Source: Hydrogenophilales bacterium CG12_big_fil_rev_8_21_14_0_65_61_21 (GTDB lineage: Bacteria > Pseudomonadota > Gammaproteobacteria > Burkholderiales > Thiobacillaceae). From it: 40,628 nucleotides of DNA. The DNA is taken from contig PFGT01000123.1 in NCBI GenBank assembly GCA_002782005.1, positions 1 to 40,628 on the forward strand, given 5' to 3'. This document shows, piece by piece, positions 1-40,628 of the stretch. The position numbers were made by a program, and so were the translations under genes. The notes below the pieces were generated by a model. The model saw only the letters and a program-made list of their open reading frames with translations. It searched no databases and was not told the origin of the DNA. Position 1 is the stretch's first letter. Every line of letters begins with the position of its first letter.

Positions 1-89
1 AGAGCGGGCCAAGCGCGATTTCGAGCACCGGATCGCCCGTGTCGCCGGCCAATCGCGCCATGCGTTCCCTGCTCGACTATTACGCCTGA
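1..89 (+). CDS. 3' end of an unidentified gene (partial)
   Basis: A plus-strand reading frame enters from the left edge and stops at a TGA at 87-89; the last residues read MRSLLDYYA. Only about 28 codons are visible, too few to recognise a family. The frame one base over is also open and has a protein-like charged composition (it begins ERAKRDFEHRIARVAG), so the true frame is uncertain, or a frameshift may be present. The gene is convergent with the chemoreceptor gene that ends at 128. Confidence 0.3.
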   Translation, partial: SGPSAISSTGSPVSPANRAMRSLLDYYA

Positions 90-127
90 TTTTCAGCGTT
101 CGTCATACACTCCGTGGTTATCAGCCG

Positions 128-1327
128 TCAGATATTGAAATGGCTGACGCAGGTTTGGAGTTTGGCGGCCACCTGTCTCAGGTGAGTGGCCGCGTCATTG
201 TTTCGCAGGGCGGCGGCATCGTTGGCCTCGGACATCTGAGCGATACGCTCGATATTGCGGGCGATCAATTGACTGGCGACGGTTTGCTCGCTGACCGCAG
301 CCCTGATTGAATCGACACCTTCGTGAGCCGCCGTAACAGATCGATTGCCATCGGCGATGACGATGGCCACCTCTTCCAGAACCGCCAGGCTCTTGGCAAT
401 GGACTGTCGCCCATCTTCGATAGAATGATCAACTTGCTTCGATTGAGTGCCCAATTTGTCGGTGATTTGATCGATCTGGCTAGCCGACTGGGCTGATTTC
501 TCGGCTAGCTTGCGCACCTCATCAGCCACTACGGCGAACCCGCGGCCCTGCTCGCCGGCACGGGCAGCTTCAATGGCCGCATTGAGCGCGAGCAAATTGG
601 TCTGATTGGCGATATCGCGTACTTGGCGGGTCATGTTGGTGATGGCCTCCGTACTGTGGACGAATTCGTTCACGGATTGGCCGATATCGGCCATGGAGTT
701 TTCCACGGCGCCGATCTCACCGATGAGTTCGGATAACTTGACGTTTCCGGTATCGCTGTGCTTCAGGCTTTGTTCCGTCATCAGGTTGGCGGCGCTGGTG
801 TTATCAGCCACCGTGGCGATGCTGACGGCCATCCCTTCGATGCTCGCGGCGGTGGCGGTAGACGATGCGCTTTGCAAGCGGACAGTATTGGCAAGCTCGT
901 TGGCATCGTTTGCCAGTCGGGTTGAAGATTCGTTGAGATCGACAGTCGATTCAAGTACATCTTTCAAAAGATGCGCCATCTCCCGGCGTACCGTCTCCGC
1001 TGCGGTGGCAATCTGGCCAAGTTCATCTTCCGTGGTGCAACGGACTGGGTTTTGGAAATTACCTTTGGCAATTTCCGAGAAATCTTTCACCAGTTGCTTT
1101 GCCGGCGCCACAATGGATTTTTGGACCAGTAACAGGAATGCGATGAAGGAAATCATGATAGCGACACCCATCAGACCTAGGCTAAGCACGATACCTTGCC
1201 TGGCCTGATGCGTGGCATCGCCCCAGGCCAACCACAAGCCAAGCAGGGCGGATGCCAAGAGCAAGACGGTGCCCAGTCCGGTAATCGCCAGCAGTTTGTT
1301 TCGAATGCTGTGTGTGATCAAATTCAT
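128..1327 (-). CDS. Methyl-accepting chemotaxis protein without a periplasmic sensor domain
   Basis: A 399-aa chemoreceptor that would signal to the CheA encoded just upstream. Two hydrophobic helices (about residues 11-35 and 45-69) are joined by only about ten residues, so there is no ligand-binding domain outside the membrane. A HAMP linker follows (about 70-121), then a coiled-coil signalling domain with the invariant hairpin tip ([19 protein letters not shown]). No C-terminal CheR/CheB-tethering pentapeptide is seen. The ATG at 1327 is preferred over an in-frame TTG at 1339, because that TTG overlaps the GGAG Shine-Dalgarno sequence. It is the last gene of the cheV-cheV-cheY-cheZ-cheA cluster, 126 bp after cheA, with a repeat element in the gap. 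It may sense membrane state or a partner protein rather than a bound ligand; that is inference. Confidence 0.9.
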
Positions 1328-1390
1328 TGATTTCTCCAAAGGTTATCCGGGTCCGTTCCTGATTCGGTTAACGAAACTCGCAGACCAAGA

Positions 1391-1435
1391 GCGGGCCATG
1401 CCCGCCGCAACGGCGGCGATGCGCAATGATCGTTA
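1391..1435. repeat. GC-rich palindromic repeat, copy 1 (modules A+B)
   Basis: Module A is a hairpin with arms GCGGGC/GCCCGC around CAT. It is followed by CAACGGCGGCGATGCG and module B, ending in ATGATCGTTA. Module A recurs at 10611 and 22577, and module B at 10677 and 29849. The copy lies between cheA and the downstream chemoreceptor gene. It resembles a REP-type intergenic element. Confidence 0.7.
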
Positions 1436-1453
1436 CTCAAAATTCGAAGGCGG

Positions 1454-3343
1454 CTAGGCCGCTTCGGCGAACAGGGCATAAGGCGTGTCTTTGGAACTGC
1501 CGGCGAGCAGCTTTTCCATATCCAACACCAGAACGATAGACCCGTCACCGGACAGTGTGGCGCCGGAGACACCGTTGGGTTTGATGTCGGACAAGGGCTT
1601 GATGACTACATCATCGCGGCCAACGAAGCCGTCCACCGCCAGGATAAAGTCGTGGCCGCCGACATGCATCAGCACACCATAAGCCGGCGCGCATTTGATC
1701 TCCCAGTCCAGCAAACTAGCCAGGCTACGCAGCGGCAGCACCTCTTCACGGACTACCATGGTGGCGCGCCCCGAGATACGCTGCACTTCGCTATGACGGA
1801 TTGGAATGATTTCCCGCACCAGTGATAGCGGCACAGCGAAGGACTGATTGTTCAAGCGCACAACCAGCACCGGCAGGATGGCCATAGTCAGCGGTAGCGA
1901 AATGGTGATGGTGGTGCCTTGTCCGCGGATTGATTCGATGTCGATCTTGCCGTTCAGTCGGGCGATATTGGTCTTCACCACATCCATGCCCACACCACGT
2001 CCAGATACGCTGGATATCTGATCCTTGGTGGTGAAACCGGGCAGAAAAATGAGTTGTAGACTCTGCTGGTCGTCCAAACAGTTGGCGGCCTCGGCGTCGA
2101 TCAGACCCTTCTCGACCGCCTTGGCGCGGATAACGTCGGGCTGCATACCACGACCGTCGTCGGTAATTTCGATGTAGATGTGGTCGCCAACCTGGCTGGC
2201 AGACAGGGTGACCAGGGATTTGCCCGCTTTGTTGGCGGCCTGGCGTTCCTCGGGTGACTCTATGCCGTGATCGACGGCATTGCGCACCAGGTGTACCAAT
2301 GGGTCGTTGAGGTCCTCGATCATGGTTTTGTCCAGTTCGGTCTCCTCGCCGGATAGCACCATTTCGACATCCTTGCCAAGTTGTCTGGCCAGATCGCGCG
2401 CCAGACGGGGGTATTTCTGAAACAACCGGCCGATCGGTTGCATCCGAGTCTTCATCACTGCGTTTTGCAAATCGGATACCAGCAAGTCAAGTTGATTGAC
2501 CGCCGAATCCAGCGCCTTGATGGTTTCAGGAGCCATGTTGCCATGAACAATTTGCGTTTTCAGGTTACCAATGCGGTTCTTGGTCAGGCCGATCTCCCCC
2601 GATAGATTGAGCACCTGATCCAGGCGTGTGGTGTCGATGCGGATTGTGGTCTCTTTTTGCAGGCTTTGTTGCGGCACGCCGGTACTTGATCGGGGTGGCT
2701 GACTATCCTTGGGCGGCGTTGCGGCAGCGTGGTCCGATGAGCCGACGTGATCCGGTTCCGTATGACCATGCTCGTCTGATTCGGCCACGGCAGCGGCTTG
2801 TCGGGTTTCCGGAATACCGGTGAGGGCCGAGTGCAGTGACTGCCAATCGATATCGGCCGCAATGGCTGAACTCTGGCTGGCGGCCGGCGTCCCGTCATCA
2901 ACGACAGGTTTAGACGCCTTGACGGCGATGGTTGCCGCCTGGGTCGGCGGGACTCCTGCCAACGCCGTATCCAGGTTGGCCAGCAAATCGCTTGCAGCGG
3001 TCGGCGGTTGCACGCCTTGTGCGAGGTGGCCAAACATATTTTGGGCTGTGCCGGTCGCATCCATGATGACGTCCATCAACTCCGGCGACAGACGCAGTTC
3101 GCCATTGCGCAGTTTGTCAAACAGATTTTCAGTACGGTGACAAAGGTTGACCAGCGCCTCTGCATTAAGAAACCCTGCGCCACCCTTGATGGTGTGGAAA
3201 CCGCGGAATATATCGTTGAGCAGCGCTTTGTCGTCTGGACGCTTTTCTAACTCAACCAGCTTGCTATCGACATCCGATAGCAGTTCGCCCGCCTCTTGCA
3301 GAAAGTCCTGAAGCAGGTCTTCCATGCCCCCGAAATCACTCAT
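1454..3343 (-). CDS. cheA: Chemotaxis histidine kinase CheA
   Basis: A 629-aa cytoplasmic kinase that phosphorylates CheY (and CheV) in response to chemoreceptors. An N-terminal HPt domain carries the phospho-accepting His50 in HTIKGGA. Residues about 130-230 are Ala/Pro/Ser-rich with no recognisable P2 response-regulator-binding domain. The P3 dimerisation helices run from about 233 to 300. The HATPase has an N-box (H351-LVRNAVDHG), G1 (DDGRGM, about 395-400) and G2 (GRGVGMD, 448-454). A CheW-like P5 domain fills about 485-620. The start has a strong AAGGAG site. It lies 18 bp downstream of cheZ in a five-gene che operon. No cheW gene is present in this window. Confidence 0.97.
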   Translation of the reverse strand: MSDFGGMEDLLQDFLQEAGELLSDVDSKLVELEKRPDDKALLNDIFRGFHTIKGGAGFLNAEALVNLCHRTENLFDKLRNGELRLSPELMDVIMDATGTAQNMFGHLAQGVQPPTAASDLLANLDTALAGVPPTQAATIAVKASKPVVDDGTPAASQSSAIAADIDWQSLHSALTGIPETRQAAAVAESDEHGHTEPDHVGSSDHAAATPPKDSQPPRSSTGVPQQSLQKETTIRIDTTRLDQVLNLSGEIGLTKNRIGNLKTQIVHGNMAPETIKALDSAVNQLDLLVSDLQNAVMKTRMQPIGRLFQKYPRLARDLARQLGKDVEMVLSGEETELDKTMIEDLNDPLVHLVRNAVDHGIESPEERQAANKAGKSLVTLSASQVGDHIYIEITDDGRGMQPDVIRAKAVEKGLIDAEAANCLDDQQSLQLIFLPGFTTKDQISSVSGRGVGMDVVKTNIARLNGKIDIESIRGQGTTITISLPLTMAILPVLVVRLNNQSFAVPLSLVREIIPIRHSEVQRISGRATMVVREEVLPLRSLASLLDWEIKCAPAYGVLMHVGGHDFILAVDGFVGRDDVVIKPLSDIKPNGVSGATLSGDGSIVLVLDMEKLLAGSSKDTPYALFAEAA

Positions 3344-3361
3344 GTCCTTCTCCTTTGCATC

Positions 3362-4135
3362 TCAGAAACCGAGGCTGTCGAGCAACTCATCCACCTGTTC
3401 TTGGCTGGCCACTACATCGACACGGCCAGCGGCATCGATGATCGGACCTTCCAGCAGGTTCGGCCGGACCGCGTCCCGTTTGTTTCCGGGCGTGGTTTCC
3501 AGTAGCAGGGCAACCAATTGCTTCTCCATATTTTGCGCGGCATCAAGAACCTTCTTGATGACTTGGCCGGTCAGGTCTTGAAAACCTTGCGCCATAATGA
3601 TTTCCATCAATTGGCTGTTGATGGCCTCGGCTTGCCCCGGCGTGTTGCGCAGAAAGGCATGGGTGTCGGCGACTAGTATCTTGAACTCATCGACGCCTAA
3701 CTGCTTGGCGAATAACCGATCCCACTCACCGGCCAAAGCCTTCGCGCTACGGCCGATTTCCGCTTGAATAGGCTGGGCCGCCTCGGCGGCATTAAGGGTA
3801 TTTTCTGCGGCCTGAGTGGTCAGTACACCGATATAATTCAGACGGTCGCGAGTATCCGGCAACTCGGCGGCGAAATTTTCCAGCGACCTATCTAGACCCA
3901 ACTCACGCAGCAGATTGTGCAGGCTGCGGGTCATCTGACCAATTTGTGCGAAAACCTTTGCATTAGCGTCGCCGCTTGCGCCTGCAGCCATGCCCTGGGT
4001 GATGCTGTCGAACAACATTTCCAGTTCGGGCGAGTCACCTTCGATCTTAGACACCTGCTCCGGTTCGTGCTTGGCCTCAGTCGAGAAGGCAATGCTGTCG
4101 AATAAGGCTTCTAATTCTGGGGAATCGCTGCTCAT
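3362..4135 (-). CDS. cheZ: CheY-P phosphatase CheZ with a duplicated N-terminal motif
   Basis: A 257-aa phosphatase that speeds CheY-P dephosphorylation. The catalytic segment FQDLTGQVIKKV carries Asp187 and Gln191, matching Asp143 and Gln147 of E. coli CheZ. The C-terminus (SQEQVDELLDSLGF) is the canonical CheY-binding helix. The protein is about 40 residues longer than E. coli CheZ. The extra N-terminus contains the same peptide twice: SPELEALFDSI (5-15) and SPELEMLFDSI (35-45). Both resemble the C-terminal CheY-binding peptide. The codons of the two copies differ mostly at synonymous positions, which suggests an old duplication under protein-level selection. It lies 28 bp after cheY and 18 bp before cheA. 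Confidence 0.96.
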   Translation of the reverse strand: MSSDSPELEALFDSIAFSTEAKHEPEQVSKIEGDSPELEMLFDSITQGMAAGASGDANAKVFAQIGQMTRSLHNLLRELGLDRSLENFAAELPDTRDRLNYIGVLTTQAAENTLNAAEAAQPIQAEIGRSAKALAGEWDRLFAKQLGVDEFKILVADTHAFLRNTPGQAEAINSQLMEIIMAQGFQDLTGQVIKKVLDAAQNMEKQLVALLLETTPGNKRDAVRPNLLEGPIIDAAGRVDVVASQEQVDELLDSLGF

Positions 4136-4163
4136 CTTCCGCTCCTAGCGTTTGGTACGTCCA

Positions 4164-4553
4164 TCACATCCCGAATTTCTCGAAGACCTTGGTCATCTTC
4201 TCTTCGAGCGTCGCGGCAGTGAATGGCTTGACGATGTAACCCGATGCGCCACTCTGGGCAGCCAAGATGATGTTTTCTTTTTTTGCCTCGGCGGTGATCA
4301 TCATCACCGGCAGGTGTTTAAGCGAGTCGTCGGCGCGAATGGCCTGGAGCAGCTCAATGCCAGTCATGTTGGGCATGTTCCAGTCGGTAATCACAAATTT
4401 GAAGTCGCCACCCTTGAGTTTTTGCAGCGCAACAGCTCCATCCTCGGCCTCGTCCACGTTGCTGTAACCCAGTTCCTTCAATAGATTGCGCACGATCCTG
4501 CGCATGGTCGAAAAGTCATCAACCACCAGAAGTTTGAGATTTTTATCGGCCAT
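4164..4553 (-). CDS. cheY: Chemotaxis response regulator CheY
   Basis: A 129-aa single-domain receiver that carries the signal from CheA to the flagellar switch (FliM). Residue numbers match E. coli CheY: acidic pocket Asp12/Asp13, phospho-acceptor Asp57 (TDWNMPNM), Thr87, Tyr106 and Lys109 (YIVKPF). It follows cheV by 33 bp and precedes cheZ, the usual cheY-cheZ order. FliM at 13812 keeps the N-terminal peptide (SQDEVDALL) that binds CheY-P, so output partners are encoded nearby. Confidence 0.98.
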
Positions 4554-4586
4554 ATCGAACCCTTTGATTAACCCGCTGTTTCCGGT

Positions 4587-5525
4587 CTAGCGTTTCAAAA
4601 GCGCAAGCAAGGTATCGGCCAGTATGGCCGGGTCGAACTTCGCTACATACGCGTCTACACCCACCTTTTGGCCCATGGTCCTGTTGGCCTCGGATGAGAG
4701 GGACGAGTGCATGACTACCGGGATAGCCGATAGGCGGCTGTCTGTCTTAATGTTGCGAGTCAGCACATAGCCGTCCATTTCGGGCATTTCCGCATCCACC
4801 AGGATGAGCTGAATCTGGTCATGCACCGGTTTGCCCTCGCTAGCCGATCGAGTAGCGATACCTTGCAGCTTGGTCCATGCCTCCAGACCGTTATTGGCCT
4901 GGATGTAGTTGATGCCCAGCTTATCCAACACCATGACGATTTCCTTGCGCGCCACCATCGAGTCGTCGGCGAAGAAGACGGTCATATTCTGTCCGGAAGC
5001 CGCATTGGGCAGAGTCGGCATAACCTTTTCACCCAGCACATCGGCCAATATGCGCTCGACGTCCAGGATGGAAACCAGGCGACCGTCGTCCAGTTCGGTA
5101 ATTGCGGTGATCAGCCCATCCTGGCCAGACAGCAAGTTCTCCGGCGGTTTCACCCGGTCCCAGTCAACCCGGATGATGCGGTCGACATCATGGACAAGGA
5201 AGCCTTGCGTGTGACGGGAAAACTCGGTGACGATCATGGCGCCGTTTAGTATGTCCTGCGGCGTCTCCGCCTTGATGAACTTGACTAGCGAAATGACCGG
5301 GATGATGCTGCCGCGCAGGGAAATAACGCCTTCTACACCAAAGGGCATGTTGGGCGTCAACGTAATCGGCGGGGTCGGCGAGACTTCCCGCACCTTGAAG
5401 ACGTTGATGCCGAAGAGTTCATGCGAGCCCAGCGAGAACAGCAAGAGCTCCATCTTGTTGGAACCAGCCAGCTTGGTGCGGGCATCGATGGCGTCGAGCA
5501 GTTGCGGCGCTTCTAGTGGGTTCAT
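4587..5525 (-). CDS. cheV: CheV coupling protein (CheW-receiver fusion), copy 1
   Basis: A 312-aa hybrid of an N-terminal CheW-like coupling domain (about 20-165) and a C-terminal receiver (about 181-312). Receiver residues are Asp187/Asp188, phospho-acceptor Asp244 (VDAEMPEMDGYVL) and Lys296. CheV couples receptors to CheA, and its phosphorylation is thought to adjust coupling or act as a phosphate sink. It begins 14 bp after a second cheV. The two share long identical stretches, such as EMPEMDGYVLT and MHSSLSS, so they are tandem paralogues. The absence of a cheW gene here makes CheV a plausible main coupler, unless cheW lies outside the window. Confidence 0.95.
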   Translation of the reverse strand: MNPLEAPQLLDAIDARTKLAGSNKMELLLFSLGSHELFGINVFKVREVSPTPPITLTPNMPFGVEGVISLRGSIIPVISLVKFIKAETPQDILNGAMIVTEFSRHTQGFLVHDVDRIIRVDWDRVKPPENLLSGQDGLITAITELDDGRLVSILDVERILADVLGEKVMPTLPNAASGQNMTVFFADDSMVARKEIVMVLDKLGINYIQANNGLEAWTKLQGIATRSASEGKPVHDQIQLILVDAEMPEMDGYVLTRNIKTDSRLSAIPVVMHSSLSSEANRTMGQKVGVDAYVAKFDPAILADTLLALLKR

Positions 5526-5539
5526 GACTGGGCTCCTGC

Positions 5540-6481
5540 TTAAGTCAACATACGAGAAAGGACTTCAGCGAGCCGCATGGGCTCGAATTTTGGCACGTAT
5601 TCATCGACTCCAACCGAAACGCCAAGACTACGGTTAGCATCCGATGACAGTGAAGAGTGCATAAGTACGGGGATACCGGCAAACCGAGGGTCGCTCTTGA
5701 TGCGTTTAGTTAATACATATCCATCCATTTCTGGCATCTCCACATCGGTCAACACCAACTGGATGTAATCCTTGACCGGCCGGCCCGAAACCTCTGCTTG
5801 AGCGGCGAGTTTCAGCAATGTTTCCCAGGCATCGCGACCGTTGATAGTCGGCACAGACTGTACTTTTAGCGCTTCGAGCGTGCGGGCAATCTGGTTTCGG
5901 GCGACTGACGAGTCGTCGGCATAGAGTATGGTGCGATCCGGTTTTGATAATGGAGTCAGGTTGCCGAACAGATGATCGTCGTCGATGTCGGTGGTCTCAG
6001 CCAGTATTTTCTCGACATCCATCATCATTACCAGCCGCTTGTCCTTCAATTCAGTCACCGCCGTTACCAGGCCACCCATGCGGGCAGTCAGCATCTGTGG
6101 CGGCACGCGCATCTCGGACCAGTCTATACGCAGGATGGTATCCACCTCACCGACCAGGAAACCCTGGGTATGGCCATTGTATTCGGTGACAATCATGATC
6201 GATGGCGGGCTTTCGGTCGCGATACCGATGTATTTGGACAGGTCAATCACCGGGACCAAGGCGCCTCGCAGGCTGACCATGCCTTCCACCGCCGACGGCA
6301 TCTCCGGGGCGCGGGTGATTTCAGGAATGCGCATGACCTCGCGCACCTTGAATACATTGATGCCGAAAGTCTCCCTGCGCCTCGTATTCGAATCGGTCCC
6401 GAGCGTGAACAGGAGTATCTCCAGCTTGTTTGCGCCGGCCAGTTTGGTACGGGCATCAACGCGGCGTAATAAGTCTGACAT
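5540..6481 (-). CDS. cheV: CheV coupling protein (CheW-receiver fusion), copy 2, first gene of the che operon
   Basis: A 313-aa protein with the same layout as the adjacent CheV: CheW-like domain about 15-165, receiver about 183-313 with Asp189/Asp190, Asp246 (LTDVEMPEMDGYVL) and Lys298. The ATG at 6481 is chosen because AAGGAAAA lies about 8 nt upstream and the length then matches copy 1. An in-frame ATG at 6520 has no Shine-Dalgarno sequence. Relative to copy 1 it has a small insertion (DSNTRRRE, about 30-37) in the coupling domain. It is the promoter-proximal gene, about 100 bp from a FliA-type promoter (6582-6608). Confidence 0.94.
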   Translation of the reverse strand: MSDLLRRVDARTKLAGANKLEILLFTLGTDSNTRRRETFGINVFKVREVMRIPEITRAPEMPSAVEGMVSLRGALVPVIDLSKYIGIATESPPSIMIVTEYNGHTQGFLVGEVDTILRIDWSEMRVPPQMLTARMGGLVTAVTELKDKRLVMMMDVEKILAETTDIDDDHLFGNLTPLSKPDRTILYADDSSVARNQIARTLEALKVQSVPTINGRDAWETLLKLAAQAEVSGRPVKDYIQLVLTDVEMPEMDGYVLTKRIKSDPRFAGIPVLMHSSLSSDANRSLGVSVGVDEYVPKFEPMRLAEVLSRMLT

Positions 6482-6581
6482 GTGATTTTCCTTCGCCACA
6501 GGCAGCAGTTGTCTGGCCATTCAGGAAGCGCAAAACCAGCAAGAATAAACGTACGGGCATTGACTTCCTTGGTCCCGCTTA

Positions 6582-6608
6582 ATATCGACATTCACGGCAA
6601 AAACTTTA
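6582..6608 (-). promoter_or_regulatory. FliA (sigma-28) promoter of the cheV-cheV-cheY-cheZ-cheA operon
   Basis: On the minus strand, TAAAGTTT (6601-6608), an 11-nt spacer, then GTCGATAT (6582-6589). The FliA consensus is TAAAGTTT-N11-GCCGATAA, so the -35 matches 8/8, the spacer is exact and the -10 matches 6/8. It reads toward the first cheV, leaving a leader of about 95 nt. Confidence 0.85.
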
Positions 6609-6663
6609 GCAAAAAACCAATTTTGCCAGCCAACATCGGCCGCAGGATGCGTTGATTTGTACC

Positions 6664-8334
6664 TCAATCGGTCGACACCTTGAACGCATCCACTGCTTGT
6701 CTGACTTCACGTGCGTGGCTTTCCAGGTCATTCGCCAGCGCCAGCAATCCTTGTGCCGCACTGGAATTTTCTTCAGACATCGAGGAGACACGTTCAGTAT
6801 TCTGTGCCAGCTCCGCCGCTGCGGTATTTTGTTCGGCTAAAGAGGCTGAAATATCGTCTATCGCTACCGCCACTTCGGCAAAACTTCGCTGTATCAGCGC
6901 GATCGAGGCTTGCGCAGTTTCGGCATCCGCAACACCCTGGCGAGTGGTGGCAACAACCTTGTTCATGCCGCCCAAAGCGTGCGTCGCCACCTCGCCAATC
7001 TTGCCCGACATCAGGTTGATTTCGCTGGTGGCATTGGCGGTGCGTTCGGCCAGCTTGCGCACCTCGTCGGCAACTACCGCAAAACCACGCCCCTGTTCTC
7101 CGGCACGCGCTGCTTCAATGGCGGCATTCAGGGCAAGTAGATTGGTCTGGTCGGCGATCTCCTTGATGACTTTCACTATCTCGGAGATATGTGACGCATC
7201 CTCGCCCAGACGCGACACCTCGCCGGAGGCCGATTCGATCTCCTGAGCTGTTGCCAACAAGCCGGCCACGGTCTTGTTGACCACCTGCACACCCTGGTCG
7301 GCAGAGCTGCGTGAGCTATTGGCAATACGCTTGGCTCCACCGCCCTGGTCGCTGATATGGCTGGTGGAGACGCTCAATTCCTCAATAGAGGCGGCCATAC
7401 CGGTGACCGCGTCAGATTCGTGGTTGACATTATCGGCTATCTGTTGTGCCGAGCTTGCCAACCGACGCGCCAATTCACCGACCTGACTGGCCTGCGTCCT
7501 GATCTTCTCGATCATGTCGCGCAACGAGGCTTGCATCTGATAAGCATTGGCCAGCAAGCTGCCCGATAAGGGTAGGCGAGCGGGTCGTTGCGAGAAGTCG
7601 CCCGTCGCCATGACGTCGACGACCTGTGCAACTTCTTTCGGGTCTCCGCCCAACTGGTTGAAGATGGAACGTATGATGGACACGGCAAGTCCGAATGTAA
7701 GCAGCAACGACAAGCCTACCCATACGATTATGATGGTACGGCGGTGTTGAAAATCATCATCGACCAACGCCATTTCTTCGGTACCTTTGGTGTTGACCAG
7801 TTTGACAAAATCCTCGCGCAATTGCGTCATTAGGCGCCCTTGCTCGTGATCAATCCCGGTCACTGCCGCATCAGACGCCGCCGCATTCCCTGTATGCGCA
7901 TCAATTTGCGCCAGATATTTAGCGCTAACTGTTTGATGCTCTGTTTTTAATGCGCCCAATTGCATCATAAACTTATTGAACTCACCATGCCCCTCGGTCA
8001 GGGTTTTCAAACCATTGAACGCACTGGAATAATGTTTATCGAATAATGCCTGTTGAGCGACGAATTTGCCGCGATATTCTTTAAGCTTTTCCACATTCGC
8101 GCCGCGAAGCCAAACATTCTTTGCGAGTTTCTCTTCTTTCTGCAAGGCAATATCCATACTGCCAATATCAGCCATCACCTGTATATCCTGGCTCAAGCGG
8201 TGGAAACTGGCCTTTTCATCATGGACCGCGCCGCTAAGTTGCAACAACCCAAAAATCGCCATGCCTAATAACATGACGAACGCCACGGATTCCAGTACCA
8301 GAAATTTACCTTTCAAAGACAGGTTATTAAACAT
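6664..8334 (-). CDS. Methyl-accepting chemotaxis protein with an all-helical periplasmic sensor
   Basis: A 556-aa chemoreceptor of classic topology. TM1 is about 12-34, followed by a periplasmic region of about 165 residues predicted helical (four-helix-bundle type), TM2 about 199-221, HAMP about 222-275, then the signalling coiled coil with the conserved tip ([19 protein letters not shown]). The ATG at 8334 has an AGGAG site 5 nt upstream and places TM1 at a normal distance; an upstream in-frame start at 8391 lacks this. It lies upstream of the che operon on the same strand, but its end and the first cheV are separated by about 180 bp containing their own FliA promoter. The ligand cannot be told from sequence. 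Confidence 0.93.
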
Positions 8335-8599
8335 CGTTTCTCCTAATAGCCGATCGCTGACTATGTTAACCAGAATATTGCATAAATTCACAGCGCCCTC
8401 ACGGGTCTTTTGTTTCGTATAAAAATTTTGTTCAGTTAGGCATCTGAATAACTACGCCGCGCCTCTCAAAATCCCCCTACAAAAAAAAATCCGGCACGAT
8501 CATAACGGCAATTCATGCAATATATCCGGGCTGATGCGTTATCAAATGATTTTGCAAGAAGTTGGGCAATGAATAGAATAGAGTGGTCAGTGGCTATTT

Positions 8600-10066
8600 C
8601 TAACCTGGTACGCTGCTCGCGGAGGCTTGTTCAGGCAGGGCGATCAGGACACTCATCACCTGCTCGGAGGCGTCCTCCATGCGTTGCAACTCGGCAAAAA
8701 CACGCTCCATCTGCGCCGTATCGTTTTGCCAGGTTCGTTGGTGAGTCAACGCCAGCATCTGCCGCACCGCATCATGCACTGCGGCATGAGGACGGTCGAT
8801 TTCGCGGAAGGCTTCGAGTTGGCCGAATTGTTCCCTGCCCTCGCCTGCATACCACTTGCCCAAACGGCAGTTGTGATGGTCCACGTCTACCTGTTGGCGT
8901 AGCGACTCGTCGCCCGCCACAATGGTCTGATAGGCGCGCTGCTTGTAGACCACATGATCGCATTTGGTCAGTGATGCGAAGGCGACGGTGAGTGCCGTTT
9001 TCGCCCGGCGCAGCGTTTCGCTTGAGCGGCTGACGATCTGGCTGAACTCGCTCGATATGTCGGCAGCGGCGCGACCCGATTCCTCGGTAATGGCGCGCAT
9101 CTCCTCGGCGCTAACCACCATAGACTGGGTTTCGCTCACCAGCGCTTGCATGGTGTTGCCGATCTGCATCGCCGCGTCCTTGGAGTGACCGGCGAGCTTG
9201 CGCACTTCATCCGCCACCACCGCGAAGCCGCGCCCCGCCTCGCCAGCGCGAGCCGCCTCAATCGCGGCATTGAGCGCCAGCAGATTGGTCTGATTGGCCA
9301 GAGCATGAATGGTGTCGATGGCCTGGTTTATTTCGCTGCTCTTAGCGGATAGATCCAGGATCGCCGCGCTGACCTCGCCGATCAGCGCTTGCAGGCGCTG
9401 AAAGCCCTGGTGCATGGCTTCGACCGCCACGGCGCTTTCGTTCGCCTTTTGCGATGAGCCACTGGCTAGGTCGATCACTTGTTCCTCTTCCTTAACTATC
9501 CGGGCAAAGTCGGCCTGGGTAAGCGCTAGGTCGGGAATAAGGTGAGCAGCGTTGAGGCTCTGAACTCGAACCACCATGTGGTTATATGCTTCGGCTTGCT
9601 TGTGTTTGCTAATGGATGCCAATACGGTGTTGAAGGTATTCAGCACATGGCTATAGTCGCCCACCTGGCCAATAACCTGGGCGTGGCGCGCGGTATAACC
9701 CGCTTCCTGGGCCGTCAGCGCACCGCTCATTTCACGAAAGGCGGCTTCGATGCGGTCCATGGCATCATTAAACGCAGTCACTACCGGCGCCAGACTCCGG
9801 GCGTCAGAGACGTGCGTCAGGCGGCTGGATAGATGACCGTCGGCGATGTCGGCCGCCATGCGGCGAATTTTTTCCATCCAGGCATTTTGGCGCAGGCGGT
9901 GGCGCGCGCAAACCACGGCCAGCGCCACCGCCATGAGGGCGAAAACCAGCGGCCACCATGGGCCGCCCGCCAGTGTGCCTGCCAGCGGCCCGGCCACGGC
10001 CAGCGCGCCGAGGATGCCGCTACCCCAGGCCGTATCAAAGATCGAGAACGAACGCTGTGTAGTCAT
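8600..10066 (-). CDS. CetA/Aer-like membrane chemoreceptor with C-terminal zinc-binding CZB domain
   Basis: A 488-aa receptor. Two membrane helices (about 17-33 and 38-55) have almost nothing between them, so it cannot sense periplasmic ligands. HAMP-like linkers follow, then a signalling tip ([20 protein letters not shown]). The C-terminus is a CZB domain with putative zinc ligands His371, Cys400 (motif CRLGKWY), His427 and His431. The start codon lies inside the 3' end of the PAS gene (32-bp overlap), so the two are translationally linked. This arrangement matches the Campylobacter CetA/CetB split of the E. coli Aer aerotaxis receptor. CZB domains in other receptors report zinc or hypochlorite; that role here is inference. 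The ATG at 10066 is preferred over a GTG at 10075, which is too close to AGGAG. Confidence 0.9.
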
Positions 10067-10562
10067 TTTTTCCACTCTCCTGAATCAGTCGTTGCAATAC
10101 CGCCAGCCCTTCTGCCGGCGCCTGACTGCCGGAGGCTCGCGTCTCCGCCGCCAGCATGGCGCGGTAAATGGGCTCAATGAGGTTAATGGCTTCACGGCGC
10201 GGCTTGCGCCGTACCGAGTAGTAGCCGGTGATGCGCCCGGCGGCGTCGAAATCCGGCGTCACCGTGGCATAGACCCAGTAAAAACCGCCATCGGCGCTCA
10301 TATTCTTGACGTAGCCGAGAAATTCCTTGCCGGCGCTGATGGTGTCCCACAGCGCCTTGAACACGCCGCGCGGCATGTCGGGGTGGCGGATGATGTTGTG
10401 CGGCGCGCCCAGCAGCTCGTCCTCGCTGTAGCCGGAGAGGTCGATGAAGATGGGGTTGCCGTAAAGAATCTTGCCGCGCGTGTCGGTTTTCGAGGTAATG
10501 AATGCGTCGTCTGGAAGCACGCGTTCACGCCGGTTCGGGATGGCTTTACTTGATTTCGACAT
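10035..10562 (-). CDS. Aer-type PAS sensor protein (CetB-like), partner of the downstream receptor
   Basis: A 175-aa soluble protein with a single PAS domain of the Aer class. Typical segments are [27 protein letters not shown] and [12 protein letters not shown], the FAD-binding type used for redox and energy taxis. The C-terminal tail (about 120-175) resembles the segment that follows PAS in Aer proteins. There is no membrane helix and no signalling domain, so it must act through the overlapping receptor gene. The ATG at 10562 has an AAAGGA site 8 nt upstream; an upstream in-frame start at 10655 falls in a repeat element. FAD binding is inferred from the family. Confidence 0.88.
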
Positions 10563-10610
10563 CGTAAGAAGTCCTTTCGCTTTTTTAACGTGAGACGCAC
10601 GAGTCCATAG

Positions 10611-10709
10611 GACGGGCCGTACCCGCCGCAACGGCGCCGAGTGAACGGCGGCCATGGACCGCCCTATGGCGTTTCATGATTTTGGGAGGCGATGCGCCAT
10701 GATCGTTAG
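10611..10709. repeat. Palindromic repeat, copy 2 (modules A and B separated)
   Basis: Module A (GACGGGCCGTACCCGCCGC, 10611-10629) is separated from module B (TGATTTTGGGAGGCGATGCG onward, 10677-10709). Module B is almost identical to 29849-29881. Between them is a further palindrome (GGCGGCCATGGACCGCC). The TAA stop codon of the chemoreceptor gene at 10706 is supplied by the end of module B. Confidence 0.7.
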
Positions 10710-12325
10710 ACACGGAATTGGCCTACAAGCTGTTGCAGTTCAGTTGCGATATGCGATACAGCCTCCGCTGCCTGGGCGGCCTGGCGGATGCTTGCGGAGT
10801 TTTCCTGGGCAAGCGCCGAAATTTCACCCATGTCGCGTGCTACGTTCTCCGTAGCAGAGGTCTGTCCCTTGGCGCTGTCGGCAATATGGCCGACCTGTCC
10901 GGTGACTTGGTTTGCGGCCTCAACGATTTGTCCCAGCGCATCACTGGTCAAGCTGTTGTAGTTGGCGCTTTCCTGCACCTCGCGTTTGACTTCACCCATG
11001 GCTGCCACGGCCGCTTCGGTCTCAGCTCGGATGGATTCGACCCCTCCGGATATTTCGCTGGTGCTGGAGGATGTACGTTCGGCAAGCTTTCTCACTTCAT
11101 CGGCGACGACGGCAAACCCCCGTCCCTGCTCACCGGCGCGCGCCGCTTCGATGGCGGCATTGAGCGCCAGCAAGTTGGTCTGGTCGGCAATCTCCTTGAT
11201 GACAACGGTAATCTGGCCGATTTTCTGGATAGAGTCGTTCAGGTTGCCGACGATGTTGGCCGAGCTATTGGCCGTCGCAACCACCTTTTCCATGGCGCCT
11301 CGGTTCTTTGCCATATTCGCATCGCCTTGATGTGCATACTCTTCGTTGCGGAGAACTGTTTCGCCCGCGCCGTTGGCGAGGCTAGCCACTTCTGAATTGG
11401 CTATACGGATATTTTCCATAGCCGTAGCGATATGCGTGACGCGTTCGCTCTGTGCAACCTCGCGCGCGACTATCTGTTCGATCTGATGTGACAAATCGGC
11501 CGAGGCACTTGCAGCCTTGCCGGCCGCAGTTATTACGCCATCCACGATGCGCATGAGATGTGCCGTGGTGTTTTCCAGCGATTGCCCCATTTCGCCGAGC
11601 TCATCCTTGCGTTTGAACGGCACGGTGGCAGTCAAATCGCCTTGCGCTACCTTGTCAAGGGTGCCTTTCATGGCCTGGATGCCGCGATTTATATCAGCCG
11701 AGAGCATGCCGCTGCCAATCAGCAATATCAGTATGCTGACGCCAAATATGCCCAGCCCGGTATAAATCAATTTTTTGCCACGTGCGCGACCCTTTTCATA
11801 GGTATCCTTGACTGCCGCTTGCTGGTAGGAGGCCACCTGCGAGAGGGGTTTCAACAAGTCACTTTGGAAAGCAGGCCATTCATCCTCCAGCAATCCGGTG
11901 ATGCTTTTTTTGTCGTCGCCCGAATAGGCCGCTTCCAACTTGTCCCAAAAAGCCGGCAGTGCGCCAAGCTGCTTATCGATTTTTGCGATCTGGCCGCGTG
12001 CTTCGTCGCTAAAGGTATTGTCGCGGGTTTTTTCCTTGAACAGCGACCATTGCCGGGGGATGCTCACGCGGACCTCATTCAGTTGGTTTTTCGCGCCTGG
12101 CGCTGACATCTGGTCCAGCAATACGCCCGCCATTCTGAAACGGATTTCCATCAGGCCATGTTCTATTTCCTGAAGGGCTATGGCAGGCGCAACCTGATTG
12201 TCGTAAACCGTGGCAAGCGCCTCGTCGCCTTGTTTGACGCTGTACATGTTGACCGCAGCCAGAACGAGCGAGACGGCTCCAGCAATTAGGCCGAGAAGAA
12301 ACATTTTGGCTTTCAGGCTTTTCAT
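10706..12325 (-). CDS. Methyl-accepting chemotaxis protein linked to a periplasmic rhodanese
   Basis: A 539-aa chemoreceptor: TM1 about 7-29, a helical periplasmic sensor of the four-helix-bundle (TarH-like) type about 30-185, TM2 about 188-208, HAMP about 210-262, then a signalling domain with the conserved tip ([19 protein letters not shown]). The start ATG at 12325 has only a distant GGAAG. It lies 75 bp after the rhodanese gene on the same strand and probably belongs to the operon that starts at the FliA promoter 13096-13122. The pairing suggests the stimulus may be a sulfur compound or another periplasmic substrate processed by the rhodanese; that is inference. Its stop codon lies within a dispersed repeat. 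Confidence 0.92.
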
Positions 12326-12400
12326 TTTATGTAATCTTCCGAAAAATTGGCAATGCGGCAGGCAAGGTGATGGGGCTTGCCCGCCGGTATCGGTTATTGG

Positions 12401-12853
12401 TTATTCAACCGGCAGTCCTTTGGCCTTCCACTCCGGGAAGCCGCCGCGGAACCAGTACACCTTTTTGTAGCCTGCCTTGATCGCGGCTACGGCACCCTTG
12501 TAGCTCTTCCAGCATTCTGGGCCATTGCACTGGGTGATGATGGCGGTGTTCTTGTTGCCAGGCAGTTTAGAAACGTCGAAGTTGTCCTGGCTGGCATCGA
12601 AGTCAGCGGCTTTCGCGCTTTTTTCCTTGTAAGGTACGTTGACGGCGCCTTTGATATGCGCTTCGGCGTATTCGTTAGCCACGCGCGTGTCAATCAATTT
12701 GGCGCCACCATCCATCAGAGATTTTGTCTTGGCGGCGTCGACAACTGCGGCTCCGGCAAGGCTGGCAGGGGTTTCTACGGCCAAGGCGGCGCCAGCGGAA
12801 ATGAAAGCGCAGACAGTAATCATTGAAAGGAAAGCGGTTTTAGCGAGTGTCAT
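12401..12853 (-). CDS. Exported rhodanese-like sulfurtransferase
   Basis: A 150-aa protein with a signal peptide (hydrophobic about 8-25, likely cleavage after ALA) and one rhodanese domain. Family hallmarks are LIDTRVANEYAEAHIKGAVNVP (52-73), the active-site loop starting at Cys109 (CNGPECWKS), and the closing GGFPEWKAKGLPV. A second cysteine, Cys114, sits in the same loop. Rhodaneses carry sulfane sulfur on the loop cysteine; the substrate is unknown. The start has a strong AAGGAG. It lies between a 54-aa small gene (39 bp upstream) and a chemoreceptor gene (75 bp downstream), all on one strand. Confidence 0.9.
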   Translation of the reverse strand: MTLAKTAFLSMITVCAFISAGAALAVETPASLAGAAVVDAAKTKSLMDGGAKLIDTRVANEYAEAHIKGAVNVPYKEKSAKAADFDASQDNFDVSKLPGNKNTAIITQCNGPECWKSYKGAVAAIKAGYKKVYWFRGGFPEWKAKGLPVE

Positions 12854-12892
12854 GATGTTGTATCTCCTTGATCGGGGTAAGTTGCTGCTGTG

Positions 12893-13057
12893 TTAAAGGA
12901 GCCTGGCGGACTTATGATGAATCGGCTGCAAATCCGACAAGCTACTAGCTAAAGCAATCGAGGCGCCGCAAGCAAACAAAGCGCGAGCCACTCGCCCATA
13001 CCTATGCGGATAACCGCCAGTCTGGCGTAATGAATCGTCGATAGTTGCTGCTTTCAT
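12893..13057 (-). CDS. Small protein of 54 aa, unrecognised, preceded by a FliA promoter
   Basis: A short open frame beginning MKAATIDDSLRQTGG and ending HHKSARLL. The ATG at 13057 has AAAAGGAG about 10 nt upstream, and a near-consensus FliA promoter ends about 40 nt upstream of the start. Residues about 20-41 (YGRVARALFACGASIALASSL) are moderately hydrophobic with basic residues before them, so a membrane helix or export signal is possible. There is one cysteine (Cys30). I do not recognise a family. The next gene downstream (39 bp) is the exported rhodanese. The last 13 codons overlap a 35-nt bipartite element repeated at 39185. An alternative is an untranslated leader, but promoter, ribosome site and frame all agree with a gene. 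Confidence 0.6.
   Translation of the reverse strand: MKAATIDDSLRQTGGYPHRYGRVARALFACGASIALASSLSDLQPIHHKSARLL
12897..12931. repeat. Bipartite 35-nt element, copy 1
   Basis: Plus strand AGGAG-n-CTGGCGGACTTA-n5-AATCGGCTGCAA. The copy at 39185-39219 is identical except for the single n and the 5-nt gap (29 of 35 positions). On the minus strand this copy is inside the 54-aa gene and encodes LQPI-HH-KSARLL. Confidence 0.7.
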
Positions 13058-13095
13058 TCTTGGCAATCTCCTTTTGCGTCCGTTTGCCAGACCCT

Positions 13096-13122
13096 ATATC
13101 GGCAATTCCGCTAAATTCTTTA
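13096..13122 (-). promoter_or_regulatory. FliA (sigma-28) promoter for small gene-rhodanese-chemoreceptor
   Basis: On the minus strand, TAAAGAAT (13115-13122), an 11-nt spacer, then GCCGATAT (13096-13103). Against TAAAGTTT-N11-GCCGATAA the match is 6/8, exact spacing and 7/8. Transcription would begin near 13089, about 30 nt before the ATG of the 54-aa gene, with AAGGAG in between. Confidence 0.85.
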
Positions 13123-13236
13123 ATCCTGAATTCGGCACTTCGTTTGAGGGCTCGTTTTTTGGAGGCAGACGGTGCGCTATTTCATGTCAACAGTTGAAAC
13201 TGTGCTTCAAAATTGGAATCGAGGTAACAAAAAACA

Positions 13237-13270
13237 TTAGCTTTTTGCTAAAGCACTATGTTTTTGTGCT
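13237..13270. promoter_or_regulatory. Two adjacent hairpins upstream of fliL
   Basis: TTAGC-TTTTT-GCTAA (13237-13251) is followed at once by AGCAC-n9-GTGCT (13252-13270), in an AT-rich stretch that stands out from its surroundings. It lies 45 bp upstream of fliL in the gap between divergent transcripts. I could not find a convincing fliL promoter; the hairpins may be part of its leader or operator. Confidence 0.4.
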
Positions 13271-13315
13271 ACTTTAGGCGCATAAACTTAGTTCTGAATG
13301 GAGCGCTGGCAAGTC

Positions 13316-13804
13316 ATGGCGAAGGAAAAGGAAGCGGCGGTCGAAGAGGTTGCTGCGCAGCCCAAAGGCAAGAAGAAGCTGTTCATTATCCTGGCGGCGG
13401 TGCTCGTCTTGATATTGGCAGCCGGCGGTGCGGCAGTCATGCTGCTCGGCAAGTCTGCAGGCAAGCACGAAGTGGCCTCAGTTGAGGAAGACAAGGGGCC
13501 GCCCATCTACGAAAGCCTCGAATCGTTCACCGTCAATCTGTCTGGCGGCGACACCTATTTGCAGGTGGAGGTCAAGCTGCTCCTGTCCGATACCGATTTT
13601 CAGGAAAAACTGAAGCAGCGTATGCCGGAGATACGCAACGATATCCTCAATCTGCTTTCCAGCAAGACGCCGGACGACTTGTCTACCCTGGAAGGGAAAA
13701 ACAAATTGGCCGCTGATATACAGGCCGATATCAATGGCCTATTGAAGGTCAAGGCGGGAAAGGGCGTGAAGAAGGTGCTGTTTGGCTCATTCTTGATCCA
13801 ATAG
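13316..13804 (+). CDS. fliL: Flagellar basal-body protein FliL
   Basis: A 162-aa single-pass inner-membrane protein that surrounds the stator and supports motor torque. A short Lys/Glu-rich cytoplasmic start (MAKEKEAAVEEV) is followed by a membrane helix (about 22-45) and a periplasmic stomatin-like FliL domain (YESLESFTVNLSGGDTYLQVEVKL, then the family C-terminus KVLFGSFLIQ). The ATG at 13316 gives a FliL-like N-terminus and has GGAG 12 nt upstream. An ATG at 13298 has no ribosome site. It is the first gene of fliLMNOPQR and ends 7 bp before fliM. It is divergent from the FliA-dependent small gene. Confidence 0.93.
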   Translation: MAKEKEAAVEEVAAQPKGKKKLFIILAAVLVLILAAGGAAVMLLGKSAGKHEVASVEEDKGPPIYESLESFTVNLSGGDTYLQVEVKLLLSDTDFQEKLKQRMPEIRNDILNLLSSKTPDDLSTLEGKNKLAADIQADINGLLKVKAGKGVKKVLFGSFLIQ

Positions 13805-13811
13805 GAGGATC

Positions 13812-14810
13812 GTGACTGACGACATTCTCTCCCAAGATGAAGTCGATGCGTTGCTCCGCGGCGTAACGGGGGAACCCGAGGAGGTCGCCGACGAAGGCAG
13901 TGCGGGGGGGGTGCGTACCTACGATATCGGCCGGCAAGAGCGCATCGTCCGGGGGCGGATGCCCACCCTGGAGATTATCAACGAGCGCTTTGCCCGTAAT
14001 TTCCGCATTGGCCTGTTCAATCTGATCCGCCGCACTGCCGATATTTCGGTTGGGCCGGTTTCGGTCATCAAGTACAGCGAGTTCATACGCAACCTGCCAG
14101 TCCCGACCAACTTGAACTTGGTTCACATGGAGCCGTTACGCGGCACGGCGTTGTTCGTGTTCGACCCCAACCTGGTCTTCCTGGTCGTCGACAACCTGTT
14201 TGGCGGCGACGGTCGCTACCACATGAGGGTCGAGGGCCGCGACTTCACCTTGGCCGAGCAGCGCATCATCCGCAAGATGCTGGATGTGGTGTTCGAGGAA
14301 TATGGCAAGTCCTGGGAGCCGATCTATCCGGTCACATTGGAATATGTCCGTTCCGAAATGAACACCCAGTTCGCCAACATCGCTACCCCAACCGAGGTAG
14401 TGGTGGTCACCACCTTCAAGATCGAATTGGGTGCGTCGAGCGGCGATTTCCACATCTGTATGCCCTACAGTATGATTGAACCCATGCGCGATCAACTCAC
14501 CAGCACCATGCAGGCTGACCGCGCCGAGGCGGATGAGCGCTGGATTACCGAGATGTCTCTGCAAGTGCAGGATGCCGAAGTGGAGCTGGTGGCTCATCTG
14601 GGGCAGGCGGCCATTACCCTGCGCCAGATCATGGGCCTGAAGGCGGGCGATGTGATCTCGCTCGATGTGCCCGATGCGGTGATTGCCGAGGTGGATGGCG
14701 TGCCATTGTTCGAATGCCATTATGGCCAAAAAAACGGGCAACTCGCCCTGAAGGTCGAGCGGGTGCTGCAAGGGCGTGAGCGAGCGTCGGTTGCTGGGGT
14801 CAAGCGATGA
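13812..14810 (+). CDS. fliM: Flagellar motor switch protein FliM
   Basis: A 332-aa C-ring protein that receives CheY-P and switches rotation. The N-terminal peptide DDILSQDEVDALLRG is the CheY-P binding site. The middle domain contains LVVDNLFGGDGR, and the C-terminal SpoA-like domain (about 250-325) contacts FliN. The start is GTG at 13812, with AGGAGG only 3 nt upstream; no better start keeps the conserved MTDDIL N-terminus. The stop overlaps the fliN start (ATGA). Confidence 0.97.
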   Translation: MTDDILSQDEVDALLRGVTGEPEEVADEGSAGGVRTYDIGRQERIVRGRMPTLEIINERFARNFRIGLFNLIRRTADISVGPVSVIKYSEFIRNLPVPTNLNLVHMEPLRGTALFVFDPNLVFLVVDNLFGGDGRYHMRVEGRDFTLAEQRIIRKMLDVVFEEYGKSWEPIYPVTLEYVRSEMNTQFANIATPTEVVVVTTFKIELGASSGDFHICMPYSMIEPMRDQLTSTMQADRAEADERWITEMSLQVQDAEVELVAHLGQAAITLRQIMGLKAGDVISLDVPDAVIAEVDGVPLFECHYGQKNGQLALKVERVLQGRERASVAGVKR

Positions 14811-15274
14811 GCGAAGAAGCGGAAAAAGACATAACTACGGATGACTGGGCGGCCGCCATGGCCGAGCAGGAAACGGCCGAACCCGTCGTGGCCGACGCTG
14901 CGGCTGACGAGCCGGCCAAGCAGGCCGATGCCGGTTCAGTCGCCGCAGCAGAGCCACAGAAGGCCCAAATATTCCAAAATTTGTCGGCCTCCGGCGACAA
15001 CCCGGCGGCGGCCAACAACCTGGACCTGATTCTGGATATTCCGGTGCAACTCACCGTCGAGCTGGGTCGAACCAAGATCGCCATTCGTAACCTGCTGCAA
15101 CTGGCCCAAGGCTCAGTGGTGGAACTCGATGGCCTGGCCGGCGAACCGATGGACGTACTGGTCAACGGCTGCCTGATCGCGCAAGGCGAAGTGGTAGTGG
15201 TGAACGACAAATTCGGCATCCGACTGACCGACATCATCAGCCCCGCCGAACGACTGCGTCGCATCAACCGATGA
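14807..15274 (+). CDS. fliN: Flagellar motor switch protein FliN
   Basis: A 155-aa C-ring component. The first about 65 residues are acidic and Ala-rich, low complexity, including DDWAAAMAEQ as in many FliN proteins. The conserved SpoA domain is at about 70-150 (LDLILDIPVQLTVELGRTK, then GEVVVVNDKFGIRLTDI). FliN binds FliM and the export ATPase cargo complex FliH. It overlaps fliM and fliO by 4 bp each, which suggests translational coupling. Confidence 0.96.
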   Translation: MSEEAEKDITTDDWAAAMAEQETAEPVVADAAADEPAKQADAGSVAAAEPQKAQIFQNLSASGDNPAAANNLDLILDIPVQLTVELGRTKIAIRNLLQLAQGSVVELDGLAGEPMDVLVNGCLIAQGEVVVVNDKFGIRLTDIISPAERLRRINR

Positions 15275-15690
15275 CCCCCCGGCGCGGCCTGGCGATCCTG
15301 CCTTTGAGTTTAGTCTCCTCGGCCGCATCGGCGGCCGACGCGGTTCAACAGACCTCTGGCTTTACCTCCTTCTTCCAGGCGCTGATGGGGCTGGCGGTCG
15401 TATTGGGTCTGCTTTATGGTTTCTTCTGGCTGCTGCGTCGTTTCGGGCCGGGCCAGACCGGCGCCCAGGGGGCGGTCAGAATAGTCGGCGGGGTCATGTT
15501 GGGGCCGCGCGAACGACTGGTGGTGGTGGAGGTCCAGGATACCTGGCTGCTGGTGGGCGTGGCCGCCGGCCACGTCAGCACCTTGCATACCTTGCCGCGG
15601 CCGGAAGGGCTTGCCCCGGCGCCCCTGCAATCGGCGCCGCAACCTTTCTCCGACAAGCTGGCCGATCTGCTCAAGCGTTCGAAGGGTTGA
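15271..15690 (+). CDS. fliO: Flagellar export apparatus protein FliO
   Basis: A 139-aa protein with an N-terminal signal-like segment (residues 1-20, ending ASAA), one strong membrane helix (about 34-52) and a cytoplasmic FliO domain containing RIVGGVMLGPRERLVVVEV and WLLVGVAAGHVSTLHTL. FliO helps assemble the FliP ring of the export gate. It overlaps fliN by 4 bp, and its end lies just before fliP. Identification rests on the domain pattern and on position. Confidence 0.93.
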   Translation: MTPRRGLAILPLSLVSSAASAADAVQQTSGFTSFFQALMGLAVVLGLLYGFFWLLRRFGPGQTGAQGAVRIVGGVMLGPRERLVVVEVQDTWLLVGVAAGHVSTLHTLPRPEGLAPAPLQSAPQPFSDKLADLLKRSKG

Positions 15691-15692
15691 AC

Positions 15693-16427
15693 GTGCGCCG
15701 TCTATTCCTGTTCGTCTTTCTGCTCGCGCCGGTCCTGGCCTGGGCCGCACCTGGCCTGCCGGCCGTTACCAGCACCCCGGCGCCGGGCGGCGGCCAATCC
15801 TATAGTTTCAGCATCGAGGCCCTGTTGTTCATGACCTCACTAACCTTTCTGCCGGCGCTGCTGTTGATGATGACCTCGTTCACACGGGTGGTCATCGTCC
15901 TGTCGCTGCTGAGGCAGGCGCTGGGCACCATGCAGGCGCCGCCCAATCAGGTCATTGTTGGCCTGTCGCTGTTCCTGACCTTTTTCATCATGGGGCCGGT
16001 GTTCGACAAGATTTACGCAGTCGCCTGGACGCCGTATACAAGCAATCAGATCGGCTTCGTCGAGGCGGTCGACCAAGGTTCCCAGCCGCTCAAGGCATTC
16101 ATGCTCAAACAGACCCGGCAAGAGGACCTGGCGCTGTTCGTCAAGCTATCCAACGGCCCTGCGCTGCAAAGCCCGGAGCAAACGCCAATGAAGATACTGG
16201 TGCCGGCCTATGTCATTAGCGAGCTCAAGACTGCCTTCCAGATCGGCTTCATCGTCTTTATCCCCTTCCTGATTATCGACATGGTGGTGGCCAGCGTGCT
16301 GATGTCCATGGGCATGATGATGCTCTCGCCGATGTTGGTATCGATGCCGTTCAAGCTGATGCTGTTCGTGTTGGCGGATGGCTGGAATTTGCTGATCGCC
16401 TCGTTGGTCCAGACCTATCGAATATGA
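15693..16427 (+). CDS. fliP: Flagellar export gate protein FliP
   Basis: A 244-aa integral membrane protein of the FliPQR core of the type III export gate. It has a cleavable signal peptide (MRRLFLFVFLLAPVLAWA), then conserved FliP blocks such as MTSFTRVVIVLSLLRQALG and GMMMLSPMLVSMPFKLMLF. I choose the GTG at 15693, with AAGGG 6 nt upstream. A TTG at 15687 would overlap the fliO stop and leave no room for a ribosome site. The stop overlaps the fliQ start (ATGA). Confidence 0.95.
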   Translation: MRRLFLFVFLLAPVLAWAAPGLPAVTSTPAPGGGQSYSFSIEALLFMTSLTFLPALLLMMTSFTRVVIVLSLLRQALGTMQAPPNQVIVGLSLFLTFFIMGPVFDKIYAVAWTPYTSNQIGFVEAVDQGSQPLKAFMLKQTRQEDLALFVKLSNGPALQSPEQTPMKILVPAYVISELKTAFQIGFIVFIPFLIIDMVVASVLMSMGMMMLSPMLVSMPFKLMLFVLADGWNLLIASLVQTYRI

Positions 16428-16693
16428 CGCCGGAAACCGTCATCGCCATCGTCCGCCAGGCTTTGGAAATGGCCATGTTGACCGCCGGCCCGCTGCTCCT
16501 GGCCTCGCTGGCCACGGGCTTGCTGATCAGCATCTTCCAGGCTGCCACCCAGATCAACGAAATGACGCTGACCTTCATTCCAAAACTGGTGGTCATGTTC
16601 CTGGTGCTGGTGGTGTTGGGCCCCTGGATGCTGAGTCTCATGGTCGATTATGTGGTGAGGCTGTACGGCAGCATCCCGACGCTGATCGGTTGA
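16424..16693 (+). CDS. fliQ: Flagellar export gate protein FliQ
   Basis: An 89-aa protein with two membrane helices (about 17-37 and 50-72), beginning MTPETVIAIVRQALEMAM. Family motifs are GLLISIFQAATQINEMTL and FIPKLVVMFLVLV. It forms the export gate with FliP and FliR. It overlaps fliP by 4 bp and ends 7 bp before fliR. Confidence 0.96.
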   Translation: MTPETVIAIVRQALEMAMLTAGPLLLASLATGLLISIFQAATQINEMTLTFIPKLVVMFLVLVVLGPWMLSLMVDYVVRLYGSIPTLIG

Positions 16694-16700
16694 GCACGTC

Positions 16701-17489
16701 GTGTTGAACGTTTCGAGCGCCGAATGGAATCAGATCATGGCGCTGTTCTTTTTTCCTTTTGTCCGTATTCTGGCCTGGCTGGCGGTCGATCCGCTGCTCG
16801 GCAACCGTTCCGCTCCCAATAGCGTGCGCCTCGGTCTGGCCTTGGTGCTGGCCGTAGCAATCGCCCCAACCTTGCCGCCCGCGCAGCCCATAACCCTGGT
16901 CTCAGGCGAGGGCTTGATCGTCCTGCTGCAACAGATCGCGGTGGGCCTCGCGCTAGGCTTTACCCTGCGGATTGTGTTCGCGGCCATGGAACTGGCCGGG
17001 CAGTTCATCGGTATGCAGATGGGCCTGTCCATGGCCACGCTGTATGACCCGGTCAATGGCGCCCAGACGCCGGCGATCGGGCAGTTTCTGGTCCTCACCA
17101 GCGCCCTGGTCCTGTTTGCCATGGACGGCCACCATCAGGTCATCGCCGCGCTTTGGCAAAGCTTCAGGGACGTGCCGATCGCCGCCACGCCGGTGTCGGG
17201 CCGGGGGTTTCTGGTCCTGGTCGATTGGGCCGGGACGATATTCAGCACTGGCCTGCATATCGCCCTGCCGGTCACGGCGGCGTTGTTGACCGCCAATATT
17301 GCCCTGGGGATGATGACCCGGGCCGCGCCACAGTTGAATATCTTTTCAGTCGGGTTTCCGATCACCCTGGGTGCCGGTTTTCTGACCTTGTATTTTGCCA
17401 TTCTGTATTTACCGGTCATCGTCGAACGGTTCTGGCGTCAGGCACTGGAAACGGGGCTGAGCGCAGCGCGCGGGCTGATCGGCCCATGA
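16701..17489 (+). CDS. fliR: Flagellar export gate protein FliR
   Basis: A 262-aa membrane protein with about six helices and conserved FliR blocks (FVRILAWLAVDPLLG, ELAGQFIGMQMGLSMATLYDP, and GMMTRAAPQLNIFSVGFPI). The start is assigned to GTG at 16701; the upstream GAG is a weak ribosome site, and TTG at 16704 is possible. It is the last gene of this run. No flhB or flhA follows; the next gene is dapA. Confidence 0.95.
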   Translation: MLNVSSAEWNQIMALFFFPFVRILAWLAVDPLLGNRSAPNSVRLGLALVLAVAIAPTLPPAQPITLVSGEGLIVLLQQIAVGLALGFTLRIVFAAMELAGQFIGMQMGLSMATLYDPVNGAQTPAIGQFLVLTSALVLFAMDGHHQVIAALWQSFRDVPIAATPVSGRGFLVLVDWAGTIFSTGLHIALPVTAALLTANIALGMMTRAAPQLNIFSVGFPITLGAGFLTLYFAILYLPVIVERFWRQALETGLSAARGLIGP

Positions 17490-17522
17490 ACCGGCCTTCG
17501 CTGCCCAGCCCATCCGCCGGCT

Positions 17523-17541
17523 CGCAGAGAACCACTCTGCG
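17523..17541. terminator. Hairpin between fliR and dapA
   Basis: A perfect 7-bp stem CGCAGAG/CTCTGCG around AACCA, 33 bp after the fliR stop. No U-tract follows, so it may terminate weakly or only protect the mRNA end. Confidence 0.4.
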
Positions 17542-17566
17542 TCATCAAGCACGAGCCCATTTCAGC

Positions 17567-17572
17567 TACAAT
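17567..17572 (+). promoter_or_regulatory. Possible -10 element of dapA
   Basis: TACAAT lies 28 bp upstream of the dapA ATG. No convincing -35 box at 16-18 bp was found. No Shine-Dalgarno sequence precedes the ATG either, so the leader may be very short. Confidence 0.3.
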
Positions 17573-17600
17573 TGGCGCTTTACAAAACTGCACCCCGATT

Positions 17601-18482
17601 ATGTTGACCGGTAGTCTTGTCGCACTCGTCACCCCCATGCTGCCCGACGGCAGGCTGGACCTGCCCCGTTTCCGGGCGCTCATCGACTGGCACATCGAAC
17701 AGGGCACGGATGGCCTGGTCATTGTCGGCACCACGGGAGAATCGCCCACCGTCGATGCCGAGGAACACTGCCTGTTGATCCGAACCGCCGTGGAACAGGC
17801 CGCCGGCCGAATCCCGGTGATCGCCGGGACCGGGGCCAATTCCACCGCCGAGGCCATCGAATTGACCCGCTGCGCCAAGAAAGCAGGCGCCGTGGCCGGC
17901 CTGTCGGTGGCGCCGTATTACAACAAGCCGACCCAGGAAGGTTTGTATCGCCACTTCAAGGCCATCGCCGAAGCGGTCGACCTGCCGGTCATCCTGTACA
18001 ACGTGCCCGGCCGGACGGCGTCGGACATCGGCAACGAAACCGTATTGCGCCTGGCGCAAATACCGGGCATCGTCGGCATCAAGGACGCCACCGGCAACAT
18101 CGAGCGCGGCAGCGCACTGCTCAAAGCGGCGCCGGCTGACTTCGCCGTCTACAGCGGCGATGATGCCAGCGCCGCAGCGCTGATGCTGCTGGGCGCCAAG
18201 GGCGTCATCTCGGTGACCGCCAACGTCGCGCCGAGGCTGATGCATGAGCTGTGCGTCGCCGCCCTGGCGGACGCTGTGGCCAAGGCCAGGGAGATCAATT
18301 TCCGGCTCCTGGCGCTGCACCAGAAACTGTTCGTCGAAGCCAACCCCATTCCGGTGAAATGGTGCGTGGCCGAGATAGGTCTGATCGACAGCGGTATCCG
18401 TTTGCCCCTCACCCCCCTTTCCACTCAGCACCACGATACGTTACGCACCGCTCTGCGCGAAGCGGGCGCCATCCAGGAGTAG
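17601..18482 (+). CDS. dapA: 4-hydroxy-tetrahydrodipicolinate synthase
   Basis: A 293-aa TIM-barrel lyase that condenses pyruvate with aspartate semialdehyde, the first committed step of lysine and diaminopimelate synthesis. Catalytic residues fall at the E. coli numbers: Thr44/Thr45 (GTTGE), Tyr107 (YYNKP), Tyr133 (LYNVPGR), Arg138 and the Schiff-base Lys161 (GIKDATG). It is followed 4 bp later by bamC, the same pairing as dapA-bamC in E. coli. Confidence 0.97.
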
Positions 18483-18486
18483 ACCT

Positions 18487-19614
18487 ATGCGTAAGATCGC
18501 CACGCTGATTGTGCTCGCCCTAGCGCTAGAGGGCTGCGCCGTCCTTGATAACAAAAAAATCGACTACAAGAGCGCGGGCAGCCTACCGCCGCTAGAGGCG
18601 CCGCCCGACCTGGTCATGCCGGCGTCCGACAGTCACTATGCCCTGGCCAATGCCCCGGCCAACGGCCCGACCTCCTACTCGGCCTACCGCCAGGAACGGG
18701 TGACGCAACCGGCGGCGACCGGCAATGCCGTCTTGCCCCAGGTGGATAAGGCGCGGATCGAGCGCGGCGGCAGCGAACGCTGGCTGGTGGTAAACGCCCC
18801 CGCCAAGGACATCTGGCCGGTGGTGAAGGATTTTTGGCAAGGGCTGGGCTTCATCGTTAACGAAGAACGGCCTGAGGCCGGGGTGATGGAGACCGACTGG
18901 GCCGAGAACCGGGCCAAGATTCCCCAGGACGCCCTACGCAACCTTCTGGGCAAGGTGATCGATTCGGTCTATTCGACCGACGAGCGGGACAAATTCCGCA
19001 CCCGTCTGGAGCCGACGCCGGATGGCCAGGGCACCGAGATTTACATCAGTCATCGCGGCATGTACCAGGTATTCGAAGGCACTCAGGGCGGCGGCGACAA
19101 GGGCGACGGCCGCACCATATGGCAACCCAGGCCCGCCGACCCCGGCCTTGAGGCCGAGATGCTGCGTCGCCTGATGGTTCGCTTCGGCGTCGAGGAAGGC
19201 AAGGCCAAGACCATGCTGGCCGAGCCGGCGACGCCTCACGCCAATCTGGTCAAGACGGCCAATGGCGCGCCCGGCGTCGTCCTGCCAGACGCCTTCGACC
19301 GGGCCTGGCGGCGCGTCGGCCTGGCCCTCGACCGGATCGGTTTCCTGGTGGAAGACCGAGATCGTGCCACCGGCATGTATTTCGTCCGCTACACCGACGC
19401 CGATGCCCGGACCAACAAGGAAAAGACCGGTTTCCTGTCCAAGCTGGCGTTCTGGCGGGGCAAGGACAATGCCGCCAAGGGCGAAAAATACCGGGTCAAC
19501 TTGACCGGCGTCGGCGACAACACCGAGGTCGGCATCTATCGAGAGGATGGCAGCCCGGCCGCCAACGAAACCGGCGACCGTATCGCCAAGCTGCTCTACG
19601 AACAACTCAAATAG
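18487..19614 (+). CDS. bamC: Outer membrane assembly lipoprotein BamC
   Basis: A 375-aa lipoprotein of the BAM complex, which inserts beta-barrels into the outer membrane. The signal peptide ends in ALEGC with lipidated Cys17; Glu at the -2 position of the lipobox is unusual. After an unstructured N-terminal segment (PPLEAPPDLVMP, the BamD-binding type) come two helix-grip domains, about 95-205 and 260-372. Length and order match BamC (NlpB). It lies 4 bp after dapA and is probably co-transcribed with it. Confidence 0.92.
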   Translation: MRKIATLIVLALALEGCAVLDNKKIDYKSAGSLPPLEAPPDLVMPASDSHYALANAPANGPTSYSAYRQERVTQPAATGNAVLPQVDKARIERGGSERWLVVNAPAKDIWPVVKDFWQGLGFIVNEERPEAGVMETDWAENRAKIPQDALRNLLGKVIDSVYSTDERDKFRTRLEPTPDGQGTEIYISHRGMYQVFEGTQGGGDKGDGRTIWQPRPADPGLEAEMLRRLMVRFGVEEGKAKTMLAEPATPHANLVKTANGAPGVVLPDAFDRAWRRVGLALDRIGFLVEDRDRATGMYFVRYTDADARTNKEKTGFLSKLAFWRGKDNAAKGEKYRVNLTGVGDNTEVGIYREDGSPAANETGDRIAKLLYEQLK

Positions 19615-19621
19615 ACATCGG

Positions 19622-20389
19622 ATGCGTTTCGCCTGTCTGGGCAGCGGCAGCAAGGGCAATGCCTGGCTGGTGGAGCGCGGCGCGACACGAGTCCTGCTGG
19701 ACTGCGGCTTCGGGCTTCGAGAGATGGCCGCGCGCCTGATCCGTCTGGGTATCGAGCCGGTCGCCGTGACGGCGCTCCTGATTACCCACGAACACAGCGA
19801 CCATGCCCGTGGTGCGGTGCGCTTCGCCGCCCAATATGGTTGCGATGTCTGGCTGACCCCAGGCAGCGGCATGGTGCTGGAAAGTAAAGGTGGCTTGCCA
19901 GACCGAACCAGGTGGGTAGATAGCCACACGGCCTTTTCGGTCGGCGAGCTGGAGTTCAAACCTTTCCCCGTGCCGCACGATGCCCGTGAACCGGTGCAAT
20001 ATGTGGTATCCGATGGCGCTCGGCGTTGGGGTCTGTTGACCGATGCCGGCCATGTCACCGAGCACATGGTCGCCATGCTAAGCGATTGCGACGCGCTGGC
20101 ACTGGAATGCAATCACGACGTGGACAGGTTGGCCCGAGGCGGCTACCCTGCCAGCCTGAAGGCCAGAATACTGGGCCGCTACGGCCATCTGGATAATCGG
20201 CAGGCGGCCGAATTGCTCGGCCGCCTGCCGACCACCAGGCTGCAACATGTCGTGGCGGCGCACCTGTCCGAGGAAAACAACACCCCCGAGCTGGCGCGCG
20301 GCGCACTGGCGGGCGCCATGGGCTGCGAGCCCGATTGGATAGGCGTGGCCAGTCAGTCCGAGGGGCTTGGCTGGCGCACCATTATTTAA
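19622..20389 (+). CDS. MBL-fold metallo-hydrolase, WalJ/YycJ-like
   Basis: A 255-aa cytoplasmic metallo-beta-lactamase-fold hydrolase. It begins MRFACLGSGSKGNAWLV and has the metal-binding motif HEHSDH (56-61), a later HDAREPVQY segment, TDAGHVTEHM and LECNHD. This pattern is the WalJ/YycJ group, linked to DNA or cell-wall processes, but no substrate is assured. The ATG at 19622 is chosen because the family N-terminus starts there. It follows bamC by 7 bp, so the dapA-bamC transcript may continue through it. Confidence 0.88.
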   Translation: MRFACLGSGSKGNAWLVERGATRVLLDCGFGLREMAARLIRLGIEPVAVTALLITHEHSDHARGAVRFAAQYGCDVWLTPGSGMVLESKGGLPDRTRWVDSHTAFSVGELEFKPFPVPHDAREPVQYVVSDGARRWGLLTDAGHVTEHMVAMLSDCDALALECNHDVDRLARGGYPASLKARILGRYGHLDNRQAAELLGRLPTTRLQHVVAAHLSEENNTPELARGALAGAMGCEPDWIGVASQSEGLGWRTII

Positions 20390-20404
20390 GCGAATGAATA
20401 TCTG

Positions 20405-21736
20405 ATGACCGAATTTTCTGCCCTGGAGGCAGCCAACACCTTCGAGGAACTCAACCTCGCCCCGGAACTGCTTTCGGCCGTTCTGGCGCTCGGTTATACG
20501 GTGCCGACGCCGATCCAGAAAGAGGCCATCCCGCTAGTCCTGGCCGGTCGCGATCTGATGGCCCAAGCCCAGACCGGCACCGGCAAGACGGCGGCCTTCG
20601 CGCTGCCGCTGCTGCACCAGATCAAGCCCCACGCCAACGCCAGCACCTCGCCGGCCCGACATCCGGTGCGCGCCCTGGTCCTGACGCCAACCCGCGAGCT
20701 GGCGATCCAGGTCCATGAGAGCGTAGTCGCCTATGCCAAGAATCTGCCGCTACGCAGTACGGTGGTATACGGCGGCGTCAACATGAAGGAACAAGAGGCC
20801 GATCTACGCGCCGGGGTGGAGGTCGTGGTCGCCACGCCAGGCCGTCTGCTGGACCATGCCGGTAGCAAGACCACGCTCTTGAACCGGGTCCAGTTTCTGG
20901 TCATCGACGAGGCCGACCGGATGCTGGACATGGGTTTCCTACCCGACCTCAAGCGCATCCTCGACTTGCTGCCGGCGAAACGGCAAACCCTGCTGTTCTC
21001 CGCCACCTTCAACGATGAAATTACCCGCTTGGCCAAGAGCTTTCTGAAAGACCCAATCAAGGTCGAGGTGGCGCGCAAGAATTCCGCTACCGAGTTGGTC
21101 GAACAGGTGGCGCATAAGGTCGCCGAGGACGACAAGATGGATGCCCTGCTGCGCATCGTGCAGATGCGCGAGATCAGTCAGGCGCTGGTCTTTACCCGGA
21201 CCAAGCTGTCCGCCGACAAGCTCGGCCGCCGCCTACAGCGACGCGGCGTCGAGGTGGCGGTGATCCACGGTGACAAGGCCCAGGTAGACCGCATACTGGT
21301 CCTGGAGGGTTTCAAGCAAGGCAAGATCAAGCTGCTGGTGGCGACCGACATCGCGGCCAGAGGGTTGGACATTGTCGATCTACCCTGCGTATTCAATTTT
21401 GAATTACCCTATTCGCCGGAAGACTATGTTCACCGGATCGGTCGCACCGGTCGGGCCGGTATGTCCGGCCTGGCGGTCTCGCTGGTCGCGCCGGCGGAAG
21501 AGAAGTTGCTGGCCGGGGTGGAGCGGTTCATCGACAAACGACTGGAAATCTCACCGCTGCCTACATTGCCCGCACCGACCCATGTGGCGGCGCCGGTCAA
21601 GCAGGCTGAAACAGCGGCGGTTGAACAGCCCGACTCGGCGCCGGTCGCCTACCGTCGCCGTGCGCAGGAGCCGGTCTGCGCCTTGTTCCTGCCGCCGGTA
21701 CCGCCTGCCAAACCGGAAGCGCCTGCGACTGAATGA
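20405..21736 (+). CDS. DEAD-box ATP-dependent RNA helicase, RhlE-like
   Basis: A 443-aa RNA helicase with all core motifs: Q motif with PTPIQ (35-39), Walker A AQTGTGKT (Lys61), PTRELA, DEAD (about 162-165, VIDEADRMLDMGF), SAT (LFSATF) and motif VI (HRIGRTGRAG). Such helicases remodel RNA during ribosome assembly, decay or cold growth. The tail (about 385-443) is Ala/Pro-rich and not strongly basic, unlike many RhlE tails. It overlaps the DUF3301 gene by 4 bp. Confidence 0.95.
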   Translation: MTEFSALEAANTFEELNLAPELLSAVLALGYTVPTPIQKEAIPLVLAGRDLMAQAQTGTGKTAAFALPLLHQIKPHANASTSPARHPVRALVLTPTRELAIQVHESVVAYAKNLPLRSTVVYGGVNMKEQEADLRAGVEVVVATPGRLLDHAGSKTTLLNRVQFLVIDEADRMLDMGFLPDLKRILDLLPAKRQTLLFSATFNDEITRLAKSFLKDPIKVEVARKNSATELVEQVAHKVAEDDKMDALLRIVQMREISQALVFTRTKLSADKLGRRLQRRGVEVAVIHGDKAQVDRILVLEGFKQGKIKLLVATDIAARGLDIVDLPCVFNFELPYSPEDYVHRIGRTGRAGMSGLAVSLVAPAEEKLLAGVERFIDKRLEISPLPTLPAPTHVAAPVKQAETAAVEQPDSAPVAYRRRAQEPVCALFLPPVPPAKPEAPATE

Positions 21737-22050
21737 CCTGGGAGATGGCCCTGACGGCGGCCCTGGTCCTGGCCGGCTGGCTGTGGTGGGATGGACTGAA
21801 CAAGCGCGAGTTGGCCATACGGGCGGCGCGCGCAGTCAGCCAGAAGGCCGGTGTCCAACTGCTCGATGCAACGGTGGCCTTGAAGCGTATCGGCGCAGCG
21901 CGGGACGACAATCAGCGGCTGCGTATCCAGCGCCAATACGGCTTCGAATATTCCGATACCGGCGACAACCGTCTACCCGGTTATGTCTATCTTCTGGGCG
22001 ATCGGGTGGTCGATGTGAACCTGTTTATACCATCCGATCGGGAGTCCTGA
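21733..22050 (+). CDS. DUF3301 family protein
   Basis: A 105-aa protein with one N-terminal membrane helix (about 5-21, ending in WLWWDGL) and a cytoplasmic remainder with family features: RELAIRAARAVSQKAGVQLLD, then FEYSDTGDNRLPGYVYLLG. No function is known. Its start overlaps the helicase stop and its stop directly abuts the next ATG, so it is likely translated with both neighbours. Confidence 0.85.
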   Translation: MTWEMALTAALVLAGWLWWDGLNKRELAIRAARAVSQKAGVQLLDATVALKRIGAARDDNQRLRIQRQYGFEYSDTGDNRLPGYVYLLGDRVVDVNLFIPSDRES

Positions 22051-22557
22051 ATGAACAAGCGTCTTGCCCTGCTGTTGCTGTTATGGCCCGGCCACGCCTT
22101 GGCTGAGTTCAGCTTCGATTACGATTTCGATGCCCATCAGAAGACCTGGCAGGAGCTACAGGCCCAGTTGCCGGCCGCGCCAAAGGTGGCAAACCTGATC
22201 CCGTTCGAGGTCGGTCCGGCCGCGCCGCACCGTTATTTTCTCGACCGCTCGGCGATCTCTGCCGGCACCGATGGCGTGGTACGCTATACGGTGGTGGTCC
22301 GCACGGCGGGCGGCGCGGAGAATGTCAGTTACGAGGGGATGCGTTGCGCCTCGGCGGAGCAGAAGATATACGCCTTCGGTCGGCCGAATGGCGATTGGGC
22401 GCGCAACAAATATGCCGGTTGGCAGCCGATAGCCTTGCGTCAGGCCAGCAGCTATCAGCGTGAACTATTTGAGTATTGGTTTTGCACCCAGGACGGCCCG
22501 GCGGATATGAAGGCCATCCAGCGGGCCGTGGCCAGCGGCGGCATCCGCCGCGACTAG
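22051..22557 (+). CDS. Secreted CNP1-like family protein
   Basis: A 168-aa protein with a cleavable signal peptide (MNKRLALLLLLWPGHALA). The mature part matches the CNP1-like family, largely betaproteobacterial: a repeated short acidic N-terminus (FDYDFDAHQKTWQE), RYFLDRSAISAGTDGVVRYT and ENVSYEGMRCAS, plus two cysteines that could form a disulfide. The function is unknown. The ATG immediately follows the DUF3301 stop. Confidence 0.85.
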   Translation: MNKRLALLLLLWPGHALAEFSFDYDFDAHQKTWQELQAQLPAAPKVANLIPFEVGPAAPHRYFLDRSAISAGTDGVVRYTVVVRTAGGAENVSYEGMRCASAEQKIYAFGRPNGDWARNKYAGWQPIALRQASSYQRELFEYWFCTQDGPADMKAIQRAVASGGIRRD

Positions 22558-22576
22558 CAAGAAACAACCCGCTATA

Positions 22577-22605
22577 GGGCGGGCCATGCCCGCCGCGACG
22601 GCCGC
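22577..22605. repeat. Palindromic repeat, copy 3 (module A) between convergent genes
   Basis: GGCGGGC-CAT-GCCCGCC is a perfect 7-bp hairpin, followed by GCGACGGCCGCC. It lies between two genes that end toward each other, so it may also serve as a two-way transcription stop. Confidence 0.6.
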
Positions 22606-22610
22606 CGCTA

Positions 22611-23153
22611 TCAAGCCTTGGCGACCAACCGGGTCGTGACCAGCCGCTGGGCGATCCAGCCCAGGGCCAGATAGAACGCGGTCGTCATCAGATAGGGCGG
22701 CAAATACTTGACCACGGCCGAGGCATAAGCGGTTGCCGTCATCTGGCCGAAGTAGCCGGAGAAGGCCCAGAAGGCCAGGTTCGAGATCAGGAAATGGGCC
22801 ACGACCGCCAGCAAACCCACGGTAGCCAAGCGCAGCACCGGCAACTCCGGCAACTTGGCCAACCCCCGGCCGAACAACCAGACCACCCCGTAAGCCGCCA
22901 CCAGGCCACCGTAAGCGGGAGTCAAACACCAACCCGCCTCGATCGCCGTCTTGGCCAGCAAGACATCAATGCCGAAGGCCACAATCGCATAGGTCGCGAA
23001 ACAACGCAGGCCGCCCAGCCACAAACCGCCCATCAGGAATACCGCCAGCGAGGCATCCGGCAGACTGATGGCCGAGCCGAAATGGCCGAACCGGGTAACG
23101 GCCAACAGGGCCAGCAAGGCAAGGAATACGGCAGGGCGCGATATGGCGGTCAT
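22611..23153 (-). CDS. Predicted integral membrane protein (possibly DUF6580-like)
   Basis: A 180-aa protein with about five or six hydrophobic helices. Short polar patches include RFGHFGSAISLPDASLAVF near the N-terminus and SNLAFWAFSGYFG in the middle. This pattern resembles the small DUF6580 (vitamin-transport-like S-component) membrane proteins, but the match is from memory and weak. The ATG at 23153 has GGAG upstream. I saw no B12 or thiamine riboswitch in the leader. Confidence 0.75.
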   Translation of the reverse strand: MTAISRPAVFLALLALLAVTRFGHFGSAISLPDASLAVFLMGGLWLGGLRCFATYAIVAFGIDVLLAKTAIEAGWCLTPAYGGLVAAYGVVWLFGRGLAKLPELPVLRLATVGLLAVVAHFLISNLAFWAFSGYFGQMTATAYASAVVKYLPPYLMTTAFYLALGWIAQRLVTTRLVAKA

Positions 23154-23234
23154 GTATAGCTCCGGGTCAATGCGGCGGGTAAGTTCGGCCGCTGAATAAA
23201 TTGCGTCCCGGCATTGTACCCGGCCGCCAGTTCC

Positions 23235-23262
23235 GGAAAAAGCAAAGCCTTGGTCGCTTTAC
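23235..23262 (-). terminator. Rho-independent terminator of the TetR gene
   Basis: On the minus strand a stem GTAAAGC/GCTTTGC (one G-T pair) with loop GACCAAG is followed by TTTTT. It lies about 90 bp after the TetR stop and upstream of the membrane protein gene on the same strand. Confidence 0.6.
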
Positions 23263-23349
23263 CTTAAGTGACCGAGAAATAATCGGAGCTGCTCCGGCAG
23301 GATGGCAGCAAGGCGCCGGTTGTGCCGCGTGGTTCTTCGCCTCGGTATA

Positions 23350-23973
23350 TCAGGTATTGCCGGCCATCAGACCAGCGAAAAAGAGGTCGATCAGCGGCCC
23401 GGCCTGCTTGGCCAGGGAATAGGCCTCCGGCTCCAGGCCCCAATCGTGAATCAGGCCGTCGATGAAGGCCAGCAGGGCGTTGGCGGCAAGCGGACAATCC
23501 AGGTCGGCACGCACTTGACCGCGCTGGCGAGCGTTTTCCAGGGCCAGCCGGAATACCTCGCGGGCACCCTTGTGGCATTCCTGGCGGCGCTGGACGTTGG
23601 GCGCCAGGTCATCGACGTATTCGCACTTCAGGGTCAGGATTTCGAACACCCGACGACAGCGGCCGTCTTGTTCCACCATGGCCAGGGCCTGGACGCTGGC
23701 CCGCCGCAGCAGGCCAAGCGGGTCGGGCTGGTCGGGGTCGGTCATATTTTCCAGCAAGGCCTCCAGCGGCAAGGTGGCGCGGTCGCACATGGCGTTGAAC
23801 AGGTCGGCCTTATTCTCAAAATGCCAGTAGATGGCTCCCCGGGTGACGCCGGCTTGCTGGGCGATCGCGGCCAGCGAGGTGCGCGATACGCCCTTTTCCC
23901 GGAATACGCCTTCGGCGGTATCGAGGATCAGGGAACGGGTCTCCTGCGCTTCTGCCTTGGTGCGACGAGCCAT
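23350..23973 (-). CDS. TetR-family repressor, AcrR-like
   Basis: A 207-aa regulator with a TetR DNA-binding domain: MARRTKAEAQETRSLILDTA, then SLAAIAQQAGVTRGAIYWHF. This stretch is very close to AcrR/TtgR repressors of RND pumps. The C-terminal ligand domain (about 60-205) contains FEILTLKCEYVDDLAP as in AcrR. It is divergent from the efflux operon and faces a 24-bp palindrome of AcrR-operator type (24009-24032), so it most likely represses that operon and perhaps itself. The leader contains CCTGT-TAGTG-ACAGG (23985-23999). Confidence 0.92.
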   Translation of the reverse strand: MARRTKAEAQETRSLILDTAEGVFREKGVSRTSLAAIAQQAGVTRGAIYWHFENKADLFNAMCDRATLPLEALLENMTDPDQPDPLGLLRRASVQALAMVEQDGRCRRVFEILTLKCEYVDDLAPNVQRRQECHKGAREVFRLALENARQRGQVRADLDCPLAANALLAFIDGLIHDWGLEPEAYSLAKQAGPLIDLFFAGLMAGNT

Positions 23974-24006
23974 AAGAAAATTAACCTGTTAGTGACAGGA
24001 CCATAG

Positions 24007-24036
24007 TTTACATACATTCTCGTATGTATGTAGAAT
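24007..24036 (+). promoter_or_regulatory. Efflux-operon promoter with embedded AcrR-type operator
   Basis: A palindrome with 9-bp perfect arms TACATACAT (24009-24017) and ATGTATGTA (24024-24032), spacer TCTCGT. Length, arms and spacing equal the 24-bp AcrR operator of E. coli. It overlaps the -35 TTTACA (24007-24012) and -10 TAGAAT (24031-24036), which are 18 bp apart. A bound repressor would therefore block RNA polymerase. Confidence 0.85.
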
Positions 24037-24078
24037 ACAGCCACCTTGAAACCGGATCGTCCTGATCGACCAACCCTC

Positions 24079-25569
24079 ATGCAACGTGCTCATTTCACCC
24101 GGCCGCCGGTTTCGATACTACCCTGTTCGCCGCCCGGCGGCTGGCCCCGGCGGACGGTCTGGCTGATGGCCGCCGCCCTCACGGGCTGCATCACGGTCGG
24201 TCCCGACTTCAAGGCGCCGGCCGCCCCTTCGGTCGCCGGCTATACCCATGCCGACCGGCCGGCGAGCCTCGCGCCGCGTCTGGTCGCCAGCGTGGCCGTG
24301 GCGCCCGACTGGTGGACGCAGTTCGGCTCGACCAAGCTCGATAATCTGGTCGCCCAGGCGCTAGGTAACAGCCCCACCCTGGCCGCCGCCGAGGCTACGT
24401 TGCGTCAGGCCCAGCAGGTCTATGAGGCCCAGGCCGGCTCTTCGCTATACCCAACGGTCAACGCCCGACTGGGCGCCAGCCGCAACCAAACCAATGCGGC
24501 AAACAACGGCCAGGGCGGCGACACCCAACACGTCTTCAACCTGTACAACGCCGGCGTTGCGGTCAGCTACAACCTCGACCTGTTCGGCGGCAACCGCCGC
24601 GCCCTCGAAGCGCTGGCCGCGCAGGCCGACTATCAGGGCTTTCAATTGGCCGGCGCGCGCCTGACCCTGGCCGGCAATGTGGTGACTACGGCCTTCGGCC
24701 AAGCCCAACTGAGCGAGCAAATCGCGGCCACCGAGGCCATTTTAGAGGCTCAGCAAAGCCAGCTCGACATCGCCCGCAAACGCTTCGAGCTGGGCGCCGC
24801 CGCCAAGGCGGAGGTGCTGACCCTGCAAACCCAGGTCGAGCAGACCCGCGCCAGCTTACCGGCGCTACGCAACAAACTGGACCAGGCCGACCACCTGCTG
24901 GCCATGCTGACCGGCCAGGCGCCAGGAGCAGCCGACATTCCGCGCTTTACCCTGGCCGATTTCACCCTGCCCGCTCAATTGCCGCTGATCGTGCCCTCCG
25001 AGCTGGTGCGCCAACGGCCCGACATCCAGGCCTCCACCGCCCTGTTACACACTGCCACCGCGCAGTACGGCGTGGCCGTCGCCAACCTCTATCCGCAAAT
25101 CAACCTCAGCGCCAGCCTGGGCGCCCAGGCCATCACCAGCGGCGCGCTGTTCGGCCCCGGATCGGCGATCTGGAACCTGGCCGGACAACTGGCCCAGCCA
25201 CTATTCAACGCCGGCTTGAAGGCGGGCGCCAACGCCGCCGAGGCCAGCCTGCAAGCGGCTGGCGCCAACTATCGGCAGACCGTCTTGCAGGCGCTGCGCA
25301 ACGTCGCCGACGCGCTCGGGCAACTGGACAATGACGGCCAGACCTTGCAGGCCCAGGCGGCGGCCGACGCCTCGGCACGGGAATCACTCAAGCTGGTCGG
25401 CCAGCAATACCAGTTAGGCGCGGCCAGCTATCTACAATTGCTCACCGCCCAGCAGCAGGCGCAGCAGGCCCGCATCGGCCTGATCGCCGCCCAAGCCGCG
25501 CGTCTGGCCGATAGCGCGGCCTTGTACCAGGCCATGGGCGGTGGCGTGCTGACGCCCCAAGCCAATTAA
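24079..25569 (+). CDS. Outer membrane factor lipoprotein of an RND efflux system (OprM/NodT family)
   Basis: An outer-membrane channel with the lipobox ALTGC (Cys37 from this start), ITVGPDFKAPAAP just after it, and two repeats of the TolC-like fold (LDNLVAQALGNSPTLAAAEA, and later DIQASTALLHTATAQYGVAVANLYPQ in the second half). It exports drugs across the outer membrane with the two following genes. The start is uncertain. ATG at 24079 is listed; an in-frame TTG at 24046 would be almost at the transcript start, and neither has a clear ribosome site. The channel gene is first in the operon, whereas many pumps place it last. Confidence 0.9.
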   Translation: MQRAHFTRPPVSILPCSPPGGWPRRTVWLMAAALTGCITVGPDFKAPAAPSVAGYTHADRPASLAPRLVASVAVAPDWWTQFGSTKLDNLVAQALGNSPTLAAAEATLRQAQQVYEAQAGSSLYPTVNARLGASRNQTNAANNGQGGDTQHVFNLYNAGVAVSYNLDLFGGNRRALEALAAQADYQGFQLAGARLTLAGNVVTTAFGQAQLSEQIAATEAILEAQQSQLDIARKRFELGAAAKAEVLTLQTQVEQTRASLPALRNKLDQADHLLAMLTGQAPGAADIPRFTLADFTLPAQLPLIVPSELVRQRPDIQASTALLHTATAQYGVAVANLYPQINLSASLGAQAITSGALFGPGSAIWNLAGQLAQPLFNAGLKAGANAAEASLQAAGANYRQTVLQALRNVADALGQLDNDGQTLQAQAAADASARESLKLVGQQYQLGAASYLQLLTAQQQAQQARIGLIAAQAARLADSAALYQAMGGGVLTPQAN

Positions 25570-25588
25570 CGATCAAACGGAGTGACCA

Positions 25589-26731
25589 ATGACCCCAGGC
25601 ACCACTAAACGCATGATCGTCATGCTCGTCGTCGCCGCCGCGATCATGGGCGGCGTCGTGGCGTTCCAAGGCTTCAAGACCAAGATGATCACCAAGTCGA
25701 TCCAGGCTCAGGCCAATCCGCCGCAAACGGTATCGACCGTCGTGGCAGAGGAAAGCACCTGGCAGCCGACCGTAGAGGCCTTGGGCAGTTTCAGCGCCAG
25801 CCAACAGGCCGCCTTGAGCGCCGAGGTCGGCGGCCTGGTCACGGCCATTCATTTCGACTCGGGGCAAAAGGTACGCGCCGGCCAACCGCTGGTGGAGATC
25901 AACGCCGCGCCGCAGAAGGCGCAACTGGCGCAGCTCGAAGCCCAGGCCGGGCTGGCCGAGGTCAACCTCAAACGCGACCAGGCCCAGCTTCAGGTTCAGG
26001 CCATCAGTCAGGCGGTGGTTGATACCGACGCCGCGACACTCAAGGGCATTCAGGCCCAACTGCGGGCGCAACAAGCGCTGATCGAGCAAAAGACCATCGT
26101 CGCCCCGTTCTCCGGCCAACTCGGCATCCGCCAGGTCAATCTGGGCCAATATCTGGCGCCGGGCGCCGCCGTGGCGACCCTGCAAAAGCTCGACCCGATG
26201 GAGATCGACTTCACCGTGCCACAAAGCCAGATCGAGCTGATCCGGGTCGGCATGAAGGCGCAAGTGGACTCCAGCGCCGCGCCGGGCAAGACCTTTGCCG
26301 CGACGGTCACGGCCATCGAGCCGCAACTGGATAGCACGACCCGCAACCTCAAGGTACGCGCCCAGGTAGCCAACCCCAAGGGCAAGTTGTTGCCCGGCGT
26401 GTTCGCCACGGTGCGCATCACCGAAGGTCAGCCGCGTCGCTACGTCACCCTGCCCAATGCCGCCGTGGCCTACAACCCCTATGGCGCCACGGTATTCATC
26501 GTCAAGGATGGCGGCAAGGGCGCCGACGGCAAGCCGAAGCGGACGGCCGAGCAGCGCTTCATCGTCACCGGGCTGACGCGCGGCGACCAGGTGGCCATCG
26601 TCAAGGGCATCAAGCCGGGCGAGACGGTGGTCACCGCCGGCCAGCTCAAGCTGCGCAACGGCTCGACCCTACTGATGAATAACAGCGTGACGCCGGCCAA
26701 CGCCGCCAACCCGCAGATACCTGCCCCTTGA
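25589..26731 (+). CDS. RND efflux periplasmic adaptor (membrane fusion protein)
   Basis: A 380-aa adaptor linking the permease to the outer-membrane channel. It has an N-terminal membrane anchor (about 9-27) without a lipobox cysteine, a split lipoyl domain (AEVGGLVTAIHFDSGQKVRAG and TIVAPFSGQLGIRQVNLGQYL), a helical hairpin rich in Gln/Ala/Leu (about 105-165), a beta-barrel and a membrane-proximal domain. The start follows the channel gene by 19 bp with CGGAG upstream. Confidence 0.94.
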   Translation: MTPGTTKRMIVMLVVAAAIMGGVVAFQGFKTKMITKSIQAQANPPQTVSTVVAEESTWQPTVEALGSFSASQQAALSAEVGGLVTAIHFDSGQKVRAGQPLVEINAAPQKAQLAQLEAQAGLAEVNLKRDQAQLQVQAISQAVVDTDAATLKGIQAQLRAQQALIEQKTIVAPFSGQLGIRQVNLGQYLAPGAAVATLQKLDPMEIDFTVPQSQIELIRVGMKAQVDSSAAPGKTFAATVTAIEPQLDSTTRNLKVRAQVANPKGKLLPGVFATVRITEGQPRRYVTLPNAAVAYNPYGATVFIVKDGGKGADGKPKRTAEQRFIVTGLTRGDQVAIVKGIKPGETVVTAGQLKLRNGSTLLMNNSVTPANAANPQIPAP

Positions 26732-26747
26732 CCGCCGTGAGCCGCGC

Positions 26748-29700
26748 ATGAACACCAAATTCACCGACCTTTTCATCAAGCGCCCGGTGCTGGCCAGCGT
26801 GGTCAGCCTGGTAATACTGGTGCTCGGCCTGCGCTCGATCGGGCTGCTGCCAGTACTGCAATTCCCCTATACCCAAAACGCGGTGGTCACGGTCACCACC
26901 GCCTATCCGGGCGCCGACGCCAACCTGGTGGCCAGCTTCATCACCACGCCGCTGGAAAACGCCATCGCCCAAGCCAACGGCATCGACTTCATGACCTCGT
27001 CCAGCGTGCAAGGGGTCAGCACCATTACCGTCAACCTGCGCCTGAACTATGACCCGGACAAGGCGCTGACCGAGATCAACGCCAAGGCCAACTCGGTGCT
27101 CAACCAGTTGCCGCCACAATCACAAAAACCGATCCTGTCGGTGAGTATCGGCCAGACCATCGACGCGATGTACATCGGTTTCAATAGCAAGGTACTCAAA
27201 CCCAACCAGATCACCGACTACATCAATCGCTCGGTGCAGCCCAGGTTGCAGGCCGTGGAGGGGGTGCAAACGGCCGAGATTCTGGGCGCCAAGAACTTCG
27301 CCCTGCGGGCCTGGCTGGACCCGCAAAGGCTCGCCGCCCATGGCCTGACCGCCGCCGACATTTATTCGGCGCTGGCGGCCAACAACTTCCTCGCCTCGAC
27401 CGGCAACGCCAAGGGCCAGATGGTGCAGATCAACCTGGCGGCCGATACCGATCTGAAGTCGCTAGACGGCTTCAAGAACCTGGTGGTGAAGTCGGCGGCC
27501 GGCCAGGTCGTGCGGCTGAACGATGTGGCCACCGTCGCCCTGGGCTCGGACGATTACGACACCGCCGTGGCCTTCGACGGCAAGGCCTCGGTATTCGTCG
27601 GCATTCAGGTCGCGCCGGGCGCCAATCTGCTCGATGTCGTCGCCCGGGTGCGCGAGGTCCTGCCGGACATCCAGTCGCAACTGCCGGTCGGCTTGCAGGG
27701 CGGCGTTATCTACGACTCGACCAAGTTCGTCAACGCCTCGATCAACGAGGTGGTCAAGACCCTGGCGGAGGCCGTTCTGATCGTTACCCTGGTGGTGTTT
27801 GTGTTTCTCGGCTCATTGCGTTCGGTAATTATTCCCCTGGTCGCCATCCCGCTATCCATCGTCGGCGCCTTCACCGTCATGCTGGCGCTCGGCTACTCGA
27901 TCAATCTGCTTACCTTGCTGGCGATCGTCCTGGCCATCGGTCTGGTGGTCGACGACGCCATCATCGTGGTGGAAAACGTCAGCCGCCATCTCGAACAAGG
28001 CATGGCGCGCAGCGACGCGGCGATACTCGCGGCGCGCGAGTTGGCCAACCCCATCGTCGCCATGACCATCGTGCTGGTGGCGGTGTATGTGCCCATCGGC
28101 TTCATGGGCGGCCTGACCGGCGCGCTGTTTACCGAGTTCGCCTTCACCCTGGTCGGCACCGTGGTCATCTCGGCGATCATCGCCCTAACCCTGTCGCCGA
28201 TGATGTGTTCACGTCTGCTCAAGGCGCCAAACCCGCAAAGCCGCAACTGGCAGGACCGGCTGGCGCTGTTCCTGGATCGCAGTTTCGACCGCCTGCATGG
28301 CGCTTATGAGCGCATCCTTCATGGCTCGCTCAACTACCTGCCGGTGACCATGGTCATGGCAGCCATCGTCCTCGGTTCCATCTACTACCTGTATGCCACC
28401 TCGATGTCCGAGCTGGCGCCGCAGGAAGACCAGGGCGTGCTGATCTCGATCGCCTTCAACAACCCCACCGCGACGCTCGATCAACGACAGCTTTACGCCA
28501 ACCAGATTTTCGACGTGTACCAGGGCTTCCCGGAGACCGATCATGTATTCCAGCTCAACTCGCCCGCGCAGGTCATCGGCGGCATGGTGCTGAAACCCTG
28601 GAACGAGCGGCAAAAAACCGCCGCGCAACTGCAACCCGAGTTGCAAAAGAAACTGAGCCAGATCGCCGGCTCGCAGATCGCGATATTCCAGCCGCCGCCC
28701 CTGCCCGGCGCCCGCGGCGTGCCCATCCAGTTCGTCATCACCAGCGCCGAGCCCTTCGACCGGCTCTACGAGGTGTCGCAAAAATTCCTGCAAGACGCGC
28801 AAAAGACCGGCCAATTCATCTTCCTACAGTCCGACCTGCGCATCGATATGCCGCAGACCCGCATCGAGATCAACCGCGACATGGCCGCGCAACTGGGCCT
28901 GACCATGCAGGACATCGGCTCGGCGCTGTCGGCCATGCTGGGCGGCGGCTATGTGAATTTCTTTGAGCTAGACGGCCGTTCGTACAAGGTCATCCCGCAG
29001 GTCGAGCAGCGCTTCCGTTTGAACCCGGATCAGATCAATCACTACTACCTGCGGACCCCAAGCGGCCAGATGGCGCCGCTATCCACGGTGGTGTCGCTCA
29101 AGACCCGGGTGCAGCCGGAGACCATCAACCACTTCCAGCAGGCCAACTCGGCCACCATCCAGGGCGTGGCCCTGCCCTTCGTGGCCCAGGGCCAGGCGCT
29201 GGATAGCCTGAAGCAACTGGCCCAGCGCACCCTGCCCGCCGGCTACGGCTTCGACTTCGCCGGTCCCTCCCGCCAGTTTATCCAGGAGTCGGGCGGCCTG
29301 GTGCTGACCTTCTTCTTCGCCCTGGTCATCATCTTCCTGGCCCTGGCCGCGCAGTTCGAGAGCTTCCGCGATCCGGTCATCATCCTGGTATCGGTGCCGA
29401 TGGCGATTTCCGGGGCCTTGCTGTTCATCAACCTGGGCATCGGCCGCGCCACGCTCAACATCTACACCGAGGTCGGTCTGGTGACCCTCATCGGCCTAAT
29501 CTCCAAGCACGGCATCCTGATCGTCGAATTCGCCAACAACCTGCAACGCGCCGGCCAGAGCAAGCTCGACGCCATCAAACACGCCGCCGGCCTGCGTCTG
29601 CGGCCGATCCTGATGACCACCGCAGCCATGGTGTTCGGCGTCATGCCGCTGATTATGGCCAGCGGCGCCGGCGCGGTGAGCCGCTTCAACCTGGGCCTGG

Positions 29701-29822
29701 TCATCGCCGCCGGCCTGACCATCGGCACCCTGTTCACCCTGTTCGTGGTACCCGCCATGTACATGATCCTGGGCGCCGACCATGGCCAGCGCGGCCAAGA
29801 GTCAGGCGCACCAATACATTAA
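26748..29822 (+). CDS. RND (HAE1) multidrug efflux permease
   Basis: A 1024-aa inner-membrane proton/drug antiporter. It starts MNTKFTDLFIKRPVLA, the usual HAE1 N-terminus. TM1 is about 11-31, followed by a first large periplasmic loop to about 335. TM4 carries the proton-relay pair Asp402/Asp403 (GLVVDDAIIVVEN), and TM10 the relay lysine (LIGLISKHGILIVEFANN). A second periplasmic loop is at about 555-855. All catalytic positions are intact and the gene is full length. It follows the adaptor by 16 bp. The drug profile cannot be read from sequence. Confidence 0.96.
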   Translation: MNTKFTDLFIKRPVLASVVSLVILVLGLRSIGLLPVLQFPYTQNAVVTVTTAYPGADANLVASFITTPLENAIAQANGIDFMTSSSVQGVSTITVNLRLNYDPDKALTEINAKANSVLNQLPPQSQKPILSVSIGQTIDAMYIGFNSKVLKPNQITDYINRSVQPRLQAVEGVQTAEILGAKNFALRAWLDPQRLAAHGLTAADIYSALAANNFLASTGNAKGQMVQINLAADTDLKSLDGFKNLVVKSAAGQVVRLNDVATVALGSDDYDTAVAFDGKASVFVGIQVAPGANLLDVVARVREVLPDIQSQLPVGLQGGVIYDSTKFVNASINEVVKTLAEAVLIVTLVVFVFLGSLRSVIIPLVAIPLSIVGAFTVMLALGYSINLLTLLAIVLAIGLVVDDAIIVVENVSRHLEQGMARSDAAILAARELANPIVAMTIVLVAVYVPIGFMGGLTGALFTEFAFTLVGTVVISAIIALTLSPMMCSRLLKAPNPQSRNWQDRLALFLDRSFDRLHGAYERILHGSLNYLPVTMVMAAIVLGSIYYLYATSMSELAPQEDQGVLISIAFNNPTATLDQRQLYANQIFDVYQGFPETDHVFQLNSPAQVIGGMVLKPWNERQKTAAQLQPELQKKLSQIAGSQIAIFQPPPLPGARGVPIQFVITSAEPFDRLYEVSQKFLQDAQKTGQFIFLQSDLRIDMPQTRIEINRDMAAQLGLTMQDIGSALSAMLGGGYVNFFELDGRSYKVIPQVEQRFRLNPDQINHYYLRTPSGQMAPLSTVVSLKTRVQPETINHFQQANSATIQGVALPFVAQGQALDSLKQLAQRTLPAGYGFDFAGPSRQFIQESGGLVLTFFFALVIIFLALAAQFESFRDPVIILVSVPMAISGALLFINLGIGRATLNIYTEVGLVTLIGLISKHGILIVEFANNLQRAGQSKLDAIKHAAGLRLRPILMTTAAMVFGVMPLIMASGAGAVSRFNLGLVIAAGLTIGTLFTLFVVPAMYMILGADHGQRGQESGAPIH

Positions 29823-29831
29823 CGGGAAACT

Positions 29832-29855
29832 CGCCCAAGGGCGTTTGTTGATTTT
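29832..29855 (+). terminator. Likely terminator of the efflux operon
   Basis: CGCCC-AA-GGGCG followed by the T-rich TTTGTTGATTTT, 9 bp after the permease stop. The stem is only 5 bp, and the tail runs into repeat copy 4. Confidence 0.5.
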
Positions 29856-29881
29856 GGGCGGCGCTGCGCCATGATCGTCAG
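29849..29881. repeat. Palindromic repeat, copy 4 (module B)
   Basis: TGATTTTGGGCGGCGCTGCG followed by CCATGATCGTCAG; it differs from module B at 10677-10709 at only a few positions. It lies between the efflux operon and the converging 34-aa gene. Confidence 0.65.
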
Positions 29882-29907
29882 AGGCGCCCATTAAGCCCGG
29901 CTGAGTT

Positions 29908-30012
29908 TCAGAACAGCGAACCCAGCAGGGTCGAGAACAGACTGAACCAGGCCCAGATGAGCAAGGCGACAACCAAGGTGATAGGCAGATTGTAGGCACT
30001 GAAGATATTCAT
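29908..30012 (-). CDS. Single-helix membrane peptide of 34 aa, unrecognised
   Basis: The peptide begins MNIFSAYNLPITLVVALL and ends STLLGSLF. Residues about 9-30 form one hydrophobic helix with three aromatic residues (WAWF). AGGAG lies 7 nt before the ATG at 30012, an ideal spacing. It lies 60 bp after the LytTR regulator on the same strand and converges on the RND permease gene. Tiny membrane peptides such as AcrZ bind RND pumps, and others act on sensor kinases; either role here is speculation. Against it: the short length allows a chance frame, though the ribosome site and clean helix argue otherwise. Confidence 0.6.
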   Translation of the reverse strand: MNIFSAYNLPITLVVALLIWAWFSLFSTLLGSLF

Positions 30013-30072
30013 TGCGGGGCTCCTGTTGTCACGGCCTTGAATAGTAAAACCTAATCCACTGAATCTCAACGA

Positions 30073-30810
30073 TCAGGACGCCCGAAACTCGCGCACGACA
30101 TGTAGCTGGCGCCGGGAAACCGGCAGCTTCTCCGGCCAGTCCTTGAGAATGGCCATCCACTGGGTTTCCTCGCCGCCCCTTTGCAGTTCGAAGCCGATCA
30201 GCCAGGCCCGATTAATCAAGCAGTTGCGGTGAATCCGCAGCATGGCCCCAGCAAACTCATCTTCCAGCTTGGTCAACGGCTCGTCCAGCACATACTCCCG
30301 GTCACGGGTACGCAAGGTCACATATTTCAATTCGGCCCGCAGATATAGCACCTCCTCCAGTGGAATCCGTAGCACCCGACCGCGATCGTTCACCGTGAAA
30401 TGCGCCAAATCTACGGCCATTGAATCCGCCGCCGGCCGGACCCGGCGCAAGGCCTCAATCAGGCGATCCCGGCGTACCGGCTTGAGCACATAATCGCGCG
30501 CCTGCACCTCGAAGGCCGACACCGCATGGGTGTCATAGGCGGTGACAAAGATCACGGCCGGCGGCTGGGGCCGTTCTGTCAGTTGCCGCGCCACTTCGAT
30601 ACCATCCATGCCCGGCATCCGGATGTCGAGCAACACCACATCGACGGCAAGCCTTGCCGTCTCAGACAAGGCCTCTGGCCCCGAGCCAGCCTCGCCCACC
30701 ACCTCGTTCGGCAACGCCTCGGCGCAGTCCTCCAGCACGCTGCGCAACCGCGCCCGCGCGGGAGCCTCGTCGTCGACGATAAAAACATGGAGCGGTTGAG
30801 CCGAGTTCAT
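30073..30810 (-). CDS. LytTR response regulator, AlgR-like
   Basis: A 245-aa regulator. The receiver has Asp13/Asp14 and phospho-acceptor Asp62 (LLDIRMPGMDG). The LytTR DNA-binding domain (about 135-240) contains LRIPLEEVLYLRAELKYVTLRT and RIHRNCLINRAWL. The ATG at 30810 has GAGGA 7 nt upstream; an in-frame start at 30837 has none. In Pseudomonas, AlgR activates the fimU-pilVWXY1Y2E minor pilin operon, and the equivalent operon lies just upstream here, so the same job is plausible. It is separated from its likely kinase by about 530 bp with repeats. Confidence 0.9.
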   Translation of the reverse strand: MNSAQPLHVFIVDDEAPARARLRSVLEDCAEALPNEVVGEAGSGPEALSETARLAVDVVLLDIRMPGMDGIEVARQLTERPQPPAVIFVTAYDTHAVSAFEVQARDYVLKPVRRDRLIEALRRVRPAADSMAVDLAHFTVNDRGRVLRIPLEEVLYLRAELKYVTLRTRDREYVLDEPLTKLEDEFAGAMLRIHRNCLINRAWLIGFELQRGGEETQWMAILKDWPEKLPVSRRQLHVVREFRAS

Positions 30811-31341
30811 ATTTGAGTCCTCTTGGCCGGCAGCCACATCCGAGCCGCATGCTACACATGGGAAACGCGAGCCAAGTCGCCAGCAACGTCGTAAATCAGG
30901 ATGTAGTTTCGATGTACGACAAGCTCACGCGTATCTTTCAGTCGTCCTGGGCAACCTGGCGTAGTGTTGCACATTGTTTGGCACATATGCGAACAAGGAA
31001 AGACCAATGCGTCGAACGTAGGTCGGGATTCATCCCGACAATCCGGCCTATGGAACCCGCGTCGTCGGGATGAATCCCGACCTACAAAACCCCGCTGACG
31101 TGCCCGGTTGGTCAGGTTGAAACCCGATCTACAAGGGCTTGCATATAGGCGTTCGCGGATTCAAGTTCGAAGCGCAACTTTTGAGGTAATTGCAAAATAG
31201 GCCAACTCGGCTTGGAATCAAGCATCACAGCAATCTACCCCCCCTTAGCGCCACATCGTGGATCGGCAGGCGGATCAGGTTGGGGGCGCTTAACACCACA
31301 TCCACCCTGCGACCATACATCAGGCGAGATACCTTCGCCGA
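30811..31341. other. Non-coding gap between AlgZ-like and AlgR-like genes
   Basis: No gene is supported here. The gap holds the long inverted repeat at 31018-31085 and a worn third copy at 31113-31133. Just after the kinase stop, the kinase frame stays open for 38 codons (31228-31341). The rest shows no recognisable signal. Confidence 0.6.
31018..31085. repeat. Perfect inverted repeat with 22-bp arms
   Basis: Arms 31018-31039 (starting GTAGGTCGGGATTCATCC) and 31064-31085 are exact reverse complements with a 24-bp spacer. Each arm holds its own small palindrome CGGGAT-TC-ATCCCG. A degraded third copy is at 31113-31133 (GGTTGAAACCCGATCTAC). It is typical of intergenic REP/BIME-type elements. 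Confidence 0.85.
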
Positions 31342-32352
31342 TCAACTCGCCGCCCGCCGATAAGGCATCCTGATCTGCACCACGAACTCATCGCCGGACT
31401 CATAGGCGCGCAGGGCCGCTTCGGCATCGAAGTGCAGGTCCAACCGCTCGCGAATATTCTCCAGCGCCATGCGGTTGCCGGAACGCCTTTCGCGCAAGTG
31501 GTGAACAGGGTTGCGCACTACCAGGTTCAACTGATCGCCCCTGACGAAGATGGTCACGCTCACCGTGCCGCCGCCCGCCGCCGGCTCAATCCCGTGGTAC
31601 ACCGCATTCTCCAGCAGCGGCTGCAAGATCAAGGGCGGCACCAGGGCATCCAGCGGCGCGTTCTGGCACTGCCAGTCCACCGTCAGCCGCCCGCCCAGGC
31701 GCACCGCCTCGATCTCGGCATACGAGCGCGCCAGCTCCAGCTCCTTGGCCAGCGGCGCCAGGGCACTCGCCTCGGCCATCGAAGCGCGGAACAGCTCGGA
31801 CAGGTTTTCCAGCACCGTTTCGGCCCGCCTCGGTTCGCTACGCATCAAGCCCAGCACCGTGTTCAGGCTGTTGAACAAAAAATGTGGCCGGATACGGGCC
31901 TGCAGCGCCATCAGCCGGGCCTCGGACAGGGCGGGGGACAAAACGCGGTGACGCCAGTTGAAATAAAACAGGATGCCGACGGCCAGCGTCAAGGCCGTGA
32001 ACGCGACCCGAACGGGGCTGGGCACGGCCATGTCGGTAAATTGCGTGGCATACAAATAACGCCAAAAGACCCCGCACAGCGCCGCCAATAACGCCACCGC
32101 CGCCGCGCCCAGTCGATAAGGCAACCCGGACAACGGCCGGCTGGCCAGAAACAACCCCGCCAGCACGGTCAGCAACGCCGGCTCGAAAATTCCCGCCCAG
32201 CGGATGACCGACTCGATGACCTCGGACAGATTGCCTAGCGCGACGTAAGCCAGGACGAAACGCAGCCCCTCGGCCAACAACAAGGCGCGCAGCATGACGC
32301 CGAGGCTACGGAAATCGGGCAGGACCATCACTATTCCAGCCGGCAATGGCAC
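31342..32352 (-). CDS. Sensor histidine kinase, AlgZ/LytS-like
   Basis: A 336-aa membrane kinase with four or five N-terminal helices (to about residue 130) and a His-kinase domain with phospho-acceptor His157 (QARIRPHFLFNSLNTVLGL), an N-box (LQPLLENAVYHGIEP) and a late GNRMALENIRERL block, the layout of the AlgZ/FimS subgroup that lacks a standard G1 box. It probably phosphorylates the downstream LytTR regulator. GTG at 32352 has GAGG at the end of pilE, 10 nt upstream; ATG at 32328 with GGA is an alternative. It follows the minor pilin operon by 12 bp, so it may be co-transcribed with it. Confidence 0.88.
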   Translation of the reverse strand: MPLPAGIVMVLPDFRSLGVMLRALLLAEGLRFVLAYVALGNLSEVIESVIRWAGIFEPALLTVLAGLFLASRPLSGLPYRLGAAAVALLAALCGVFWRYLYATQFTDMAVPSPVRVAFTALTLAVGILFYFNWRHRVLSPALSEARLMALQARIRPHFLFNSLNTVLGLMRSEPRRAETVLENLSELFRASMAEASALAPLAKELELARSYAEIEAVRLGGRLTVDWQCQNAPLDALVPPLILQPLLENAVYHGIEPAAGGGTVSVTIFVRGDQLNLVVRNPVHHLRERRSGNRMALENIRERLDLHFDAEAALRAYESGDEFVVQIRMPYRRAAS

Positions 32353-32364
32353 ACTGTTTTTACC

Positions 32365-32790
32365 TCAATTCCGCCAGCAATCGGCCAATGCCCCCGTCCC
32401 GGTATTGGTTCGCGCACCCGCTTGGTTGATAGTCAGAGTACCGCACTGTGGATCGCTGTAGGTGCCGGCTGGCGCAGCTTGCACGACATAGGTTGTTGCG
32501 GCGAGATTCGCCGCTGGGAGCGTAATAGCGTAAAAAGCTGTACCGTTTTCGGGGGATTGCGTTCTTGGCAATACCGCGCCAACGTAAGTACTATTAGTTG
32601 TGTAATAACGTTCCAGAAACTGAACATCCTCCATCATTATGGCCTGGGCATCGGCGCGATGACCCCGGCGGATATATTGCAGATAACTGGGGTAGGCAAT
32701 CGAGGCAAGAATGCCGACGATTGCCACAACGATCATCAATTCGATTAGTGTGAAGCCGGCAACCCTCTGCGGCGAACTGGACGATTTCAT
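32365..32790 (-). CDS. pilE: Type IV (minor) pilin PilE
   Basis: A 141-aa prepilin. A short basic leader is cleaved after Gly12 (VAGFTLIELMIVVAIVGIL), with the conserved Glu at mature position 5. The C-terminal region has a Cys pair (PQCGT and ADCW) forming a D-loop, as in PilE minor pilins. The ATG at 32790 has GGGAG 6 nt upstream. It is the last pilin gene of fimT-pilVWXY1-Y2-pilE, matching the Pseudomonas order. Confidence 0.92.
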   Translation of the reverse strand: MKSSSSPQRVAGFTLIELMIVVAIVGILASIAYPSYLQYIRRGHRADAQAIMMEDVQFLERYYTTNSTYVGAVLPRTQSPENGTAFYAITLPAANLAATTYVVQAAPAGTYSDPQCGTLTINQAGARTNTGTGALADCWRN

Positions 32791-32806
32791 ATTTGTCTCC
32801 CGGCCA

Positions 32807-33142
32807 TCAGCGTTGCACATTCAGGAAAATCAGCGCATCGCTAGTGTCGCCTCGTTTCCGAGTGGGCCGAAATTGCACGACATCGCCTTTGCGAATTGCC
32901 GTGGCCGTGCATTGCTGGCCATTGATCCTGAAAATAGTGTTCGGGTTATAGGCATAAGCCATGCCGCCGATGACGATTTCCCCGGTACTCGCCGATACCG
33001 AATCGACCCTGCCCGTCCGAATCGACACGCTTGTTTCTGCTCGCTGGTAATTGGCGCCTGGCGCCGGCGCCATCGTGCTTGCCGATGCGAACGGGCTATT
33101 CATCGCCCACGCCACCAGAAATACTGCCGCTATTTTTTTCAT
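32807..33142 (-). CDS. PilY2-like exported small protein
   Basis: A 111-aa protein with a signal peptide (MKKIAAVFLVAWAMNSPFASA) and a small beta-rich domain (VDSVSASTGEIVIGGMAYAYNPNT, RKGDVVQFRPTRKRG). It sits between pilY1 and pilE, exactly where PilY2 (about 115 aa) lies in Pseudomonas, and the domain is similar in style. The call rests mostly on position. ATG at 33142 with GAGG is preferred; an ATG at 33154 overlaps the pilY1 stop but has no ribosome site. Confidence 0.65.
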   Translation of the reverse strand: MKKIAAVFLVAWAMNSPFASASTMAPAPGANYQRAETSVSIRTGRVDSVSASTGEIVIGGMAYAYNPNTIFRINGQQCTATAIRKGDVVQFRPTRKRGDTSDALIFLNVQR

Positions 33143-33150
33143 ATCGAACC

Positions 33151-36100
33151 TCATTCGAAAATTTGTCGCCAGCTCGTTCGCTTCTGGGTGCTGGCCAGGG
33201 GATTGATTTCCGGTGCCAAGCTACCTGCCACGCCGGCGCCCGCCTTGCTCAAGCTAATAAACTTGTTCAGTTGGCCGCCGCTACCGCCACCGCCGATCTC
33301 AGGATTCTTCTGCAAACGTGCGGCGCTTGGGATGGAGGCTTCCTTTACGCCTGATGGGTAGATGGGCGCACCATTACCGTCCACGCCAAGATTGTCCGCC
33401 GTAGTAACCTGACCATCGCCATTCACGTCGAGGGTTGGCCCTACCAACTTACCCCCGGTAACTGCGTCGACCTCCATCAGCCAGCCAGTGCCACCGCTCG
33501 AACATACCCCACTATCGGGGATGAGGGTGGTGAACATGATGCGATTGTCATAAAGCTGGGGCATGCTCACGATGCGTTCGCCCGAAGTCGGCAAGTCCAG
33601 ATACCAGCCGCGCTGAGTCGCCCAGTCGATAGCTGTGGCGCTGGTGGTTCGATACTCCCTGCCCGATGCGGTGACGGTCGAGGTCACGGTTTGTTGTTGC
33701 AAGTCACCCCGGCCGGCTATGGTGGACGGTGTGATCCCTTTGTCCCACAAGGAGTAGAGGGTTTGTGTCCCGGTGGTGGTGATGTCGCTATTTTCCAGGT
33801 ATTTCCCGGTACCGAAGAACAACTGGACCCCATCGCCGTTGAAATAACGGGTTACCTGAACATCGCTGGTAATCGGCTGCCGGTTATTGCTGGCGTCCTT
33901 GGCAACGAAGAGCGGCGCGGGCGAGCCTGCAGACGCAAAAGCCACGCCCCAGCGCGCAGGATTGGCACTGCAACCAGCGCCGGTATCCGCGCATAGATCG
34001 AATTTCCAAAGATTGCCCAGCAGATCGCCGGCATAGGCAATATCGACCTTGCCGTCGCCATCGATGTCGATCAGGGTGGGGGTCGCCAGTCCATTGGGGG
34101 TGGCTGCCGAACCCTGGTCGGTCGAAATTTTCCGGATCAGCGCCCCCGTCTTGATATCAACAATAAACAGAGATGCATAACCGGTTGCGCTGGCGCTGCC
34201 ATCCGCCTCGCTGTTGTTGTAACCGTTGCTGAACACGGCGGCCCATTTGCCATTATTGAGTTTCACGATGCTTGGCTGACCATAGACATAGCCCAGATCG
34301 GGGTTGCTGTATTCCCACTTGACCAGGGTGCCCGCATTGGCCTCGGTGAAATTGCCCGGATTGGTCACATCAAGTGCGAACACGCTCTGCCCGCCGGCCC
34401 CAAGGCTGGAGACCAGGGTCGTGTGCCAGGCACCATCGTAAAAGGTATCGACGGCCGTTGGCGTGCCATCGACAAAATAGCGGTGGCTGTAGGTCGGGGC
34501 GGTCAACTTGGAAAGATTGGTATAGACGCCGCTTGGCACATAAGCGATCTTTTCCTGGCCCGTCGAGGCATCGAAACCGTGCAACATGCCATCGTTAGCG
34601 CCCGCGTAAATGACCGGTGCGCGCGCGGCATTCGCCGTTATGAATGTGCTGTAGCTTGCCGCTTCGAGCCAATTGGGATAATTGAATGCCGGCGCACCGA
34701 CATAAACCGGGGCCGAATCAACCAGATCGCCCAGAACACTCAATGTGCGTGCTCGGAAACCAGCAATGCCGGTCCGGCCGCGAATGAAATCCAGGCGATT
34801 CTGCCCTGCGCCGTCATTCACATTGCTGATATTGGTATTGAGCGCGGTAGATTGGCTGATATCGAGTTCGGTTGCGCCAGGCGACGCCGGGTTGACCGGC
34901 CAGCGGAATGGAATCCCCGTGCCCGTGCTGGGCTTGTAGGTAACAATGTTCCGCCCGGTATTGTAATCCTGCGTATTCAATACAGTGCCCGCGTGCCAGG
35001 CCACGCTGGATGGCGCGCCGGTCGTGGCGTCGGTGTTGTAGGAGACCAAATCGCCCGACCAGTCCGCCGAGTTGAATTGTCCCTGATAAATCTTGCCGCC
35101 CGCCGCGACTGAGCCAGAGGTCAGCGCCACCGCTGCCGCCGCGCCCGTTTGTGACAGGATATTGTCGAAGATGCTGGAGAAGGTCGCATTCAACGAGGCC
35201 AGATCGTTGGCGTAAAGCGCGGCCGTCGTGCCGCCTGCCGCCGCCATGTCATCCAGCGGATTGGGCGGATTGTTGGTGAAATAATCCTGGGTAAACTTGG
35301 GCAAGGCAAAGCCGATGACATATGACTTGACCGGGCGAGCGCCGGAATTGAAATTGCTTACCGCCGCCACGGCATTGGCTACTTCTGCGGGCGAATAGGG
35401 CAACGTCCCGGTATAAGCAACCGGCGTACCAGCGCTGGATACATTCGGCAGGCCATTGGTCAGGAAAACCGCAAAATCCTTGCCGCAAACATTCGCCGGC
35501 GCCGCCTTGGGGCCGCCCTGCAAGGCGCCGAAATGGCCGGTCACGCCATTGAAATAGTCCTTGGCCGTCATGAAGGTCCCGGTAATCGGCGACAGGCCGG
35601 CGTTTTGCAGCGGCGCATTGGGGTTGGTTGCGGTGTTGCCGCCGGCGATACCGGTTGGGTTGGTGTTGTATGCGCCGCGGTTATAGGTCGGCACGACGCT
35701 GGTCGCCAGCTTGGTGTTGAGCTTTGCGGCTTGGGTGGCGTCTACACTGACAACGGGCACATGCAGGTAGCCCAGGCCCGGGCTGGTGTTGGCGAACCAG
35801 GTGGGGCCGACATCGAACGAAACGATTCGGGCGCCAAAATCCAGGATGTTCTGTGCCAGGTCGCTATCGGTTGGCCAGAATCGACCACCAAACTGGTAGC
35901 TACCATAGCCCGCGCCCGCTGCGCCCGGCGCCGCATCCGACTGGGTTGTCTTGGTGCCATAGCAATTGTAAGCGTCCCAAGGGCCGGCGGGGTAAGTCTC
36001 ACCATCGTTGAAGGCATGCGCTGTGGTCGAATAGCAAAATGAGGTCCCCTGCGGGGTAGCCGAATAAAACGGCAGGTTCACGTTGTAGTAGACGTAACTA

Positions 36101-36543
36101 CCGGGGAGGGTTGGGTTGGGCACCCTGAAGGCCTTGGTGGTGCTGTTTCTAACCCCGCTAAACCCGGCATCGTAATTGGCCGGGTTATAACTCGCGTCAT
36201 AGGGGCTCTGATTAAGCCATTGCGCCACTACGCCGCTTTGCTGATAGGTCATCAAGCCCATATTGAGTTTGCCGGTGTAGTTGGCCACCAGGCTTCTGGC
36301 CGCCGTGCGGGCAATCTCCGATTTGCTGAGTGAACTACCGCTGCCCACCGCCAGGCCGGTCGGGTCTTCGTCCATGTTGTTGCCATTGCTGAAAATCAAC
36401 AGCACATTGGCTTGTCCGGCCGTAGTCACGAACAGGGGCACCTGACTAAGGTTCAATAGCGCGGCCGGGACTAAGCCATATTGGCCCATCGAGAACGCCG
36501 CAAACAAGGCCAGCGATAAAGGGGTCGGTCTGAAAGTTTTCAT
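33151..36543 (-). CDS. pilY1: Pilus tip adhesin PilY1
   Basis: An 1130-aa exported protein that caps and primes type IV pili and aids adhesion and surface sensing. A signal peptide (residues 1-28) is followed by a von Willebrand A-like N-terminal half. The usual metal-site motif DxSxS is here SNGNN (NVLLIFSNGNNMDEDPTG, about 46-63), so that metal site looks lost. The C-terminal half is a PilY1 beta-propeller (from about 600) with two Ca-binding-type loops, DIDGDGKVD (about 824) and DVNGDGQVTTAD (about 1037). The first of these matches the PilY1 calcium loop that controls pilus retraction. The start has AAAGGA. Next downstream is the pilY2-like gene. Confidence 0.93.
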   Translation of the reverse strand: MKTFRPTPLSLALFAAFSMGQYGLVPAALLNLSQVPLFVTTAGQANVLLIFSNGNNMDEDPTGLAVGSGSSLSKSEIARTAARSLVANYTGKLNMGLMTYQQSGVVAQWLNQSPYDASYNPANYDAGFSGVRNSTTKAFRVPNPTLPGSYVYYNVNLPFYSATPQGTSFCYSTTAHAFNDGETYPAGPWDAYNCYGTKTTQSDAAPGAAGAGYGSYQFGGRFWPTDSDLAQNILDFGARIVSFDVGPTWFANTSPGLGYLHVPVVSVDATQAAKLNTKLATSVVPTYNRGAYNTNPTGIAGGNTATNPNAPLQNAGLSPITGTFMTAKDYFNGVTGHFGALQGGPKAAPANVCGKDFAVFLTNGLPNVSSAGTPVAYTGTLPYSPAEVANAVAAVSNFNSGARPVKSYVIGFALPKFTQDYFTNNPPNPLDDMAAAGGTTAALYANDLASLNATFSSIFDNILSQTGAAAAVALTSGSVAAGGKIYQGQFNSADWSGDLVSYNTDATTGAPSSVAWHAGTVLNTQDYNTGRNIVTYKPSTGTGIPFRWPVNPASPGATELDISQSTALNTNISNVNDGAGQNRLDFIRGRTGIAGFRARTLSVLGDLVDSAPVYVGAPAFNYPNWLEAASYSTFITANAARAPVIYAGANDGMLHGFDASTGQEKIAYVPSGVYTNLSKLTAPTYSHRYFVDGTPTAVDTFYDGAWHTTLVSSLGAGGQSVFALDVTNPGNFTEANAGTLVKWEYSNPDLGYVYGQPSIVKLNNGKWAAVFSNGYNNSEADGSASATGYASLFIVDIKTGALIRKISTDQGSAATPNGLATPTLIDIDGDGKVDIAYAGDLLGNLWKFDLCADTGAGCSANPARWGVAFASAGSPAPLFVAKDASNNRQPITSDVQVTRYFNGDGVQLFFGTGKYLENSDITTTGTQTLYSLWDKGITPSTIAGRGDLQQQTVTSTVTASGREYRTTSATAIDWATQRGWYLDLPTSGERIVSMPQLYDNRIMFTTLIPDSGVCSSGGTGWLMEVDAVTGGKLVGPTLDVNGDGQVTTADNLGVDGNGAPIYPSGVKEASIPSAARLQKNPEIGGGGSGGQLNKFISLSKAGAGVAGSLAPEINPLASTQKRTSWRQIFE

Positions 36544-36560
36544 GGTCCTATCCTTTCTGT

Positions 36561-37127
36561 TCAGTAAAGGATCACGGTCTGCACCGTTGCCTGAGTATTC
36601 GAATTGGCGCCCCAGCCGTGCGAGGTAATCCGGAACGGGATCAACTCCGTGCCGGTCAGACCTTTGCCCGTGGCGCCGCTATAACCGGAAGGCGTCGTAG
36701 ACGGTAGATACTCGATGATGTAGCGCGGCTGATTCGATAGTGGCGTGGCGCCATCGATCGTTAACGGGGCGCCGGAGTAGGCTAGCGTCTTGGCGCTGGT
36801 CCAATCGCCGTTGGCGGTGATCGTCTGCCACACAGGGGTGACTTGGTCGTTCAGGCATAAGCCTGCGGCGCACCCCGCTACAAACGGCGATGAAGGGTTC
36901 AAGCCGTTGACGGCGATATAGCGCAAGGCATCGCGCACGCCCGCTTCGGCGGCTTCGAAGGCCAGGGCCTGATCGCGTGCGTTGCCCGCCATGCGCTCTT
37001 CCAGTGAGGTCGATTTCATCGCCGACAGTGCAATCAGGGTCAGGATGACCAGGAACATCAACCCTGTTACCAGGGCGATGCCGCGCTGGGATGAATGGCT
37101 AGACAGGCAGGAAGGCATGGTCGTCAT
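36561..37127 (-). CDS. pilX: Minor pilin PilX
   Basis: A 188-aa protein with a short basic leader and a hydrophobic pilin-like helix (QRGIALVTGLMFLVILTLI) followed by LEERMAGNARDQALAFEAAEAGVRDALRY, the PilX family signature. It lacks the usual Glu at mature position 5 (Thr is there). The ATG at 37127 is one base after the pilW stop. PilX is part of the priming complex with PilV, PilW and PilY1. Confidence 0.88.
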   Translation of the reverse strand: MTTMPSCLSSHSSQRGIALVTGLMFLVILTLIALSAMKSTSLEERMAGNARDQALAFEAAEAGVRDALRYIAVNGLNPSSPFVAGCAAGLCLNDQVTPVWQTITANGDWTSAKTLAYSGAPLTIDGATPLSNQPRYIIEYLPSTTPSGYSGATGKGLTGTELIPFRITSHGWGANSNTQATVQTVILY

Positions 37128-37128
37128 C

Positions 37129-38118
37129 TCAACTGGCTGGCAAACGGTTACGCACCGATACCGTGGCGGAAAAAACCTGGTACAGGCGGCGATCGGGGGC
37201 ATGGAAATTGCCGTTGTTGAACACCACGGTTTGCGCGGCCGTGGCGATGTTGTCGTCACGGCTTTCCATGAGCAGGTTGACGCGCACGCTGACGATGGTG
37301 GGAAGCTGCGCCGCCGTGGGGGCCGCGACATATTGGTCCGCCGCGACATCGGCATTGTTGTCGAGCCCATAGACGAACTGCATATCGTAGACATGCTCGA
37401 CCAGCTCTTCAGCCACCCCATCCAGACCCACCCGGTAAAGTGCGCGATTGCCCGCCGGATTGCTGCCGATGAAATAGGTCCGCTGATCCACTCGCATCAC
37501 GAAGGCATCGGGCCCATAGGTCCCAACACGGTTACCGTTATTGCTGCTGTTGGCGTGGGTCAGGGTAGTTGGGTTCGCATGGCCGGGGACATTGGTGACC
37601 TTGAATACATCGGCATACTGACAATTGGTGACCGTCAGCACATCGCCCTGTTTGAAGTTATCGGGATTGCCCGCGATCTGGATATTGGCATTGGCGGGGG
37701 CGAGGTTGCCGGTAAGATTGACGCCATTGCTGTAGGCCGCCATGACGGCAAGCACATCGCCTGCCGACCTGATGATGGCGGTAGGGTTGGCCCAGCCCGC
37801 GCCATTGTCGTAGTCCACGATTGCGTTTTGCGCATTCAACGTGGGCACCGGCGGGTTGGCAATGGTCCTCATGACGACACTGGCCATGTTGCCGCAGCCG
37901 GCATAGCCCGCCATGCGGATATCCCGACTCATTACCTCTAATGCATAACGCCCATTTTCCTGCATCCGGGACAGGTTATCGCTGGTGCGAAAGGCACCGC
38001 GGCTGCCAATATAGAGATAGCCCACCCCGCCGATCAGGATCAGGCCCAACGTCATGGCAATCATCAACTCGACCAGACCGAAGCCCTGTTGCCTCAGTCT
38101 TTTTGGTGTGGTGGTCAT
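37129..38118 (-). CDS. pilW: Minor pilin PilW
   Basis: A 329-aa prepilin with leader MTTTPKRLRQQG cleaved before FGLVELMIAMTLGLILI. It has the PilW block (RTSDNLSRMQENGRYALEVM, then DIRMAGYAGCGN). The start overlaps the pilV stop by 4 bp. Confidence 0.92.
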   Translation of the reverse strand: MTTTPKRLRQQGFGLVELMIAMTLGLILIGGVGYLYIGSRGAFRTSDNLSRMQENGRYALEVMSRDIRMAGYAGCGNMASVVMRTIANPPVPTLNAQNAIVDYDNGAGWANPTAIIRSAGDVLAVMAAYSNGVNLTGNLAPANANIQIAGNPDNFKQGDVLTVTNCQYADVFKVTNVPGHANPTTLTHANSSNNGNRVGTYGPDAFVMRVDQRTYFIGSNPAGNRALYRVGLDGVAEELVEHVYDMQFVYGLDNNADVAADQYVAAPTAAQLPTIVSVRVNLLMESRDDNIATAAQTVVFNNGNFHAPDRRLYQVFSATVSVRNRLPAS

Positions 38119-38555
38119 AGCTGCGACTCCACCCTAAACTGCTGGTTAGCCAGCCCCTGGGTGCCGCGACTGTCGTTCCACAGAACGACTATGGTCGCCC
38201 TGTTGGTTGCACCGTCGACCGTAATCGAACCCCTCCCCGCTGGCAGTGTGCAGGCAAGCTGGTTTTCCCAGCCTGCGATATCCTGGGCCTGGATCGTCCC
38301 AGCGGGCACCGCCGTGGTGCAGGCCACCGCCGCCGCAGGCATATTGGTGTTGTAGTCTGTGGTCAGCGCCAGCGGCCGATTGGCCCGCATCCGGTCAATC
38401 ATGTCATAGGCCGCCCAAGTCGCCTGGGTACGATGGGTGGCGCTCAAATTGTTTCTCATGCCCGACGCCATCAGGCCCGCCAGACCCAACAGGCCGATCG
38501 ATAACACCAACATGGCCACTAGCACTTCGAGCAGGGTAAATCCAGACTGTTTCAT
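38115..38555 (-). CDS. pilV: Minor pilin PilV
   Basis: A 146-aa prepilin with a very short leader (MKQSG before FTLLEVLVAMLVLSIGLLG). The helix continues LAGLMASGMRNNLSATHRTQATWAAYDMIDRMRANR, the PilV signature. The ATG at 38555 has GAGGAG 4 nt upstream. It lies 8 bp after the fimT stop and overlaps pilW by 4 bp. Confidence 0.92.
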   Translation of the reverse strand: MKQSGFTLLEVLVAMLVLSIGLLGLAGLMASGMRNNLSATHRTQATWAAYDMIDRMRANRPLALTTDYNTNMPAAAVACTTAVPAGTIQAQDIAGWENQLACTLPAGRGSITVDGATNRATIVVLWNDSRGTQGLANQQFRVESQL

Positions 38556-38563
38556 GATGCTCC

Positions 38564-39073
38564 TCACGGACAGGCTACCGGGGCGCTCGCCACCCGCCCG
38601 GTCGATTCGATCTGTATCGCCCGGCCCTGTACAGCGGCCGGCGCCGGCGGACATAACGTCAACGTGGTTTGGGCAATCGCCGAACCGACAGGAATAGTCG
38701 TATTTCCCATCGTCGTATAGGCCACGGTGGTGGCCACATTCGCGCCTCCCACCAGTGTGCTCCCGCCGCTCAGCGCCTGTTGCACACGAATCACCGCACC
38801 GGCCGGATCCCGCACCACCCAGCCTTGCGCCCAGCCGCCAATACAGGTCGCTTGATTGCTGCTGGCGCACACGGTGACCGTTGCGCCACGCCTAACCGCT
38901 TCGCTGCGGGCAAGATTGAGCGCACTGATAAGATCGTTGGCTTGCGTCGCCATGCGATTGTTCATCAAGAAGACGCTGAAACTCGGCACCGCGATCACTA
39001 ACAATATGGCCGCCACCGAAACCGTGACCATCAACTCGACCAGCGTGAAGCCATTTGTTGCGTTTTTTTTCAT
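38564..39073 (-). CDS. fimT: Minor pilin FimT/GspH-type
   Basis: A 169-aa prepilin (MKKNATNG before FTLVELMVTVSVAAILLVI), then the FimT/GspH block (ATQANDLISALNLARSEAVRRG, with VTVCAS and later Cys). It is the first gene of the minor pilin operon, equivalent to fimU/fimT. An A8 tract lies at codons 2-4 (39063-39070 on the plus strand as T8), a possible slippage site. No good ribosome site was seen; AAGATG is the nearest candidate. Confidence 0.88.
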   Translation of the reverse strand: MKKNATNGFTLVELMVTVSVAAILLVIAVPSFSVFLMNNRMATQANDLISALNLARSEAVRRGATVTVCASSNQATCIGGWAQGWVVRDPAGAVIRVQQALSGGSTLVGGANVATTVAYTTMGNTTIPVGSAIAQTTLTLCPPAPAAVQGRAIQIESTGRVASAPVACP

Positions 39074-39184
39074 CTCGTTTCATCTTTATCCTGCCCTGCT
39101 TTACCCTATCGCAGCGCCTTGGCAAACGCCAATACCGTCGGACTGGCGGGCACATTGCAAGAATGAGCGGCAGCGCCCCTTCCC

Positions 39185-39247
39185 AGGAGTCTGGCGGACT
39201 TAATGGAAATCGGCTGCAATCGATTAAGTCTTAGTCGGGTCCGCTAA
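39185..39247. repeat. Bipartite 35-nt element, copy 2, within a larger hairpin
   Basis: The element at 39185-39219 matches 12897-12931. Around it, GCGGAC (39194-39199) pairs with GTCCGC (39239-39244), and ACTTAAT (39198-39204) pairs with ATTAAGT (39223-39229). It lies in the 224-bp gap between divergent fimT and the ATPase gene. No other gene was found in the gap. TTGGC-AAAC-GCCAA (39119-39132) is a further small palindrome. Confidence 0.65.
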
Positions 39248-39297
39248 TCGAGGCGAACGCGGTAATATTCCGCCACGAAACAAAACGGGAATCCAAG

Positions 39298-40158
39298 ATG
39301 CAGTTCAGTGTTGAAGCCTTTCGCGCCTGGCAGAACAAGAGCGTTACCCTGCTCGGCATGTCCGGGGTGGGCAAGACCTATCTGTCTGGCATCCTGCGTG
39401 GTCACGACTGGTTTCATTATTCCGGCGACTACCGCATTGGCAAGCGTTATCTGGACGAGCCGATACTCGACCTGATCAAGCAGCAGGCCATGCAGGCGCC
39501 GTTCCTGCGTGACCTGTTGCGGCGCGACTGGATCGACATCCAGAACAACATCAAGATTGAGGACTTGGGCCCGGTGCTGGCCTTTGTCGGCAAGGTCGGC
39601 AACCCGGCGCTGGGCGGCGTGCCGCTGGACGCCTTCGTCCGCCGCCAGGCCCAGTACCGCGAGGCCGAGATTGCCGCCATGCTCGATGTCCCGCAATTCA
39701 TCCGCAAGGCGCACGACATCTACGGCTATGACCATTTCGTCAACGACGCCGGCGGCAGCCTGTGCGAGATGGACGACAACCGGGTCATCGACTGTCTGTC
39801 GGCGCATACCTTGATCCTGTATATCCAGGTCACCGATGCCGAGGAGGAGCAGAAGCTGATCGACCGCGCGGTGTCCGACCCCAAGCCGCTGTATTACCGG
39901 CCCGCCTTCCTGCAAGCGCAATTGGCGCTTTATCTGCAAGAAAACGGCCTGCAATATGCCGCCGAGATCGACCCTGACGCCTTCGGCCGCTGGGTCTTTC
40001 CGCGCCTGTTCCGTTCCCGCATTCCACGCTACGAGGCGATCGCCGGGCCGCACGGTTATACCGTCACGTCGCAGGAAGTGACACGGGTCCGGGACGAGAA
40101 GGATTTCATGGCCCTGCTGGAAACGGCGATTGCCAGGAAGACTGCTTCATGCCCCTAG
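39298..40158 (+). CDS. P-loop ATPase/NTPase of unknown role, next to metX
   Basis: A 286-aa protein with a Walker A motif GMSGVGKT (20-27, Lys26), followed by FHYSGDYRIGKRYLDEP. It has no membrane segment. I know of no assigned function. A homolog next to homoserine O-acyltransferase occurs in other proteobacteria as I recall it, but the biochemistry is unclear. The start ATG at 39298 has GGGAA upstream. Its stop lies 10 bp into the next gene, so the two are translationally linked. Confidence 0.8.
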   Translation: MQFSVEAFRAWQNKSVTLLGMSGVGKTYLSGILRGHDWFHYSGDYRIGKRYLDEPILDLIKQQAMQAPFLRDLLRRDWIDIQNNIKIEDLGPVLAFVGKVGNPALGGVPLDAFVRRQAQYREAEIAAMLDVPQFIRKAHDIYGYDHFVNDAGGSLCEMDDNRVIDCLSAHTLILYIQVTDAEEEQKLIDRAVSDPKPLYYRPAFLQAQLALYLQENGLQYAAEIDPDAFGRWVFPRLFRSRIPRYEAIAGPHGYTVTSQEVTRVRDEKDFMALLETAIARKTASCP

Positions 40159-40628
40159 TCGCCCACAACGATCTACCCGCTTTTGCCCGCCTGAGTCAGG
40201 AGGGCGTCACCGTATTGAGCGCCGAGCGGGCCTTGAATCAGGAGATTCGTGAGCTGCATATCGGCCTTTTGAACATGATGCCAGACGCCGCCCTGGCGGC
40301 CACCGAGCGGCAGTTCTTTCGGCTGGTGGGTGAGGCCAACCCAATCGCTCAGTTCTGGATGCACCCATTTACCTTGCCGGAACTGGCTCGCGGCGCCGAT
40401 GCCAGGGCCTACATCGAACGCTATTACGAGCCGCTCGACCGGATCATGGCCGATGGCCTGGACGCCCTGATCGTCACTGGCGCCAACGTAACCGGCCCGG
40501 CCCTGGCCAAAGAACCGTTCTGGGAGCCGCTAAGCCGAGTCATCGACTGGGCCTGGGAAAATGTCACCTCGACCTTGTGTTCCTGTCTTGCCACCCATGC
40601 GGTGATGCAGTTCCGCCACGGCCAGGCG
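40149..40628 (+). CDS. Homoserine O-succinyltransferase, 5' part only
   Basis: The first 160 codons of a MetA-family acyltransferase of methionine synthesis, cut by the window edge. Signature NMMPDAALAATERQF (42-56), IVTGANVTGP and the nucleophile loop TLCSCLATHA; aligned to E. coli MetA (TLFVCW), Cys146 is the likely catalytic nucleophile. The substrate, succinyl- or acetyl-CoA, cannot be settled from this piece. It overlaps the ATPase gene. Confidence 0.88.
   Translation, partial: MPLVAHNDLPAFARLSQEGVTVLSAERALNQEIRELHIGLLNMMPDAALAATERQFFRLVGEANPIAQFWMHPFTLPELARGADARAYIERYYEPLDRIMADGLDALIVTGANVTGPALAKEPFWEPLSRVIDWAWENVTSTLCSCLATHAVMQFRHGQA

Follow-up and report, generated by a model that had tools for sequence, protein, structure and literature searches.

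We identified a rhodanese and a chemoreceptor, encoded side by side, that probably form one sensing unit in which the predicted periplasmic rhodanese serves as the sensing partner of the receptor. The pair lies on the minus strand of the window (the whole 40,628-nucleotide stretch of DNA that was analyzed), a contig of a 2.27-Mb draft genome. The window is a flagellar-chemotaxis region with fliL, fliM, and fliN on the plus strand; its minus strand encodes CheA-, CheY-, CheZ-, and CheV-like proteins and four of the five receptors of the whole genome. The promoter, a 54-aa open reading frame (ORF), the rhodanese gene, and the receptor gene follow one another on this strand (Table 1), with gaps of 39 bp between the ORF and the rhodanese gene and 75 bp between the rhodanese and receptor genes, as the first-pass annotation of this DNA had reported. 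Searches for Rfam and tRNA features gave no match. Elsewhere on this strand, the gene for a receptor that carries a zinc-binding CZB domain at its C terminus (8600-10075) begins inside the gene for a small PAS protein (10035-10565), and the two together (8600-10565) look like a split aerotaxis-type receptor.

Table 1. Features of the rhodanese-receptor locus, in window coordinates
Feature	Position	Strand	Basis
Sigma-28 (FliA) type promoter	13096..13122	-	TAAAGAAT-N11-GCCGATAT; 24/27 to consensus
54-aa ORF within leader, probably no gene	12893..13057	-	Codon usage, no homologue, no family match
Single-domain rhodanese, 150 aa, predicted exported	12401..12853	-	PF00581 69.9 bits; AlphaFold pLDDT 97
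Loop CNGPECW (Cys109, Cys114, Trp115)	12509..12529	-	C-x4-C-W invariant in 48 receptor-linked homologues
Chemoreceptor: four-helix-bundle sensor domain, HAMP, MCP signalling domain	10706..12325	-	PF12729, PF00672, PF00015 above cut-off
Sensor domain, rhodanese-linked type	11759..12262	-	Alignments; AlphaFold four-helix bundle, pLDDT 88.8
Conserved membrane-distal tip: helix 1 end, loop, helix 2 start; receptor residues 60-82	12080..12148	-	14/23 strongly conserved columns

Homologues of the rhodanese were found in two forms, either free-standing and putatively exported or as the C-terminal domain of a protein with an N-terminal PhnD-like (PF12974) domain. In a first survey, all 10 close free-standing homologues outside the window lay directly upstream of a four-helix-bundle (4HB) receptor. 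The sensor domain of this receptor was present in 12 of 101 relatives, and 11 of these 12 were exactly the genomes that encode a close free-standing rhodanese, directly adjacent to it. Association with soxB was uninformative, since soxB was present in 71 of the 101 relatives. Among 76 free-standing copies drawn from a GTDB-wide scan and from order and class samples, a receptor was encoded directly downstream in 58, directly upstream in 2, and convergently in 1, and 15 had none; these are automatic calls that include a few duplicate records, the distinct sequences numbering 73, with 57 followed by a receptor. The neighborhood search proposed in the first-pass annotation thus found the linked chemoreceptors that it anticipated. 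Because the GTDB-wide scan used receptor-linked seeds and their best 80 matches, it may over-represent linked copies; in the order and class samples, which were drawn independently of linkage, the linked proportion was lower in more distant branches. One of the 15 unlinked copies (L088) is on a contig that ends inside a gene starting like the receptors of Nitrospirota relatives. None of the 44 fused PhnD-like/rhodanese copies had a receptor within 2.6 kb, and receptors of the same type without an adjacent rhodanese were found at L183 to L190. The separation of the two genes in related genomes had been named as an observation against their partnership; the close clade is linked (11 of 12 genomes), and distant branches include unlinked copies.

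The 58 same-strand linked copies span the Beta- and Gammaproteobacteria, Nitrospirota, and Bdellovibrionota, and their other surroundings differ. The pair is also present in cultivated bacteria, Paucibacter sp. KBW04 (L086) and Azohydromonas sediminis (L135). With five receptors in 2.27 Mb, the chance of such an adjacency in the window genome is well under 1%. The two genes might be merely coregulated neighbors in a flagellar region, with the rhodanese acting as a housekeeping detoxifier, given that rhodaneses are common and that the window is a flagellar-chemotaxis region. However, the pair also recurs outside flagellar regions, in several phyla and with changing neighbors, and 61 of the 76 copies are adjacent, which is beyond chance; we consider this explanation very improbable. 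This recurrence of the pair, in dozens of gene neighborhoods that are unrelated in other respects, makes a sensing partner of the receptor, acting outside the inner membrane, the most likely role of the rhodanese.

No genes other than the rhodanese and the receptor were shared when the window was compared with its four nearest relatives. The closest named relatives of the window rhodanese were those of Sulfuricella and of Gallionellaceae metagenome-assembled genomes. In the tree, the window copy grouped with Sulfuricella, Gallionellaceae, and Sulfuriferula (support, 100/94), apart from the copy of its genus mate. The Sulfuriferula rhodanese (L068) is 78% identical and adjoins a receptor from another 4HB group. 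In the genome from the window's own genus (G005), the pair is located elsewhere, its rhodanese is only about half identical, and the neighbors of fliL differ. These data are most simply explained if the pair has moved between lineages.

The promoter upstream of the pair had a score of 24 out of 27 to the Escherichia coli sigma-28 consensus. It was the joint best site in the 40.6-kb window, and no equally strong site occurred in 10 shuffled windows, which bears out the near-consensus sigma-28 promoter noted at first pass and places it suitably for a member of the FliA regulon. A site of equal score, TAAAGTTT-N11-GTCGATAT, lies at 6608-6582 on the minus strand, upstream of a CheV-like gene (5540-6520). 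Sigma-28-like sites were also found upstream of the rhodanese gene at 20 of 53 homologous loci (about 40%), when sites with a score of 20 or more in the 140 nt before the gene were counted and T[AC]AAG was accepted as part of the -35 box. By comparison, about one would be expected: we counted 1 in control stretches, 2 on the antisense strand, and 1.25 in shuffled sequences. These sites suggest that flagellar coregulation of the pair is recurrent but not universal. Together with the conserved linkage and the codivergence described below, they reinforce the earlier proposal of a rhodanese placed under flagellar control with its own receptor.

In the relatives with such a site, the distance from the site to the rhodanese start was 57 to 135 nt, whereas in the window it is 269 nt, so that the 54-aa ORF falls in an unusually long leader. 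The first-pass annotation had described this ORF as a frame with a ribosome-binding site. The site is good, but the frame is probably no gene: its codon score was -0.225, compared with 0.22 to 0.49 for 18 genes of the window and a median of -0.17 for other ORFs of 45 to 75 aa, and it had no match in family libraries. No homologue was found upstream of any related rhodanese, and the suggested link between a 54-aa protein and this rhodanese subfamily was absent from every related rhodanese-receptor locus. We therefore rejected a conserved small protein on the basis of the noncoding-like codon usage and the absence from related loci; the stretch is probably leader sequence. A 22-residue likeness (QTGGYPxRY) of the ORF to the N terminus of an approximately 325-aa protein in relatives was at chance level and was also discarded. 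This conserved protein with QTGGYPxRY is encoded at L148 (about 1510-1578, minus strand), and the same stretch of the 54-aa ORF recurs among the weak matches.

Next, we examined the receptor. Its signalling (PF00015, 143 bits), HAMP (PF00672, 36 bits), and sensor (PF12729, 31.5 bits) domains all scored above the cut-off, which identifies it as a methyl-accepting chemotaxis protein and upholds the earlier description of a four-helix-bundle chemoreceptor behind the rhodanese. The AlphaFold model of the sensor domain was a four-helix bundle with helices at residues 2-48, 54-78, 86-114, and 118-167. Its closest structure matches, all weak, were to a histidine kinase sensor domain and to the receptor domains of MCP2201, Tsr, Tar, and Vc1313, and a sequence search returned no solved homologue of substance. 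In an alignment of 48 linked receptors, 23 sensor-domain columns were at least 85% conserved, 14 of them within residues 60-82. Estimated via helix positions rather than coordinates, the conserved columns averaged 15 Å from the membrane-distal end, compared with 35 Å for the others, and none of 20,000 random draws was as extreme. Several of these columns differed in the 15 family receptors that lack a rhodanese directly upstream: all 15 have Ala in place of Gly46, and Arg43, Pro53, Gly56, Glu126, and Lys138 were relaxed. Maltose-binding protein docks at the distal tip of Tar, and the conserved tip is a candidate docking surface for the rhodanese. A small-molecule site is also possible at the distal tip of 4HB domains, and a small-ligand site could look similar, which counts against the docking reading. 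In addition, pairwise divergence of the rhodanese was correlated more strongly with that of the sensor domain (0.80) than with that of the signalling domain (0.69), and the partial correlations were 0.62 and 0.31, respectively.

The first-pass annotation had also called an exported rhodanese after the 54-aa frame, and the rhodanese itself was confirmed. The protein matched PF00581 with 69.9 bits against a cut-off of 22.2, and the fold matches of its AlphaFold model were rhodaneses. Its N terminus, read by eye, resembles a signal peptide at approximately residues 1-25, and the protein is thus predicted to be periplasmic. The CNGPECW loop carries the active-site cysteine expected of a catalytic sulfurtransferase, as judged from the sequence, and the C-x4-C-W loop was invariant across 48 close, receptor-linked pairs. 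In five copies of one distant branch (L167, L168, L169, L176, and L178), both loop cysteines were replaced (e.g., by YSDGPTGWKSYKA), although these copies lie beside receptors or other sensors; L168, L169, and L176 adjoin receptors.

The rhodanese could act enzymatically on a compound such as thiosulfate, sulfite, or persulfide, by producing, removing, or converting it, while the receptor senses this compound alone, the two sharing a pathway without contact. The invariant loop of the close pairs suggests chemistry and counts against a pure binding partner, and in a sister clade the rhodanese adjoins a YeiH-type protein, of a family linked to sulfite resistance (PMC12880088). However, the three receptor-linked copies without either cysteine indicate that catalysis is not always needed and that cysteine chemistry is typical of the partnership, not essential to it; a binding role accounts for these copies better than an enzymatic role does. 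The codivergence specifically with the sensor domain also argues against separate action. We regard an enzyme acting without contact as unlikely, though a serious alternative to the sensing partner. A further mechanism, in which the rhodanese switches the receptor by covalent sulfur transfer (persulfidation of a receptor cysteine), would draw on the textbook cysteine persulfide of rhodaneses, but the window sensor domain contains no cysteine and the receptor family has no conserved cysteine column. It was rejected on this ground and is hardly credible.

A sensing partner of this kind has counterparts among binding-protein-assisted chemoreceptors, namely, maltose-binding protein with Tar, LsrB with Tsr, and galactose-binding protein with Trg. 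Like these, the window pair combines a predicted exported protein with a four-helix-bundle receptor that has a candidate docking surface at its distal tip. In contrast, the partner here is a rhodanese in place of a transporter's periplasmic binding protein, and it is co-encoded with, and dedicated to, a single receptor. In arsenite sensing by AioX-AioS-AioR with a neighboring Mcp, a periplasmic oxyanion-binding protein acts first and the receptor gene is linked (PMC5908839, PMC7533571). PhnD-like domains do occur in relatives of the window rhodanese; however, AioX signals to a histidine kinase, whereas the window protein has a PF00581 domain only, without the PhnD-like PF12974 domain of an AioXSR-like system, and it is paired directly with a chemoreceptor. 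The window protein also resembles TIGR03865 (PQQ-dependent catabolism-associated CXXCW protein), an exported rhodanese-like family with a CW motif, but its score of 51.3 bits was far under the cut-off of 128.05, and no PQQ dehydrogenase was seen among the neighbors. It shares its fold and the position of the catalytic loop with the single-domain thiosulfate sulfurtransferases PspE, GlpE, and the rhodanese domain of YgaP, and differs from them in the second loop cysteine followed by Trp and in its receptor linkage; the PspE and GlpE models scored far below cut-off. A search of open-licence PMC literature for a rhodanese with chemoreceptor, PilJ, or CXXCW returned nothing relevant by title or abstract, and we found there no earlier description of a rhodanese as the sensory partner of a chemoreceptor.

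Most of the other free-standing copies adjoin different membrane proteins. In seven copies of the sister clade (L160, L161, L164, L165, L166, L172, and L173), the rhodanese precedes a PF03601 (YeiH-family) protein, a transporter-like membrane protein outside the window pair. Salmonella requires YeiH for resistance to sulfite (PMC12880088), and these neighbors hint at sulfur oxyanions. Rhodaneses also lie upstream of histidine kinases (L170 and L177) and of GGDEF-EAL proteins (L178 and L179, the latter with a separately encoded PhnD-like protein intervening). Taken with the receptors, these neighbors mean that most surveyed free-standing copies adjoin a transmembrane signal protein. Separately, six PhnD-like/rhodanese fusions (L047 to L052) directly precede a Pil-Chp-like cluster of PilG/H-type response regulators, CheW, a PilJ-domain receptor, and a Hpt-rich ChpA-like kinase, and these fusions are possibly a periplasmic input to the twitching system. 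A broader and more tentative idea, which we consider possible but doubtful, is that periplasmic rhodanese domains make up a general class of sensor subunits that detect reactive sulfur or some other soft oxyanion. These domains would plug into chemoreceptors, histidine kinases, cyclic di-GMP enzymes, and, as the PhnD-like fusion, the Pil-Chp twitching system, and would sense by means of a persulfide or disulfide in the loop that alters how they dock on the transducer.

For the window pair, we propose a rhodanese that is exported to the periplasm and whose C-x4-C-W loop would bind or react with a small ligand there. A reactive-sulfur ligand is plausible, and the ligand would probably be a sulfur oxyanion or a reactive sulfur species; thiosulfate, sulfite, and a persulfide are examples. 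The rhodanese would then dock on the membrane-distal tip of the four-helix bundle of its partner receptor and alter signalling to CheA, as maltose-binding protein does with Tar, in a response that may be to an attractant or to a repellent. FliA would drive the pair in the window genome and thereby couple production of the sensor to that of the flagella. Ligands are known for few chemoreceptors, and a dedicated, co-encoded rhodanese and receptor would provide a two-gene handle on sulfur-compound taxis in sulfur-oxidizing and other bacteria. The pair suggests, furthermore, that several kinds of transmembrane signalling have adopted an enzyme fold as a sensor subunit.
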